Below are positions 1-64,000 of a stretch of 64,000 bases of DNA, piece after piece. The DNA is taken from assembly GCA_012800735.1 (NCBI GenBank), contig JAAZIU010000004.1, positions 35,277 to 99,276 of the forward strand, in the 5' to 3' direction. Each line of letters opens with the position of its first letter. Position 1 is the stretch's first letter. The notes under the pieces are model-generated. The model was not told the origin of the DNA and searched no databases. It was given only the letters and a program-made list of their open reading frames with translations. Made by a program: the position numbers and the translations under genes. The DNA comes from Clostridiales bacterium. Lineage in GTDB: Bacteria > Bacillota > Clostridia > Oscillospirales > CAG-272.

Positions 1-7
1 AGAAAAA

Positions 8-1345
8 ATGTATAATAAAAACGAAACAGTTCTTCAATTTGGAGAAGGAGGTTTTCTGCGCGCCTTTGCCGACTATTTTCTTCATAGAATGAATGAGCTC
101 GGAACTTATAACGGAAAAGCGGTAGTGGTTCAGCCGATAGAAAAAGGCCGCGTAGATGAGCTTAATGCTCAGGGATGTCGGTATCACCTTTTGATTCGCG
201 GAATGGAAAACGGCGAAAAAGTAAACAACTGTATTGAGATTCGCTCTATCTCTCGGGCGATAAATCCTTATGCAGATTATAATGCTTATCTTGAACTTGC
301 AGAGAACCCTAATTTAAGAATAATAATCTCCAATACAACGGAAACCGGTATTGAATATCTCGGTAAAGAAAAGCCGGATGACCGCCCGCCAAAGTCATTC
401 CCTGCGAAGTTAACAGCGTTTTTGTATCGTCGTTTTACCCTCGGACTTCCCGGATTTTTAGTGCTGCCTTGTGAATTGATCGACGATAACGCCAGTCTGC
501 TGCGCGAATATGTTTTAAAATACGCCGTTCTTTGGGAGCTTGGAGAAAACTTTGAGCGTTGGCTGCGAGAGGAAAATATATTCTGCAACACTCTTGTAGA
601 TAGAATTACACCCGGTTTTCCCAAAGATGACGAAAATATAGAGACTTTGCTTGAAAACTGCGGCGGCGATGCGCTGTTAAACACAACCGAACCTTTCTAT
701 CTTTGGGTTATCGAAGGTGATCACGATGACGAATTTCCGCTGGTAAAATCCGGCTTGAATGTTATATGGACGGATGATGTTCGACCATACAAAAAACGTA
801 AAGTTCGCATTTTAAACGGCGCGCATACCTCGCTTGTACCGGGCGCTTTACTCTCCGGCCTTGAAACCGTCGGAGAATGTATGAAAGACAATACGCAGAG
901 GAAATACTTAGAGCAATGTGTAACAAAAGAGATATTGCCGGTTATCGGAGAGGGAGGGGGAAATCGTGAATTCGCAGACGCGGTTTTCGAAAGGTTCGAA
1001 AATCCCTTTATCCGGCACAGGCTTCAGTCTATCGCCCTGAATTCAATAAGTAAATTCTGTGTGAGAGTATTGCCGACGATGAAGGAATATCGAGAGAAAT
1101 TCGGGCAAAATCCAAAAGGTCTCTGCTTTGCACTCGCTTCGCTCGTTGCATTTTATAAAAAAGGCACACCTGACGATTCACCTGAGCTTATTGAAATAAT
1201 TAAAAAAGGCAGTTTCCGTGAAATCCTATCTGATGACAGAATATTCGGCGAGGATTTGTCCGCATTTGCAGACGACGCCGAACAGCATTATAGAATTATC
1301 ATGGAAAAACCGAAATCTCAATGGTACTCATTTCTTGAGGAATAA
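8..1345 (+). CDS. uxaB: Tagaturonate reductase (altronate oxidoreductase)
   Basis: N-terminal LQFGEGGFLRAFADYF Rossmann motif of the mannitol dehydrogenase/UxaB family; ILNGAHTSLVPGALLSGLETVGE motif; directly followed by uxaA. Confidence 0.9.
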   Translation: MYNKNETVLQFGEGGFLRAFADYFLHRMNELGTYNGKAVVVQPIEKGRVDELNAQGCRYHLLIRGMENGEKVNNCIEIRSISRAINPYADYNAYLELAENPNLRIIISNTTETGIEYLGKEKPDDRPPKSFPAKLTAFLYRRFTLGLPGFLVLPCELIDDNASLLREYVLKYAVLWELGENFERWLREENIFCNTLVDRITPGFPKDDENIETLLENCGGDALLNTTEPFYLWVIEGDHDDEFPLVKSGLNVIWTDDVRPYKKRKVRILNGAHTSLVPGALLSGLETVGECMKDNTQRKYLEQCVTKEILPVIGEGGGNREFADAVFERFENPFIRHRLQSIALNSISKFCVRVLPTMKEYREKFGQNPKGLCFALASLVAFYKKGTPDDSPELIEIIKKGSFREILSDDRIFGEDLSAFADDAEQHYRIIMEKPKSQWYSFLEE

Positions 1346-1348
1346 AAT

Positions 1349-2731
1349 ATGAGTAAACTTAAAATTCATGATTCTGACAACGTCGTAGTTGAAACTGAAA
1401 CCGGATTTAAAGAAGCGCTGACGGATATAAAGAAAGGCGAAGCAGTAATAAAATACGGTTTGCCAATCGGTTTTGCGTTTATGGACATCTCAAAAGGAGA
1501 GCGAGTACATACAAATAATATGAAAACCGGTCTGACGGAACATGTCGAATATGATTTCCGAGGCGCAATGCCGCTGCCACCGGTTAGCGAAAGCGAATAT
1601 AGCTTTTTGGGTTATAAAAGGGCTGACGGTAAAGTCGGAATCCGTAATGATATTTGGATTATCCCTACCGTCGGATGTGTCAATAAGGTCGCTGAAAAGT
1701 TAGCTGCAGAATGTGACTGCTTTGCCTTTACACATCCGTACGGTTGCTCTCAGCTCGGTGATGACCATGAGATTACTCGTCTTATTCTCTCAGGTCTTGC
1801 GCATAACCCGAACGCCGGCGGGGTACTTATCCTCGCACTCGGCTGTGAAAATAACACAATGGAAAAATTCAAGCCGCTTGTCGAAGACTGCGATCAGGAA
1901 AGAATACGTTATCTTATCTGCCAGGAAGCGGAGGACGAGATAGCCGAAGGAAAGCGTCTGATATCTGAGCTAAAAGAACGAGCATCGCAGGATGTCCGCA
2001 AGGAATTTCCTCTTTCAAAATTGACTGTCGGGCTTAAATGCGGCGGATCTGACGGATATTCCGGCATAACTGCAAATCCTCTTGTCGGGCGCTTTTCTGA
2101 TTTTCTTACGAGTGTCGGCGGCAGCGTGGTACTGACCGAAGTTCCTGAAATGTTCGGCGCGGAAACTCTTTTGATGAAGCGGGCAATATCAAAGCAAGTA
2201 TTCGACGACATAGTCGATCTTATCAATAACTATAAAGAATATTTCGTCCGTCACGGTCAGACTGTATATGAAAATCCTTCTCCGGGGAACCTTGCCGGCG
2301 GAATAACCACACTCGAAGATAAGTCTCTCGGCTGTACCCAGAAAAGCGGCAGCAGTCCCGTTGTCGGAGTTCTCGGATACGGTGACAGAGTAGACGGTCG
2401 GGGACTTTGGCTGCTTGACGGTCCCGGAAATGACATGGTGGCAATTACAAATCTAACCGCCGCAGGATGCAATCTGATATTATTTACAACCGGCAGGGGA
2501 ACTCCGTTGGGCGCGCCGGTTCCGACATTGAAAATATCATCCAATTCAACTCTGACAAAAAATAAGCCCGGATGGATAGACTTTGATGCTTCCGGAGTAC
2601 TAGACGGAGACCTTGAAATTGATGAGTGTTTTCTGAAAAAAGTAATATCCGTTGCTTCAGGAGAGATGACACGCAATGAAATGAACGGCTACCGAGAAAT
2701 ATCGATTTTCAAAGACGGTGTAGTTTTGTAA
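1349..2731 (+). CDS. uxaA: Altronate dehydratase (UxaA family)
   Basis: GYKRADGKVGIRNDIWIIPTVGCVN, HPYGCSQLGDD and LKCGGSDGYSGITANPLVG motifs; 3 nt downstream of uxaB. Confidence 0.92.
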   Translation: MSKLKIHDSDNVVVETETGFKEALTDIKKGEAVIKYGLPIGFAFMDISKGERVHTNNMKTGLTEHVEYDFRGAMPLPPVSESEYSFLGYKRADGKVGIRNDIWIIPTVGCVNKVAEKLAAECDCFAFTHPYGCSQLGDDHEITRLILSGLAHNPNAGGVLILALGCENNTMEKFKPLVEDCDQERIRYLICQEAEDEIAEGKRLISELKERASQDVRKEFPLSKLTVGLKCGGSDGYSGITANPLVGRFSDFLTSVGGSVVLTEVPEMFGAETLLMKRAISKQVFDDIVDLINNYKEYFVRHGQTVYENPSPGNLAGGITTLEDKSLGCTQKSGSSPVVGVLGYGDRVDGRGLWLLDGPGNDMVAITNLTAAGCNLILFTTGRGTPLGAPVPTLKISSNSTLTKNKPGWIDFDASGVLDGDLEIDECFLKKVISVASGEMTRNEMNGYREISIFKDGVVL

Positions 2732-2745
2732 TAACAAAAGATAAA

Positions 2746-2766
2746 CCCGGCTGTTTTGCAGCCGGG
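2746..2766. terminator. Bidirectional hairpin between convergent uxaA and the GH36-like gene
   Basis: CCCGGCTG-TTTTG-CAGCCGGG, perfect 8 bp stem. Confidence 0.75.
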
Positions 2767-2791
2767 AAATTATTTTGAAGAGACAACTTGA

Positions 2792-4624
2792 TTATTTTAT
2801 TTGACTTATATAAGCTTTCGCCGTAAAGTCACCGCTCAGCTCTCCGAAGGAATCGATTATATTGTCATCAGGAACGGGAAGCTCAGGCGAATTTGCAAAT
2901 CGATGCAAAACGGACAGTTTTTCATTGCCTAATACACGCTCAACAATCTGGTAGCCTTCGGGATGTAAATAAGAACGGGCGGTTGTTTCAATCCGTGTCG
3001 TCTTTCCGTCGCGGATAATATGAGCCGCTTTGCGGTAGAAAGCTATCGCTTCTCGAACCATATCCATTTGCTGGTCCGACAATCCTAAAATATCGCCGCT
3101 TATGCACATCCTGCCGAGAAAGGTGTTAGTAAGTGAGTAAACAGTACGTTCAGGTGTATCCGAAGTTCGCAGCACGCACCAAACCTGTGACTGTTCCAGA
3201 CGTATTACCCTATGAAGATTAGCAGCGATAATCGGTATCGAAGTGCATTCGTGTGCATCGGAGAAACAACTTTGAGAACATATCTCCATAAACGATGGCT
3301 CAAGCCGGTGTCCGCCGCTCGCGCAGCTTTCTATTACAATACCGGGAATCTCGCGGGCAATTCTTTTAAAGAAGTCCTGTGACGCCGAAACTTTACGCCT
3401 CAGTCCCTCTCCGGCGCTTTCATAACCGTCGCAGCCGGGACCGATAGTCTCGTTGTAATCAATCTTAACATAGCCAAAACCATTGTCACGGAGTAGGTTT
3501 ATAACCCGTTCGGTTAGGTATTCGATGACTGAAGGATCCTCCATATCCCAAAATTTTCTCACACCGGCAAGTATGGGATAGCCGTCGCGTTTTAGAAACT
3601 TATCCGAAAAAGCTTCCCAGGCTTTTGAATTATGTCCCGCTGTTTCAAGCTCAAACCAGAGACCGGGAATCATACCGTTTTTCCTGATACAATCTGCAGC
3701 TTCTTTTATCCCGCCGGGAAACATGTCACTGTTCGGAATCCAGTCGCCGGTAGAACTGCTCCAATCAGCTTTGTCTTTATACCATCCGGCGTCTATCACA
3801 AAATATCCGATGCCCAGAGGCGCTAATTTTTCGGAAATATTCTTGATATTCTCATAAGTAGGATTACCCCAGGCAGTGCACCACTCGTTGAAAATAACCG
3901 GCATATCGCGATCGACGGGGGCAATATTCGGCTTTTGAGCTTTAATAAGCTTGTCGCAGAGATCGTAAAGGTTCTCGGCTTCGGTAACTAAGGCTCTCGG
4001 AGAGATAAAGCTCTCACCCGGTTTCAATTCTTTCGACCAGGCGCCGAAGTCTCTGTCAGCCATTCCTCCGACAAGACGGTAACTGTCTTCAAAGCAGAGA
4101 ACCTCAATTTGCCAAGAACTTGGGGCATATAACATCGCTCCGACGCAGCGACCGGTTTTGCTGTTTTCAAGCGCAGCCATCGGAAAATAGCTTTTAACCG
4201 GCATTGAACCTACCGAACCAAACTTCAAGGCTCGGATGCTATGTCCAGACCAGGATTTTTCAAGGTTAAGATCAATTAAATTATCGCGCTTAAGACGTCC
4301 CTCGGCGCTCCAGAAGGACTCAAGACGACATAGCGTATCAGCTTCTATCCCCTTTAGCGCAAAGCTTGCGAGCATATCGAGAACAACGGTTTTTCCGCCA
4401 TCGTTCTTGACCTCGGTTACAATTTCTGTCGCGTCACCTGACGCTTTGCGCCATTGCGTAATTGTAAGTCCATGCGGTGATGACCAAACCGTTGTTTCTT
4501 CGGAATCAGAGATGAGTTTCAAAGTTCTTGTGGTTTCGGTTTGGCAATTTGTCATTCCGCTGGTGTATCCACCGTGATGCGCATCACCGCGAACATAAAG
4601 CTCAACGTAATATTTCATAACCAA
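2792..4624 (-). CDS. Alpha-galactosidase-like glycoside hydrolase (GH36 / melibiase fold)
   Basis: NEWCTAWGNPTYENI, YFVIDAGWY, YVKIDYNE (putative nucleophile Asp), IESCASGGHR and CFSDAHE motifs. Confidence 0.85.
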   Translation of the reverse strand: MVMKYYVELYVRGDAHHGGYTSGMTNCQTETTRTLKLISDSEETTVWSSPHGLTITQWRKASGDATEIVTEVKNDGGKTVVLDMLASFALKGIEADTLCRLESFWSAEGRLKRDNLIDLNLEKSWSGHSIRALKFGSVGSMPVKSYFPMAALENSKTGRCVGAMLYAPSSWQIEVLCFEDSYRLVGGMADRDFGAWSKELKPGESFISPRALVTEAENLYDLCDKLIKAQKPNIAPVDRDMPVIFNEWCTAWGNPTYENIKNISEKLAPLGIGYFVIDAGWYKDKADWSSSTGDWIPNSDMFPGGIKEAADCIRKNGMIPGLWFELETAGHNSKAWEAFSDKFLKRDGYPILAGVRKFWDMEDPSVIEYLTERVINLLRDNGFGYVKIDYNETIGPGCDGYESAGEGLRRKVSASQDFFKRIAREIPGIVIESCASGGHRLEPSFMEICSQSCFSDAHECTSIPIIAANLHRVIRLEQSQVWCVLRTSDTPERTVYSLTNTFLGRMCISGDILGLSDQQMDMVREAIAFYRKAAHIIRDGKTTRIETTARSYLHPEGYQIVERVLGNEKLSVLHRFANSPELPVPDDNIIDSFGELSGDFTAKAYISQIK

Positions 4625-4631
4625 CTCCTCT

Positions 4632-5702
4632 TTATCTGACTGTCAAAAGCTCTTCAGCTGCTCTTCGATCGTTTACGGAAAACCAAAGTCTTGAATATGG
4701 CGAACCGTGTAGAGCATTTAATACCGAAAGAAATTCCGCTACACTGTCAATAACCATTATACCTTTGCCGCTCTCGGTGATATGTCGGTAAACATCGAGC
4801 CAATGTCTCGCGCTGGGTTTACCGGCGCCGTAAACCCATTGAACGGCGTGTAGCTTTTCAAGCGATAAGATGGCATCTAAATGAGGCAGTTGTCCGACGC
4901 CGTCAAGATGATAAATAGTATGTCCGAGTCTCTCCGTGTCGCGCCGCAGAGTCGGAAGCACAAATTCAGAAAACATTTCCGGACTTATCATGTATGAAAA
5001 ATCACATTGAATAATATACGATGGGATCGAAGAAAGCAGTCCCGACCAATCGGTATAACCATCCTGAGGTGAAAGAACCGCAGCAAAATCACTGTAAGCT
5101 GCATACCAGGCTCGTTCAATTTCAGATATGAGCCTGAATATTTCCTCCGGCTCATCTATCAGAGCGTAAAGCAGTCTCTCACTGCCGACAAGTGACGCCG
5201 CAACATCAAGAACTCCCCCGAGATCCGGCATACCCATCATAACACATCCGTCCCAACGCTCAAGCCCCGCCTTGTAAATTGCTTTAATACGTTCAGCCCA
5301 CGGATGTATCGGATCATATTCAGCGTAGATTTCTGAAAGTGCCTTTTCTTCATTGCCGTCAGGCGGGAAGAACCAGACCCTTCCCGTTGAATTATCCGCC
5401 TTTCCTCCGCAGAAAGCGGCGAGAACTCCGGGACCGTAGCCGGTAAAATCAACCAAAGGGAACCCGTCGCCAATAAATTCGCAAGTTGAGAGCTGTCGGT
5501 CTATCAGTTCGATTACCTCTTCCGGCGACCGGGTAAAGTCTGCGCAATTTGCCTGTGTCAGCGGATTTTCAAACGGTTTCTCAGAAGGATGCGCATCGTA
5601 AAGCGTTATTGATAGCAGTGGTCGGTTCAGCCTACCTTCAAACCATTTGTCATGAGTTTCACGAACCTGTTTCATTCGTGATTTATCAAAATGAACCGCC
5701 AT
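4632..5702 (-). CDS. Uroporphyrinogen decarboxylase (URO-D)-like protein
   Basis: URO-D/methyltransferase-like fold signals: FSYMISPEMFSEFVLPTLRRDTERLGHTIYHLDGVGQLPHLDAIL; no heme-synthesis neighbours. Confidence 0.65.
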   Translation of the reverse strand: MAVHFDKSRMKQVRETHDKWFEGRLNRPLLSITLYDAHPSEKPFENPLTQANCADFTRSPEEVIELIDRQLSTCEFIGDGFPLVDFTGYGPGVLAAFCGGKADNSTGRVWFFPPDGNEEKALSEIYAEYDPIHPWAERIKAIYKAGLERWDGCVMMGMPDLGGVLDVAASLVGSERLLYALIDEPEEIFRLISEIERAWYAAYSDFAAVLSPQDGYTDWSGLLSSIPSYIIQCDFSYMISPEMFSEFVLPTLRRDTERLGHTIYHLDGVGQLPHLDAILSLEKLHAVQWVYGAGKPSARHWLDVYRHITESGKGIMVIDSVAEFLSVLNALHGSPYSRLWFSVNDRRAAEELLTVR

Positions 5703-5803
5703 TTAAACCTCCGGATATCTTGTTTTTACGATAATAACATAGATAAACAAGAATGTCAATATTATCCAATGATTATAGGGTTATTTTTTGGCGAGAATTA
5801 CTT

Positions 5804-6616
5804 TCACGCTTCCTCGATACCGCAGGAACGGCATAGTTCGAGCACGCCTCTCCATGCGACCGCTTCAGCGCATATTCCTCCTGCAAGGAGAACGTCACGT
5901 TTAAGAGCAGGATCGGCATTTCCTACACATCCGCATACAAAGCCTTTTGTTCCGTCAAGCATGGAAGTATCGTTTAAACTGTCTCCGCAGGCAAGTACTT
6001 GTTCGGGCGAGCAACCCATGATTTCCGTAAATTTAGCAAGTACATTTCCTTTGCCGCCCGATTTGTGAATCATGGATACAAGATTATTGTTTCGATGTAT
6101 CTTAGCTTCTTCGAATCCGGCTTCATCAGCGAATTCTTTCATCATATTTACCGCGGTATCTGCGCTTTCATTACAATCTGTGTTGAATTCAAAAGCATAA
6201 TTGCCGAATAGGTAAAAATTGCGAACTCGTATCCCCGCTTTTCGAATATCGCCAAGCCATTCGTTGATAAAAGGACTTACGCGGTCGCACATGATATATA
6301 GCTTTTCCTCCATTGACCGGTTCCATTCTTCTGCTTCAGCCAGTGCTTTTTTGGGAATATTATCGATGACCGAAACACAGAAATATATATAAGCTTCTCG
6401 CCCGAGTACAAAAGAAGGGAAGGGACCCCACGACACACCCAAATTATTAAAAGCGTCAATAACCGAATCAAGCGGTCTGCCTGAGACAATGCCGGCTTGT
6501 CCGCCGCGTAAAATGAAACTATTCATGTATTCAATAAGTTCATCACCTATTTTTTCCGAATTCGGGGTATGATCGATAAGAGTCCAATCGAAATCCATGC
6601 CAATTATTTTTATCAT
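5804..6616 (-). CDS. HAD-superfamily (Cof-like) phosphatase
   Basis: DFDWTLIDHT motif I, GIVSGRP, and ACGDSLNDTSML motif IV. Confidence 0.85.
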   Translation of the reverse strand: MIKIIGMDFDWTLIDHTPNSEKIGDELIEYMNSFILRGGQAGIVSGRPLDSVIDAFNNLGVSWGPFPSFVLGREAYIYFCVSVIDNIPKKALAEAEEWNRSMEEKLYIMCDRVSPFINEWLGDIRKAGIRVRNFYLFGNYAFEFNTDCNESADTAVNMMKEFADEAGFEEAKIHRNNNLVSMIHKSGGKGNVLAKFTEIMGCSPEQVLACGDSLNDTSMLDGTKGFVCGCVGNADPALKRDVLLAGGICAEAVAWRGVLELCRSCGIEEA

Positions 6617-6628
6617 TAATTCAATCTC

Positions 6629-7312
6629 CTACAGCAGCGCAGCATCAGGTATAGCACCATGTAAAATATCTAAATATCCGGCGTCAGGGGACAACCAGAT
6701 GGAAAGCATATTCCTTGTTAATACAAGCGGCATCCGATTATGTACAGAAACTGCCGACTTATTTGCATCTCCGGTTATGATGGTAAATCTGCTTTCATTT
6801 TTGTCTCTCGATATGAGACCCGCCATATAAAGTACGGTGTCATTCGAAGCCGCGAAGAAGTATTTTTGTTTTTTCTTATTTTTACTTAAATAAGAAATCG
6901 GATCATCATCGAAAAGACTGACTTGGATTTGCGGCTCAAATTCGTCAGTTTCCGTTATACCCCATTCGAAATATCCCGAAGCAGGAACGGCGCAGCGTCC
7001 TGTATCAAGCAGTTTTGAAAAGATAGGGCTTCTTATAACATTTTCGCGGCGTGAGTTGATGATAAGACCGGCTCCTGAAAGCGAATAATCCCGGCGGGGA
7101 AAGCCCCACCGGGATATTTCAGCCTTTATCTCAGCCTTGGAATACTCAACGCTGTCGCCAAACCATCCGGTTACCACGGGAACCCGGGCGGAGGGAAATA
7201 TCTCTCCGCCGGAAAAGTCGTTTTCGGGGTCAAATCCGGTGCCGAAAGAAGCAAGATAGAGCAGCTCACGGAGCTCGTCTTCCTCTGTCAGATAAAGATA
7301 TCTGCCGCACAT
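6629..7312 (-). CDS. SOS response-associated peptidase (SRAP / YedK-HMCES family)
   Basis: N-terminal MCGRY with catalytic Cys2; NSRRENV, GYFEWG and TGDANKSAVSVHNRMPLVL motifs. Confidence 0.92.
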   Translation of the reverse strand: MCGRYLYLTEEDELRELLYLASFGTGFDPENDFSGGEIFPSARVPVVTGWFGDSVEYSKAEIKAEISRWGFPRRDYSLSGAGLIINSRRENVIRSPIFSKLLDTGRCAVPASGYFEWGITETDEFEPQIQVSLFDDDPISYLSKNKKKQKYFFAASNDTVLYMAGLISRDKNESRFTIITGDANKSAVSVHNRMPLVLTRNMLSIWLSPDAGYLDILHGAIPDAALL

Positions 7313-8802
7313 CAGGCGTTCTCGTCGAAGGATTCAAGTGTCTTGTCGATAGAGGTTTGAATCTTTTCTTCCTTCTTTGCAAGCTCGGATGCAATGTCGG
7401 TGGACTTCTTCTGCATCAGTCCGGGCAAAATATCGGCAATGCCGCCGAAGTTATAAGCCAAACCAAGGTCATAAACGCGCTCGCCGATGATGATATCAAG
7501 CTGCTGCACCGATTCATCGTCGCGGAGATATTTACCGGTCAGCGCCTTGTCGTAATAAGCAGGTCTGAGGACTTCGGTCGATTTTGCTGCGAGAGCTTCA
7601 AGAATTATTCCGGTACGCTCAACATCTCCAGAACTCTTCGGCACCGCAACATACGAACCGACAGTCCAGACAACGTTTGCATATTTGTCTTGATCCTCAG
7701 AATACTTGGGTACGGGAACTATGCCGAAAGCGGTTTCAAGGTTGCGAAGACGAATAACGATTTGAAGGTTTGTGATCCAAAAGAGCCCGCGGCTTTCTTC
7801 AAACATCTGTGTTGTCCAGAGGTGATATCCGAGATTGCCGTATTTGTGGTAGTTAAGAGAGAAGACTTCGTCGTTCATTATTCTTCCGATAATTTCAATA
7901 ATGGCGACAGTTTTCTCTGAGCTGCCGAGAGCGATCTGCGGTACATCGTTCGCATCCTTTGAAATCAGTCTTTCACCGGAGCCAAGATACATTGCGTTGA
8001 AGTTTTCATTCTGTGTCAGGTTCGCGTAGCAGTCATACGCGCTTTGCTTTCCGTCACCGTCAAGATCCTGATAAATATTGGAATAGGTTGAATAATAGTT
8101 ATCATATGTCCACTTATTTTCAGCAACGAGATCATAAGGACTGGGAACGCCGTAAGACTTGATCATTTCCTTATTGAACATCGTGCACCAGGTGGCGTCG
8201 TTGTTAAGATATGATATATCGGAACCGACAAAGTAAAGCCGCTTCATTATCGAAAGGTCTTCGATCGAACGCTGATCCCACCAATTTTTGCTGAAATCAA
8301 CATAATCGAGATCATACATATCGATAAAATAACCTGAAGCAGCGAGTGAACCGCAGTCACCGAAGGCCGGCATAACTATATCATAGGCATTGTCGCCGGC
8401 GGAAACACTCTTTTTTGTATCATTAGAGGGGTTTGAAGACTGGAATTCTTTTATTACTATGTTGAACTGTTCCTCTATGTCACGGTTTCTGCCATAGATA
8501 GCGTCGTTTAAAACCTCTCCGTTTTCCGATTCGGTCCAGATGGACATCTCGCCCCACTCGTTATAGGCAGCTACTCCTTTGGTTAATATAGTGAAATTAG
8601 CTCCGCCGTAATCTTTCTCGGGAAGCTTCGGATCAAATGGATTTTCGGTTACGGTTTCCTCAGCGGCAAGGGTTGTATCTGCCGAATCAGTATCGGCAGG
8701 AGAAGATGACTTGTCGCCGCCGCATGCAGCCAAAACTATCGGTGAGATGCATAGAATAGTTGCAAGTAAAATCAAACATAGTTTTTTAAAAGGTTTAATC
8801 AA
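7312..8802 (-). CDS. Extracellular solute-binding lipoprotein (orphan)
   Basis: Lipobox ...SPIVLAACGG; paralogous along its length to 19229..20719; EF-hand-like DLDGDGKQSAYD. Confidence 0.85.
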   Translation of the reverse strand: MIKPFKKLCLILLATILCISPIVLAACGGDKSSSPADTDSADTTLAAEETVTENPFDPKLPEKDYGGANFTILTKGVAAYNEWGEMSIWTESENGEVLNDAIYGRNRDIEEQFNIVIKEFQSSNPSNDTKKSVSAGDNAYDIVMPAFGDCGSLAASGYFIDMYDLDYVDFSKNWWDQRSIEDLSIMKRLYFVGSDISYLNNDATWCTMFNKEMIKSYGVPSPYDLVAENKWTYDNYYSTYSNIYQDLDGDGKQSAYDCYANLTQNENFNAMYLGSGERLISKDANDVPQIALGSSEKTVAIIEIIGRIMNDEVFSLNYHKYGNLGYHLWTTQMFEESRGLFWITNLQIVIRLRNLETAFGIVPVPKYSEDQDKYANVVWTVGSYVAVPKSSGDVERTGIILEALAAKSTEVLRPAYYDKALTGKYLRDDESVQQLDIIIGERVYDLGLAYNFGGIADILPGLMQKKSTDIASELAKKEEKIQTSIDKTLESFDENA

Positions 8803-9072
8803 TTAAAACACCTCTTTCAAAGATAAAAGTATAAAATGTTTTGCGATTGAAATGATAATTCGCGAAAATTAAGCTGTCAAACAAAGGACTCGTTATAGTT
8901 TCCGCTGATTGCAGCAAGCAAAAATATTATCAGCAATATTATAGCATTAAGAAGTTATATATTCAATGAATTTCAGCAATAATTTAGAAAATTAACAATT
9001 TTCAGCAGTAATATTCGGTAGAAAATGGTAAAATGATTTCAAGTTAACTAAAACATTCGAGATATATCAGAA

Positions 9073-9103
9073 AAAACATCGACTTCGAAATGAAGCCGAT
9101 TTT
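9073..9103. terminator. Candidate hairpin followed by a T-run
   Basis: ATCGACTTC-GAAAT-GAAGCCGATTTTT, imperfect stem with T tract. Confidence 0.45.
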
Positions 9104-9169
9104 TAGAGTAATTAACTGCCTGATATCTTAAACTAATCTGTATGTTTTCGCAACAAGTGTGGTTTTATC

Positions 9170-9841
9170 ATGTTCGAGAATATCAATTTTGAAAAAGTTG
9201 TCGTATCTGTTGGTTTTATTTTGACGCATGTGTCATGGCTTGCTTTCTATTCATTGTTACTATATCTTGTTTTTGTTATTCCGAAATATATATTTTCTGC
9301 CGCTCGAAGTATTATAGCTCATATCATGTTTTTTATAGAAGTTGGAGCTATTTGTTTGTTTCTCGGTTTTAAATTATCGATTAAAAGATTGCCCTTCGCA
9401 TCGTTCTTTAAACTGGCCAAAAATTGTGATTTTAGAGTAACTGACGGAAATAATATTTACAATATTCGTATCTTGAGTCTTATCTCACCATTCAGAACAG
9501 CATTGACGGTATCGACTGATGGCGTCTGCCTTACTTATATTAATTCACCTTCTCACAGAAAGAGAGTTTCCGAAGAAGGGGCATTCTATCTCTCAAGCCG
9601 GGAAATGCTTGGGTTTGGAACGGATAGAAGAGTAAAATTACCTGAATTCGCCAAAGAAAAAAGTAATATGGTTGAGGTGTTTCTTGTCTGTCCGAAACCT
9701 CTGCTTATCAGCAGTTCCGAAAGATACGGAGAGCTATATGGCATAGAAGAAATAAACGGAATTTTATGTGGCTATTATCGAGACTTTTATAAATATCTGA
9801 GAAATATAAATGATAATTCGAAGCATTATCATCCGATTTAA
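9170..9841 (+). CDS. Hypothetical membrane protein
   Basis: Two predicted N-terminal hydrophobic segments then a soluble domain; no family recognised. Confidence 0.6.
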   Translation: MFENINFEKVVVSVGFILTHVSWLAFYSLLLYLVFVIPKYIFSAARSIIAHIMFFIEVGAICLFLGFKLSIKRLPFASFFKLAKNCDFRVTDGNNIYNIRILSLISPFRTALTVSTDGVCLTYINSPSHRKRVSEEGAFYLSSREMLGFGTDRRVKLPEFAKEKSNMVEVFLVCPKPLLISSSERYGELYGIEEINGILCGYYRDFYKYLRNINDNSKHYHPI

Positions 9842-9942
9842 TGTTTATCAGTCAGGTCAAATATAAAAATTTACAAAAAAGCATCTATGACTGTTGCGCT
9901 TGCGTGTTATAATATTGTTGTACCTTTATAAAGCAGGAGGGT

Positions 9943-10902
9943 ATGCATTTGTTCGGATACATACGACCGCTTATAAGTGAGCTTAAAGTAAGAGAACTTG
10001 AGCTTTATCGGTCGGTTTACTGCGGGCTTTGTCGAGCGATGAAGCGTTCAACCGGCAATCTTTCAAGGGTTACAATCAGCTATGACTTTGTTTTTTGCGC
10101 ATTTATCCGCGCAGCGCTGAAAGAGGAAAGCTTTAAACCTGAAAAACGCTGGTGTTTTTTGCATCCGTTCGAAAAGCGCCTGATAGCTGCCGAAAATGAA
10201 GCTCTTGTCGACTCTGCGCTTATGAGCGCGGTGTTGACAAGGGAAAAAGCTTATGATAATTACCACGACAGCCGTTTTCTCGCAAAAATAAGTACCGGGA
10301 TGCTTCTGCCTCAGGCGAACCGGATGCTCAAACTGGCGATAAAAAAAGATCCGGAAGTAGCTGATGTGGCAAGACAAGTTAGAGAAAAGATGGATAAGCT
10401 TTACGAGCTTGAAAAATCCGGATGTAAATCTCCTGATGAGGTTGCACAGGCTTCGGGAGAATTGCTTGCAGAAATTTTCAAATATCGTCTCGAGGGCGAA
10501 AAACGCACAATTGCTGCTGCTGTCGGAATTAGGATAGGAAGATGGGTCTATCTTGTTGATGCAGCTGATGATTATCAATTTGACCTGAAAAAGTCTCAGT
10601 ATAATCCCTTTATCGCAGCCGGAACACATCCCGACGAAAGTCTTTTTGAATCGCTTCGTCTTGAACTCAGCGACGCAAGAAAAGCAATGGATCTTGTCGA
10701 TATAAATGATCCTGACATAAAAGCAATAATATATAACATCCTCACCGATGGCATGACTGTTCCGATTGAAGCGAGATTAATTAAAAGATTTAACGGATTC
10801 GACGACGATATATCCATGGTGTCTAACCTAAATAAAGAATCGATTGAAAATGCGGCGCCCGGCTCCGCAGCAGATGATAAAAAGGACGACGAAGATAGAT
10901 GA
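9943..10902 (+). CDS. DUF5685-like protein
   Basis: MHLFGYIRPLISELKVRELELYRSVYCGLCRAM N-terminus; AGCAGGAGGGT upstream of start. Confidence 0.75.
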   Translation: MHLFGYIRPLISELKVRELELYRSVYCGLCRAMKRSTGNLSRVTISYDFVFCAFIRAALKEESFKPEKRWCFLHPFEKRLIAAENEALVDSALMSAVLTREKAYDNYHDSRFLAKISTGMLLPQANRMLKLAIKKDPEVADVARQVREKMDKLYELEKSGCKSPDEVAQASGELLAEIFKYRLEGEKRTIAAAVGIRIGRWVYLVDAADDYQFDLKKSQYNPFIAAGTHPDESLFESLRLELSDARKAMDLVDINDPDIKAIIYNILTDGMTVPIEARLIKRFNGFDDDISMVSNLNKESIENAAPGSAADDKKDDEDR

Positions 10903-11531
10903 CCGATCCTTATAAGGAACTTGGCGTGTCATATGACGCGACAGACGATGAAATAAAATCCGCATACAGAGAACTGGTAAAAAAATATCACCCGGATAAT
11001 TATGCAAATGACGCCGACCTTAAGGCTATAGCAGAAGAGAAAATGAAGACGGTCAACGCCGCATATGATGAAATTCAGAAGCTTCGCCGTAGCGGTACCG
11101 GTTCCGGAAGGTTCGAAGGTGAAAGCGAAAAATCTACCCGCACAGGATATGGCTACAGTCATTCACAGTATACCGCCGAATATATAAAGATACGCGAGCT
11201 TATTAATTCAGGCGATCTTGTAGTTGCCGGAGTATTGCTTGAGTCAATACCCGAAGGCAGCCGCGGTGCAGAATGGAATTTCCTTATGGGAGCGTTAATG
11301 ACCAGACGCGGCTTTTATTACGATGCGGTAAGATACCTGCAAGCAGCGTGTTATCTTGATCCGAATAATCTTGAGTATAGGGAAGCGCTCAATACAATGC
11401 GGCGCCGCGGAATCATGAATGATGAAACGAGAACCGGGCGTGAAACAGTCGGCTGCGATCCGCTTACGCTATGTTGTTTGGGCGACTGTTTATGCGGAAT
11501 ATGCGGAAACAGATTCTGCTATTTTTGTTGA
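10899..11531 (+). CDS. DnaJ-domain protein with cysteine-rich C-terminus
   Basis: DPYKELGVSYDATDDEIKSAYRELVKKYHPDN J-domain with HPD; C-terminal GCDPLTLCCLGDCLCGICGNRFCYFC; start overlaps the previous stop. Confidence 0.88.
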   Translation: MTDPYKELGVSYDATDDEIKSAYRELVKKYHPDNYANDADLKAIAEEKMKTVNAAYDEIQKLRRSGTGSGRFEGESEKSTRTGYGYSHSQYTAEYIKIRELINSGDLVVAGVLLESIPEGSRGAEWNFLMGALMTRRGFYYDAVRYLQAACYLDPNNLEYREALNTMRRRGIMNDETRTGRETVGCDPLTLCCLGDCLCGICGNRFCYFC

Positions 11532-11601
11532 AAAATAATCTACGCCCAAGAGCGCAGCTCTCTTAAAAATATGTAATGACTGAAAGAGAAATCCCACAGG
11601 C

Positions 11602-12126
11602 ATGAAAAAAACACATAAAATGGTATTAAGCGCCGTATTAAGCGCATTATCAGTTTCGGCAATATATCTGTCTTCTTTTACACCGCTTGACATAACTGTC
11701 ATTGCGCTGACATCGCTTTGTATTATTCTTGCAGTTATCGAACTCGGCGGGAAATATCCGTTGCTTATATATGTCGTCACTTCGGTTCTTACCTTACTAT
11801 TGCTTCCGGACAAGTCGACTGCTTTGATATATGTTATGATTGTAGGCTACTATCCAATGCTTAAAGTAGTTTACGAAAGATTTCATTACATAGTCACCTG
11901 GCTTCTTAAACTATCAACTTTCAACACAGCAATGCTTGCAACAATATTTGTCGTAAAATATGTACTAGGGATAGATGAAGGAGATACAATAGCGCTTACT
12001 CTTGCAACAATAGCTTTAGGGAATGTCACTTTTGTCTTATGTGACTTGCTGCTGACAAGACTTATTACGCTTTATATGGTTAAGATACGTCCGAGACTCG
12101 GGTTTAAAAATTATTTTGATAACTGA
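11602..12126 (+). CDS. Hypothetical multi-pass membrane protein
   Basis: Strongly hydrophobic, about five predicted TM segments. Confidence 0.6.
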   Translation: MKKTHKMVLSAVLSALSVSAIYLSSFTPLDITVIALTSLCIILAVIELGGKYPLLIYVVTSVLTLLLLPDKSTALIYVMIVGYYPMLKVVYERFHYIVTWLLKLSTFNTAMLATIFVVKYVLGIDEGDTIALTLATIALGNVTFVLCDLLLTRLITLYMVKIRPRLGFKNYFDN

Positions 12127-12148
12127 AGAAAACTAAATTTATATAAAA

Positions 12149-13144
12149 ATGAGAAGCATTTTCTTGAATGACGGAAACTCTGTTCCGAAGGTCTGGCGCG
12201 AGGCAGAAACCAATGTCTTAAAAAAAGACTTCGGACTTGACAACAATATATACAAAAAAGCAGAACTGAGTTGCGAAGACTTTCAGGATGTCGTATTTAT
12301 TTTTTCGACTTGGGGAATGCCATCGCTTACCTGCGATGAGATTAAGACGATTTTCCCCTCTCTCAAAGCGGTTTTCTACGCTGCCGGTTCGGTACAATAT
12401 TTTGCACGGCCGTTTATTGAAAGCGGCGTAAAAGTCTTTTCCGCCTGGGCTGCTAATGCTGTGCCTGTTGCCGAATTTGCCACGGCACAGATAATCCTTG
12501 CCGCAAAGGGATATTTCAGCGCATCAAGGGTGAAATCAAGTGCCGACTTTGTCGAAAAGCAGCGGCTTTCGCATATGTATACCGGAAACTACGGTGTAAA
12601 AATAGGAATTCTCGGAGCCGGGCAGATTGGCAAACTTGTAATCAAGCTAATTAAGAAGAATTATAACGCCTGCATCAAAGTCTTTGATCCATTCCTGCCT
12701 GATATCGAAGCAAAAGAACTTGGTGTTGAGAAAACTGACATGGAAACGATATTTTCCACCTGTACCGTAATCTCAAACCACCTTGCAAATAACAAAGAAA
12801 CACAAAAAATAATTAATCGCCGCTGTCTTGAAAAAATGCTTCCGTATGCGGTGTTTATCAATACCGGACGCGGAGCTCAGGTAGACGACGTTGCGTTGAT
12901 TGATGTGCTTACTGCCCGTCCCGGCTCTGCCGCATTGCTTGATGTCACAGACCCGGAACCGCTGCCGGATAATCACCCTTTCTACAGCATGAATAACGTA
13001 ATTATAACCCCGCATATTGCCGGAAGTCAGGAAAACGAATGTGAACGCATGGCGGAATATATGCTATCAGAAGCGCAACGCCTGATCCGCGGCGAGCGTT
13101 GCGAATATGAAGTTACCCTTGAAATGCTGAAAACAATGGCTTAA
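12149..13144 (+). CDS. D-isomer-specific 2-hydroxyacid dehydrogenase family protein
   Basis: GVKIGILGAGQIGKLVIK Rossmann motif; FINTGRGAQVDD; DVTDPEPLPDNHPFYSMNNVIITPHIAGS. Confidence 0.88.
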   Translation: MRSIFLNDGNSVPKVWREAETNVLKKDFGLDNNIYKKAELSCEDFQDVVFIFSTWGMPSLTCDEIKTIFPSLKAVFYAAGSVQYFARPFIESGVKVFSAWAANAVPVAEFATAQIILAAKGYFSASRVKSSADFVEKQRLSHMYTGNYGVKIGILGAGQIGKLVIKLIKKNYNACIKVFDPFLPDIEAKELGVEKTDMETIFSTCTVISNHLANNKETQKIINRRCLEKMLPYAVFINTGRGAQVDDVALIDVLTARPGSAALLDVTDPEPLPDNHPFYSMNNVIITPHIAGSQENECERMAEYMLSEAQRLIRGERCEYEVTLEMLKTMA

Positions 13145-13153
13145 TAAAATATA

Positions 13154-13178
13154 AAAACGCCGAAATAAGGCGTTTTTT
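13154..13178 (+). terminator. Intrinsic terminator
   Basis: AAAACGCC-GAAATAA-GGCGTTTTTT. Confidence 0.8.
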
Positions 13179-13224
13179 GTATTATCTATTGACATTTCAG
13201 ATATTGAATGATATCATTAAAGAG

Positions 13225-13548
13225 CTAATTCGAAAGAATCCTGATTATAAAGTCGGCAAGCCAAGCGGCGCCGACCGCTCCGAAAGCTACAAGCAGCAAG
13301 TTCGGTCGAATAAATGCAATTAAAAGCGCAGCCGCGCAACCGATAACCGAAACCAAGACGCTTCCGCAGCAGGTGAAAACTGCCGGAAAAATCATTGCAG
13401 CCAAAACGCCAAATGGCAGGTAGCGGAGAAGCGAAAGGAAAAACCGATTTTTAAACCGACGTCGGATTACAACAATGGGCAGGCAGCGAATTAGATAAGT
13501 TGTTCCCGAAACTGCAGCTATGCCGCAAAGCATATATACGAGATCCAT
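13225..13548 (-). CDS. azlD: AzlD family branched-chain amino acid transport subunit
   Basis: Small hydrophobic protein with TTYLIRCLPIVVI, adjacent to AzlC; start placed at MDLVYMLCG (13548) behind AGGAGGTGTA, shorter than the listed ORF. Confidence 0.8.
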   Translation of the reverse strand: MDLVYMLCGIAAVSGTTYLIRCLPIVVIRRRFKNRFFLSLLRYLPFGVLAAMIFPAVFTCCGSVLVSVIGCAAALLIAFIRPNLLLVAFGAVGAAWLADFIIRILSN

Positions 13549-13549
13549 T

Positions 13550-14305
13550 TTACACCTCCTCTGCAGCAGTGACATCCGTTGAATTTTCAAATTCGGACAA
13601 AGGGCTGGGAAAAGCTGCCGCGCCGATCAAAGCCGCCGCAGTTCCCGCGATTATTATTATCCAGCCTTCGCCGAGGTTTGATGTAAAAGGCAGATAAGTA
13701 AGCGCGCAGGAAAAAGCAATTCCGATTAATACTACCGTCGTGACAGGTACGGATTTTTTGGCGTCGGGCATTATCAAGGCAATATACATTGCAAACAGCG
13801 CTATATTCATAGCCTGGAGTATTGATTCGGCTATCAGCCCTTTTGCCAGCTCTCCGAGTATTGTCCCGCCGAGCCATCCCGATAATGAGATAAATATCAT
13901 TCCGTACATATATGAAAAGGTAAGCGGCTGAGTTCTTGTCACCGCAATCGCGAAAATTTCGTCGGTGTTTCCGTAAGCTATTATCAATCTCTGCCAAAAA
14001 GTAGTTTTGCTCGGTAATTTTTGCGAAAGTGTTATGGACAAAAGCAGGTATCTTGCGTTTATAACCGCTACCGTCATTATTAATTCAATGATGCCGGCCC
14101 TGACACTCATGAGATTGATACCGACAAACTGACCGGTTCCCGAAAGACAGAAGACGGAAAAAAGACCGGCTGCCCATACAGGCATTCCTTTCGCTGCCGC
14201 GATCATGCCAAAGGCGAAGCTGACAGAAAGATATCCCAGACAGATTGGTATGGCGTCTTTAACGCCGTCCTTGAAGCCGAGAGTTTTAATGTTAAAATCT
14301 GACAT
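13550..14305 (-). CDS. azlC: AzlC family ABC transporter permease-like protein
   Basis: FKDGVKDAIPICLGYLSVSFAFGMIAAAKGMP N-terminus typical of AzlC. Confidence 0.88.
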   Translation of the reverse strand: MSDFNIKTLGFKDGVKDAIPICLGYLSVSFAFGMIAAAKGMPVWAAGLFSVFCLSGTGQFVGINLMSVRAGIIELIMTVAVINARYLLLSITLSQKLPSKTTFWQRLIIAYGNTDEIFAIAVTRTQPLTFSYMYGMIFISLSGWLGGTILGELAKGLIAESILQAMNIALFAMYIALIMPDAKKSVPVTTVVLIGIAFSCALTYLPFTSNLGEGWIIIIAGTAAALIGAAAFPSPLSEFENSTDVTAAEEV

Positions 14306-14378
14306 TGAATATACCGCGCTTTCGTAAAAATAAACAGACCGGTTATAAGCCGGAATAATAAAGGAAGTGTAAGTAAAT

Positions 14379-15410
14379 ATGATCGAAATAAATCATAATC
14401 GAATTAGGAATACAAAACAAGTAACCCCCGAGCTGATGAAGGAAATACGCGCCTTTCTCGAAACGAAAAACTTTCGCGGAAGCGTTATGGAACTTCCGGA
14501 TTATTATACCGACTGCCCGTCGGTGATACGATATCAGGGGCGGTTCTATATGTATTTCATCGCAATTTCAAAGGATGTATCCAAATCAGGATATGAGACG
14601 CATCTTGCAGCTTCAGATGATCTTTTGCATTGGGGATATATAGGACGTATTTTGTGTCGAGATGATACACGATGCTGGGATTCAAAGCAGATAGCCGGCT
14701 ACGCCGCTCTTTATGACACAAATCTGAACCGGGGATGTGAGCTTATGCCGGCAGCTGACGGCAGATATTATCTGACTTATCTCGCAGGAGCTGACGACGG
14801 TTACGAACCGGATCCGCTCTTTATGGGAATCGCGTCTTCGTCCGATCCGCTTAATAAAGATGCCTTTCATCGTTCCGATAAACCGATACTCAGCCCAAAC
14901 GATCCTGACGCACGCCTTTTTGAGACGAAAACTCTTTATAAAAGCACCGTGATACGCGACACGGAAGAACTTACCGGTTTTAAATATGTAATGTATTATA
15001 ATGCCAAAGGTTATGATAACCGTGAGCGCATATATATGGCGGTTTCGGATGATATGCTCAACTGGAAAAGATACGGAAGACTACCGGTTATTGACGATAT
15101 AACCGGAGATCCTGCCTGTCTCATTACCGGCGATCCGATGATAATAAAATACAATGACGCCTATGTAATGAATTTCTTTAAGTATCGCATGGGCGGCGGA
15201 GCATTTGACACCTTCGCAGTCTCTTATGATCTTGTAAACTGGGTTGAGTGGCTGGGAGAACCGACAAAAAAACCATTAAAGGAGAATCCCGCGCTCAATG
15301 TGCACGCCCATAAGCCGTGGGTAGTCACCTGGGAAGACAGGGTTTATCATTTCTTCTGCGCATGTACAAGCGATAACCGGCGATATATAGCGCTTTCTAC
15401 AAATTTCTGA
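14379..15410 (+). CDS. Beta-propeller glycosyl hydrolase-like protein (GH43/GH32 clan-like)
   Basis: Repeated propeller motifs (SDDLLHWGYIGRIL, VSDDMLNWKRYGRLPVID, VSYDLVNWVEW). Confidence 0.65.
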   Translation: MIEINHNRIRNTKQVTPELMKEIRAFLETKNFRGSVMELPDYYTDCPSVIRYQGRFYMYFIAISKDVSKSGYETHLAASDDLLHWGYIGRILCRDDTRCWDSKQIAGYAALYDTNLNRGCELMPAADGRYYLTYLAGADDGYEPDPLFMGIASSSDPLNKDAFHRSDKPILSPNDPDARLFETKTLYKSTVIRDTEELTGFKYVMYYNAKGYDNRERIYMAVSDDMLNWKRYGRLPVIDDITGDPACLITGDPMIIKYNDAYVMNFFKYRMGGGAFDTFAVSYDLVNWVEWLGEPTKKPLKENPALNVHAHKPWVVTWEDRVYHFFCACTSDNRRYIALSTNF

Positions 15411-15426
15411 AACTGAGGTTATTACA

Positions 15427-16392
15427 ATGAAAAAAATCAAAATTACAGAAGGTATTTATGCAAGTGAGCTGGCGCTCGGTACAGCTTCTTTCGGCACCGG
15501 AATCTCGGAAGAGGAATCTTTTGATTTAATCGACAGATTCATTGAATTAGGCGGCAACGTTCTTGATACCGCGCATGTATACGGTGATTTTGCGCCGCCT
15601 CGCCGTCACGTAAGCGAAAAGACGATAGGAAAATGGCTGAAACAGAAGCCGGCGTCAGCTCGAAAAGACGTATTGATTGCGACCAAGGGAGCGCATCCGC
15701 TGCCCGGAACTCCTATGACTATGCCGAGACTTTCAAAGGCGGAAATCGAAGAAGACATCAACGGCTCTCTCAAGTGTCTCGGGGTTGATTATATCGACAT
15801 ATATTGGCTTCACAGAGATGATACAAGGCGTGAAGTAGAGGAGATAATGGAAACTCTTGCGGGACTTGTCAAATCCGGTAAGGCAAGATGTCTCGGAGTT
15901 TCAAACTGGCGCGCCGAAAGAATCAAAGCGGCAAATGATTACGCTGAGAAAAATAGTCTTCCGAAAATTTATACAAGCCAGATTGAATATTCTCTGGCGC
16001 AGGTAAATCTTGACGCAATAGATAACACTCTCGTGGTAATGGACGAAATAGAATTCGCCTTTTACAGAGATGCCAAAATGCCGGTATTCGCATTTACGGC
16101 GCAGGCAAAGGGATATTTTGATAAGCTTGCGGCTGATAAGCTGACTGAGATGACAATAAAACGGTATACAAACGATATCAACAGCCGTAATTTTGAAATA
16201 TTAAAGCGCCTGTCTGAATCAAACGGCAGGGGACTTACTCAGAATTCTATTGCCTGGCTGAGATCAAACCCCTGTTTCGATGTTATTCCTATTATAGGCT
16301 GCCGTAATCTTACGCAGCTTGAAGACTCGGTAGGCGGCATCGGTTATAAAATTGATTTCGCTGAATTTGAAAGCGTATTTCAAAAAGTCTGA
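15427..16392 (+). CDS. Aldo/keto reductase family oxidoreductase
   Basis: LALGTASFG, NVLDTAHVYG, DIYWLHRDD, KARCLGVSNW motifs. Confidence 0.9.
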   Translation: MKKIKITEGIYASELALGTASFGTGISEEESFDLIDRFIELGGNVLDTAHVYGDFAPPRRHVSEKTIGKWLKQKPASARKDVLIATKGAHPLPGTPMTMPRLSKAEIEEDINGSLKCLGVDYIDIYWLHRDDTRREVEEIMETLAGLVKSGKARCLGVSNWRAERIKAANDYAEKNSLPKIYTSQIEYSLAQVNLDAIDNTLVVMDEIEFAFYRDAKMPVFAFTAQAKGYFDKLAADKLTEMTIKRYTNDINSRNFEILKRLSESNGRGLTQNSIAWLRSNPCFDVIPIIGCRNLTQLEDSVGGIGYKIDFAEFESVFQKV

Positions 16393-16649
16393 ATAAAAAT
16401 ACAAGTTATAAATATGCCTAAAATGCTAAAATATATTATATCGAACAAAACAGACCGGTTCAACAGTTTTATGTTAATACTGATGAATTTATGCTGATTC
16501 TCTTTTAAACTCTCGATATTTATACAACAGAAACCTACCTGCCAAGCTTACAATTTACAATAAATTAAATCAAGCTTCACAAACCGGCAGTACTAACGGT
16601 GTAAAATATATTAAACGCAAACAAAGAATATTTGGAGTCATTTATCTAA

Positions 16650-16742
16650 ATGGACGACTCAGGATCAGGCGGTTGTAGTACGGACAACCCGTATACAACT
16701 CATATATATATCGGCGTTGATCTCGCCGGAAAAAGAAATTAA
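16650..16742 (+). CDS. Candidate small protein, 30 aa: MDDSGSGGCSTDNPYTTHIYIGVDLAGKRN
   Basis: ATG with upstream GGAG (16634-16637), 30 sense codons then TAA, followed 12 nt later by a hairpin/T-run terminator; below the ORF-track size limit. Confidence 0.4.
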   Translation: MDDSGSGGCSTDNPYTTHIYIGVDLAGKRN

Positions 16743-16754
16743 TATATCATAATC

Positions 16755-16801
16755 AGACGATGAATAAGCGCGAATAAAATCGCGCTGACACCGTCTTTTT
16801 T
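16755..16801 (+). terminator. Two-tier intrinsic terminator
   Basis: Outer AGACG/CGTCT and inner AGCGCGA-ATAAAA-TCGCGCT stems followed by TTTTTT. Confidence 0.75.
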
Positions 16802-16822
16802 GCGTTGCAGAAATAATCATTC

Positions 16823-16882
16823 CCATCCGGTATTGACAAAGCCATGATATATCAAGCTCTGATTTGTTTTGCCGCCGGATGG
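16823..16882 (+). promoter_or_regulatory. Inverted repeat overlapping the Shine-Dalgarno region of the CorC-like gene
   Basis: CCATCCGG (16823-16830) and CCGGATGG (16875-16882), perfect 8 bp; the right arm runs into the GGAG before ATG 16896. Confidence 0.4.
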
Positions 16883-16895
16883 AGTATCTAAAACA

Positions 16896-18329
16896 ATGGA
16901 ACTATTAAAATTTGTAATTCTCCAGGCTGTCTTTATAGCGCTTGAAGCTTTCTTTTCAGCTTCGGAAACCGCGGTTATTTCCCTTGACGAATCTAAACTG
17001 CGCCGTCAGGCTGCCGACGGTGATAGAATCTCGGCGAGATTGTTAAAAATGCTAAACGACGGCGTTGTAACTTCCGAAGACGGCAGCGCGAGGAACAGCA
17101 GCTCACGCGGGCTTTCAAGGAACGATTTCCTGCTTACGGTTCGTATCTGCATCACGCTTACTTCAATGATCTGTGCCGTAACAACGGTTTCGGCGGCTGC
17201 AGATGAGATTGCTTCGATGATAACCGGTGTCGGCTTTAATCTTTTAAGTCATGACATGATAAGCAATATCGGTAAGGTTATTATAATTCTGATTCTCGCA
17301 TTCTTTATGACTGTTTTCGGTAAGATTGTCCCCCAGCGGCAGGCAATGGGCAATGCCGATAAATTTGCTCGTTTTTCCTGTCCTTTGCTTAGTTTTTTTG
17401 GTTTTATTCTCCGCCCGATGATCTTTCTCGTTAGCCGAATCTCGAATCTGATTCTTAAACCTGATAAGAACAGAACCGACGCGACCACTGCGCTCAGCGA
17501 AGACGAAATCAGATATCTTCTTATTGCCGGTGAAAAGAAAGGAACCATTGATGCGGATGAGCGGGAGATGATCGACAATATCTTCGAGTTTAACGATCGC
17601 ACGGCTTCGGAGATCATGACCCACAGAACCGACATGGTAATAATTTGGGAAGATGATACCGAAGAGGAAATCCTTGAAAAGATACGCGATTCGGGCTATT
17701 CGCGTTTTCCGGTGTGCGGCGAATCGGTAGATGATATCAAAGGTATCGTCAGAACCCGTGAATATCTGCTGAATCTGCGGGCAGCCCCCCCTAAAACACT
17801 TGACGGACTTCTTGCAAAGCCGTTTTTCGTACCGGAAACCGCAAAAGCCGATAGTCTGTTCTCAAAAATGCAGCAGCAAAAAACACATATGGCGTTTGTT
17901 ATAGACGAATACGGCGGCATTTCCGGCCTTATCACCATGGAAGATTTGCTTGAAGAGATTGTCGGTAATATCTACGACGAAACCGACGTAAAAGACGAGC
18001 AGCCGATAACAAGACTCGGCGAGGACAGCTGGCGGATTGCCGGCAACACTTCTCTTGAAGAAATAAGCGATGCGCTGGATATGGAAATAGGCTCAGAGAA
18101 TGAAGATTTCGGAACTTTAGGCGGATTCATATTCAGCTGTCTCGAACAGATTCCGCCTGACGGCACTCATCCGGTAGTTACAGTTGACGGTCTTACAATA
18201 CGGGTAGACGAGATAACCGATCGCCGCATAGCGTGGGCGACAGTTAAAAAACTTCCTGTGGATACCGATAAAAAAGGCAAAGACGAAGAGACAAGCAGCT
18301 CAGAGATTAACTTAATGGCAGGCGTCTAA
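16896..18329 (+). CDS. CNNM/CorC-type membrane protein (hemolysin family, DUF21 + CBS + CorC_HlyC)
   Basis: DUF21 region, ASEIMTHRTDMVIIWEDD CBS region, FVIDEYGGISGLITMEDLLEEIVGNIYDE motif; ATG at 16896 preferred over TTG at 16869. Confidence 0.92.
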   Translation: MELLKFVILQAVFIALEAFFSASETAVISLDESKLRRQAADGDRISARLLKMLNDGVVTSEDGSARNSSSRGLSRNDFLLTVRICITLTSMICAVTTVSAAADEIASMITGVGFNLLSHDMISNIGKVIIILILAFFMTVFGKIVPQRQAMGNADKFARFSCPLLSFFGFILRPMIFLVSRISNLILKPDKNRTDATTALSEDEIRYLLIAGEKKGTIDADEREMIDNIFEFNDRTASEIMTHRTDMVIIWEDDTEEEILEKIRDSGYSRFPVCGESVDDIKGIVRTREYLLNLRAAPPKTLDGLLAKPFFVPETAKADSLFSKMQQQKTHMAFVIDEYGGISGLITMEDLLEEIVGNIYDETDVKDEQPITRLGEDSWRIAGNTSLEEISDALDMEIGSENEDFGTLGGFIFSCLEQIPPDGTHPVVTVDGLTIRVDEITDRRIAWATVKKLPVDTDKKGKDEETSSSEINLMAGV

Positions 18330-18344
18330 TCATACTAATTATAA

Positions 18345-18380
18345 AGCCGGTATTCTGTTAATTTAGAATGCCGGCTGTCT
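18345..18380 (+). terminator. Intrinsic terminator
   Basis: AGCCGGTATTCT-GTTAATTT-AGAATGCCGGCT followed by GTCTTTT. Confidence 0.8.
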
Positions 18381-18475
18381 TTTATCTTGATAATTCTTGA
18401 CAAAACCGATTAATTTTGATACAATTTATATGTAAAATATTGTATAACCAATGAAAGGTAAATGGGTAATTGCTT

Positions 18476-19198
18476 ATGGTAGTAATGGCATACAACGTTT
18501 GCTCCGGCTGGAACAATGAAAAGCCTAAGAATCGATCATATGATGCCGCTTGCAGGGTCATCGAGACTATTCGTCCGGATATCATAGCTTTAAATGAGAT
18601 TGGGAATAAACCAATCGAGGGAATTGATTCCCACTCCGGCTATATGGCAAGAAAACTTAGGATGAAAGAGTATTTCGCCCCGGCTATAATGGTTAACGGC
18701 TACCCTTACGGAAATGCCATGCTCTCGAAATATGAAATTTTATCTGCAGAAAAGATTATGATTCCAGATCCGCCGAAAAGAGACGGGGGTCGTTATGAAA
18801 CCAGAAATCTGCTGCTTTCTTTTCTTGAAACCGAGTTTGGCAAAGTCGCTTTTCTTGTATCCCATTTCGGACTTCATGAATCTGAACGCGAAAACGCAGT
18901 TAAAGTCGTTTGCGATAACATTGACAAAATCAAAAAAGAAGAACCGCAAACGCATATTATTTTAGCCGGCGATTTCAATATGCAACCGAATGATCCGATG
19001 CTTGTTCCGATATCAGAACGTCTGACGGAAGCGTCAATTTATTGCGGAACTCCTTACAATACCTTCGAATCTCCGGAACCGAAAATAAAGATAGATTATA
19101 TTTTTATATCCGATGGTCTTGAAGCCGTTAAGGTCATCCGTCCGCATACAACTGTTTCCGATCACTGTCCTCTTGTAGCTTTTCTGAAATTAAAATAA
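18476..19198 (+). CDS. Endonuclease/exonuclease/phosphatase family protein
   Basis: MAYNVCSG..., IALNEIG, LAGDFNMQPNDP, IDYIFISD, TVSDHCPLVA motifs. Confidence 0.88.
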   Translation: MVVMAYNVCSGWNNEKPKNRSYDAACRVIETIRPDIIALNEIGNKPIEGIDSHSGYMARKLRMKEYFAPAIMVNGYPYGNAMLSKYEILSAEKIMIPDPPKRDGGRYETRNLLLSFLETEFGKVAFLVSHFGLHESERENAVKVVCDNIDKIKKEEPQTHIILAGDFNMQPNDPMLVPISERLTEASIYCGTPYNTFESPEPKIKIDYIFISDGLEAVKVIRPHTTVSDHCPLVAFLKLK

Positions 19199-19228
19199 AC
19201 TTATAAAATTGAATGGAGATGACTTCAG

Positions 19229-20719
19229 ATGAAGAAAACAATCGCGCTAATCCTTGCATTATTAATGTTCGTTGCATTTTCAGCTTGCGGCGGAGACACC
19301 AAAACCGCCCCTGATGTCGGCACTCAGGATATCGAAAACACAGCTGCTCCAGAGGGCGGAGAGGATGTCCAGACGGGTTATTCCGCAAATATTCCCGATG
19401 ATACCGACTATCAGGGAAGAGCATTCACTGTATACGCCTACGATCCATATGGCGAGTCAAACATTACGTGGTACGACGCCGACTTTTCCGCAACCGAAGA
19501 AAACGGTGAAATTCTTAACGACGCAGTCTATCAGCGTATGGTATTTGTGGAAGAAAAATACAATGTCGATGTTATATCCGCTCAGATTTCCGGTTCGGGA
19601 AGCTTCGCGAAGCTCAAAAAGTCGGTAACCGCCGGTGACGGAGCTTATGACATTGCATTTTTAAATTCCCGTGACGGCGCCACTGCCGCTCAAGGCGGTT
19701 ATCTTATTAACCTCGCGGCGATAAATAATATGCAGCTTGATCAGCCCTGGTGGGATCAGAACTCCGTAAAAGAAATGTCATATATGAACCAGCTGTATCT
19801 CATAACCGGCGATATCGGCACTATGTATAAAAAATCAATAGGAGTATTGCTTTTCAACAAGCAAATGACATCTTCTTATGGTTTGGACTCTCCGTATGAA
19901 CTTGTAAGCTCAAACACCTGGACTATTGACAAATTCGTCGATATGAGCATTACAGTTTCCGAAGATCTTAACGGCGACGGCAAAATGGATCAGAGCGATA
20001 AATTCGGTCTGTTATATTATTGCGATTTCATGGCTCTCGGTTTGATAGGCGCCGATATTAAATTTACGACAAAGAATGCAGACGACATTCCCGAATTGAC
20101 TTTTATGTCGGATAAGACAGTATCTGCTTTTGAAAAATATACGAAAATACTGTTTGACCCGAATCTCTCTCTTTCTTGGTCAAAGATAGGTGTTCCGAAC
20201 GAAGATCTTATGGCGATGTTCTCAAATAATCAGGGGCTTTTCCAGTTTAACGAATTCCACTCAATAACACATATGCGAACTATGGACGCAGACTTCGGAA
20301 TTCTTCCCGTGCCGCTTTACGATGAAGCGCAAAGCCGTTACTATCATACCATCAATCCTCATGTCGCCGCAATGTTCTGCATTGCGAAGGATGTAAAAGA
20401 CATTGACTTCTCGGTAAATATCGCTAATGCGCTCGCTGCCGAATCAAAAAATGTTCTGACACCAGCTTACAACGAAGTATATCTAAAATATAAAGGCGCC
20501 CGCGACAATGAATCTGAAGCAATATTGGATCTGGTATTCAGCACCCTTCGTTATGACCTCGGTTATCTTAATAACTGGGGAAATATCGGAGGATTTACCC
20601 TCAGCATGACCAATGCATATCAATCCGATCTTACATCAAGATATGCCAAACTCGAATCTAAAGTTATTACGGCGATAGAAAAAGCTACTTCAAACTATGA
20701 GGAGCTGGCAGCGGGTTAA
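19229..20719 (+). CDS. Extracellular solute-binding lipoprotein (orphan)
   Basis: Lipobox FVAFSACGG; paralogous to 7312..8802; EF-hand-like DLNGDGKMDQSD. Confidence 0.85.
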   Translation: MKKTIALILALLMFVAFSACGGDTKTAPDVGTQDIENTAAPEGGEDVQTGYSANIPDDTDYQGRAFTVYAYDPYGESNITWYDADFSATEENGEILNDAVYQRMVFVEEKYNVDVISAQISGSGSFAKLKKSVTAGDGAYDIAFLNSRDGATAAQGGYLINLAAINNMQLDQPWWDQNSVKEMSYMNQLYLITGDIGTMYKKSIGVLLFNKQMTSSYGLDSPYELVSSNTWTIDKFVDMSITVSEDLNGDGKMDQSDKFGLLYYCDFMALGLIGADIKFTTKNADDIPELTFMSDKTVSAFEKYTKILFDPNLSLSWSKIGVPNEDLMAMFSNNQGLFQFNEFHSITHMRTMDADFGILPVPLYDEAQSRYYHTINPHVAAMFCIAKDVKDIDFSVNIANALAAESKNVLTPAYNEVYLKYKGARDNESEAILDLVFSTLRYDLGYLNNWGNIGGFTLSMTNAYQSDLTSRYAKLESKVITAIEKATSNYEELAAG

Positions 20720-20753
20720 AATTCAAAAAGACTGTTTACAAAGCAAAATAAAA

Positions 20754-20783
20754 CAATGCCTGCGGTTTTATTGCCGCAGGCAT
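20754..20783. terminator. Bidirectional terminator hairpin
   Basis: AATGCCTGCGG-TTTTATTG-CCGCAGGCATT between convergent genes. Confidence 0.8.
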
Positions 20784-20796
20784 TATATATTTAAAC

Positions 20797-22374
20797 TTAT
20801 TTTTTGAAAAGAGTTCCGAAGAGACCGCGTCCGAGAGAAGCACCTAAATTACCTCCGAGAGTCTTTCCGAATCTGCCAAAGCCTTTGCCCAACTGCTTGC
20901 CGACTTCGCGACCGATAGTCCCTGTGACGGTATTTCCGACCGAAGAAATAGCCTGCTTTCTGGCTCGTTCTTTTATAGCTTCTTGGCGGGCTTTTTCCTT
21001 TGCTTCAGCAACGGCAGCTTTTTCTTTTTCTCGCGATACTATCTCTTCGAGCTCAGCTTTTTCTTTTTCGGCAGCTGCCTCGGCATTACGGCGGTTTAGC
21101 TTCTCATAAGCAGAGTCGGCGTCGAAAGTTTCGTAATATTTACTGTAAAAAAGGCTGCCTTTAACTGAGCGTTCTCTTTCTGCTTTGGTAATTGTACCCA
21201 TTCGGCTCTTTGGAGGAAGGATACTTGTTTTTTCTACTATGGAAGGTACACCATTTTCATCAAGAAATGAAACGACAGCTTCACCTACTCCGAGTTCAAG
21301 AAGGGCGTTATAGGTGTCAAATTCCGGATTTTGTCTGAACGATTCCGCAGCAGCTTTTACATTTTTCTGTTCTTTGGGAGTATAAGCCCTGAGCGCGTGT
21401 TGTACCTTGTTTCCGAGTTGTGCTAAGACTTCGTCCGGAATATCGCTTGGATTTTGAGTACAGAAATATACCCCGACACCTTTGGAACGGATAAGTTTTA
21501 CAACTTGCTCTATTTTATCAAGCAGGATGCGCGGAGTACCGTCAAACAGCAGATGCGCTTCATCAAAAAAGAAAACAATTTTCGGTTTATCAAGATCGCC
21601 TACTTCAGGAAGAGTTTCAAACAACTCGGAAAGCAGCCATAGCAGGAAAGTGGAATAAAGTCTGCCGTTTAGGATAAGTGAACTTGAGTCAAGGATGTTA
21701 ATCATTCCTTTTCCGCAGGCGCCGAGTGTCAGCCAGTCGTATATCGAAAGTCCGGGTTCGCCAAAGAAAAAATCGGCTCCGTCGGCTTCAAGCCCGACTA
21801 CGGCTCTTGTTATTGCTCCTATCGAAGCCGAGCTGATTCTGCCGTAATCTACGGCAAAATCCGCAGAATTCTGCCGGACAAAATTAAGCATTGACTTTAA
21901 GTCCTTAATGTCAATCAGAAGCAGATTGTTTTCATCCGCGATTTTGAATATGATTGAAAGAATATCACGCTGAAGATCATTGAGATTGAGAATACGGGAT
22001 AGAAGCAAGGGGCCAATTTCGGAAATCGTGGTTCTGAGAGGTATTCCTTTTTCACCGTAAATATCCCAGAGCGTAACAGGATAACCTTGATATCTGAAAC
22101 CGGCTTCGAAAAGACTGAATTTTTCGATTCGTTTTTGCATGTTTTCGGAATCGGTTCCGGGAAACATTGTTGACGCAAGATCGCCTTTAACATCAGCCAT
22201 GAATACCGGCACGCCCATTTCGCTGAAAGATTCAGCTATTACCTTAAGAGTTATGGTTTTTCCGGTTCCGGTAGCTCCGGCGACAAGACCGTGGCGATTT
22301 GCCATCTCAGGCAGAAGAAAGATGTTATCCCCGCGGTAGTTATTTGCTAACCAGATTTTTCCGTCCTTTAACAT
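20797..22374 (-). CDS. HerA-like ATPase, DUF853 (YjgR-like)
   Basis: GLVAGATGTGKTITLKVIAE Walker A; KIVFFFDEAHLLF Walker B; GVGVYFCTQNPSDIPDEVLAQLGNKVQHALRAYTPKE. Confidence 0.9.
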   Translation of the reverse strand: MLKDGKIWLANNYRGDNIFLLPEMANRHGLVAGATGTGKTITLKVIAESFSEMGVPVFMADVKGDLASTMFPGTDSENMQKRIEKFSLFEAGFRYQGYPVTLWDIYGEKGIPLRTTISEIGPLLLSRILNLNDLQRDILSIIFKIADENNLLLIDIKDLKSMLNFVRQNSADFAVDYGRISSASIGAITRAVVGLEADGADFFFGEPGLSIYDWLTLGACGKGMINILDSSSLILNGRLYSTFLLWLLSELFETLPEVGDLDKPKIVFFFDEAHLLFDGTPRILLDKIEQVVKLIRSKGVGVYFCTQNPSDIPDEVLAQLGNKVQHALRAYTPKEQKNVKAAAESFRQNPEFDTYNALLELGVGEAVVSFLDENGVPSIVEKTSILPPKSRMGTITKAERERSVKGSLFYSKYYETFDADSAYEKLNRRNAEAAAEKEKAELEEIVSREKEKAAVAEAKEKARQEAIKERARKQAISSVGNTVTGTIGREVGKQLGKGFGRFGKTLGGNLGASLGRGLFGTLFKK

Positions 22375-22430
22375 CGAAAAACTCCTGTTCTATGCAGCTT
22401 GATTTTAGTGTGTTAAACGTATAGATTGAA

Positions 22431-23147
22431 TTAAAGCTCAACCTCGAGACCGTCGGTAGCAAGGCGTATGTCATAAGGGCGCATATCAGACATAAGCTTT
22501 ATAAGGTCGGTCATCCAGGTCATAGAATAGTGATTGATAATGACCCTTCCGGCTTTTGCTTCTTCGAAGACAGGTATGTATTTAAGAGGTGAGAAATGCG
22601 CGGATTCACATATCATCAGATCCATATGCATTTCTTTTACCAGTTGCGGAAAATCAACATCGGGGCCCCTTAGGTCGCCGGTAAAAAGCACTCGTTTTCC
22701 TTCAGCTTCGACTATGTAGGAATAAGAGACTTCGGAATGTTCTGTTCTCACCGCAGTTACTTTAAGTGTACCGTCATCATAGGTAGATCCTTCGTTTATA
22801 ACACCGGTACGAATCCCGCGCAGAGCAGTCCCGTTTGCTTCAATCCAACCGAACATAGCGGTAAGACCTTTTTCTTCAGGCAGCATTATCAGCGGGTCTG
22901 CAGCTCTGAAATACCAGTTGCAGAGATCAAAAAAGGAGATAAGTCCGTTCGTATGGTCGCCGTGCATATGAGTAACAAAGACCGCTTTAACCGATTCAAT
23001 AGGTTTGCCGCGGGTAATTAGTTCCTCGATAACCTGGCAACCCATGTCGATGAAATAAATATTGCCTTTGACTTCAATCATGGTGCAGGCGCACTTGCGG
23101 TTAGGTTCCGGAACTCCGTGACTTGAGCCGACAAATGTAATACGCAT
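22431..23147 (-). CDS. MBL-fold metallohydrolase (RNase Z-like)
   Basis: THMHGDHTNG metal-binding motif; VLFTGDL; INHYSM. Confidence 0.87.
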   Translation of the reverse strand: MRITFVGSSHGVPEPNRKCACTMIEVKGNIYFIDMGCQVIEELITRGKPIESVKAVFVTHMHGDHTNGLISFFDLCNWYFRAADPLIMLPEEKGLTAMFGWIEANGTALRGIRTGVINEGSTYDDGTLKVTAVRTEHSEVSYSYIVEAEGKRVLFTGDLRGPDVDFPQLVKEMHMDLMICESAHFSPLKYIPVFEEAKAGRVIINHYSMTWMTDLIKLMSDMRPYDIRLATDGLEVEL

Positions 23148-23165
23148 AATATACCTCCGAAATAT

Positions 23166-24329
23166 TTATAAATAGTTGATTATTTCTTTTCTGATGATAT
23201 TTCCGTCGCTGTCGTTAAATATTACTTCTATTTCATCTTTTCCGAGTGTTACGGCAGCACCGGTATAACGGTTCTTTCCGTCTTTGTTATACTCCGGGAC
23301 ACCGGCTACAACCGCATCCGCAGACTGACCTTTTGAGTCATATTCACAGCCGCGCCTCCAGATTTCGCTTGCATGCATATGTCCGAACAGCATTACATCA
23401 GGCTTGATATACTCACGCAGTAAACGAGCCCATTCGGAATATATATCTTTTTCTATATCAAACGGCGAATGGTCGGTGTAAGTAAAGGGTATATGGCAGA
23501 CAGCTATACGCCGGGTTACTCCAAGTGCTTCATACTCAAGCTTTGAATTTTCAATAACCGAACGTATGAAATCAGTTTCTTTAAGGCGAAAATCATGGAA
23601 GCAGACGGTGCCGGCATATGCTTCATGAGAATCGTCTTTATCCTCTCCGCAGTCAAGCACTATGCCCCATAATGGCCCTAATCTGAAGGTGTAGTATGTT
23701 TTTCCTTGGAATGAAGGAGTGAAATCGATAAATTTCTCGGCATAAAGTCCTCTGGTATCATGATTTCCTCTTGAGAAAATAACAGGAACGCTTCCGTGTG
23801 TTATACCGTCAATTATAGCAAAGACGGTATTGAAATTTTCAGAGGAACCACTATGATCCGGAACGTCACCGTTAAGAATAAGAAGATCCGGAGAATCACC
23901 GAAATATTGACCGGCGGTAATCGGTTCAGCTGTCAAATTATGGGTATCCGATATGAGGTAGATTTTTATGTCTTCCTTATCCTTTTGAATGGGTCTGAAT
24001 TCAAAGGTTATTCGCCTTTCGTCAGAGCTGACCGGAAAATAAGGTTTTCGATCAATCATTTCACGGAAGCAGACGGTATATTCGGCAGCGCCGTCTAAAA
24101 CTTCCATAGGTATAGTGATTTTATGCACCGTTGTTTCCGAGCGCAAAATACCGTTTGAATCGTCGCAAAACACACTTTGTCCGACTATTATCTTAACAAT
24201 GGCCGGGCAGTCAAACGATATAAATATTTGATAAGAGTCAACAACTGCAAAAACAGCGGGACTATACAACATATGTTCAGGAAGGCACCCTTTTTTCATT
24301 ATAAAAATCTCCAATTCTTTTTGCTGCAT
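23166..24329 (-). CDS. Calcineurin-like metallophosphoesterase
   Basis: ISDTHN, LNGDVPD, SRGNHDTRG, FGHMHASE motifs. Confidence 0.85.
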   Translation of the reverse strand: MQQKELEIFIMKKGCLPEHMLYSPAVFAVVDSYQIFISFDCPAIVKIIVGQSVFCDDSNGILRSETTVHKITIPMEVLDGAAEYTVCFREMIDRKPYFPVSSDERRITFEFRPIQKDKEDIKIYLISDTHNLTAEPITAGQYFGDSPDLLILNGDVPDHSGSSENFNTVFAIIDGITHGSVPVIFSRGNHDTRGLYAEKFIDFTPSFQGKTYYTFRLGPLWGIVLDCGEDKDDSHEAYAGTVCFHDFRLKETDFIRSVIENSKLEYEALGVTRRIAVCHIPFTYTDHSPFDIEKDIYSEWARLLREYIKPDVMLFGHMHASEIWRRGCEYDSKGQSADAVVAGVPEYNKDGKNRYTGAAVTLGKDEIEVIFNDSDGNIIRKEIINYL

Positions 24330-24490
24330 ATATTATAACCTATAAAAAATCGTATTTCAAGTAGATTAGAGAAAATAGGATGTCAAGAAAACACACTTTT
24401 ATCTTTTTTCTTGATAATATTTTAATGAACATTGATTATGGGATAAAAATGTGATATAATAAACATATATAATAAATCGGGGTAAAAAAC

Positions 24491-24937
24491 ATGACGGATA
24501 AAGAACTCAGAAAATTAAGCCGCGCCGATTTGCTGGAAATGCTTCTTGAGCAGACAAAACTCGTAGACAAGTTAAAAATCGAGCTTGAAGAAACAAAAGC
24601 TGCTCTTTCTGAACGTCGACTTGATATCGAAAATTCAGGTTCGATTGCTGAAGCGGCGCTTAAAGTAAATCGTGTATTTGAAGCTGCGCAAAAAGCTTCG
24701 GAGCAATATCTTGAAAACATCAAAAGACGTGAAGAAGAAGCAACAAAAGCTTCCGAGCGGCAGATACAGATCAGCGCCGAACTTGAAAATAAAAGCCGCT
24801 TAATGGCAAAAGAGCTTCTTGAAAGCACTGCGGAGAAGTGCCAAAATATGGAAAATGAAACAAAGCGTCTTTGCGATCGGATGTTAAAAGAAACTCTTAA
24901 AAAAGCCAGCGATACCTCAACAGATATAAACAATTAA
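24491..24937 (+). CDS. Coiled-coil protein of unknown function
   Basis: MTDKELRKLSRADLLEMLLEQTK N-terminus followed by Glu/Lys/Ala-rich heptads. Confidence 0.65.
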   Translation: MTDKELRKLSRADLLEMLLEQTKLVDKLKIELEETKAALSERRLDIENSGSIAEAALKVNRVFEAAQKASEQYLENIKRREEEATKASERQIQISAELENKSRLMAKELLESTAEKCQNMENETKRLCDRMLKETLKKASDTSTDINN

Positions 24938-24961
24938 ACTTAATTTATTCAGGAGGAAGAA

Positions 24962-25774
24962 ATGATAGTCGAAAAAGTTATACTTGATCCGAAAAATCCG
25001 GAGATAACCCTTACCTGCTATATCCCGTTTGATTCGCCGGAAAACAGGACACCGCTGCGCAAAGCGATGCTTGTTTTACCGGGCGGAGGCTATTGGGGCT
25101 GCTCAGACAGGGAAGGCGAACCGATAGCCCTTGCGTATCTCGGCTACGGTTATGTTTCATTTGTTCTCAGATATTCTATTCAGGAAAAAGCCAGGCATCC
25201 GAAACCGCTTATAGACGCTTCGTTGGCAATGAAGTATATCCGTCTGAATGCCTCTCGTTTTCATATTGATCCGAAGAAAATTTTCGCCATCGGATTTTCC
25301 GCCGGAGGACATCTCTGCGGAATGCTGGCAACCGCATGGAAAAACGAGGAGGTCAACAAAGCGATAGATATGCCTTACGGTTGGAACCGTCCTGCGGGCG
25401 TAGTACTGTCATATGCCTGCCTTTCCTATGATGCAGGTCCGACTGATCTTTACAACTATCAGCTCAGAACAAACACACCCACTGATGAAATGAAGCGTTC
25501 GGTCTCGCCGGCTGACATGGTGGACAAAGACAGCTCGCCCATGTTTATCTGGCATACATCGGATGATAATGTTGTTCCGGTAAAAAATGCAATAGATATG
25601 GCGGCAAAACTTGCCGAAGCCGGTAAAAGATTTGAGCTGCATATATATCCGAAGGGAGCGCACGGCATCTCTCTTGCCGATGAGAGAACCGAAGCCGGTT
25701 GGGGCGGTTGTTTTATCGACCCGCATATAGCTCAGTGGTTCTCCGACTCTTTGAAATGGATGAACACCATTTAA
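24962..25774 (+). CDS. Alpha/beta hydrolase (esterase/acetyl-xylan-esterase-like)
   Basis: VLPGGGYWGCSDREGEPIA oxyanion region, IGFSAGGHL nucleophile elbow, HTSDDNVVP and GAHGISL; RBS AGGAGG. Confidence 0.88.
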   Translation: MIVEKVILDPKNPEITLTCYIPFDSPENRTPLRKAMLVLPGGGYWGCSDREGEPIALAYLGYGYVSFVLRYSIQEKARHPKPLIDASLAMKYIRLNASRFHIDPKKIFAIGFSAGGHLCGMLATAWKNEEVNKAIDMPYGWNRPAGVVLSYACLSYDAGPTDLYNYQLRTNTPTDEMKRSVSPADMVDKDSSPMFIWHTSDDNVVPVKNAIDMAAKLAEAGKRFELHIYPKGAHGISLADERTEAGWGGCFIDPHIAQWFSDSLKWMNTI

Positions 25775-25798
25775 AATAGACATCTGAAAGGAATAATA

Positions 25799-27265
25799 AT
25801 GTATCTAACGCGCCTCTATCCGTCGCCGAAAACAAAAAGTGAAACCTCAAGCGGAAGCTTTTCCTTCGGCAGCTCAGTTCGCGGCAGACTGGTTCTCCCA
25901 AAAGAACTGCCTTATGAAGTTATTGATTCCCTTAAGTACCTTTGGCATCGCTTTTCCTTTACGGCATCAAATATCGAATTTGATATTTGCAATCTTAGTT
26001 CGGAAAATGTCTATAAATTAGTAATCGGCAACGGTGCGGATATAAGTCTTAAAAAAGAAGAAGAATATGCAATTAAATCCGATAGCTCTGGTGTTACCTT
26101 GGCAGCTTGGGAAAAAAAGGGATTTATAAACGGCTTCAAAACGCTTATACAGCTTATCTGTCCGAATAATTTAGCCGAAGGAGAAGAAAGCCTATATATT
26201 GAAAGCGTAGAGATACACGACTCTCCTTCACTTAATTTCAGAGGCATTCACCTTTGCGTCTTTCCGGACAGCAAGCTTTCAACGATTGAGAAAGCAATTC
26301 GACTTGCCGGTCTTCTGAAGCTGACGCATGTAATTCTCGAATTCTGGGGGACATATCGCTTTGACTGCTTAAAATCGCTTTCCTGGGAAGGTTATTCATA
26401 CGGTTATAACGAAATAAAACCGCTTATGAATTTAGCCCGCAGTCTTGACATGGAAGTTATACCGATGCTGAATCACTTCGGTCACGCCACCGCTTCAAGG
26501 GTAAGCTGCGGCAGACACGTAGTGCTTAATTCAGATTTGCGGTATGCAAAGCTTTTCGAGCCGGACGGCTGGACATTCTGTATCTCAAATCCGGATACAA
26601 GAAAGCTGCTTTCTGCAATCAGGGAAGAGCTGTATGATCTTTGCGGAGAAGGGAATTATATACATCTTGGTTTCGATGAGGCTTATTCATTTGCGACTTG
26701 TCCCGAATGCCGCAAACATGAGCCGTCAAAGCTTTTGGCTGAATATCTTAATTACCTAAGCGATGACTGTCTTTCACACGGCAGACGCCCGATAATCTGG
26801 CATGATGAGCTTATCGACAGAAATGATTTTCCCGCGCCGAAAGAAGGCTATTTGGTTGCAAACGGACAAAATCGCGGAACTTCAAAAGCGCTTGACTTAC
26901 TCGACAAGAGAATTATTATTGCCGATTGGCAATACGGTTATCTGGATGAGACAAATCCAACATCAGAATATTTCCAAAAAGCCGGATTCGATGTTATTGC
27001 CTGTCCTTTTGACAATAACAGAAATATAGCTGCTCTTTCGGTATCCGCGAAAAAACTCAATCTCTTTGGAGTTTTACTAACGACATGGCACCACCTGCCT
27101 GATTATTTCCCCAAGCTGCCGGCAGCGGCGTCAATGCTGTGGGAGGATGAAAACTGCAGATTTAACCAAAATTGGACCGAAACTGCTTCACTTCTCCGTA
27201 TGGTATACGATGTAGCCGGCGATTATAAAACAGCCGGATGGAGTATGCAAGAGGTTGATGGTTGA
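25799..27265 (+). CDS. GH20-like beta-N-acetylhexosaminidase
   Basis: SLNFRGIHL, MEVIPMLNHFGHA, YIHLGFDEAYSF (Asp-Glu catalytic pair). Confidence 0.78.
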   Translation: MYLTRLYPSPKTKSETSSGSFSFGSSVRGRLVLPKELPYEVIDSLKYLWHRFSFTASNIEFDICNLSSENVYKLVIGNGADISLKKEEEYAIKSDSSGVTLAAWEKKGFINGFKTLIQLICPNNLAEGEESLYIESVEIHDSPSLNFRGIHLCVFPDSKLSTIEKAIRLAGLLKLTHVILEFWGTYRFDCLKSLSWEGYSYGYNEIKPLMNLARSLDMEVIPMLNHFGHATASRVSCGRHVVLNSDLRYAKLFEPDGWTFCISNPDTRKLLSAIREELYDLCGEGNYIHLGFDEAYSFATCPECRKHEPSKLLAEYLNYLSDDCLSHGRRPIIWHDELIDRNDFPAPKEGYLVANGQNRGTSKALDLLDKRIIIADWQYGYLDETNPTSEYFQKAGFDVIACPFDNNRNIAALSVSAKKLNLFGVLLTTWHHLPDYFPKLPAAASMLWEDENCRFNQNWTETASLLRMVYDVAGDYKTAGWSMQEVDG

Positions 27266-27310
27266 TAAAAACTAAATAATTATAATAAAACAACCTTTGA
27301 TTACATAATG

Positions 27311-27350
27311 AAGCCGAGAATTCTATAGACTCTCGGCTTTTAAGCTTTTT
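27311..27350 (+). terminator. Intrinsic terminator
   Basis: AAGCCGAGA...TCTCGGCTT followed by a T-rich tract. Confidence 0.75.
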
Positions 27351-27412
27351 ATATTAGGTTAACTTGTAAAACTATCGTGTTTATTTCAAGTTGTAAACAA
27401 AAAACGATTAAT

Positions 27413-28468
27413 CTATTTAATCAACTTCGCATAGTCCCTGTGACTTTTCAGCGGCGCATAAGAAGGTGAGTTCAGCAGCTCGCGGAAACTTTCAAGCGTT
27501 GTATTTGTTCCGGTTTTGAACCAGTCTTCCGTATTATATTTAACAAGGTTGAAAAGCGGAGTAGTAAATACAAACTCATTGCCTTCGATTGCATCGTATG
27601 ATATCGCATGATTGCGGGCTTTAAGAATTGAAGTAATTGCTGCATCATGATTATCGGCATTTATATAATTTCTCGCTAAAGCCATATAAATGATATAAAG
27701 TTGATAATGAAATGTAAAGTAATTTCCGTCAGACACCAAAGTCTTTATAATATTTTCTGCTGCGAACAGCGCTTCATTCGTTAAATCGCTTAGTAAGAGA
27801 GCTTCCAGCAAATTATATGCCTTTATCATTATTCTTTCTTGTTGCTTTTTTGTTTTTTCTTTACCAGTCATACAATCCATTAGAAGTTTCTCTTTTTCAT
27901 CGGCGCTGACCTTAACATCAGGATACATTTCAGCGTATCGCTTTGCTTCGATATGATCTCCTTTTCCGTTCAAACATTGTACAATTCCTGTGATGGCATT
28001 TCCCTTTATTTCATCGCTATCACAATTTTCAATCACTTTCCGAAATAATTCAATCGCTTTCTCCCTTTCGGCATTGAATCCGGTGTCGTCAACAATAGAG
28101 AAGGCATTGCACCATATATCCCAAGCGTATTTATTTAGCCACATCATATCTGCGGGATAGGTTTTGACAGCTTCTCCGGAAATTACAAGACGTTCGTTGA
28201 TATCACCGGTTTTGAATGTATCATCATACCTTTTTTTCAGCTCTTCTCGTTTCAAATCTTCAACAGATTCTCTGAAATCGAACAGTTCATCAGTTGTAAC
28301 TCTAAACAACCTTGCAAGCGGAACAATCATAGACAGGTCGGGACTGGTGACTCCGGTCTCCCATTTTGAAACGGTTTGATAAGTTACAAAAAGATAATCT
28401 GCGAGCTTCTCCTGCGTCATATCGTTTTTGAGCCGAAGCTCTTTTATTTTTTCTCCGATGGATTTCAT
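27413..28468 (-). CDS. XRE-family HTH transcriptional regulator
   Basis: IGEKIKELRLKNDMTQEKLADYLFVTYQTVSKWETGVTSPD HTH; helical repeat-like C-terminal domain. Confidence 0.9.
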   Translation of the reverse strand: MKSIGEKIKELRLKNDMTQEKLADYLFVTYQTVSKWETGVTSPDLSMIVPLARLFRVTTDELFDFRESVEDLKREELKKRYDDTFKTGDINERLVISGEAVKTYPADMMWLNKYAWDIWCNAFSIVDDTGFNAEREKAIELFRKVIENCDSDEIKGNAITGIVQCLNGKGDHIEAKRYAEMYPDVKVSADEKEKLLMDCMTGKEKTKKQQERIMIKAYNLLEALLLSDLTNEALFAAENIIKTLVSDGNYFTFHYQLYIIYMALARNYINADNHDAAITSILKARNHAISYDAIEGNEFVFTTPLFNLVKYNTEDWFKTGTNTTLESFRELLNSPSYAPLKSHRDYAKLIK

Positions 28469-28642
28469 ATCGGTTCTCCTTTATTAAAAGTAAGCGGGGC
28501 CCAGCTTCCGAATAAATTATAACAAATAAAAACAATTTACACAATAACGCAGTTTTTGAGAAGTATTCGCGTCCCGCGTGAGTTTGACGGAGAAAAAATA
28601 TCGTTTTTCTCAGGTTGCTGCAATATATTTGTATTTATTATT

Positions 28643-29572
28643 TTAATCGTTATAGAAGAATCCAGATAAAAACTCATGCGGAGTTCCGTCATATACCGCT
28701 TCGGCAAGAAATTCATTTCCGTGTTGATTTCCCCAGCTGTATGTAATTATAGTCTGTCCGTTCCATTCGCATAACTCCATGTCGCTGTTGTTAACGTCAT
28801 GAGCAAATTCTATTCGCTCTCGTTCTGCCAGTGTCAGAAAAGGATTGGCTATACGCTTGTCCTCCGCAGCATCATACATCAGGACGGGATTAACCGGGCT
28901 GTATTCCCATGTTTTCAAATCGGTTCCGCGAGCTATGCAGGTTGTGTAAAATCCTCCCGGCAGGGCTTCAAGATAGAGCACATAGTAGTTCGGATCATGC
29001 GGAAATGTATATATCGCAGGTCCTCCGGCATAACGATCCTTTTGGAACACACAATCCGAAGGCGTAAGCCGCCAGTTTATCATATCATCTGACTGCGCAA
29101 ATCGGAATGTAAAAGGCGACGTTCCGGCTTCTTCAACAGGCGAATCAATTTCCATAAGAAGGGTGTAAATACCGTTCATTTTACATATACCGGTGTTGAA
29201 AATACTCCAGCCGGGAAAGGTAGTCGGGAATTCTTCCCAAACGGTAAGATCAGACGAGCGGAATATTGTAAAAGTATCTCCGCCCCATGTGTCACGAATG
29301 CCTGAGGCATACATAAATTCACCGTCGGTGTAAGCGCATCCGAGGTGATGGTTTTTACCTAATTCCGTTACAACTGAATTGTCGGACAAATCAACAAAGT
29401 GAAAATATGACGAACCGGTATCGTTAGCCGGATTTGACTTTTTAGGTCGTACATACTCAAAGCGATAGAGTTTTTCTTTGTATGCGATCGGCGTTGCTTC
29501 AACAAAATCACAGGCGATTGTACCGAGTTTACGTATAATCGGCTTCTTAGGTGCGCGTTTTCTGAAATCCAT
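28643..29572 (-). CDS. Beta-propeller glycosyl hydrolase-like protein
   Basis: FRSSDLTVWEEFP, AQSDDMINWRLTP, ARGTDLKTWEYSP repeated propeller motifs. Confidence 0.6.
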   Translation of the reverse strand: MDFRKRAPKKPIIRKLGTIACDFVEATPIAYKEKLYRFEYVRPKKSNPANDTGSSYFHFVDLSDNSVVTELGKNHHLGCAYTDGEFMYASGIRDTWGGDTFTIFRSSDLTVWEEFPTTFPGWSIFNTGICKMNGIYTLLMEIDSPVEEAGTSPFTFRFAQSDDMINWRLTPSDCVFQKDRYAGGPAIYTFPHDPNYYVLYLEALPGGFYTTCIARGTDLKTWEYSPVNPVLMYDAAEDKRIANPFLTLAERERIEFAHDVNNSDMELCEWNGQTIITYSWGNQHGNEFLAEAVYDGTPHEFLSGFFYND

Positions 29573-29633
29573 AGTTTACCTTCTTTCGTTGTTTATGATT
29601 TTGTTTCATTGATAAACAATCTAAAGTTTTCAA

Positions 29634-31094
29634 TCATTTAATCGTCATTCTGCCTTCGATTTTCTGATCCCGATTAGCCTCCAGAGGTAAATGCTCAATT
29701 AAAACATCTACAATTGAGGTTGTAAGTATTCTTGGTTTGCCGTTTACAGTTAATTCCTCAACAGGAAAGCCAAAGCAATCCTCAAAATTGTTGAAAAAAT
29801 ATTCTTGTATCGACACACTGAAAACAATATCATCTTGAATAGGCTTTCCCTTGAAATCGAAGCGGATGAAGGTTTTTGTCGCCCTGTCGAATGTGATTCT
29901 TAAATCTCCGGAATACTGGAAAAACTCGGTATGCGCGCCTTGAAGCATCTCGTCTCGCAAAGTGTAGGCTACCATTTTTTTGAATTGTGCTCCAGTTGCT
30001 TTCAGTCGGAAAATCTTGTCGTCATACGGAAAAAGCTCCTTCAATTCACCGTAAGTAAGTACAGCAGGGACGCTTTTCTTGCGAATTGATCCCGAACCCA
30101 GCAGGGTGATATCTACTTCAAGTGCATCTCTGATTACGTCTGCCATGAGATTACCAAGTTCCGTCTCCTGATAGCGATCAGGATGTGTAAGAGGTCGTGC
30201 AAAAGTACAAATTATTCGATTATATTTTCTGTCGGTTTCATTTTTGAATCTGCGAACGGCATCAACTATTTCTTCGTCGTGCGGACAGGCAGTTTCATCT
30301 ATCTGAATAAGCTGCCACTCATAACTTGCGATGGAATTAGAATCCATGTCGATAGTTAAGTCGAAACGTCCGATTTGATTTGTACCGACACCCGCCTGAG
30401 CAATCACAACTCCGTTTACAACTTCCGGCTGCTCTAAGATTGTGTGCGAGTGACCGCCTATAATCAAATCGACACCCCATGACGGATCTAAAAGTTGTGC
30501 TAATTTCTTATCTTCTTCGAACCCGATATGAGTAAGGAGAACTGTCAGATCGATATCGGTAGTGCGCCAGGCATTGCAGATTTGTCCCACTTCACGCGCC
30601 GCATCTTCCACATCAACAAAGCTGCTTAAAATATCTTTATGCATCCCCTGCAGTATCTCAGATGTAATTATACCGATAAACATCATTCGAATGCCGTCTT
30701 TTTCTAAAATTACATGAGGAATGAAGAGACGGGTGTATGGTTTTTTTATAAAAAGATTGGCACAGACGATGGGGAAGCGGGCACAGCGTTCAAGAAAAAG
30801 AAGGTGTGCCAAGCCATAGTCAACTTCATGATTACCGATTGAAGCTACATCAGGACGGAGCAAATTCATTATTTCAATCGTCGACAAACCCTTATATTCA
30901 CTGTCGATGATGGAACCTTGAAGCATATCGCCTGCAATACAGTAAATAGTATTTTTATATTCACTGCGAACCTTATGCACATAACCCGACAGCATTGAGA
31001 TACCGCCCAAAAGGGTCTCGTCCACTTCTTCGGCCAAAAAATCTCCGTGTAAATCATTGGAATGCAGCAAAACAATTTTTCTCAACTCAGGCAT
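29634..31094 (-). CDS. Bifunctional metallophosphatase/5'-nucleotidase
   Basis: LLHSNDLHGDF, SIGNHEVDYG, IIGGHSH, ELGNLMADVIRDA motifs. Confidence 0.92.
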   Translation of the reverse strand: MPELRKIVLLHSNDLHGDFLAEEVDETLLGGISMLSGYVHKVRSEYKNTIYCIAGDMLQGSIIDSEYKGLSTIEIMNLLRPDVASIGNHEVDYGLAHLLFLERCARFPIVCANLFIKKPYTRLFIPHVILEKDGIRMMFIGIITSEILQGMHKDILSSFVDVEDAAREVGQICNAWRTTDIDLTVLLTHIGFEEDKKLAQLLDPSWGVDLIIGGHSHTILEQPEVVNGVVIAQAGVGTNQIGRFDLTIDMDSNSIASYEWQLIQIDETACPHDEEIVDAVRRFKNETDRKYNRIICTFARPLTHPDRYQETELGNLMADVIRDALEVDITLLGSGSIRKKSVPAVLTYGELKELFPYDDKIFRLKATGAQFKKMVAYTLRDEMLQGAHTEFFQYSGDLRITFDRATKTFIRFDFKGKPIQDDIVFSVSIQEYFFNNFEDCFGFPVEELTVNGKPRILTTSIVDVLIEHLPLEANRDQKIEGRMTIK

Positions 31095-31264
31095 TTTTTG
31101 TTCTCCTTCTTGTGATTTATTTCTTTCTAAGACATAAAGGATACAATTAACTCGACATTATTTTAACTTGTATAAGTATTTTTGTAGTGTGATAATTTGT
31201 CATCATTTTTTTATTTGTCGTAGATTTTGTAAGGTAATACGGCGACAGATATATAAAAAATGAG

Positions 31265-31310
31265 ACAAAAACAAAGAACGACAAACGATTGCGTTCGTTT
31301 TGTCGTTCTG
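31265..31310 (-). terminator. Terminator of the tRNA-Leu/fMet unit
   Basis: Minus strand AGAACGACAAAACG...CGTTTGTCGTTCT followed by TTGTTTTTG. Confidence 0.75.
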
Positions 31311-31313
31311 GTT

Positions 31314-31391
<78 letters not shown>

Positions 31392-31405
31392 GTATATAAT
31401 TCTAA

Positions 31406-31494
31406 TGGTGCCGGATACCGGACTCGAACCGGTACGGGAGGTTAGTCCCACAGGATTTTAAGTCCCGGGCGTCTACCAATTTCGCCAACCCGGC
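31406..31494 (-). tRNA. tRNA-Leu (TAA)
   Basis: Class II tRNA with long variable arm, TAA anticodon, GCCGGGT/ATCCGGC acceptor, CCA encoded. Confidence 0.93.
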
Positions 31495-31543
31495 AAGGAA
31501 TTGAACACGCACTACCGCAGTCGGTTCCTGCTTAACGAATCAT

Positions 31544-31572
31544 ATTATAGCATAAGCTTGTTCGAATGTCAA
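31544..31572 (-). promoter_or_regulatory. Consensus sigma-A promoter for tRNA-Leu/fMet
   Basis: Minus strand TTGACA-N17-TATAAT, exact consensus. Confidence 0.9.
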
Positions 31573-31795
31573 CCTTTTTTCATCATGTTAATATTATTTT
31601 TACAATAAAGAGATTATTTAAACAGTTGTCATAATAATAAATCTTAAGTTTTCTTATCAAAAATTTCAGATAATATTGCGCTTATAATCTTCCAAATATG
31701 TAATAAATAAAAGGGCGAATCCCATGTTTTCAAACAAATTATTTTAGAGTAATAACTCGTCCATATACTTTTACATTATAAGAAATGAAAAACTA

Positions 31796-31824
31796 TTGAT
31801 TTTTGCACAAAAAAGGAGTATAAT
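31796..31824 (+). promoter_or_regulatory. Promoter of the rnf operon
   Basis: TTGATT-N17-TATAAT about 100 nt upstream of rnfC. Confidence 0.7.
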
Positions 31825-31927
31825 ATAAAAGCATGTGAATTTATAACTCTCGTTCAGATTACAATAATAATCATTTTCGATATTTTCACTTTTTGTGTGA
31901 AACAAAAAACAAAAATAATAACACGAG

Positions 31928-33322
31928 GTGACTCAGGTGGCATTAACATTTAGAGGCGGCCTTTTGATGAATGGACACAAAAACACCCGGGGTGTTCAGA
32001 TTGAATATATGCCGTCTCCGGATAAAGTCACAATACCGATGTCGCAGCATATCGGCACTCCGGCTACTCCGGTTGTAAAAGTAGGCGATATTGTCGAAAA
32101 AGGACAAAAAATCGGAGATATCCCTGCTGGTTTAGGATGTCCGATACATTCGTCTGTTTCCGGCAAAGTAACAGCTATTACTACTTTAATGCTGTCTAAC
32201 GGCAGGCGATGCAAGGCGATTGAAATTGAAAACGACCATTTGGATACCGTTTATTCCGGTCTTGAGCCTTTCAAAAAAAGGCTGGGTGATACATCGGCTG
32301 AAGAAATAGTCGAGATAATTCGCAACGCCGGAATTGCCGGAATGGGCGGCGCAACTTTTCCCACATACGCAAAGATTCAGTCAGCGATAGGAAAAGTTCA
32401 GCGTCTTATTATCAACTGCGCCGAATGTGAACCGTATATCACGGCTAACCACAGACTTTTGCTTGAGGATCCGGCTTCGGTTATTAATGGCGCAAAAATA
32501 CTGCTTAAGGCTCTCTCTCTTCGCAAATGCGATATCGCAATCGAGGACAATAAAATTGATGCGGTTAAAAAGCTCCGAAAAATGTTGTCTGAAAGCGAGC
32601 TTTTCGATGTTCATGTAATGAAAACCAAATATCCTCAGGGAGACGAGAGGCAGATCATTTACGCTCTTACCGGCGTTGAGCTTCCGGCAGGGAAGTTACC
32701 TGCTGATGTAGGTTGTATAATCTTCAACGCAGAAACCTGCGCAGCTATTTTCAAAGCGTTTCATACGGGAATGCCTTCTGTAGAACGCATAGTAACAGTA
32801 GACGGTGACTGCGTCAAAACGCCTAAAAACCTGAATGTTGCCATAGGAACTCCTTACAGCAAATTAATTGAATATTGCGGCGGTCTTAAAAAACCTGTCG
32901 GAAGACTGATATCCGGCGGACCTATGATGGGAACGGCAGAATGGGATATTGAAACACCGGTTACGAAGGGAACATCAGCTATTCTGGTTTTCTCAGAAAA
33001 AGCTACGAGACAGTATGATCAAAAGCCGGTATGTATCCACTGCGGAAGATGTATTCCGGTCTGTCCGATGCATCTGATACCGACAACACTTGCTGTGTAT
33101 TCAGAAATAGGACGTTATGATATTTGCGATGAATATGATGCCATGTGCTGCGTTGAATGCGGCGCCTGCTCATATGTTTGTCCGGGCGCTGTTCCGATTA
33201 CCGCGCTGATAAGGAAAGCAAAGGACAACCTAAGAGCACAAAATGCGGCAAAGGCAGCTTTAGCAGCATCAGCTGAAAAGAAAACTGCTTCGGAAACAGA
33301 GAAGGGCGGTGACAAAAAATGA
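31928..33322 (+). CDS. rnfC: Rnf electron transport complex subunit C
   Basis: GGATFPTYAK, INCAECEPYITANHR, CIHCGRCIPVCPM and CVECGACSYVCPG ferredoxin motifs; start may be GTG at 31937. Confidence 0.95.
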   Translation: MTQVALTFRGGLLMNGHKNTRGVQIEYMPSPDKVTIPMSQHIGTPATPVVKVGDIVEKGQKIGDIPAGLGCPIHSSVSGKVTAITTLMLSNGRRCKAIEIENDHLDTVYSGLEPFKKRLGDTSAEEIVEIIRNAGIAGMGGATFPTYAKIQSAIGKVQRLIINCAECEPYITANHRLLLEDPASVINGAKILLKALSLRKCDIAIEDNKIDAVKKLRKMLSESELFDVHVMKTKYPQGDERQIIYALTGVELPAGKLPADVGCIIFNAETCAAIFKAFHTGMPSVERIVTVDGDCVKTPKNLNVAIGTPYSKLIEYCGGLKKPVGRLISGGPMMGTAEWDIETPVTKGTSAILVFSEKATRQYDQKPVCIHCGRCIPVCPMHLIPTTLAVYSEIGRYDICDEYDAMCCVECGACSYVCPGAVPITALIRKAKDNLRAQNAAKAALAASAEKKTASETEKGGDKK

Positions 33323-34386
33323 ATGACGAAAAAAAGACGGCAACTCCGTCTAAGAAATCAACAGAGAAAACTGAAAAAGCATTATATACTGTCACAAGCT
33401 CGCCCCATATAAAAGCGCAGGACACCTCAAGGTCAATAATGATAGATGTTCTTATCGCTTTGGCGCCTGCGATGATATGGGCGGTATATGTTTTCGGATT
33501 CAGATCTCTTACAATAACTTTGATATCGGTTCTTTCCTGCGTCGGGTTTGAGTTTCTTTATCAAAAATTATTGCATAAACCAATTACAATACTTGATTTT
33601 TCCGCCTGTGTCACCGGCGTATTGATTGGTTTTAACCTGCCGTCAACTGCTCCGCTTTGGCTTCCGATTGCCGGTTCATTCTTTGCTATTGTAATAGTCA
33701 AACAACTGTTCGGCGGGATAGGTAAAAATATAGTGAACCCTACCCTTGCCGCTCGCGTCTTCCTTTTTTCCTGGACAACTCATATGACTACTTTTGCAAA
33801 GCCGTTCGAAAAGCTTTCCGCTTCTGCGTTTACCGTAAAACTGAGTGAAGATGTTATTGCAACAGCAACACCGATGGTATATCTGAATCAGGGCGCGCTG
33901 CCCCAACAGTCGTTGCTTGAGATGTTTCTTGGAATCAGACCGGGTGTAATCGGAGAGGTGTCAGTATTGCTTCTGCTTGCCGGTGGTGTTTATCTTTTAA
34001 TAAGAAAGGTCATCACCTGGCATATTCCGGTTGCATATATCCTTACAGTAGGGCTTGTTTCGATTTTCACCGCCCCTGCCGGAAATGCTATTGATTATTC
34101 ATTAGCTCAAATGATGGGCGGCGGCTTGATTTTAGGCGCTGTTTTTATGGCAACAGACTACACGACATCTCCAGTGAATAACACTGCAAGACTGATATTC
34201 GGAGTCGGCTGCGGTCTGCTGACTGTTTTTATACGAATATTTGGCGGTTACAGCGAAGGTGTATCTTTTTCGATATTAATTATGAACCTTCTCGTGTATT
34301 ACCTTGATAGATTTACGAAACCAATAGCTTTCGGGAAAAGAAAGAGTAATAAAGGAGCGGAGGTGAAAGAAAATGGCAAATCATAA
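33319..34386 (+). CDS. rnfD: Rnf complex subunit D
   Basis: SSPHIKAQDTSRSIMIDVLIALAPA; FMATDYTTSPVN flavinylation motif. Confidence 0.95.
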   Translation: MNDEKKTATPSKKSTEKTEKALYTVTSSPHIKAQDTSRSIMIDVLIALAPAMIWAVYVFGFRSLTITLISVLSCVGFEFLYQKLLHKPITILDFSACVTGVLIGFNLPSTAPLWLPIAGSFFAIVIVKQLFGGIGKNIVNPTLAARVFLFSWTTHMTTFAKPFEKLSASAFTVKLSEDVIATATPMVYLNQGALPQQSLLEMFLGIRPGVIGEVSVLLLLAGGVYLLIRKVITWHIPVAYILTVGLVSIFTAPAGNAIDYSLAQMMGGGLILGAVFMATDYTTSPVNNTARLIFGVGCGLLTVFIRIFGGYSEGVSFSILIMNLLVYYLDRFTKPIAFGKRKSNKGAEVKENGKS

Positions 34387-35110
34387 CTCCGCAGAAAAAA
34401 AAGAAGAAATCAGAGATCTTCCAAAAATCGACAACGAAGGCGGAACTGCCGTTGATATCGAAGATACGGTAATCTCAGCTGATGAAAAAGTTGTTGAGCC
34501 GGACAATAAAGTCAACGAAACCGAAAATACTAAAAAACCGGATGATAAAAAAGAGACTTTACATTATTTTCTTAAAATATCAGTTCCTCTGCTTTTAATT
34601 TGCGCTTTAATTGCTCTTATGATGGCTTTGGTTAACGGATTTACAAAGGACAGGATTAAAAGCAATAACTTAAAAGCGACACAAGAGGCTATTTCCAGAA
34701 TTTACCCTAAGTTTGATTCATCCGATGAAATTGACATTGATGTCGAACTGCCGATTAAAGCCGTTTACCGCCTTGACGAAGGTGATGTATTGCTCGGATA
34801 CTGCGTGTCTGTTCAGCCGTCGGGATTTAACGGCGCAATTGAAATGATGGTGGGGGTAAATCCGGAAGGGGACATCACCGGTGTCGAGATTATTTCTCAT
34901 ACCGAAACGCCCGGTATCGGCGCAGCTGCCGATGATCCGGAATATCTTAAAAACTATATAGGGCTTTCAGGTAATATATCTTTCGGTGAAGGCATTGACG
35001 CGCTTACCGGAGCGACAATTTCAAGCAAGGCGATACTTTCCGGAGTTAACGCTGCAGTTGAAGCGATAAATAACATTAACGGGCAGACCGCCGAAGGAGG
35101 AGCTCAATGA
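34373..35110 (+). CDS. rnfG: Rnf complex subunit G (FMN-binding) with acidic N-terminal extension
   Basis: SHTETPGIGAAADDPEYL; DALTGATISSKAI flavinylation site; about 60 aa charged region before the TM helix. Confidence 0.93.
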   Translation: MANHNSAEKKEEIRDLPKIDNEGGTAVDIEDTVISADEKVVEPDNKVNETENTKKPDDKKETLHYFLKISVPLLLICALIALMMALVNGFTKDRIKSNNLKATQEAISRIYPKFDSSDEIDIDVELPIKAVYRLDEGDVLLGYCVSVQPSGFNGAIEMMVGVNPEGDITGVEIISHTETPGIGAAADDPEYLKNYIGLSGNISFGEGIDALTGATISSKAILSGVNAAVEAINNINGQTAEGGAQ

Positions 35111-35964
35111 GAGTGAAAGTTAAAGAGTTGTTCTCCCAGTTAAAGTCAGGACTGCTTGATCAGAATCCGACATTTGTTCAACTTCTCGGTCTGTGCCCGA
35201 CACTTGCCACAACAACTTCGGTTCCCAACGCAATTGGTATGGGTCTTGCCGCAACATTTGTTCTGACCTGCTCAAACGGTCTGATTTCTCTGTTGAGAAA
35301 ATTTATACCTAAAGAAGTTCGAATAGCGGGATATATTGTTATCATCTCCGGATTTGTCTCGATGGTTCAAATGATAATAAAGGCATATTTTCCGGAACTG
35401 GATAAATCACTCGGAGTGTTTATCCCTCTTATTGTTGTCAACTGTATTATTCTTGCCCGTGCGGAAGCCTACGCCTCAAAAAATCCGGTTTTACCGTCAC
35501 TTATAGACGGAGTGGGCATGGGATTGGGTTTTACCGTTGCTCTTGTTATTATCGCATCTGTAAGAGAAGTTTTGGGCGCCGGAACTTTCGGCGGCATTAA
35601 AATAACTCCCGCAGGTTACGAACCGATTCAAATGTTAATAATGCCCTACGGCGCATTCATTACACTTGGATTTTTAATAGCTGCGGTAAACTTTATAAGA
35701 AAGAATTCCGAAAATATTAAAAAATCGAAAGCAGATTCCGAGAAAGAAGCTTCAAATGAAAATTCCGTTCTAAAACAAGAATCAGAAGAAATGGAAATTA
35801 ACGATACCGATTCGTCAGGAATTGTTATTGTAAATCCTAATAAAGATTCTAATGCTTCTGATTCGGAAGAATCTGTCTCCGATAAAAAGGATGCAGATAA
35901 AAGCGAAACAGTTTCTGAAATAAAGGATGACGGCGATGATAAGGAGGGTGAAACTGATGTCTGA
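35107..35964 (+). CDS. rnfE: Rnf complex subunit E with acidic C-terminal extension
   Basis: NPTFVQLLGLCPTLATTTSVPNAIGMGLAATFVL; about 90 aa Asp/Glu/Ser/Lys-rich tail after the last TM. Confidence 0.93.
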   Translation: MRVKVKELFSQLKSGLLDQNPTFVQLLGLCPTLATTTSVPNAIGMGLAATFVLTCSNGLISLLRKFIPKEVRIAGYIVIISGFVSMVQMIIKAYFPELDKSLGVFIPLIVVNCIILARAEAYASKNPVLPSLIDGVGMGLGFTVALVIIASVREVLGAGTFGGIKITPAGYEPIQMLIMPYGAFITLGFLIAAVNFIRKNSENIKKSKADSEKEASNENSVLKQESEEMEINDTDSSGIVIVNPNKDSNASDSEESVSDKKDADKSETVSEIKDDGDDKEGETDV

Positions 35965-36538
35965 CCTGTTTATACTGATGTTGAACTGCGTCCTTGTCGA
36001 AAACTTCATCTTCCATAAGTTCTTAGGTTGCTGTCCCTTCATGGGTGTCTCTAATAAACCCGACAATGCCATCGGCATGGGATTGGCAGTTACCTTTGTA
36101 ATGACGCTTTCATCAGCCGTTACTTATGTAGTTTACCATTATATACTCGTTCGGTTTAATCTTGAATACCTTCAAACGATCGCTTTTATCCTGGTAATTG
36201 CTGCTTTAGTGCAGTTTATCGAAATGTTTCTCCGCAAATTTGTTCCGGCGTTATATAACGCGCTTGGAATATTCCTTCCGCTTATAACAACAAACTGCGC
36301 TGTTTTGGGTTCAGCTCTTTTAGAGGTTGAAAAGGGATACAACTTTATTTATTCCGTCGTCTTCGGCTTATCAGCCGCTCTTGGATTTACCCTCGCAATT
36401 GTAATATTTGCCGGTGTAAGACAAAGGCTTGAGCTTGCCGACTGCCCGAAAGCTTTCAAAGGAATGCCTATTGCTCTTGTAACCGCCGGTCTCATTGCGA
36501 TGGCTTTCTCCGGTTTTACCGGGATGAGCCTGAGCTGA
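35957..36538 (+). CDS. rnfA: Rnf complex subunit A
   Basis: VLVENFIFHKFLGCCPFMGVSNKPDNAIGMGLAVTFVM; start at MSDLF behind AAGGAGGGTG. Confidence 0.94.
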   Translation: MSDLFILMLNCVLVENFIFHKFLGCCPFMGVSNKPDNAIGMGLAVTFVMTLSSAVTYVVYHYILVRFNLEYLQTIAFILVIAALVQFIEMFLRKFVPALYNALGIFLPLITTNCAVLGSALLEVEKGYNFIYSVVFGLSAALGFTLAIVIFAGVRQRLELADCPKAFKGMPIALVTAGLIAMAFSGFTGMSLS

Positions 36539-36550
36539 GGAGGGATAAAG

Positions 36551-37414
36551 ATGGACATAAAAAATATCCTTTCAGCTTTCTTCTGGTTTGCCGTGCTTGG
36601 CGGAGGACTTGGCGCTTTGCTTGCTCTTGCTTCAAAAATCTTTGCGGTTCAGCGTAATGAACGAGTAGAAAAAATCGAAGAAGTACTTCCGGGAGCTAAC
36701 TGCGGTGGGTGCGGATACACCGGCTGCACAGCTTGCGCCGAGGCGATGGATGCCGGTATTGCTAAAGCCAACGCCTGCACCGTAGGCGGTCAGGAACTCA
36801 CAGATAAAATAAGTGAGATATTAGGTATCGCATCGGTTAAAACCCGCAGAATGCGCGCTCAGGTAATGTGCAGCGGCACCTCGGAGTTTTCAAAACACAA
36901 ATATATATACGAAGGTGTGCCTGACTGTATTGCCGCGGTACGGATCGGGGGAGGAGATAAGACTTGTCCGAACGGTTGTATCGGACTCGGCACCTGCGTT
37001 TCAGTCTGCAAATTCGACGCTATTAAAATAGTCGACGGAGTTGCCGTAATCAACTATGATAAATGCACCGGATGCAGTAGCTGTGTTTCTGCTTGTCCGA
37101 AGAAAATAATTAAGCTGATACCATATGACGCGGCTCACTGGGTTGGGTGTATGTCCGTTGACAGTGGCAGAGAGACACGCGCTTACTGTGATGTCGGATG
37201 TATTTCCTGTAAGCTATGCGAGAAGCACTGTCCCGTCGGAGCGATTACCGTAGATCATTTTGTTGCGACTATTGACTATGATAAATGTATCGACTGCGGC
37301 GAATGCGTCAGGCGTTGTCCGAGAAAGATTATCTGGTCAAGTAAAACCGCCGGCGGATTCATGACAATAAACAGGGGCGAAATCGACTTTAGCGTAAAGG
37401 GAACCGGCGAATAA
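36551..37414 (+). CDS. rnfB: Rnf complex subunit B
   Basis: PGANCGGCGYTGCTACAEAM Fe-S motif plus multiple ferredoxin CxxCxxCxxxCP motifs. Confidence 0.95.
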   Translation: MDIKNILSAFFWFAVLGGGLGALLALASKIFAVQRNERVEKIEEVLPGANCGGCGYTGCTACAEAMDAGIAKANACTVGGQELTDKISEILGIASVKTRRMRAQVMCSGTSEFSKHKYIYEGVPDCIAAVRIGGGDKTCPNGCIGLGTCVSVCKFDAIKIVDGVAVINYDKCTGCSSCVSACPKKIIKLIPYDAAHWVGCMSVDSGRETRAYCDVGCISCKLCEKHCPVGAITVDHFVATIDYDKCIDCGECVRRCPRKIIWSSKTAGGFMTINRGEIDFSVKGTGE

Positions 37415-37436
37415 TTACTTTTCAAAAACAAAATAA

Positions 37437-37474
37437 CGCTGTATATAAATAAAAATATACAGCGCCTTTTTTAT
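37437..37474 (+). terminator. rnf operon terminator
   Basis: CGCTGTATA...TATACAGCGCCTTTTTT. Confidence 0.8.
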
Positions 37475-37983
37475 ATAATCTGCGGTTTTAAATCAAGCCC
37501 TATGTATTCCGTCGCAAGACAGATAAAATAATTACCGGTTGGATTTTCAATGCAATATTCATAAAAATTCAGCGATTCAAGCTTGCCGGGATCAAAGCAA
37601 AAACCTGTACCAAGCAGTTTTCCGCCTGCCTCCCTTCGCAGCCATTCGGATAAAGCCTTGTCATTTGGAACGCCGCCGAGAAATCGTTTGACTATCCGCC
37701 GGTCAATCGGCCGGCTAAGTTCAGCGTCAACTCCGACAGGGCAATCAGAAACGGCCGCAGCGGCAAGCAAATGGGTATGAGTTACGGAGATATAAATATC
37801 ATCATACCCATCAATAAACGGCTTTCCGTTTGAATGCTTTTTATAACTCTCGTGAAGGACGATTCCAAATAAACTTTGAATTCCAATTCTAACCGCTTCG
37901 GCCGCGGCAATACGCTGGGCTTCGCGAAGTTCTTTTTTGGTATAAGCTGCCGGAGTAATAAACTTACAGAAAATGCCGGTCAT
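37471..37983 (-). CDS. 4'-phosphopantetheinyl transferase superfamily protein
   Basis: NGKPFI...IYISVTHTHLLAAAAVSDCPVGVDAEL motif. Confidence 0.82.
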   Translation of the reverse strand: MTGIFCKFITPAAYTKKELREAQRIAAAEAVRIGIQSLFGIVLHESYKKHSNGKPFIDGYDDIYISVTHTHLLAAAAVSDCPVGVDAELSRPIDRRIVKRFLGGVPNDKALSEWLRREAGGKLLGTGFCFDPGKLESLNFYEYCIENPTGNYFICLATEYIGLDLKPQII

Positions 37984-37984
37984 T

Positions 37985-38953
37985 TCATCTGTCTTCGCGA
38001 TAATAGGGAAGAGATAGCCAGCCGGGAGGTTGCTCCTCGCGTTTTTTGCGGAGAGCGATTATAACGAGTACAACAATAGTCATTATATAAGGAAGCATGT
38101 TAAGAAGCTGAGAGTTAAGGATAAAAGTACCGCCGCCGATTTTAGGAATCTGAATATTCTGCAGCTTAAAGCCGATAGAACGGAGAGCTCCGAAAAGGTA
38201 AGCCGAAATAATTGCCTTTAACGGGTTCCAAGTCGAGAATATTATCAAAGTTACGGCAATCCACCCCATTCCTGAAGTTATACCGTCTTGCCATAGCGGA
38301 ACGTAAACGAGGGTCAGGTAAGCTCCGCCGAGTCCGCAAAGCATTCCGCCGATTATTATATGAATATATTTATATAGGGTTATATTAATTCCGGATGCAT
38401 CGGCAGAAGCGGGATTCTCACCGATTGCTCGAAGATTCAGACCAAAACGGGTTTTATTAAGATAGACATACATTACTATCGCAAGTATAAGTCCGATATG
38501 TACATATACGGACTGTTCGAAGATTGCGGGACCTAATACAGGAATCTTTGAAAGAAGAGGAACCTTAAAAGCGCGAAAAGGCGCCATAGCCGACTGCGGC
38601 ATTGTTACGGTAGAAAGAGGCAGCCCTACAAAAGAAGAAAATCCGGTTCCGAAAATAGAAAGCACAAGTCCGGTAACAGTCTGATTACCAAGAAAAGTGA
38701 CGGTAATAACAGCGTAAATCAAAGCCCCGAATCCACCCGCAACAGCTGCGGCTGCAAAGGCAACCCAGCCGTTTCCGGTATGGTAGCCGGTATAAAATCC
38801 GATTACAGCGCCCATCAGCATCATTCCCTCGATACCGAGGTTAAGATGTCCGACGCGCTCACATAATATTCCTCCCAAGGTTGCAAAAAGGAGAATCGTA
38901 CCCATCTGAACGGTAGACTGGAGAAACAAACCGATAGTGTTAAGCATTTCCAT
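37985..38953 (-). CDS. Nucleoside/simple-sugar ABC transporter permease (NupQ/YufQ-like)
   Basis: ATLGGILCERVGHLNLGIEGMMLMGA; NQTVTGLVLSIFGTG. Confidence 0.9.
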   Translation of the reverse strand: MEMLNTIGLFLQSTVQMGTILLFATLGGILCERVGHLNLGIEGMMLMGAVIGFYTGYHTGNGWVAFAAAAVAGGFGALIYAVITVTFLGNQTVTGLVLSIFGTGFSSFVGLPLSTVTMPQSAMAPFRAFKVPLLSKIPVLGPAIFEQSVYVHIGLILAIVMYVYLNKTRFGLNLRAIGENPASADASGINITLYKYIHIIIGGMLCGLGGAYLTLVYVPLWQDGITSGMGWIAVTLIIFSTWNPLKAIISAYLFGALRSIGFKLQNIQIPKIGGGTFILNSQLLNMLPYIMTIVVLVIIALRKKREEQPPGWLSLPYYREDR

Positions 38954-38957
38954 TTTT

Positions 38958-40046
38958 TTATTCTCCTTTCGAGACAGGTACGGCTGTTCCGGCGTTTTCC
39001 TTTTTCACTCTTATAATTTTATAATTTACAAAGAAATCTGACGCAAGAACAAAGAAGAGGATGACACCCTGTATAATTCCGGCTATTGAACTCGGAACCT
39101 GCAGAGCCGTTTGAATATATGTGCCGCCCTGTAAAAGAATCGAGAAAAGCGTTGATACAACAACTATGCTCAACGGGTCAAGACGAGCAAGCCAGGCGGT
39201 GATAACCGCGGTGAATCCAAGTCCCGCTGAAAGCTCGTAAGTAAGCGAATGTTCGACCCCCGAAGCCTGCATCATACCGGCAATGCCGCATATCCCGCCC
39301 GAAAGAATTACTGCAATAATAAGGATTTTATTGACATTCATTCCTGCGTAACGAGCTGTCTGCGTGTTTTCGCCGATAACCTGAATCTGGTATCCGAGAC
39401 GAGTTTTTGCAAACATAAAATATATCAGAATAACGAGAACAACTGTTATAATCCATCCGCTCTGAACTCCGAAAATAGTCGGAAGCCAGGCGTTTGGGCT
39501 GAATCGCGCAATCTTCGCAAAACCTCTCGCTGCCGGATCTTTCCATGGTCCGTACTGAAGATACATGATGATATTTGTAGCTATATAGTTGAGCATCAAT
39601 GTAACCAATGTTTCTGAAGCGCCGAAAGCCGTTCTCAAAAGAGCGGATATCAACGCCCAGAGAGCACCGCAGATAAAACCCGCCAAAAACATAATCGGCA
39701 GCAAAATATAAGGAGGAAGGCTGCCATAATTAAGAGCTATGTAAGTAGCGCCTAATGCACCCAAATAAAATTGTCCCTCCGCGCCGATGTTCCAGAATTT
39801 CATCTTAAAAGCAACTGCGCATCCTAGAGAAAGAGTAATAAGAGGGATCATTTTGTGAATCGTCTGAGTGATCCTGAATTTTGAAAAAAGCGATCCTTCA
39901 ACGATTTTAAAATAAACTTGAATAGGATTGTAACCAAGTAAAATAATTATCAGAGCGGTAAATAAAAGCGCGGCAAAAATCGAACCTATGCGGAGAGCGC
40001 TTGAATACCTGCTGCTCATATCTTGTCTTTTGACAATACGAAACAT
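38958..40046 (-). CDS. Nucleoside/simple-sugar ABC transporter permease (NupP/YufP-like)
   Basis: FWNIGAEGQFYLGALGAT; FGASETLVTLMLNYIA. Confidence 0.9.
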   Translation of the reverse strand: MFRIVKRQDMSSRYSSALRIGSIFAALLFTALIIILLGYNPIQVYFKIVEGSLFSKFRITQTIHKMIPLITLSLGCAVAFKMKFWNIGAEGQFYLGALGATYIALNYGSLPPYILLPIMFLAGFICGALWALISALLRTAFGASETLVTLMLNYIATNIIMYLQYGPWKDPAARGFAKIARFSPNAWLPTIFGVQSGWIITVVLVILIYFMFAKTRLGYQIQVIGENTQTARYAGMNVNKILIIAVILSGGICGIAGMMQASGVEHSLTYELSAGLGFTAVITAWLARLDPLSIVVVSTLFSILLQGGTYIQTALQVPSSIAGIIQGVILFFVLASDFFVNYKIIRVKKENAGTAVPVSKGE

Positions 40047-40073
40047 TTTTAATCTCCGTTAACAGTTCATATT

Positions 40074-41597
40074 TTATGATGCCTGGTCATCGGGATTTTG
40101 CCCAAGCATCATAAGACCGAGCTTTTCCTTAGTTGTCGATTTTGCATCGACAATTCCCATGTTTTTTCCCGAATGAATTACCATAATGCGGTCACATAAA
40201 CTAAGCAATACATCAAGGTCTTCGCCGATAAAAAGTATCCCGACGCCTTTTGTCTTCTGTTCGTTCAGTATGTCGTATATATTGTATGAAGCGCCGATAT
40301 CAAGTCCGCGAACCGGATAGGCTGTTATAAGCAGTTCGGGATTCATTTCGATTTCTCTGCCGAGCAGCACTTTTTGTATGTTTCCGCCGCTGAGCTTACG
40401 TACAATGGTATGTGTTGACGGAGTGTCTATGCCAAAGCGTTTTATTATTCGCTCCGCGGCTTTCTTTCCGACTTTGCGGTCAACTATAATGCCTTTCTGC
40501 ATTTGAACCTTTTTGAGTATTACATTGTCAATAATCGACATTCCCGCGACAAGACCCATACCTAATCTGTCTTCCGGGATGAAGCTCATCGTAATGCCTT
40601 TTTTGATAATATCGCGCGGGTTCATTTTTATGATGCTCTGCCCCTTATAGATAACATCCCCGGAGGAAGCGCGCTGGAGTCCGGCGATTGTTTCGCAGAG
40701 CTCCTTCTGACCGGAACCTGCAATACCGGCAACTCCTAAAATCTCACCAGAATTAAGAGTGAAGCTCATACCGTCAAGCGCCTCGCGCTTATCAATATTA
40801 TGGACGGTAAGATCTGTTACTTGAAGTATTGGCTTTTTGAGTTCGGAATCAACTTCCGCACGCTTTATTTCAAGTGAAATCGGTTTTCCGACCATAAGAG
40901 TTGTAAGCTCCGTCATATCGGTTTCTGAAGTGACAAGAGTCTTGATGCTTCTTCCTTTATGAAGAACCGTAACACGGTCAGATATCTCCATAACTTCATT
41001 GAGCTTGTGAGTTATTATAATAATCGAGCAGCCGCTTGACTTCATGTTTCGAAGAATACCAAAAAGCGAAACGATTTCTTGAGGAGTCAAAACCGCCGTC
41101 GGTTCGTCAAGTATAAGGATCCGAGCGCCGCGGTAGAGAACTTTCATAATCTCAACCGTCTGTTTTTCCGAAACCGACATCTCGTATACTTTTTTAGAAA
41201 GATCAATTTTCAGACCATATTTATCCGCAACAGCTTTAATTGACTTTGCAGCTTTTTTGGGCTTAATAAAAAGTCCGCCGGGAAGGCCGAGCAAAATATT
41301 TTCGGTGGCTGACATTACATCAACTAATTTAAAATGTTGATGTACCATACCTATACCGGCAGCTATCGAGTCACTTGGGGAATTGAATTTAACCTCATTG
41401 CCGTCAAGCTTAATTATACCTTCATCAGGGGTATATATTCCGGAAAGAATATTCATCAGCGTTGACTTGCCGGAACCGTTTTCACCCAAAAGGGCATGAA
41501 TCTCGCCGGGAGCGATAGACAGAGATATTTCGCTGTTCGCTTTGACTATACCGAAAGACTTCGATATATTAATCAGTTCAATATCATATTTCGACAT
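40074..41597 (-). CDS. Nucleoside/simple-sugar ABC transporter ATP-binding protein (NupO/YufO-like)
   Basis: LLGENGSGKSTLMNILSGIY Walker A; ILILDEPTAVLTP; KLSGGNIQKVLLGREI. Confidence 0.92.
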   Translation of the reverse strand: MSKYDIELINISKSFGIVKANSEISLSIAPGEIHALLGENGSGKSTLMNILSGIYTPDEGIIKLDGNEVKFNSPSDSIAAGIGMVHQHFKLVDVMSATENILLGLPGGLFIKPKKAAKSIKAVADKYGLKIDLSKKVYEMSVSEKQTVEIMKVLYRGARILILDEPTAVLTPQEIVSLFGILRNMKSSGCSIIIITHKLNEVMEISDRVTVLHKGRSIKTLVTSETDMTELTTLMVGKPISLEIKRAEVDSELKKPILQVTDLTVHNIDKREALDGMSFTLNSGEILGVAGIAGSGQKELCETIAGLQRASSGDVIYKGQSIIKMNPRDIIKKGITMSFIPEDRLGMGLVAGMSIIDNVILKKVQMQKGIIVDRKVGKKAAERIIKRFGIDTPSTHTIVRKLSGGNIQKVLLGREIEMNPELLITAYPVRGLDIGASYNIYDILNEQKTKGVGILFIGEDLDVLLSLCDRIMVIHSGKNMGIVDAKSTTKEKLGLMMLGQNPDDQAS

Positions 41598-41717
41598 TAT
41601 ATATAATTCTCCGAAGTAACAGTCGGTTTTACTTGATTCTTATATCGTTCATCTGTTTAAAATATAATATACAGTCCTCAGTTGAGGTTGTTCATAAAAA
41701 CGCGTATATTCATCACC

Positions 41718-42398
41718 TTACGCGAAGAACACCTTGTTAAGCTTCATCGGGTCAATATACTTGTCGTCCTTATATACCCTCATATTTCCCGAAGATATTT
41801 CGTCAATAAGCATTACATTGCCGTCTTTATCGTAGCCAAACTCAAGCTTTATATCGTAAAGCACAAGACCTTTTTCTTTGAGATCGTCAGCTATAATTTT
41901 GGTGATCTGCTGAGTCATTTCTTTAAGATTATCATACTGTTTTTCCGTCATAATTCCAAGAACAACAAGCCCGTCCTTAGTAACAAGAGGATCGCCGAGC
42001 TCGTCATTTTTAAATGTTGTTTCCACATAAGAAGGAAGTATTGTTCCTGATGAAATATATTCCCCGTATCTTCTTATAAAGCTGCCGACGGCTCTGTTTC
42101 TGCAAATAACTTCAAGTCCGTTTCCGAAAACTTTTGCAGGTTTTACCTCCATTGTAGTTTCTTCAAAGTTCACTTTTACAAAGTGAGTTCTTATCCCTGC
42201 CTCATTGAATTTATTGAAATAATAATCGGACATTCTGAGATTAACATCACCGACTCCTTCTATTGTAAGACCGATGGAATTTTCACCCGGATCGAAAACT
42301 CCGTCTTTACCGGTACAATCATCCTTAAATTTCAAAAGGTAGTTTCCGTTCTCAAGTTCAAAAACATCCTTTGTCTTTCCTTTGTATACGAGTTTCAT
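41718..42398 (-). CDS. purC: Phosphoribosylaminoimidazole-succinocarboxamide synthase
   Basis: [65 protein letters not shown]. Confidence 0.95.
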
Positions 42399-42559
42399 AA
42401 ATAGTTTTCCTTCCTTTTCGAAACTTAAATGCAGATGTTACAATCGATCTATGATGTCAGCGTCTTTTAAAACATAACTTTTGTTGCGTTAAGTGATTTT
42501 ATTTCATACATGGTTCAAATGTTACACAAACCAATTTTATCACCTGTAAAAAGCGTAAC

Positions 42560-42595
42560 CGGTGGAAAAGCCGCAGAGCGGCGATTCCACCGGCA
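42560..42595 (-). terminator. Strong hairpin between the BMP lipoprotein gene and purC
   Basis: CCGGTGGAA..GCCGC-AGAG-CGGC..TTCCACCGG nested stem. Confidence 0.55.
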
Positions 42596-42690
42596 TTTAA
42601 TCAAGTCTTACCGGCAAATATCCGGCTTGCTTTGGAAAATTGCCGGGTATGTAGCTGACTAATTTAATGCAGCTTAAGTGGTAATATAAA

Positions 42691-43776
42691 TCAGTTTCCG
42701 GTCGGAACGGTTCCGATAACTCCTTCAACGAACCAATCGAATGCCTGAAGTTCAGCGTCAGTCATGGCAACTCCGGCAGCGACTTTCTCGGAGCCTGCGT
42801 TGTCCTTAAGCGGACCTGTGAAGATATAAAGCGAACCGTCTTCGATTTGTTTCTTTGCTTCTTCAACTTTCTCTGCGGTTCCGTCAACATTGTTGGCGGA
42901 AAGGGTATCGAGAGAAACCATACCGGACTTAAGACCTTCCCAATATGCGCGGGACTGATATTTTCCGTCGATTATAGATTTAACATCATCAATATAGAAG
43001 GTGCCCCAGTGGAAGAGCGGAGCGGTAAGGTATGCTTTCGGAGCAGCGTCAAGCATCGAGGCATTATATCCGATGGATTTTACGCCGGCTTCTTCAGCTG
43101 CAATCTGAGGAGCGGTGGAGTCGCAGTGCTGGGCGATAACATCACAGCCTTTGTTGATAAGTTCCTGAGCGGCAGATTTCTCAAGAGTGGTATCATACCA
43201 GGTGTTGGTCCAGATTACTTCAACGGTTGCGTCGGGATTGACAGAACGGACGCCGAGAGTGAAAGCGTTGATACCGCGAACTACTTCTGCGATCGGCATA
43301 GCGGCAACATAGCCGATTTTACCGGAAACGGTGTTAAGACCGGCAGCGATACCCGAGAGATAACGCGGCTCATAGACGCGGCCCATGTAGTTGGAGAAAT
43401 TGTCGGCAAGGAGGTATCCGGTCGCATGGCCAAAATAAACATCAGGATATTCTGCTGCGCATTCAAAGGCAGCGTCGCCGTGACCAAAGGAGTTTACATA
43501 TATTATCGTGCAGCCCTGGTCAATCAGACCGACGATTGCGTCCTTACAGGTGGCAAGGTCTTCGGATACATTTTCAACATACATAGTTTGAACGCCGAGT
43601 TCCTTTTCGAGAGCAAGGCGACCCTGGTTGTGAGCATAGGTGTAGCCGCCGTCTCCGATAGCTCCGATATAAACGAAGCCGACCTTAAGGTCACTGTTTT
43701 TCGCATTGTCACAGCCGCTAAAAACGGCTAAAGCCAAAAGAAAAACACAGATTAGCGCGATGATTCTTTTAAACAT
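42691..43776 (-). CDS. BMP-family ABC transporter substrate-binding lipoprotein
   Basis: Lipobox ALAVFSGCDN; KVGFVYIGAIGDGGYTYAHNQGR; GKIGYVAAMPIAEVVRGINAFTLG. Confidence 0.93.
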   Translation of the reverse strand: MFKRIIALICVFLLALAVFSGCDNAKNSDLKVGFVYIGAIGDGGYTYAHNQGRLALEKELGVQTMYVENVSEDLATCKDAIVGLIDQGCTIIYVNSFGHGDAAFECAAEYPDVYFGHATGYLLADNFSNYMGRVYEPRYLSGIAAGLNTVSGKIGYVAAMPIAEVVRGINAFTLGVRSVNPDATVEVIWTNTWYDTTLEKSAAQELINKGCDVIAQHCDSTAPQIAAEEAGVKSIGYNASMLDAAPKAYLTAPLFHWGTFYIDDVKSIIDGKYQSRAYWEGLKSGMVSLDTLSANNVDGTAEKVEEAKKQIEDGSLYIFTGPLKDNAGSEKVAAGVAMTDAELQAFDWFVEGVIGTVPTGN

Positions 43777-44025
43777 AAAATCCTCCGATAGATTTAATTT
43801 ATATGATTGTATTATATTGAAAAACTAACATTATTATATCAAAAATATCACTCACTGTCAATAGATATATTGCATATCTGAAGCGCAAAATTTACACGGA
43901 TTTTTGCGAAATTTGATGTTATGTGAACATATTAACTAAAATTGTTAACATATAAAATAAAGATTGACAAATCATTCCACCGGATATATAATAAAGTAAT
44001 ATTAAAAATAAAGGAAATTATAAGA

Positions 44026-44718
44026 ATGGAAAAACCGGTAATAATAATAACACCGCAATATAACGAAAGCGGAAGCCGTATAAACGCGCCGATACGATAT
44101 GCCGAACTTTTCGGAAATGCGGGAGGTCTATGCCTCGTTACCCCTTTGGTTAAAAATAAAAATGATATCGAGCGTCTTGCCGAATTGTGTGACGGCGCTG
44201 TGTTTTCCGGAGGAGACGATGTTGATCCGATTTTATACGGCGAAGAGAAAGATCCGCTGTGCAGACTTGTGACGCGTGACAGAGACGATTTTGAAATAGC
44301 ATTTCTTCACGCTTGCATGAAATACAGAAAACCCGTTATAGGAATATGTCGCGGAATCCAGCTTATGAATGTAGCCCTCGGAGGAAGCCTTTTTCAACAT
44401 CTCGACGGTCATGGTGACGGTATTATACACGACGTGAACATAAAACCGGGCACTCTTCTCCATAAGATTATAGGACAAGAAACGATTAAAACAAACAGCT
44501 ATCATCATCAAATGGTCAAAAAGCCGGCAGACGGGCTTGTCATTTGCGCGACCGTTGAAGGCGGATATTGCGAAGCTTTTGAGCTTCCCGAATATCCTTT
44601 CTTTTTGGGAGTTCAGTGGCATCCGGAAGTTACTGCCGGCAGCGAATGCGATGTATGGTCGGATAAAATCATTGAAGCCTTTGTAAATGTTTGTGATTCA
44701 AGGAAAAGAATGAGGTGA
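44026..44718 (+). CDS. Class I glutamine amidotransferase-like protein (peptidase C26, gamma-Glu-GABA hydrolase-like)
   Basis: SGGDDVDPILYGE, VIGICRGIQLMNVALGG nucleophile Cys, VQWHPE; start at MEKPVIIITP with AAGGA upstream. Confidence 0.88.
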   Translation: MEKPVIIITPQYNESGSRINAPIRYAELFGNAGGLCLVTPLVKNKNDIERLAELCDGAVFSGGDDVDPILYGEEKDPLCRLVTRDRDDFEIAFLHACMKYRKPVIGICRGIQLMNVALGGSLFQHLDGHGDGIIHDVNIKPGTLLHKIIGQETIKTNSYHHQMVKKPADGLVICATVEGGYCEAFELPEYPFFLGVQWHPEVTAGSECDVWSDKIIEAFVNVCDSRKRMR

Positions 44719-44721
44719 ATT

Positions 44722-45636
44722 ATGCTTAATATAGGTTTATCTACTTACAGTATGCAGAAAGAAATCGATTCTGGAAGAATGGACGTAATCGAAGTAATGA
44801 GATTTGCCCATGAGATAGGCGCTTCGAATATCGAGCTTGTCCCTTTCGGTTACGCGCTTTATAACGATGAAACAGGTAAATTTAACGATTCGCTCATCGG
44901 GCAGATAGTTGAGGAATCTCAGTCTCTTTCGTTACCGCTTTCAAACTATGCCGTTTTGGGTGATTTATTGAAGCCTGACGCAGATGACAGAAAAAGGGAA
45001 ACAGAGCGCCTTATGCGGCATATAGATGTCGCGGCTAAATTAGGACTGAAACGAATGAGACATGATGTAAGTTCTTTCCGCCGGCCGCTTGAAACCAACA
45101 CCCCCTTGGATTTTGAAAGGGAATTTCCCTTAATGGTCGAAGCCTGTCGCGCGCTTGCCGATTATGCTTCTCAATACGGCATAACAACCATGGTGGAGAA
45201 TCACGGCTTTTTTGTCAACGGTGCTGATCGGGTTATTCGTTTATGGTCGGAAGTTAACAGAGAAAATTTCGGTCTTCTCTGCGATATAGGTAATTTTATC
45301 TGTGTGGAAGACGATCCGGTTGTTGCTGTTAAAAAAGTGTTAGAATATGTCAGAATGTTTCATCTAAAAGATTTCTATGTTCGCCGCACCGAAAAACTTC
45401 CCGAACTCGGCGGACTTTTCCGTTGCGACAGCGGGAATTGGTTCTCGTCTAACAGCGGCAGATATTTGCTCCGAGGTTCGATTTTAGGTCAAGGAGATCT
45501 TGATATTGAATCAATTTTCGATGAGATAAAGGCATTCAACCCTGATGTTCCTGCTACAGTTGAATTTGAGGGCATGGAATCGTCGGAAGCCGGAGCAGAA
45601 ATGGGCATCAAAGCGGCATTGTATTATTTACGGTAA
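44722..45636 (+). CDS. Sugar phosphate isomerase/epimerase (xylose isomerase-like TIM barrel)
   Basis: ASNIELVPFG, MVENHGFFVNGADR, LLCDIGNF, FHLKDFY motifs. Confidence 0.85.
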   Translation: MLNIGLSTYSMQKEIDSGRMDVIEVMRFAHEIGASNIELVPFGYALYNDETGKFNDSLIGQIVEESQSLSLPLSNYAVLGDLLKPDADDRKRETERLMRHIDVAAKLGLKRMRHDVSSFRRPLETNTPLDFEREFPLMVEACRALADYASQYGITTMVENHGFFVNGADRVIRLWSEVNRENFGLLCDIGNFICVEDDPVVAVKKVLEYVRMFHLKDFYVRRTEKLPELGGLFRCDSGNWFSSNSGRYLLRGSILGQGDLDIESIFDEIKAFNPDVPATVEFEGMESSEAGAEMGIKAALYYLR

Positions 45637-45676
45637 TAAATCTTCGGATTTTATTCTTCGTTTTTCTTAACGGTTT

Positions 45677-46453
45677 TTGCAAATGAATCTTTACGAAACT
45701 ATGCTTTCCATCGAATATTCGCTGATTTTAGGTCAGGAATACGACACTGTTGCAAAGAGAGCGGTTGTTAACCAACTGCTCTCTCATCGAAGTAAATACA
45801 GCGATGTGCAAAAGTTTCATGCCGGCATTGCGGCATCGCTGCATTACGGCAGATACTCCGCTTTCGATGAATACGGCTTGTCCCCGATGTATCCTCAACT
45901 TTTTATTCCACCCTATATAAATACCACCGAAGCTGACTACGGCAACTCCCCTTACGGGACAAAATATCGACTTGTTACCGGATATATGCCGAAAACTTTG
46001 TTGCTATCCTCAAATGCATATGAGCTTGGAATAATGCGGCTGCTAAGTTTGTTCGGACATGAAGATAAGACGGTCGAGCGCATGAACAGGGATGTAATTG
46101 AAAGGCTTGAAAAAGGGATATTACGTAATTTTAAAGTTAGAGGATTGAAAAATGAACACTATCTTCTCGCCGTTTCGGTATTAAGATTTATATGTCAATC
46201 AACCTTAGATACGGGATTGATTAAGTATCTTGTGAATATTTTGGAAGATTCCGAAAATCAAAAAAACCGCTGCGAAAACGAAATAATTTTCAAATATCTG
46301 GCTTATTCCGAAATTCCGTCGGCAATAATCAGAGATACGCTGTTGCTTTATCGCCATGATATAATGAACCGACTTGACAACATATCTGAAATTGATCCGC
46401 TTACGCCTCGGATATTAAACTCTTGTTTAAATATAACAAACGATTATATATGA
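45677..46453 (+). CDS. Hypothetical protein, 258 aa
   Basis: Intact ORF in a same-strand run, coupled (ATGA) to the DUF1294 gene; no family recognised. Confidence 0.55.
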   Translation: MQMNLYETMLSIEYSLILGQEYDTVAKRAVVNQLLSHRSKYSDVQKFHAGIAASLHYGRYSAFDEYGLSPMYPQLFIPPYINTTEADYGNSPYGTKYRLVTGYMPKTLLLSSNAYELGIMRLLSLFGHEDKTVERMNRDVIERLEKGILRNFKVRGLKNEHYLLAVSVLRFICQSTLDTGLIKYLVNILEDSENQKNRCENEIIFKYLAYSEIPSAIIRDTLLLYRHDIMNRLDNISEIDPLTPRILNSCLNITNDYI

Positions 46454-46734
46454 CGCCCGATATTTTATTCATATATATAACCGCCGTATCAATTATCTCG
46501 GCGGTAATGACAGTTTATGACAAAACTGCTGCAAAATACGGAAAAAGAAGAATACCTGAAAGCGTTCTTCTTTTAGTCGCCTTCTTGGGAGGCGGAGCGG
46601 CAGAATACATAACTATGCTGGTAGTCCGTCATAAGACAAAGCATATGTTATTTATGGTTTCGCTGCCGCTCATAATATTGCTTCAAGTTATTTTAATTTT
46701 ATTTGCTTATCATAGCGGATATATAAAATTTTAA
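46450..46734 (+). CDS. DUF1294 membrane protein
   Basis: YDKTAAKYGKRRIPESVLLLVAFLGGG...RHKTKH motif; ATG overlaps previous TGA. Confidence 0.85.
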   Translation: MTPDILFIYITAVSIISAVMTVYDKTAAKYGKRRIPESVLLLVAFLGGGAAEYITMLVVRHKTKHMLFMVSLPLIILLQVILILFAYHSGYIKF

Positions 46735-46755
46735 GTTAATTGACTTATGGCATAA

Positions 46756-46792
46756 AATAAAAAACTCGCCAATGAAATTCATTGACGAGCCT
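46756..46792 (-). terminator. Terminator of the tRNA-Met/Glu unit
   Basis: Minus strand CTCGTCAATGAAATTCATTGGCGAGTTTTTT-type hairpin. Confidence 0.75.
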
Positions 46793-46795
46793 AAG

Positions 46796-46870
46796 TGGTG
46801 ACCCGTAGCGGAATCGAACCGCTGTTACAGCCGTGAAAGGGCCGTGTCTTAACCTCTTGACCAACGGGCC
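46796..46870 (-). tRNA. tRNA-Glu (TTC)
   Basis: GGCCCGT...CCCTTTCACGG...ACGGGTCACCA cloverleaf. Confidence 0.93.
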
Positions 46871-46872
46871 TT

Positions 46873-46949
46873 TGGTAGCGAAAGTCGGATTCGAACCAAC
46901 GACAAACCGGGTATGAACCGGTTGCTCTAACCAACTGAGCTATTTCGCC
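46873..46949 (-). tRNA. Elongator tRNA-Met (CAT)
   Basis: GGCGAAATAGCTCAG...CCGGTTCATACCCGG...TTTCGCTACCA. Confidence 0.88.
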
Positions 46950-46976
46950 GAGTGCCGCTCACACAACGGCTTTAAT

Positions 46977-47005
46977 ATTATATCATAAACGTCGTGTTTT
47001 GTCAA
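46977..47005 (-). promoter_or_regulatory. Consensus sigma-A promoter for tRNA-Met/Glu
   Basis: Minus strand TTGACA-N17-TATAAT, exact consensus. Confidence 0.9.
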
Positions 47006-47089
47006 GAGTAAATTTTATGTTTTTTATATCATTGCAAATATTGTTATAAATCGCTTAATATTACAATTATGACAACTCGGATTTTTTAC

Positions 47090-47118
47090 TTGACAATTCA
47101 AATCAAATATGATATAAT
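47090..47118 (+). promoter_or_regulatory. Consensus sigma-A promoter for tRNA-Gln
   Basis: TTGACA-N17-TATAAT exact consensus, 11 nt before the tRNA 5' end. Confidence 0.92.
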
Positions 47119-47129
47119 AACACAATCAT

Positions 47130-47204
47130 TGGGGTATCGCCAAGCGGTAAGGCAAAGGACTTTGACTCCTTCACTCGGTGGTTCGAATCTACCTACCCCA
47201 GCCA
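47130..47204 (+). tRNA. tRNA-Gln (TTG)
   Basis: TGGGGTATCGCCAAG...ACTTTGACT...TACCCCAGCCA. Confidence 0.93.
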
Positions 47205-47206
47205 GA

Positions 47207-47230
47207 AACCGGAAAAAATCCGGTTTTTTT
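47207..47230 (+). terminator. tRNA-Gln terminator
   Basis: ACCGG-AAAAAAT-CCGGTTTTTTT. Confidence 0.85.
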
Positions 47231-47317
47231 ATTTCATTAATTATTGCATTTTATCCTTTGATATGATATAATCAAATAAGTTCAAATAACAAAAAGAATT
47301 TAAAGGAGAATCGCATC

Positions 47318-47905
47318 ATGGCTGAAAAGATAATTTTGTTTGACAGAGATAAAATTAATGATTTTGTTCATCTCGACGGCTCGGAAATCAAGTGGGCAGT
47401 AGAATACGGTAACATGACTGTTGTTCCGGGTACCGGTAATATTATCTCAAAGGAAACATTCGGCGACGCTCAGCTTCATCTCGAATTCAGGCTGCCTTAT
47501 ATGCCGGATAGAGAAGGACAGTTCAGAGCCAACAGCGGAGTTTATATCCATGGCTGCTATGAAGTACAGGTACTTGATTCATATGGTAAATTTCCTCCCG
47601 CCGATGATGATTGTTCTGCGATTTACAATCTCTTGACTCCCGAAATAAACGCCTGTCTTCCTCCTCTTGAATGGCAGACTTATGATCTGATTATAAGAGC
47701 TCCGAGGTTCAATGCAGACGGAAGCATAAAAGAAAATGCAAGACTTACCGCGCTGCACAACGGCATTGTTGTGCATAACAACGCCGAACTTCCCCGATGC
47801 ACGCCCGGAGGAACAAGCGGAGTTCCCCTTACCGAAGGTCCGGTAATGCTCCAGGATCACGGCGATCCAGTATGCTACCGCAATGTCTGGGTAATGAAAC
47901 TCTAA
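47318..47905 (+). CDS. DUF1080-type (3-keto-disaccharide hydrolase-like) protein
   Basis: LHLEFRLPYMP...ANSGVYIHGCYEVQVLDSYG...CSAIYNLLTPEINACLPPLEWQTYDLIIRAPRF. Confidence 0.87.
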   Translation: MAEKIILFDRDKINDFVHLDGSEIKWAVEYGNMTVVPGTGNIISKETFGDAQLHLEFRLPYMPDREGQFRANSGVYIHGCYEVQVLDSYGKFPPADDDCSAIYNLLTPEINACLPPLEWQTYDLIIRAPRFNADGSIKENARLTALHNGIVVHNNAELPRCTPGGTSGVPLTEGPVMLQDHGDPVCYRNVWVMKL

Positions 47906-47909
47906 ATAA

Positions 47910-47943
47910 AACCACCTTCCGGATTTACTGGAAGGTTTTTTAG
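47910..47943 (+). terminator. Intrinsic terminator
   Basis: CCTTCC-GGATTTACT-GGAAGGTTTTTT. Confidence 0.8.
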
Positions 47944-48024
47944 TTCTTGAATGATCTGATACAAATTAAGACAAATAATATGGTATATAATTGTATCATA
48001 TTTGTGAATTATAACATCTCTGAC

Positions 48025-48200
48025 TTGAAAAAAAACTTAAATGCTGTATAATATAATATATTGAATATAAAGTAATTTCCGGCGCTTTTAGAACGAAACG
48101 CGCAGCATTTCACTAAGAAAAATAAGCCGGTTGATACCGCAGAGATGCAAAGCCTCCGTTCCGGCGTTTACCGCCTCGGACAGAGGTTTGTTTTTTAAGA
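48025..48200 (+). promoter_or_regulatory. Promoter plus attenuator-like leader (candidate T-box-like element) of the aminotransferase-trpS operon
   Basis: TTGAAA-N16-TATAAT; mutually exclusive pairing GCCGG/CCGGC versus terminator CCTC..GAGG + TTTGTTTTTT; ATACCGC segment resembles T-box antiterminators. Confidence 0.5.
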
Positions 48201-48223
48201 AAATATTTTATGAGGTGTTTTTT

Positions 48224-49414
48224 ATGGAATATAAAATATCCGACAAGCTTGCTTCAATGAAGCCGTCAGCTATAAGAGAAATATTCAAATCTCTAACAGA
48301 TCCGTCGATAATCGCATTCGCTGCCGGCAACCCCGCGCCGGAATCGTTCCCTGTTGATGATATGAAGAGAATAGGAGCTTGGATTTTTGAAAATGAGCCG
48401 GTCAAAGCTCTTCAGTATTCGATAACAGAGGGATATCCCCCTTTGGTGGAAGCGGTTAAAGCTCGCCTCAAGAATAAATTCAATATTGGCCGCGATTTCG
48501 ACGGCACTATAATAGTATCCGGCGGTCAGCAGGGACTTGAGCTCGCCTGTAAAACAATGTGCAATGAGGGAGATGTCGTTATCTGCGAAAATCCGAGCTT
48601 CATTGGCGCTTTGAATGCTTATCGCTCAAACGGAGCTAAGCTTGTCGGCGTTCCGCTTGATGATGATGGGATAGACACTTCGCTGCTCGAAAAAGCGCTC
48701 AAAGAAAATCCAAACGCCAAACTTATTTATACAATTCCCACCTTCCATAATCCGGCCGGGATTACTACAACTTTAGAACGCCGCCGCGAGCTATACAACC
48801 TTGCGAAAAAATACGGTGTTTTGATTCTTGAGGACAATCCTTACGGTGAGCTGCGCTTTAAAGGCGAGGAAATTCCGACTCTCAAAAGCATGGATGAAGA
48901 CGGCATTGTCATCTACTGCGGCTCCTTCTCAAAGGTACTAAGCGCCGGCATGAGGATTGGTTTTGTTTGCGCTCCCTCAGAAGTTCTGCAAAAGATGGTT
49001 GTTGCAAAGCAGGTCGAAGATGTCCATACGAATGCATATTTCCAGATCCTTGTCGATCATTATATTCGCGAATGTGATTTTGACGCTCATATAGAAGGAA
49101 TACGCGCACTTTACCGAGAAAAAAGCTCTCTTATGCTGTCAGAGCTTGATAAACTTAAAGATACCGGCTTGAAATTTACTCGACCGGAAGGCGGATTGTT
49201 TATCTGGTGCACATTACCGAAGGGAATATCTCTTGACAGCTTTATAAAAGAAGCCATGTCAAGAAAACTCGCCGTTGTTCCCGGAACGGCATTTAACTGC
49301 GATGTTTCGGCTCCGTCGGATAGCTTCAGAATCACCTATTCGACTCCGTCCGAAGATGAGATTGTTCGCGGCGTCAGAATAATCGGTGAATCTCTCAAGG
49401 AGCTTTCAAAATGA
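48224..49414 (+). CDS. PLP-dependent aminotransferase class I/II (LysN/MocR-like, no HTH)
   Basis: VSGGQQGLELACKTMCNEGDVV, NPAGITTTLERR, EDNPYGELRF, YCGSFSKVLSAGMRIGFV (PLP Lys). Confidence 0.92.
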   Translation: MEYKISDKLASMKPSAIREIFKSLTDPSIIAFAAGNPAPESFPVDDMKRIGAWIFENEPVKALQYSITEGYPPLVEAVKARLKNKFNIGRDFDGTIIVSGGQQGLELACKTMCNEGDVVICENPSFIGALNAYRSNGAKLVGVPLDDDGIDTSLLEKALKENPNAKLIYTIPTFHNPAGITTTLERRRELYNLAKKYGVLILEDNPYGELRFKGEEIPTLKSMDEDGIVIYCGSFSKVLSAGMRIGFVCAPSEVLQKMVVAKQVEDVHTNAYFQILVDHYIRECDFDAHIEGIRALYREKSSLMLSELDKLKDTGLKFTRPEGGLFIWCTLPKGISLDSFIKEAMSRKLAVVPGTAFNCDVSAPSDSFRITYSTPSEDEIVRGVRIIGESLKELSK

Positions 49415-50448
49415 GCGAAGATAAAATAAACGCAACAGAAAACATAAAAAACGAAAAAAAGAAAAGAATATTTTCCGGAATTCAACCGAGCGGAACTTTG
49501 ACATTAGGCAATTATATCGGCGCAATACGAAATTTTCTGCTGCTTTCCGGCGAATACGACTGCTTATACTGCGTAGTAGACGAACATGCAATAACCGTTC
49601 GTCAGGTGCCGGCTGAGCTGCGCCGTCATACATACGAGACACTTGCAATATATATAGCGTGCGGTCTTTCGCCTGAAGAGAACATACTGTTTATTCAGAG
49701 CCACGTTCATCAGCATGCGGAATTAAGCTGGATTCTCGGTTGCTACGCCATGTTCGGCGAGTTGTCAAGGATGACACAGTTTAAAGACAAGTCTGCTAAT
49801 AACTCTGAAAATATAAATGCTGGTCTTTTCACCTATCCGGTCCTTATGGCGGCGGATATACTTCTGTATCAGGCAGATCTTGTCCCGGTCGGGATCGATC
49901 AGAAGCAGCATCTTGAGCTTGCAAGAACTATTGCCGAACGATTTAACGGTATCTACGGAGATACATTTGTGGTTCCTGACGGCTATATTCCCGAAGTCGG
50001 AATGAAAATCATGTCGCTTGCCGAACCGACAAAGAAAATGTCAAAATCGGATACAAATGTCAACGGATATGTCGCTATACTTGACGAGCCCGACACGATA
50101 ATCCGGAAATTCCGCCGAGCCGTTACCGACTCTGACTCAACGGTTAGATACGCTGAAGGTAAAGACGGAATTAACAATCTTATGTCAATATATTCATCCT
50201 TTACCGGAAAAAGCTACAATGAGATTGAATCTGAATTTGAAGGAAAAGGGTACGGCGATTTCAAAACAGCCGTCGGGGAAACCGTCTCAGACGGATTAAA
50301 ACCAATTCGGACAGAATTCAACCGCCTCATGACTGATAAATCTTATCTTGAGTCGGTTATGAAGCAAGGAGCTGAGCAGGCCGGCCGTCTTGCCGAAAGA
50401 ACTCTAAAAAAAGTTCAGAAAAAGCTTGGTTTCGTGCTGCTCAAATAA
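49411..50448 (+). CDS. trpS: Tryptophanyl-tRNA synthetase
   Basis: FSGIQPSGTLTLGNYIGAIRNF (TLGN for HIGH); GIDQKQHLELAR; KKMSKSD; ATGA coupling with the previous gene. Confidence 0.96.
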   Translation: MSEDKINATENIKNEKKKRIFSGIQPSGTLTLGNYIGAIRNFLLLSGEYDCLYCVVDEHAITVRQVPAELRRHTYETLAIYIACGLSPEENILFIQSHVHQHAELSWILGCYAMFGELSRMTQFKDKSANNSENINAGLFTYPVLMAADILLYQADLVPVGIDQKQHLELARTIAERFNGIYGDTFVVPDGYIPEVGMKIMSLAEPTKKMSKSDTNVNGYVAILDEPDTIIRKFRRAVTDSDSTVRYAEGKDGINNLMSIYSSFTGKSYNEIESEFEGKGYGDFKTAVGETVSDGLKPIRTEFNRLMTDKSYLESVMKQGAEQAGRLAERTLKKVQKKLGFVLLK

Positions 50449-50470
50449 TGACTTCCTCGGAGTTGATACA

Positions 50471-51679
50471 ATGCAGATTACAGTCAATGAGATAATATAT
50501 GCGGTGTCGGCAATGCTTTTCGCGGCGTTGATGGCGTTTACATCCACCCCGATTTCTATGGTATTTGCTCATAAAATCGGAGCTATCGACATCCCTAAAG
50601 ACAACCGCCGGATGCATAACCGCCCTATCCCCCGCATCGGCGGAATCGCCATTTATTTTGCATTTGCCTTTACCTCAATACTTTTTTGCGAACATTCAAA
50701 GACTCTGTTTACAATACTTATTGGCGGACTTGTTCTTGCCGTTGTAGGTATTTTCGACGATATAAAGGATCTCAGAGCGTGGATAAAGCTTTTAGCTCAG
50801 ATAGCTGTAGCTGCTTTAGCGGTATTCAACGGTTTCAGAATTCAGTTTATTAATATATCCGGTGATTATCTGCCTTTTCCTTTATGGTTATCGGTACTGG
50901 TTTCAATGGCTTGGATCATAGGCATGACAAATGCAATCAATCTCATCGACGGTCTTGACGGGCTTTCCTGCGGTGTTTCGATAATCGGCTCGCTGTCTTT
51001 GCTTTTAGTTATGCTTACCCGCAATCCGATTCCTTCGTCAGCGATAATCATAGCTCTTCTGGCAGCTTCTTGTCTTGGTTTCCTTCCATATAACTTCTAT
51101 CCAGCAAAAACATTCATGGGAGATACCGGAGCGCTGTTTCTCGGCTATACAATGGCGGTTTTGAGTATCGACGGTGTCTTCAAATGGCACGCTGTTATCT
51201 CGTTCGTAATTCCGATAGCAATATTCGGATACCCGCTGTTTGAAACAGTTTTCTCTTTCTTCAGAAGAGTCTATAACAAAAAGAACCCATTCAAAGGCGA
51301 TAAAGAACATATACACCACAGACTGATAAACTTAGGATTCAATCAAAAGCAATCGGTGGGCATATTATATGCGATATCCGGAATACTCAGCTTGTCGGCC
51401 GTTATGTTTACCAACACAAAACTGATACAAGCGTCCGCAATGCTTTTAGCGGCAGTTGTTATATTTATAGTTGAACTTAAAATAATAAAGAATCCTACAA
51501 CAAGAATACAAGGCGGTTTTCATTTAAAGGACTGCAACAGCAAACCTGGCGAGCATAAAACACCCGCAGAAGTAAACGATGAAGTCTTATCGGAGAATCA
51601 GGATACATCTGTTAATAATATTGTTTCATTGAATGAAAACCAGCCCGAAGGTGCGGATGATGAACGGGAACGGCAATAA
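50471..51679 (+). CDS. MraY/WecA/TagO-family undecaprenyl-phosphate sugar-phosphate transferase
   Basis: GAIDIPKDNRRMHNRPIPRIGGIAIY, GIFDDIKDL, NAINLIDGLDGL, FMGDTGALFLGY, KEHIHHRL. Confidence 0.93.
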   Translation: MQITVNEIIYAVSAMLFAALMAFTSTPISMVFAHKIGAIDIPKDNRRMHNRPIPRIGGIAIYFAFAFTSILFCEHSKTLFTILIGGLVLAVVGIFDDIKDLRAWIKLLAQIAVAALAVFNGFRIQFINISGDYLPFPLWLSVLVSMAWIIGMTNAINLIDGLDGLSCGVSIIGSLSLLLVMLTRNPIPSSAIIIALLAASCLGFLPYNFYPAKTFMGDTGALFLGYTMAVLSIDGVFKWHAVISFVIPIAIFGYPLFETVFSFFRRVYNKKNPFKGDKEHIHHRLINLGFNQKQSVGILYAISGILSLSAVMFTNTKLIQASAMLLAAVVIFIVELKIIKNPTTRIQGGFHLKDCNSKPGEHKTPAEVNDEVLSENQDTSVNNIVSLNENQPEGADDERERQ

Positions 51680-52538
51680 AACGCAAGGCATCGGCTCTTC
51701 GATAGATGAGACCGAATCTTCCGATTTAAAAACCCCTCAGGAAGATACAAGCGAAAAAAAAGCAACTGTCAGTTCGGGGCTTTACTATTCACCGACAAGA
51801 CAAAGACTGTCTGTTTTCATAGCTGCAGTCATTTCGATTGCAGTTTTAGGTTTATTCTTTATCGGGATGGTTCGCATTGGTGTTATAAACCTTCCGTTCG
51901 GCATGAATCAAAGCATTGAAATCCCAGGTGACGCCCCTCAGGAGGACAGTCTTTATCTTGCGCTGAGAAACGGCGACTATCCGCAAACGGCTGATATTTC
52001 CTACAACCTTACTCCGGAGCAGTATTTAAAAGCGCTTGAAGCCGCTCCGTATCTCGAAACATATTCAATTGTAATTAAAACCACCGTTTCTTCCGGAACA
52101 TATAAAAGAATACAGACAGTTCATATCGATAAGAAGAAATCAGGATACATTGCAGATATTTACAGCGGTTCCGAAATAATCAGAAAAGTAACATTTGACG
52201 GTTCAAAGATTATAGAAACAGATTACAAAAAAGGCAAGTTATACTCAAACAGAACCTTTCCGCACACCGATGGTTTTACACTGGCGAGCGAAGCCGGAAT
52301 ACCTTCAACCGAAAGATTTCTTGACAAAACAAGCGGTACGGTACTCGAAGGAATAAAAGATTTAGACATAACTCTTATAAGAACCCAGGAACTAAACGCT
52401 TTAAGAGTTTCGTATAATACATCATCTCCTAAGCTTAGCGAAACAATGCTAATATCACTTGATATGGGAATAGTCATATCGGCACAGACAACATCCGAAA
52501 ACGGAGAGGTGCTTTACACCGCTTCGGTCATTGATTAA
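51660..52538 (+). CDS. Hypothetical membrane-anchored protein
   Basis: Single predicted TM (FIAAVISIAVLGLFFIGMV) then an extracytoplasmic domain; overlaps the preceding wecA-like gene. Confidence 0.65.
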   Translation: MNGNGNKTQGIGSSIDETESSDLKTPQEDTSEKKATVSSGLYYSPTRQRLSVFIAAVISIAVLGLFFIGMVRIGVINLPFGMNQSIEIPGDAPQEDSLYLALRNGDYPQTADISYNLTPEQYLKALEAAPYLETYSIVIKTTVSSGTYKRIQTVHIDKKKSGYIADIYSGSEIIRKVTFDGSKIIETDYKKGKLYSNRTFPHTDGFTLASEAGIPSTERFLDKTSGTVLEGIKDLDITLIRTQELNALRVSYNTSSPKLSETMLISLDMGIVISAQTTSENGEVLYTASVID

Positions 52539-52558
52539 ATTAAAAAAGGAGAACTACC

Positions 52559-53182
52559 ATGAAAAGCTGCAGTATTCCATTTATTGAAAATAAAAAACTT
52601 GAAAAGTTTAGCTATCGGGATTTAGAACCGATTAAAATTTCCAACTGGCCTTGGATTAAAGATTACACTCCCAAATGCTCTGCAAAAGTCTTTGTCAGCG
52701 GCAGCTGCGGAAAAGGAGAGAAGCTTCATATCCGTCTTACCTGCTATGAGGAAAATCCCAAAGCAGTGTATACGAACTTTTTTGATGATGTTTACAAGGA
52801 CAGTTGTCTTGAGGCATTTATCTCTTTTGTTCATGGCGGACCTTATATGAATTGCGAGATGAATGCAAACGGAGCATCGCTTATAGCTTTCGGTCCGGAC
52901 AGAGAGAATCGCACTCGAATTGATGACCTTATAACTCCTCCGGAAGTACGCGCGGAAATTAAAAAAGAAAAATGGAGAGTTGAGATTGTGCTGGATATCT
53001 CCGATCTGCGAAAAGTTTTCGGTGAAGAAATCAATATCGATAAAGGTTCCGAATTCTATGCCAACTTCTACAAATGCGGAGACGAAACAGAAACTGTCCA
53101 TTACGGCTGCTGGAGCCCCATTGAAACTCCCGAACCGGATTTCCACCGACCGGAATATTTCGGTCGAATAGTTATAGGTTGA
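52559..53182 (+). CDS. CBM9-like carbohydrate-binding domain protein
   Basis: YKDSCLEAFISF...NANGASLIAFG...WRVEIVLDISDL CBM9-like pattern; AAAAGGAGAA RBS. Confidence 0.65.
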   Translation: MKSCSIPFIENKKLEKFSYRDLEPIKISNWPWIKDYTPKCSAKVFVSGSCGKGEKLHIRLTCYEENPKAVYTNFFDDVYKDSCLEAFISFVHGGPYMNCEMNANGASLIAFGPDRENRTRIDDLITPPEVRAEIKKEKWRVEIVLDISDLRKVFGEEINIDKGSEFYANFYKCGDETETVHYGCWSPIETPEPDFHRPEYFGRIVIG

Positions 53183-53191
53183 GGCAAAACC

Positions 53192-54433
53192 ATGAGTTCC
53201 GTTCTTGATATAACCCTCGCGCCTTTCGGAAGAAAAAAGATAGAGTGGGTAAAATCATATATGCCGGTTCTCGAGATAATCGGATCGGATTTCTGCAAGA
53301 AAAAGCCTTTTGAAGGATTAAAAGTTGCAATGTCGATACATCTTGAGGCAAAAACTGCCTATCTTGCAGAGATACTGAGAGACGGCGGAGCTGAGGTATA
53401 TATTACCGGCTGTAATCCTCTTTCCACTCAAGACGATGTGGCAGCTGCTCTCGCAGCAGAAGGACTCAATGTATTTGCAAGACACGGTGTTGGCGAGGAT
53501 GAATATAAAGAGCACCTCAAAGCGGTGCTTGACTGCTCTCCCCATCTGCTAATCGATGACGGAGGAGATCTGGTTCAGTTGCTTCACGGTGAGTGTGCGA
53601 ATAAAACTTCTAATTTAATCGGCGGTTGTGAAGAAACCACAACCGGTGTTCACCGCTTATTCGCTCGCATGAGAGCCGGGCTTCTTCATTTCCCGATGGT
53701 AGACGTCAACAACGCCGACTGTAAATATCTGTTTGATAACAGATACGGGACCGGTCAGTCGACGATAGACGGTATAATGAACACGACCAACCTTATGATT
53801 GCCGGAAAAACAGTAGTTATCGCCGGATACGGCTGGTGCGGACGCGGGTTGGCAATGCGGATGAAGGGTATGGGTGCTCTGGTGATTGTCACCGAAATCG
53901 ATCCGGTAAAGGCAATTGAGGCTGCGATGGACGGTTTCAGAGTGATGAAGATGGACGATGCGGCCCCCTTAGGCGATTTCTTCGTTACGCTTACCGGATG
54001 CTGCGATGTTATCGTAGGTCGTCATTTCGATATGATGAAAGACGGTGCGGTTCTTGCGAATTCAGGTCATTTTGATGTCGAGATAAACAAACGCGAGCTT
54101 GAAGCTCGCTCGGTTAAAATATTCGATCGCCGCAATAATATCAGGGGTTATAGACAAAAAGACGGGCGAACACTGAATCTGCTTGCCGACGGAAGATTGG
54201 TTAATCTCGCGGCTGCTAACGGTCATCCTGCTGAAATAATGGATATGTCATTCGCTCTCCAGGCAAAGTCACTTGAATGGCTGGTTCAGAATAAAGGCAG
54301 GCTTGAAAATAGAATTTATCCGGTGCCTGCCGAAATTGACAGATATGTAGCCGAACTTAAGCTAAAAGCCATCGGTTGTTCCATTGATTCGCTTACGGTA
54401 CAGCAGAAGGAATATCTTGAGAAAGTAGATTAA
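53192..54433 (+). CDS. ahcY: Adenosylhomocysteinase
   Basis: LTLIDDGGDLVQL-type motif, GGCEETTTGVHRL, VVIAGYGWCGRGLAMRMKGMGA, ANSGHFDVEI. Confidence 0.96.
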   Translation: MSSVLDITLAPFGRKKIEWVKSYMPVLEIIGSDFCKKKPFEGLKVAMSIHLEAKTAYLAEILRDGGAEVYITGCNPLSTQDDVAAALAAEGLNVFARHGVGEDEYKEHLKAVLDCSPHLLIDDGGDLVQLLHGECANKTSNLIGGCEETTTGVHRLFARMRAGLLHFPMVDVNNADCKYLFDNRYGTGQSTIDGIMNTTNLMIAGKTVVIAGYGWCGRGLAMRMKGMGALVIVTEIDPVKAIEAAMDGFRVMKMDDAAPLGDFFVTLTGCCDVIVGRHFDMMKDGAVLANSGHFDVEINKRELEARSVKIFDRRNNIRGYRQKDGRTLNLLADGRLVNLAAANGHPAEIMDMSFALQAKSLEWLVQNKGRLENRIYPVPAEIDRYVAELKLKAIGCSIDSLTVQQKEYLEKVD

Positions 54434-54434
54434 G

Positions 54435-55172
54435 ATGAAAATACTTATAATTCGGCACGGAGACCCTGACTACGCACTCGATTCGCTTACTCCCCGCGGT
54501 TTTAAAGAAGCGGAAGCTTTGGCTGAATGGCTCGGAAAGAGGCGGATTGACCATATCTACGCTTCGCCTTTGGGAAGAGCTCAAAGAACCGCCGAACCTA
54601 CCGCAAAAGTTCACGGACTTAAAATCGAAACATTAGACTGGCTTGCGGAAATCCCAATCTCGGTAAAACCACCGTACAAAGAATTTGGAATAGATGCAGA
54701 ACCAAACTTTTGTCCCTGGAATATGCAGCCGCGCTTTTGGACAAAGCAGCCTGATTTTTACGATTCGAAAGATTGGTCAAGCAACCCTCTTTATAAAGAC
54801 GGCGCTGTTCAGAAAAAAATGAAAGAAATAGACGAAGGTTGGTATAATCTTATGTTGAAATGGGGCTACAAACGCAACGGTCAGATCTACGATATCTCAT
54901 CGCAAGCTGACAGAAGCGCAGTCATAGCTCTTTTCTGCCACCTCGGTCTCGGTAACGCTTTAATATCAAGAATTACAGGCGCAGCGCTGCCTTTGGTTTG
55001 GCAAACACTATTTTTAGCCTGTTCTTCGGTTACTACTCTTTATACCGAGGTATATCCGCCGTTCCATAACCAATGTCATATGCGGCTTGTCGGATTAAGT
55101 GACGTCAGTCATCTTGCACTTGCCGGACTTGAAACCTCATCATCCGGTTTGCACAGCCTTTTGGAGGAATAA
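54435..55172 (+). CDS. Histidine phosphatase family protein
   Basis: LIIRHGDPDY and YASPLGRAQRTAEP motifs. Confidence 0.87.
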   Translation: MKILIIRHGDPDYALDSLTPRGFKEAEALAEWLGKRRIDHIYASPLGRAQRTAEPTAKVHGLKIETLDWLAEIPISVKPPYKEFGIDAEPNFCPWNMQPRFWTKQPDFYDSKDWSSNPLYKDGAVQKKMKEIDEGWYNLMLKWGYKRNGQIYDISSQADRSAVIALFCHLGLGNALISRITGAALPLVWQTLFLACSSVTTLYTEVYPPFHNQCHMRLVGLSDVSHLALAGLETSSSGLHSLLEE

Positions 55173-55181
55173 TACTATAAA

Positions 55182-56345
55182 TTGACCCAAGACAAAAACA
55201 AAATATCAGTTGAAGAACGCGCCAGACTCGGCACCCTCTCCGGAATTGCAGGCATCATCGTTAATCTCCTGCTTTTTGGAATAAAATTAATTGCGGGATT
55301 GCTGTCAGGCTCCGTTGCGATTATAGCTGATGCTACAAACAATCTTTCCGACGCCGGAACATCAATCATTACGGCAATAAGCTTTAAGTTAGCGGAAAAG
55401 CGCGCAGATCGTGAACACCCCTTCGGTCATGCAAGAATTGAGTATATCGCCGGACTTATTGTATCATTTATTATTGTATTGCTGGGTGTCGAACTTTTTA
55501 AGTCGTCAATTAAAACAATTGTCAAACATAAAGAATCGACGTATACTGCGCTTATTTTTATTATCCTTATAACTTCAGTTATTATAAAACTGCTTCTTGC
55601 TTTATTTTATAAAAATATCGGAAAAAAGATTAATTCTGTTTCTCTTGAAGCCGCCGCAACAGACAGTTTATCAGATGTATTGTCCACAGGCGTGGTTATA
55701 GTGGGAGCGATTATAAGCAAATTAACCGGTTATCAAATTGACGGTTGGTTAGGAGCGGCGGTTGCCCTGTTTATTCTTATTTCCGGAATAAAGCTTATAA
55801 AGGAAACTACCGATCCGTTGCTTGGCGCTGAGCCGGACCCGGAATACGTAAAGGAAATTGCTGATGAAATAATGTCATACGAAGGCGTTCTCGGAATGCA
55901 TGATCTTGTTATTCACAGCTACGGAAGCGGCAGAACATATGCTTCTGTTCATATTGAGGTGTCTGAAAATAAGCCGATACTTGAAAGTCATGAGCTTATA
56001 GACAATATCGAAAATGATTTTGTGAAAAAAGGGGTTCAGCTTGTAGCGCATCTTGATCCGGTAAATTACGACGACCCGAAGGTAAATTACCTTCGTATGA
56101 AAGTAACTGAAATTGTTCGCAATATAAACCTTGAGCTGGATATTCATGATTTCCGTGTCGTCCTTGGTAAAGAACAAAGCAACCTTATATTTGATGTTGA
56201 CGTTCCCGTTGAATATGAAAAAACAGACGCCGAACTTGTAAAACTGGTTACTGAAGAAATTCACAAAATTTCAAAAGAATACAATCCGGTTATAACCATC
56301 GATCGTGGATACGAACGAATAAGCAAAATAAAAAACGAGGCATAA
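55182..56345 (+). CDS. Cation diffusion facilitator (CDF) transporter
   Basis: SVAIIADATNNLSDAGTSIITAISFKLAEKRADREHPFGHARIEY. Confidence 0.94.
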   Translation: MTQDKNKISVEERARLGTLSGIAGIIVNLLLFGIKLIAGLLSGSVAIIADATNNLSDAGTSIITAISFKLAEKRADREHPFGHARIEYIAGLIVSFIIVLLGVELFKSSIKTIVKHKESTYTALIFIILITSVIIKLLLALFYKNIGKKINSVSLEAAATDSLSDVLSTGVVIVGAIISKLTGYQIDGWLGAAVALFILISGIKLIKETTDPLLGAEPDPEYVKEIADEIMSYEGVLGMHDLVIHSYGSGRTYASVHIEVSENKPILESHELIDNIENDFVKKGVQLVAHLDPVNYDDPKVNYLRMKVTEIVRNINLELDIHDFRVVLGKEQSNLIFDVDVPVEYEKTDAELVKLVTEEIHKISKEYNPVITIDRGYERISKIKNEA

Positions 56346-56358
56346 AACCTCGTTTTTT
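56332..56358. terminator. Bidirectional terminator overlapping the CDF stop codon
   Basis: AAAACGAGG-CATAAAA-CCTCGTTTTTT. Confidence 0.82.
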
Positions 56359-56363
56359 GATTT

Positions 56364-58493
56364 TCAGATACTGAATAAAAGCTCGGAATAGCTTGGTAAC
56401 GGCCAGACATCCCGCGGAGTCAACAGTTCAAGCTCATCGGCAGCTTTTCTTAAAGCTTCCATAGCCGGGAGAACGCTTTTTCGGTAATATTCAGCGCAGT
56501 CGATAGGTTCTTTAATCATCTTCGCGCCGTTTATCGTACGATCAAGCGCGAGAGTTCTGTCATACAGGCTGTCGCTGAGAACAGCTAAATTCTTAGCCAT
56601 TACGGCAGAACTGTCGCTTGTTCCCGATATGCCGACCGCTTTTCTTTGAGCGGCGCCGTAAGCTGCCTCAGTGGTATATCTCATGGCGGCAGGAATAAGC
56701 TGACGATTTGATATATCAAGCATTGTAAGCGCTTCGATATTTACTACTTTTATGTAATTATCAACAAGAATTTCATATCGTGCTCTCAACTCACGTTCGG
56801 TATATATTCGGTGTTTGGTGAATAACCGGATATTCTCCTTGTTCATTATCAGAGGAAGAGCCTCAGGAGTAGACTTGAGATTTAACAACCCTCTGCGATC
56901 AGCTTCTTCTATCCATTCGGTGGAATAATTGTTTCCGTTAAAAATAATGCGGGAATGTGCCTTGTAAACATCACGGATTAAGAAATAAAATTCATCTTCC
57001 GCATTATCGGCTTTTTCAAGTCGTTCGGCATATCTTTCCAATACATCTGCAACTATGGTGTTTAAAATTGTATTGGGACCGGAAATCGAATTTGACGAAC
57101 CGAGCATACGAAATTCAAATTTGTTGCCGGTAAAGGCAAACGGAGAGGTTCTGTTGCGGTCCGAAGTATCTTTTTTGACTTCGGGAAGCGTCCTGACTCC
57201 GGTGTCCATACCGCAGACGTCGAGATGATTATACGGACGTCCGTCAGCTATACATTCGAGTATTTCGGTTATTTCGTCGCCTAAGAATACGGATATAATG
57301 GAAGGAGGAGCTTCGTTGCTGCCGAGGCGATGATCGTTGCCGGCAGAAGCCACAGAAATCCTTAAAAGATCCTGATGCTCATCTACTGCCTCAATTACCG
57401 CTGCTAAAAAAACCAGAAAAACTTTGTTTGAGGAAGGATCAGCGCCTGGATCAAACAGATTGATACCTGTGTTTGTCGATAATGACCAGTTATTGTGCTT
57501 ACCGCTTCCGCTGATGCCAGCAAAAGGCTTTTCGGACAGCAGACACGCCATGTTGTGGCGTTCCGCGACTTTTTTCAGGAATTCCATTGTAAGCTGATTG
57601 TGATCGGTCGCGGCGTTAACGATACCATATATCGGCGCAAGCTCATGCTGAGCCGGAGCAGATTCGTTGTGCTCGGTTTTTGCGTAGATGCCAAGTTTCC
57701 AAAGTTCGCGGTTCAAATCCTGCATGAATTCGATAACCCTGGGACGGATAGCGCCGTAATAATGATCTTCAAGTTCCTGACCCTTAGGCGAACGAGCGCC
57801 GAAAAGGGTTCGACCGCAAAGCTTGAGATCAAGACGCTTTTCATAAAGAGAACGGTCGATAAGAAAATATTCCTGTTCTGCGCCGGCTGTCGGAACGACG
57901 CGGGTAACATCGCTGTAACCGAAAATCTGACAGATTCGTGTTGCAGCGGCGCTGATAACATCCATTGAACGCAGCAGAGGGGTCTTTTTATCAAGCACCT
58001 CTCCGCCAAAAGAGCAGAAAGCCGTCGGAATGCAAAGAGAGTCATCCTTTATAAATGCATAAGAGGTAGGATCCCAGGATGTATAACCGCGGGCTTCAAA
58101 AGTCGCTCGAAGACCGCCCGAGGGGAAGGAAGAGGCGTCCGGCTCGCCTCGGATAAGCTCCTTGCCGGAAAACTCCATAATTATTTTTCCGTTTCCGTAA
58201 GGAGATATAAAGCTCACATGCTTTTCCGCCGTTATTCCCGTCATAGGCTGGAACCAGTGGGTAAAATGTGTTGCTCCGTGCTCGATAGCCCAGTCTCTCA
58301 TTGCGTTTGCCACGACGTTTGCAACGGTAATATCAAGCTCCCGTCCGTCTTCGATAGTCTTATGCAGAGATTTATAAATATCCCGCGGCAGCCTTTCGCG
58401 CATAACATCGTCGTTGAAAACCATGCAGCCGAACATCTGTGGCAGATTTTCAGCTGTTATTTCAATATTATAATCGAACATAAAAAACCTCAT
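56364..58493 (-). CDS. glnN: Glutamine synthetase type III
   Basis: [57 protein letters not shown]; about 700 aa. Confidence 0.96.
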
Positions 58494-58829
58494 AATTGAA
58501 GCCGCAGAAGTTAAAATTCATTAATACTTGAGTATAAATTATACCCTAATCGACTGAATTTGTCAAGCTGATAGTGTTAATTCTGCTAAATACTTATAGA
58601 CAAAAAGGTATTTTTTCGTAGTTGCAATAAATGGAGCATTTCATCTATAAAGATGATTTTCAAAGTATTAATTCTTTTAGTGTATAATAACATCGCTTTA
58701 AAATATATAATATTTCTGAGAACGTCTATTTTTCTGAATAAAATATACAGAAATATATGTCCTGTTCTTTATTAAACAAACATTTTAAACAAAATGATTG
58801 TATAGATATTCATCATAATATACATAATA

Positions 58830-58867
58830 AAGCCGATATTTGCGCAAAAATTAATATTTATCGGCTT
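58830..58867 (+). repeat. Inverted repeat abutting the carA promoter
   Basis: AAGCCGATA (58830-58838) / TATCGGCTT (58859-58867), 9 bp perfect; loop contains TTTGCGCAAA. Confidence 0.7.
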
Positions 58868-58894
58868 GTTAGAATAGATATATTGTAGTATAAT
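58866..58894 (+). promoter_or_regulatory. Candidate promoter of carA
   Basis: TTGTTA-N17-TATAAT; the -35 overlaps the right arm of the inverted repeat. Confidence 0.6.
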
Positions 58895-58960
58895 ATATTA
58901 TGTTTAATAAGCTGTATTGCAAACCTTATAATAAAAGACAGAGTTTTGCGGAGGATTATA

Positions 58961-60157
58961 ATGAACAGGGAAGCATTTTTGATACTTGAAAACGGTCAGG
59001 TATTCAAAGGCAAGCGTATAGGAAGCGATAAAGAAGTCGTGTCAGAAATAGTGTTCAACACATCAATGACGGGTTATCCGCAAGTATTGTCATCTCCTGC
59101 TTATGCAGGGCAGACGGTAGTTATGACCTATCCTCTTATCGGTAATTTCGGAATCTGTTATGACGATATGGAATCGGAAAAACCTTGGCTCGACGCTCTG
59201 ATAATACGCGAGGCTTCAAAAGAACCATCTAATTTCAGATCTGATATTTCTCTTATTGATTTTCTTAATAAATACGATGTTCCGGGAATTGAAGGAATTG
59301 ATACAAGAGCTCTGTCAAAAACCTTGCGTGATAACGGAGTAATGAACTGTATGATAACTTCAGATCCCAATTTTAATATTACAACAGTCACCGAAAAGCT
59401 GAAAGAGCATAAAACCGGTAATCTTGTCGAAAAAGTAACCTGTCGTGAAAGATATATTGTCCCCGGTGTAAAATCACTTGAAGAAAACGGCGTTATGTCC
59501 GGATATGTTGTTTTCGACAGCGCGCGTTATGATGACGGTCAACGCGAAAAAGAGCCGTCTTATATCAAAGAGCTTAACGGCGCAGGGCTTAAAATAGCGC
59601 TTCTTGATTTGGGCGACATATATAATATTATCCGCTCGCTCGCATCACGCGGCTGTGATGTTGAAGTATTTCCCGCTCAAACGGAAGCAAGGGAGATATT
59701 GTCTTCACATCCTAATGGAATAGTTATTTCAAACGGCCCAGGAGACCCAAAAGAATGCCAAGGAATCATAAACGAAATAAAGAAACTTTATGATGCAAAT
59801 GTTCCCATCTTTGGAATTTCTCTCGGTCATCAGCTGATGGCTTTGGCGACCGGAGGTGATACCCGAAAGATGGTACACGGACATCGCGGCGATAATCATC
59901 CGGTAAAAGACCTTTCGAACGGTCGAGTATATATAACAGCGCAGAATCACGGCTATGTCGTCGACACCGAAAGTCTTGACAATGATATTTCAGTTCCGTA
60001 TTTTGTTAATGTTAATGATGGCAGCAACGAAGGAATACAATATATTCATAAAAACATCTTTACGGTTCAGTTCCAGCCGGAATCTTGCTGCGCTATGCAA
60101 GGCGAAGGCTGCATGATTGATAAATTTCTCGATAGGATAACAAGCAGTAAAAACTAA
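58961..60157 (+). CDS. carA: Carbamoyl-phosphate synthase small chain with degenerate glutaminase active site
   Basis: FNTSMTGYPQVLSSPAYAGQ, EGIDTRALSK, ISNGPGDP, HPVKDLSNGRVYITAQNHGY; FGISLGHQ in place of FGICLGHQ and VQFQPES in place of VQxHPEA. Confidence 0.93.
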   Translation: MNREAFLILENGQVFKGKRIGSDKEVVSEIVFNTSMTGYPQVLSSPAYAGQTVVMTYPLIGNFGICYDDMESEKPWLDALIIREASKEPSNFRSDISLIDFLNKYDVPGIEGIDTRALSKTLRDNGVMNCMITSDPNFNITTVTEKLKEHKTGNLVEKVTCRERYIVPGVKSLEENGVMSGYVVFDSARYDDGQREKEPSYIKELNGAGLKIALLDLGDIYNIIRSLASRGCDVEVFPAQTEAREILSSHPNGIVISNGPGDPKECQGIINEIKKLYDANVPIFGISLGHQLMALATGGDTRKMVHGHRGDNHPVKDLSNGRVYITAQNHGYVVDTESLDNDISVPYFVNVNDGSNEGIQYIHKNIFTVQFQPESCCAMQGEGCMIDKFLDRITSSKN

Positions 60158-60218
60158 AAGAATAACCTTAAAAGTTTGATTATTAATATTTATAAAACAC
60201 CGCGGTGCGGAGGAAAAA

Positions 60219-63200
60219 ATGCCAAAGAATCCAGAAATTAAAAAAGTAATGGTTATCGGTTCCGGTCCTATTGTTATCGGACAAGCCGCAGAATTTGACT
60301 ATTCCGGAACCCAAGCCTGCCGTTCGCTAAAGGAAGAGGGTATAGAGGTCTGCCTTGTCAACTCTAATCCGGCAACAATAATGACGGACAGAGAGATAGC
60401 CGATCAGATATATATTGAGCCTCTTAACATAAAAACCCTCGAAAAGATAATTTTAAAAGAAAAGCCTGACAGTTTACTCCCGACTTTAGGCGGACAGGCA
60501 GGACTGAATTTAGGCATCGAACTTGCCGAATCCGGTTTCCTTGCCGCTCATAAAGTACGTCTTTTGGGAACAACTGCTCAGACAATAAAAAAATCAGAAG
60601 ATCGCCTGGCTTTCAAAGAAGCAATGGAAAAGATAGGCGAGCCTTGCGCGCCGTCGTGTGTAGTTGAAAATATCAACGACGGAATTGCATTCGCCGATAC
60701 AATAGGTTATCCGGTGGTACTGCGTCCGGCTTACACATTAGGAGGTACCGGCGGAGGCATAGCGCACGACATCGATGAGTTAAAAGATATTCTCGAAACC
60801 GGACTCAGACTTTCAAGAGTTGGTCAGGTACTTGTTGAACGCTGTATTTCAGGATGGAAAGAAATTGAATACGAGGTTATTCGTGACGCTTCCGGTAATT
60901 GCATAACCGTTTGTAATATGGAAAATATCGACCCCGTCGGTATTCACACAGGCGACAGCGTTGTTGTAGCGCCTTCTCAAACTCTTTCCGATAAAGAACA
61001 TAAAATGCTCCGCGCCGCTGCTTTCAATATAATTAACGAGCTTCAGATTACGGGCGGCTGCAATGTTCAGTTTGCGCTGCATCCGACAAGCTTTGAATAT
61101 TATGTAATAGAGGTAAACCCGCGCGTTTCCCGCTCATCAGCGCTCGCATCCAAAGCAACCGGATATCCCATAGCAAAAGTTACCGCAAAGATAGCCATTG
61201 GGTTTCGTCTTGACGAAATTATTAATGCGGTAACCGGCAAAACATTTGCCAGTTTTGAACCGTCGATCGATTATGTCGCTCTGAAATTCCCGAAATGGCC
61301 TTTTGATAAATTTGTTTATGCTAAGCGCGAGCTTGGAACTCAAATGAAAGCGACCGGCGAAGTAATGGCAATAGCCGATTCATTTGAAATGGCTTTAATG
61401 AAGGCTATTAGAGGCGTTGAAATATCTGTTGACACTTTGAACTTGCCGAAGTTAGCTAAAAAGAACGATGAAGAGCTTCGTTTAATCTGCAAAAACGCGA
61501 CGGATGAAAGACTGTTTGCAGCCTTTGAGCTTATAAAAAGAGGTGTATCAATAGATAAGCTGCACCGGCTGACAATGATTGATAAATGGTTCCTCTTTAA
61601 GCTTAAGAACCTTGCCGAATACGAGAAATCCATAACAAATTCTGAGTTAACAAGTGAAAAATATATAAAAGGGAAACGCCTCGGTTATACCGACTCTGCG
61701 ATTGAAAGAATATCCGGTTGTCGCGTTCCTTTAACTTTGCTGCCCGACTATCGTATGGTAGATACCTGTGCGGCTGAATATGAAGCGCAGACACCTTACT
61801 TCTATGGCAGCTTTAACGAACCGGCCAACGGCGGAATAAATGAAGCGCTCTCCTTTATAAATCGCTCGGATAAAAAGCGCGTTGTTGTTTTAGGCTCAGG
61901 TCCTATCCGCATAGGACAGGGTATTGAATTTGATTACGCGTCTGTTCACTGCGTATGGTCGCTCAAGCAGCTTGGTTATGAAGTTGTTATTATAAATAAC
62001 AACCCCGAAACGGTATCCACCGACTTCGATACCTCCGATCGGCTCTACTTTGAACCGTTATGCCCGGAAGATGTTATGAACATCATCAACATCGAAAAAC
62101 CTGTCGGTGTCGTGGTTGCCTTCGGTGGTCAGACTGCTATCAAACTTACAAAAACTCTTGCCCGAAATAATGTTCGTATTCTCGGTTCCTCCGCTAATTC
62201 GATAGATATGGCGGAAGACAGAGAACGCTTCGACGAGCTGCTTTCACGCCTTGATATCGCTCGCGCAGAAGGTGCTACCGTTATGACATTAGAAGAAGCG
62301 TTGACAGCGGCGAATAAAATTACTTATCCCGTACTCATCCGTCCCTCATATGTTTTAGGCGGTCAGAATATGATAATTGCGTATTCCGATGAAGATGTAA
62401 CGGAATACATGAATATAATTCTGTCACAAAAAATCGACAATCCGGTACTGATTGATAAATATATCAGCGGTATCGAGATTGAGGTTGACGCAATTTACGA
62501 CGGCAAGAACATACTTATACCCGGTATCATGGAACATATCGAGCGTACCGGAATACACAGTGGAGATTCAATAGCCGTATATCCTGCTCCGCATGTAAAT
62601 GACGAAATCGCCGATATGGTTATGAAAGTAACCGAGAAACTCTGCCATGGACTTAATGCGATTGGCCTTGTCAATCTTCAGTATATAATAAAAGACGAAA
62701 AGCTTTACGTTATAGAGGTAAATCCACGCGCGTCGAGGACAGTTCCTTACATCTCAAAGGTAACCGGAGTGCCTATGATAGACCTCGCTGTCAGAGCTTC
62801 CTTCGGTGAAAAACTGGAAGATATGGGCTACGGCACCGGAATTTACAAGATATCGCCATATGTTTGCTGCAAGGTTCCGGTATTCAGCTTTGAAAAACTG
62901 ACTAATGTTGATACCGCACTCGGACCTGAGATGAAATCAACAGGAGAGGTTCTCGGCATCGGTAAGAACCTTCAGGAGGCTTTATTCAAAGGTCTTATTG
63001 CCTCCGGCTCAAAAATGAAAAAAAGCGGCGGAGTCTTCCTGTCGGTAAGAGATCAGGATAAGAAGGAAATAGGCGAAATTGCCGAGAAATTCTATAATTT
63101 AGGTTTTAAACTCTATGCGACAGCCGGAACGGCAGAGCTTATTAATCGCAAAGGAATGGATGTCGAAGTGGTCGGCAAAATCCACGAAAGCGATGTCACA

Positions 63201-64000
63201 CCGGGTTATCATACAGTCATTAATCTTCTTGATAACGGGTCAATAAGCTATGTAATATCTACATCCACCAAAGGCCGAGATCCGGCGCGCGACTCGGTAA
63301 GAATCCGCCGCAAAGCGACTCAACTTGAGATTCCCTGTCTTACTTCCCCCGATACAGCCAATGCAATCGCAGACTCTCTGATGAGCCGTTTCTCTGCGAC
63401 CAATACCGAAATCGTTGACCTTAATTCGATGCGGTCGAAAAAGCAGAAACTGAAATTTACAAAGATGCATGGCTGCGGCAACGACTATATCTATTTCAAC
63501 TGCTTTGAGCAGGATGTAGTAAGCCCCGAGTCTTTAAGTGTTTATTTATCTGACAGACATTTCGGGATAGGCGGCGACGGAGTAGTTCTCATATGCCCAT
63601 CAGATGTTGCAGATGCTAAGATGAGAATGTTTAACTTAGATGGCAGTGAAGGCAAAATGTGCGGCAATGCCATACGATGTGTAGGCAAATACCTTTACGA
63701 CAACAAAATGTCAGACAAAAAGACTCTGAAAATCGAAACCCTTAGCGGAATAAAAACACTAAACCTTTATACAGAAAACGATAAGGTAAGCTCGGTACGG
63801 GTTGATATGGGCAATGCAGAGCTTGACCCTAAAAAAATACCGGTTGCATTAGACGGTGATAAAATTGTCAACCAACCTGTAAAAATATCGGATAAAGAAT
63901 ATAATATAACCTGCGTATCAATGGGAAATCCGCATTGCGTCGTATTCATGGATAATCTGGACGGGCTTGATATAGAAAAGATCGGTCCCACATTCGAATA
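60219..64000 (+). CDS. Carbamoyl-phosphate synthase large chain fused in frame to diaminopimelate epimerase (partial, runs off window)
   Basis: ATG at 60219 after GCGGAGG; CarB motifs (VIGSGPIVIGQAAEFDYSGTQACRSL, LGSGPIRIGQGIEFDYASVH, C-terminal MGS-like domain to about 63.4 kb), then DapF motifs in the same frame (LKFTKMHGCGNDY, FGIGGDGVVLI, MCGNAIRCVGKY, VSMGNPHCVVF); no stop seen at the junction. Confidence 0.9.
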   Translation, partial: MPKNPEIKKVMVIGSGPIVIGQAAEFDYSGTQACRSLKEEGIEVCLVNSNPATIMTDREIADQIYIEPLNIKTLEKIILKEKPDSLLPTLGGQAGLNLGIELAESGFLAAHKVRLLGTTAQTIKKSEDRLAFKEAMEKIGEPCAPSCVVENINDGIAFADTIGYPVVLRPAYTLGGTGGGIAHDIDELKDILETGLRLSRVGQVLVERCISGWKEIEYEVIRDASGNCITVCNMENIDPVGIHTGDSVVVAPSQTLSDKEHKMLRAAAFNIINELQITGGCNVQFALHPTSFEYYVIEVNPRVSRSSALASKATGYPIAKVTAKIAIGFRLDEIINAVTGKTFASFEPSIDYVALKFPKWPFDKFVYAKRELGTQMKATGEVMAIADSFEMALMKAIRGVEISVDTLNLPKLAKKNDEELRLICKNATDERLFAAFELIKRGVSIDKLHRLTMIDKWFLFKLKNLAEYEKSITNSELTSEKYIKGKRLGYTDSAIERISGCRVPLTLLPDYRMVDTCAAEYEAQTPYFYGSFNEPANGGINEALSFINRSDKKRVVVLGSGPIRIGQGIEFDYASVHCVWSLKQLGYEVVIINNNPETVSTDFDTSDRLYFEPLCPEDVMNIINIEKPVGVVVAFGGQTAIKLTKTLARNNVRILGSSANSIDMAEDRERFDELLSRLDIARAEGATVMTLEEALTAANKITYPVLIRPSYVLGGQNMIIAYSDEDVTEYMNIILSQKIDNPVLIDKYISGIEIEVDAIYDGKNILIPGIMEHIERTGIHSGDSIAVYPAPHVNDEIADMVMKVTEKLCHGLNAIGLVNLQYIIKDEKLYVIEVNPRASRTVPYISKVTGVPMIDLAVRASFGEKLEDMGYGTGIYKISPYVCCKVPVFSFEKLTNVDTALGPEMKSTGEVLGIGKNLQEALFKGLIASGSKMKKSGGVFLSVRDQDKKEIGEIAEKFYNLGFKLYATAGTAELINRKGMDVEVVGKIHESDVTPGYHTVINLLDNGSISYVISTSTKGRDPARDSVRIRRKATQLEIPCLTSPDTANAIADSLMSRFSATNTEIVDLNSMRSKKQKLKFTKMHGCGNDYIYFNCFEQDVVSPESLSVYLSDRHFGIGGDGVVLICPSDVADAKMRMFNLDGSEGKMCGNAIRCVGKYLYDNKMSDKKTLKIETLSGIKTLNLYTENDKVSSVRVDMGNAELDPKKIPVALDGDKIVNQPVKISDKEYNITCVSMGNPHCVVFMDNLDGLDIEKIGPTFE

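Follow-up and report, generated by a model that had tools for sequence, protein, structure and literature searches.

In a bacterium of the Clostridiales, the carbamoyl-phosphate synthase (CPS) large subunit CarB and the diaminopimelate (DAP) epimerase DapF are encoded in one reading frame, and the same arrangement recurs widely among Bacillota. The fusion is almost certainly genuine. Our best explanation, to which we give a probability of roughly 0.7, is that of an old fusion protein which is bifunctional in some lineages and carries a non-catalytic DapF domain in others. Two essential-type enzymes from different pathways are thereby joined, and cultured bacteria, including Ruminococcus bromii, are among the carriers. 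The analysis started from a window of 64,000 nucleotides (contig JAAZIU010000004.1, positions 35,277 to 99,276) and from a sequence-only reading of it, which knew of no characterised CarB-DapF fusion; we found no account of one in the 5.39 million open-access PMC papers searched.

An ORF scan showed 1,260 codons free of stops from the ATG at 60219 to the end of the window (Table 1). The window ends where contig C33 (99,276 bp) ends, so that the lack of a stop is a matter of assembly and has no biological meaning; in both of the nearest genomes, which are congeners, the ORF runs to completion at 1,354 amino acids, as against the roughly 1,350 foreseen by the sequence-only reading. In profile searches, residues 1-1056 matched PRK05294 (1446 bits) and TIGR01369 (1423 bits; cut-off 1027 bits), both over their cut-offs, and Pfam recognized CPSase_L_D1, D2 and D3 as well as MGS, at 951-1042. 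With its full-length TIGR01369 match, its MGS domain and carA adjoining on the upstream side, this part is a predicted CPS large subunit; it is the single CarB of the genome, 93% identical in amino acid sequence to that of congener L008 and 84% to that of the other nearest genome. Residues 1079-1259 matched DapF (TIGR00652, 177 bits; cut-off 114.65 bits), though the match is cut off by the contig end, and the DapF of L009, from the same genus, reached 274 bits. As the sequence-only reading had proposed, the carB frame crosses MGS and a linker into DapF without a stop, DapF lies directly behind the allosteric domain, the Met codon at 63465 is in the carB frame, and the usual DapF start region reads CTG-AAA-TTT at 63450. 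Like E. coli CarB (TIGR01369; structures 1bxr and 1jdb), the fusion has a full-length CarB with both synthetase halves and an MGS domain, its residues 1-1071 aligning to 1-1068 of the E. coli protein; unlike E. coli CarB, which ends at residue 1073, it has approximately 280 extra residues, the DapF part, behind MGS. We note that a divergent gene upstream of carA (56364-58493, minus strand) encodes a type III glutamine synthetase (GSIII_N), glutamine being the nitrogen donor of CPS.

Table 1. Features of the carA-carB::dapF region in the window and of the putative dapF continuation
Feature	Position	Strand	Remarks
carA, carbamoyl-phosphate synthase small subunit	58946..60157	+	PRK12838 454.5 bits, TIGR01368 399 bits
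CarB part, two synthetase halves and MGS allosteric domain	60219..63386	+	residues 1-1056
CarB tail and linker of about 20 residues (RFSATNTEIVDLNSMRSKKQK), junction	63387..63449	+	stop-free
DapF part, first ~20 codons (LKFTKMHGCGNDYIYFNCFE)	63450..63509	+	switch to foreign sequence at ~63494-63510
Remaining DapF up to contig end	63510..64000	+	homologous, most likely foreign (chimeric contig end)
Putative own dapF continuation	contig C35 (G000:C35), bases 2-775 (locus L179, 1-775)		orthologous DapF, congener synteny

The search for proteins combining both domains in related Clostridia, suggested by the sequence-only reading, revealed that the fusion is widespread in Bacillota. Stop-free MGS-DapF frames were present in at least 135 of the 394 genomes of the window's order (counted by hand), the fusion was found in at least 55 of 391 genomes of the class, and 17 genomes from the other classes of the phylum also carry it; loci were classified by phmmer, and L070 was excluded, as a run of N at its junction made the fusion look unfused. 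Carriers include many gut and environmental Bacillota, with four single-contig genomes (G268, G598, G962 and G986) and the cultured Ruminococcus bromii ATCC 27255, Pseudoruminococcus massiliensis, Ruminococcus sp. zg-924 and Sporotomaculum syntrophicum FB. Because resolution in the DapF tree is low (7 changes, with few branches starred), fusion events were counted on the CarB tree. On this tree, which was calculated by a quick method and whose root was not inferred, fused and unfused states take 3 changes, versus a mean of about 18 when shuffled, which fits a single gain and two losses of the fusion. Unfused relatives share the same CarB tail (ending, for example, in ...VDINTIR or ...VDINTL before the stop), and in L188 carB and dapF are separate but adjacent, in tandem; the fusion point thus lies right behind the CarB tail. 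The old fusion would most likely have arisen when neighbouring carB and dapF genes, whose prior adjacency we infer, were joined through loss of the stop codon that followed the CarB tail VDINxMR.

One genome, G024, carries a highly divergent fused CarB-DapF, a tandem pair of unfused carB and dapF, and a third carB (L181 = G024:C7, L182 = G024:C15). In L134, from a record titled Candidatus Endomicrobium (Elusimicrobiota), a standalone dapF falls inside a Bacillota fused clade, through transfer or misbinning.

Two cysteines are the key catalytic residues in DapF (PMC12039745), and structures 2q9h and 2q9j are those of its C73S and C217S mutants. Fused copies resemble DapF (TIGR00652; 2otn, 1bwz, 9mro) in fold and in DAP-binding residues, and the intact ones, including L008 and L009 from the window's genus, in both cysteines. 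Unlike standalone DapFs, all 25 of which have both cysteines (0/25 deficient), they are joined to CarB, and about half of the distinct copies are without Cys73 and/or Cys217: among 214 distinct fused DapFs, 113 are intact and 100 lack at least one catalytic cysteine (hereafter deficient), a share that is not a census, the sampling being tilted to the window's order. The picture of a pyrimidine and a lysine enzyme in one chain thus does not fit the family as a whole. Loss is mostly at Cys73, which is replaced by Ala (53 copies), Gly (25), Ser (12), Phe (6) or Thr (1). The DAP-binding residues are retained in copies without catalytic cysteines, for which binding of DAP is putative. N64, E208 and G218 are kept in 100% of the deficient copies, H159, R209, N190 and T219 in 98-99%, G74, N75 and N157 in 96-97%, and N11 in 81%. 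The cysteine state needs at least 8 changes on the tree, and all members of one clade, 55 sampled genomes, are deficient yet have retained the domain. The dN/dS values for deficient pairs (0.014-0.16, several dS being near saturation) are similar to those of intact copies, indicating that deficient DapFs remain under purifying selection. The clearest natural pseudo-epimerases are those of S. syntrophicum FB and relatives, where both cysteines are replaced (S/A); loci of this type are L096 (2815-6852), L109 and G1033/G986/G962 (f198).

A fusion with the Cys73Ala replacement scored 274 bits against TIGR00652 (cut-off 114.65) and passes as a DapF equivalog. Since cysteine-less forms exceed this curated cut-off, automatic annotation would credit an epimerase to genomes that are possibly without one, and would distort reconstructions of the lysine and peptidoglycan pathways. 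The fused domains gave 109-113 bits with NF038284 (bifunctional diaminopimelate epimerase/glutamate racemase), well short of the cut-off of 350; that family is similar in being a DapF-family protein called bifunctional, and differs in that a single domain has the two activities.

Intact fusions are often arranged as carA - carB::dapF - (pyrG) - dapL. Among loci whose downstream flank is 600 nt or longer, dapL is found downstream in 48 of the 87 with an intact fusion and in none of the 40 with a deficient one; these are raw counts that ignore shared ancestry, and a short flank may hide some dapL genes. In R. bromii (L092 1644-9718), pyrimidine and DAP genes are interspersed in the order carA - carB::dapF - pyrG - dapL, with overlaps of 4 nt. 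A deficient fusion occurs in 53 of 61 genomes with a standalone DapF versus 25 of 45 without (Fisher 6e-4). The association between standalone DapF and cysteine loss disappeared in phylogenetically independent pairs, and is a difference between clades; a backup enzyme as driver of cysteine loss, in spite of the raw value, is unsupported. Ddh was likewise rejected as the cause, as it showed no association (Fisher 0.66; weak matches, with E of 1e-11 to 1e-19, were not scored as Ddh). Eight genomes with a deficient fusion lack both a standalone DapF and a strong Ddh match, which might be put down to incomplete assemblies, to a different wall chemistry or to some residual activity. In G036 (99% complete), the fused DapF is intact and both alternatives, standalone DapF and Ddh, are missing; the fused domain is thus probably the working epimerase there.

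In the window's genus, the protein would be a CPS large subunit, partner of CarA, with an active DAP epimerase tethered to its allosteric MGS domain by a short linker. Such a bifunctional CPS/epimerase is to be expected from the presence of both cysteines and the lack of an internal Shine-Dalgarno sequence in this genus, and we consider it probable. Where the intact state occurs elsewhere, the operon with dapL would allow pyrimidine and DAP synthesis to be expressed together. Synthesis of UDP-MurNAc-pentapeptide requires both UTP-derived sugars and meso-DAP, and a pairing of CPS with DapF therefore makes metabolic sense.

The cysteine-less domains are probably dead as epimerases yet functional. 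An attached DapF of this kind may be a sensor or a structural part; most likely, the non-catalytic domain would contribute to the regulation or assembly of CPS, with DAP binding as a plausible means. Two observations favour such a role: DapF sits directly behind MGS, and E. coli DapF(C73&217A), which has no epimerase activity, still binds and activates RppH (PMC4227774). The DapF-RppH pair (6d13; PMC4227774) is comparable in that DapF acts on another enzyme independently of its epimerase activity, and different in that the proteins are separate and the partner is another one; an effect on CPS is a hypothesis here. The scenario would be that CPS captured a biosynthetic enzyme which, in several lineages, became a pseudo-epimerase sensing diaminopimelate and tuning CPS, so that pyrimidine (UDP-sugar) supply is matched to that of cell-wall precursors. 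Control of CPS in response to DAP is proposed tentatively, from the conservation of the binding residues. In E. coli CPS, UMP acts at the MGS domain. The two UMP-site residues that were mapped (E. coli numbering) are present in 206 of 208 (T974) and 158 of 208 (K954) fused proteins. If the non-catalytic domain does regulate CPS, a new input for effectors would be added to an enzyme that is a textbook case of allostery, and the family, as a natural series whose members range from intact to dead, would allow the change from enzyme to regulatory domain to be studied.

Plain operon merging could also account for the fusion: expression would be coupled, the enzymes would work independently without cross-talk, and cysteine-less copies would be relics on their way to being lost. 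Fusions between operon neighbours are common, intact copies do neighbour dapL and pyrG, and the model of a deficient form has a flexible linker. AlphaFold predicted MGS-linker-DapF with a pLDDT of 91 and a pTM of 0.80; for the deficient form it retained the DapF fold (TM 0.92 to 9mro), with a pTM of 0.67 and a pLDDT below 50 at residues 122-130, and this flexibility speaks against DapF being rigidly docked in that form. Against operon merging, the 100 deficient copies, from many families, maintain full length, frame and binding residues, their dN/dS is well under 1, and the wholly deficient clade of 55 sampled genomes has retained the domain. We thus regard operon merging without further consequence as rather unlikely, and favour the reading in which the cysteine-less domain has kept a function.

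A further question is whether DapF is also, or only, made as a separate product, through internal initiation or proteolysis. Starts of carB and of standalone dapF have median Shine-Dalgarno duplex energies of -8.25 and -8.5, respectively. In the window, no Shine-Dalgarno precedes the in-frame ATG at 63429 (+0.7), and internal start candidates throughout the genus (L007, L008, L009) gave values of +0.4 to +0.7, which bears out the sequence-only reading on this point; the near-invariant Met of the NxMR motif is also without one in nearly all fusions. A single polypeptide is thus expected in the window's genus. Elsewhere, 36 of 102 intact fusions have a strong in-frame start (duplex energy of -6 or stronger) just ahead of DapF, around residues -4/-3 in the fused loci, as compared to only 4 of 79 deficient fusions; in R. 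bromii the value is -8.5. A separate DapF product is therefore possible in those intact fusions, and some other lineages may make free DapF in addition. As a general account, two products are unlikely, given the lack of such a start in the window's genus and its rarity in deficient fusions.

The cysteine-less domain could instead have acquired a different catalytic activity, an idea compatible with its conserved binding site and maintained selection, and with the fold that the deficient DapF has in common with 6r76; trans-3-hydroxyproline dehydratases, which are of related fold, differ at a racemase cysteine. The commonest replacements, Ala and Gly, offer no chemistry, however, and Ser and Thr are rare, which makes this improbable.

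The 3' end of the window deserves separate treatment. In a base-by-base comparison with L008, identity stays at approximately 82% along carB, across the junction and into the first codons of dapF, and then falls abruptly to approximately 60%, the drop being located at about 63,494-63,510. Contig C35 of the same assembly starts at exactly the codon where identity breaks. Its DapF is 94.6% identical to that of L008, versus 65.6% for the window tail, and groups with L008 in the DapF tree (99, starred), where the tail is placed outside the genus. The neighbouring ORFs on C35 (Crp-like regulator, lipoprotein, thioredoxin-like protein, oxidoreductase) are those of the congener, and the 1097 codons ahead of C35 plus the 257 within it give 1,354, the same length as in the congeners. 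Just ahead of the break, a stretch of up to 38 nt (63471-63508) is exactly common to other genera, and is thus long enough to produce a graph misjoin. On this comparison, the final ~490 bp are very probably misassembled, forming a chimeric contig end; the fusion junction is upstream of the break and unaffected. The motifs FGIGGDGVVLI, MCGNAIRC and MGNPHCVVF cited in the sequence-only reading are indeed DapF motifs, but they are located in the foreign tail; equivalents are found in C35, where MCGNGIRC and ACGTGAC represent both cysteine motifs. When 394 genomes of the order were searched at the DNA level, the best match to the tail reached 72% identity, and the donor was not identified.

A true recombinant, arising through gene conversion, transfer or strain variation, would explain why the frame is maintained across the switch, why the DapF motifs are intact and why the GC and GC3 of the tail fall inside the carB range. 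It is nevertheless very unlikely, as the orthologous DapF with congener synteny starts at the same codon on C35, the genome has a single carB, and a sequence common to other genera immediately before the break is what a graph misjoin would be expected to leave. Assembly artefact as the origin of the fusion itself, which the chimeric contig end might bring to mind, was rejected as extremely improbable: the break lies at least about 45 nt downstream of the junction, which is collinear with two independently assembled congeners and recurs in many genomes, single-contig ones included.
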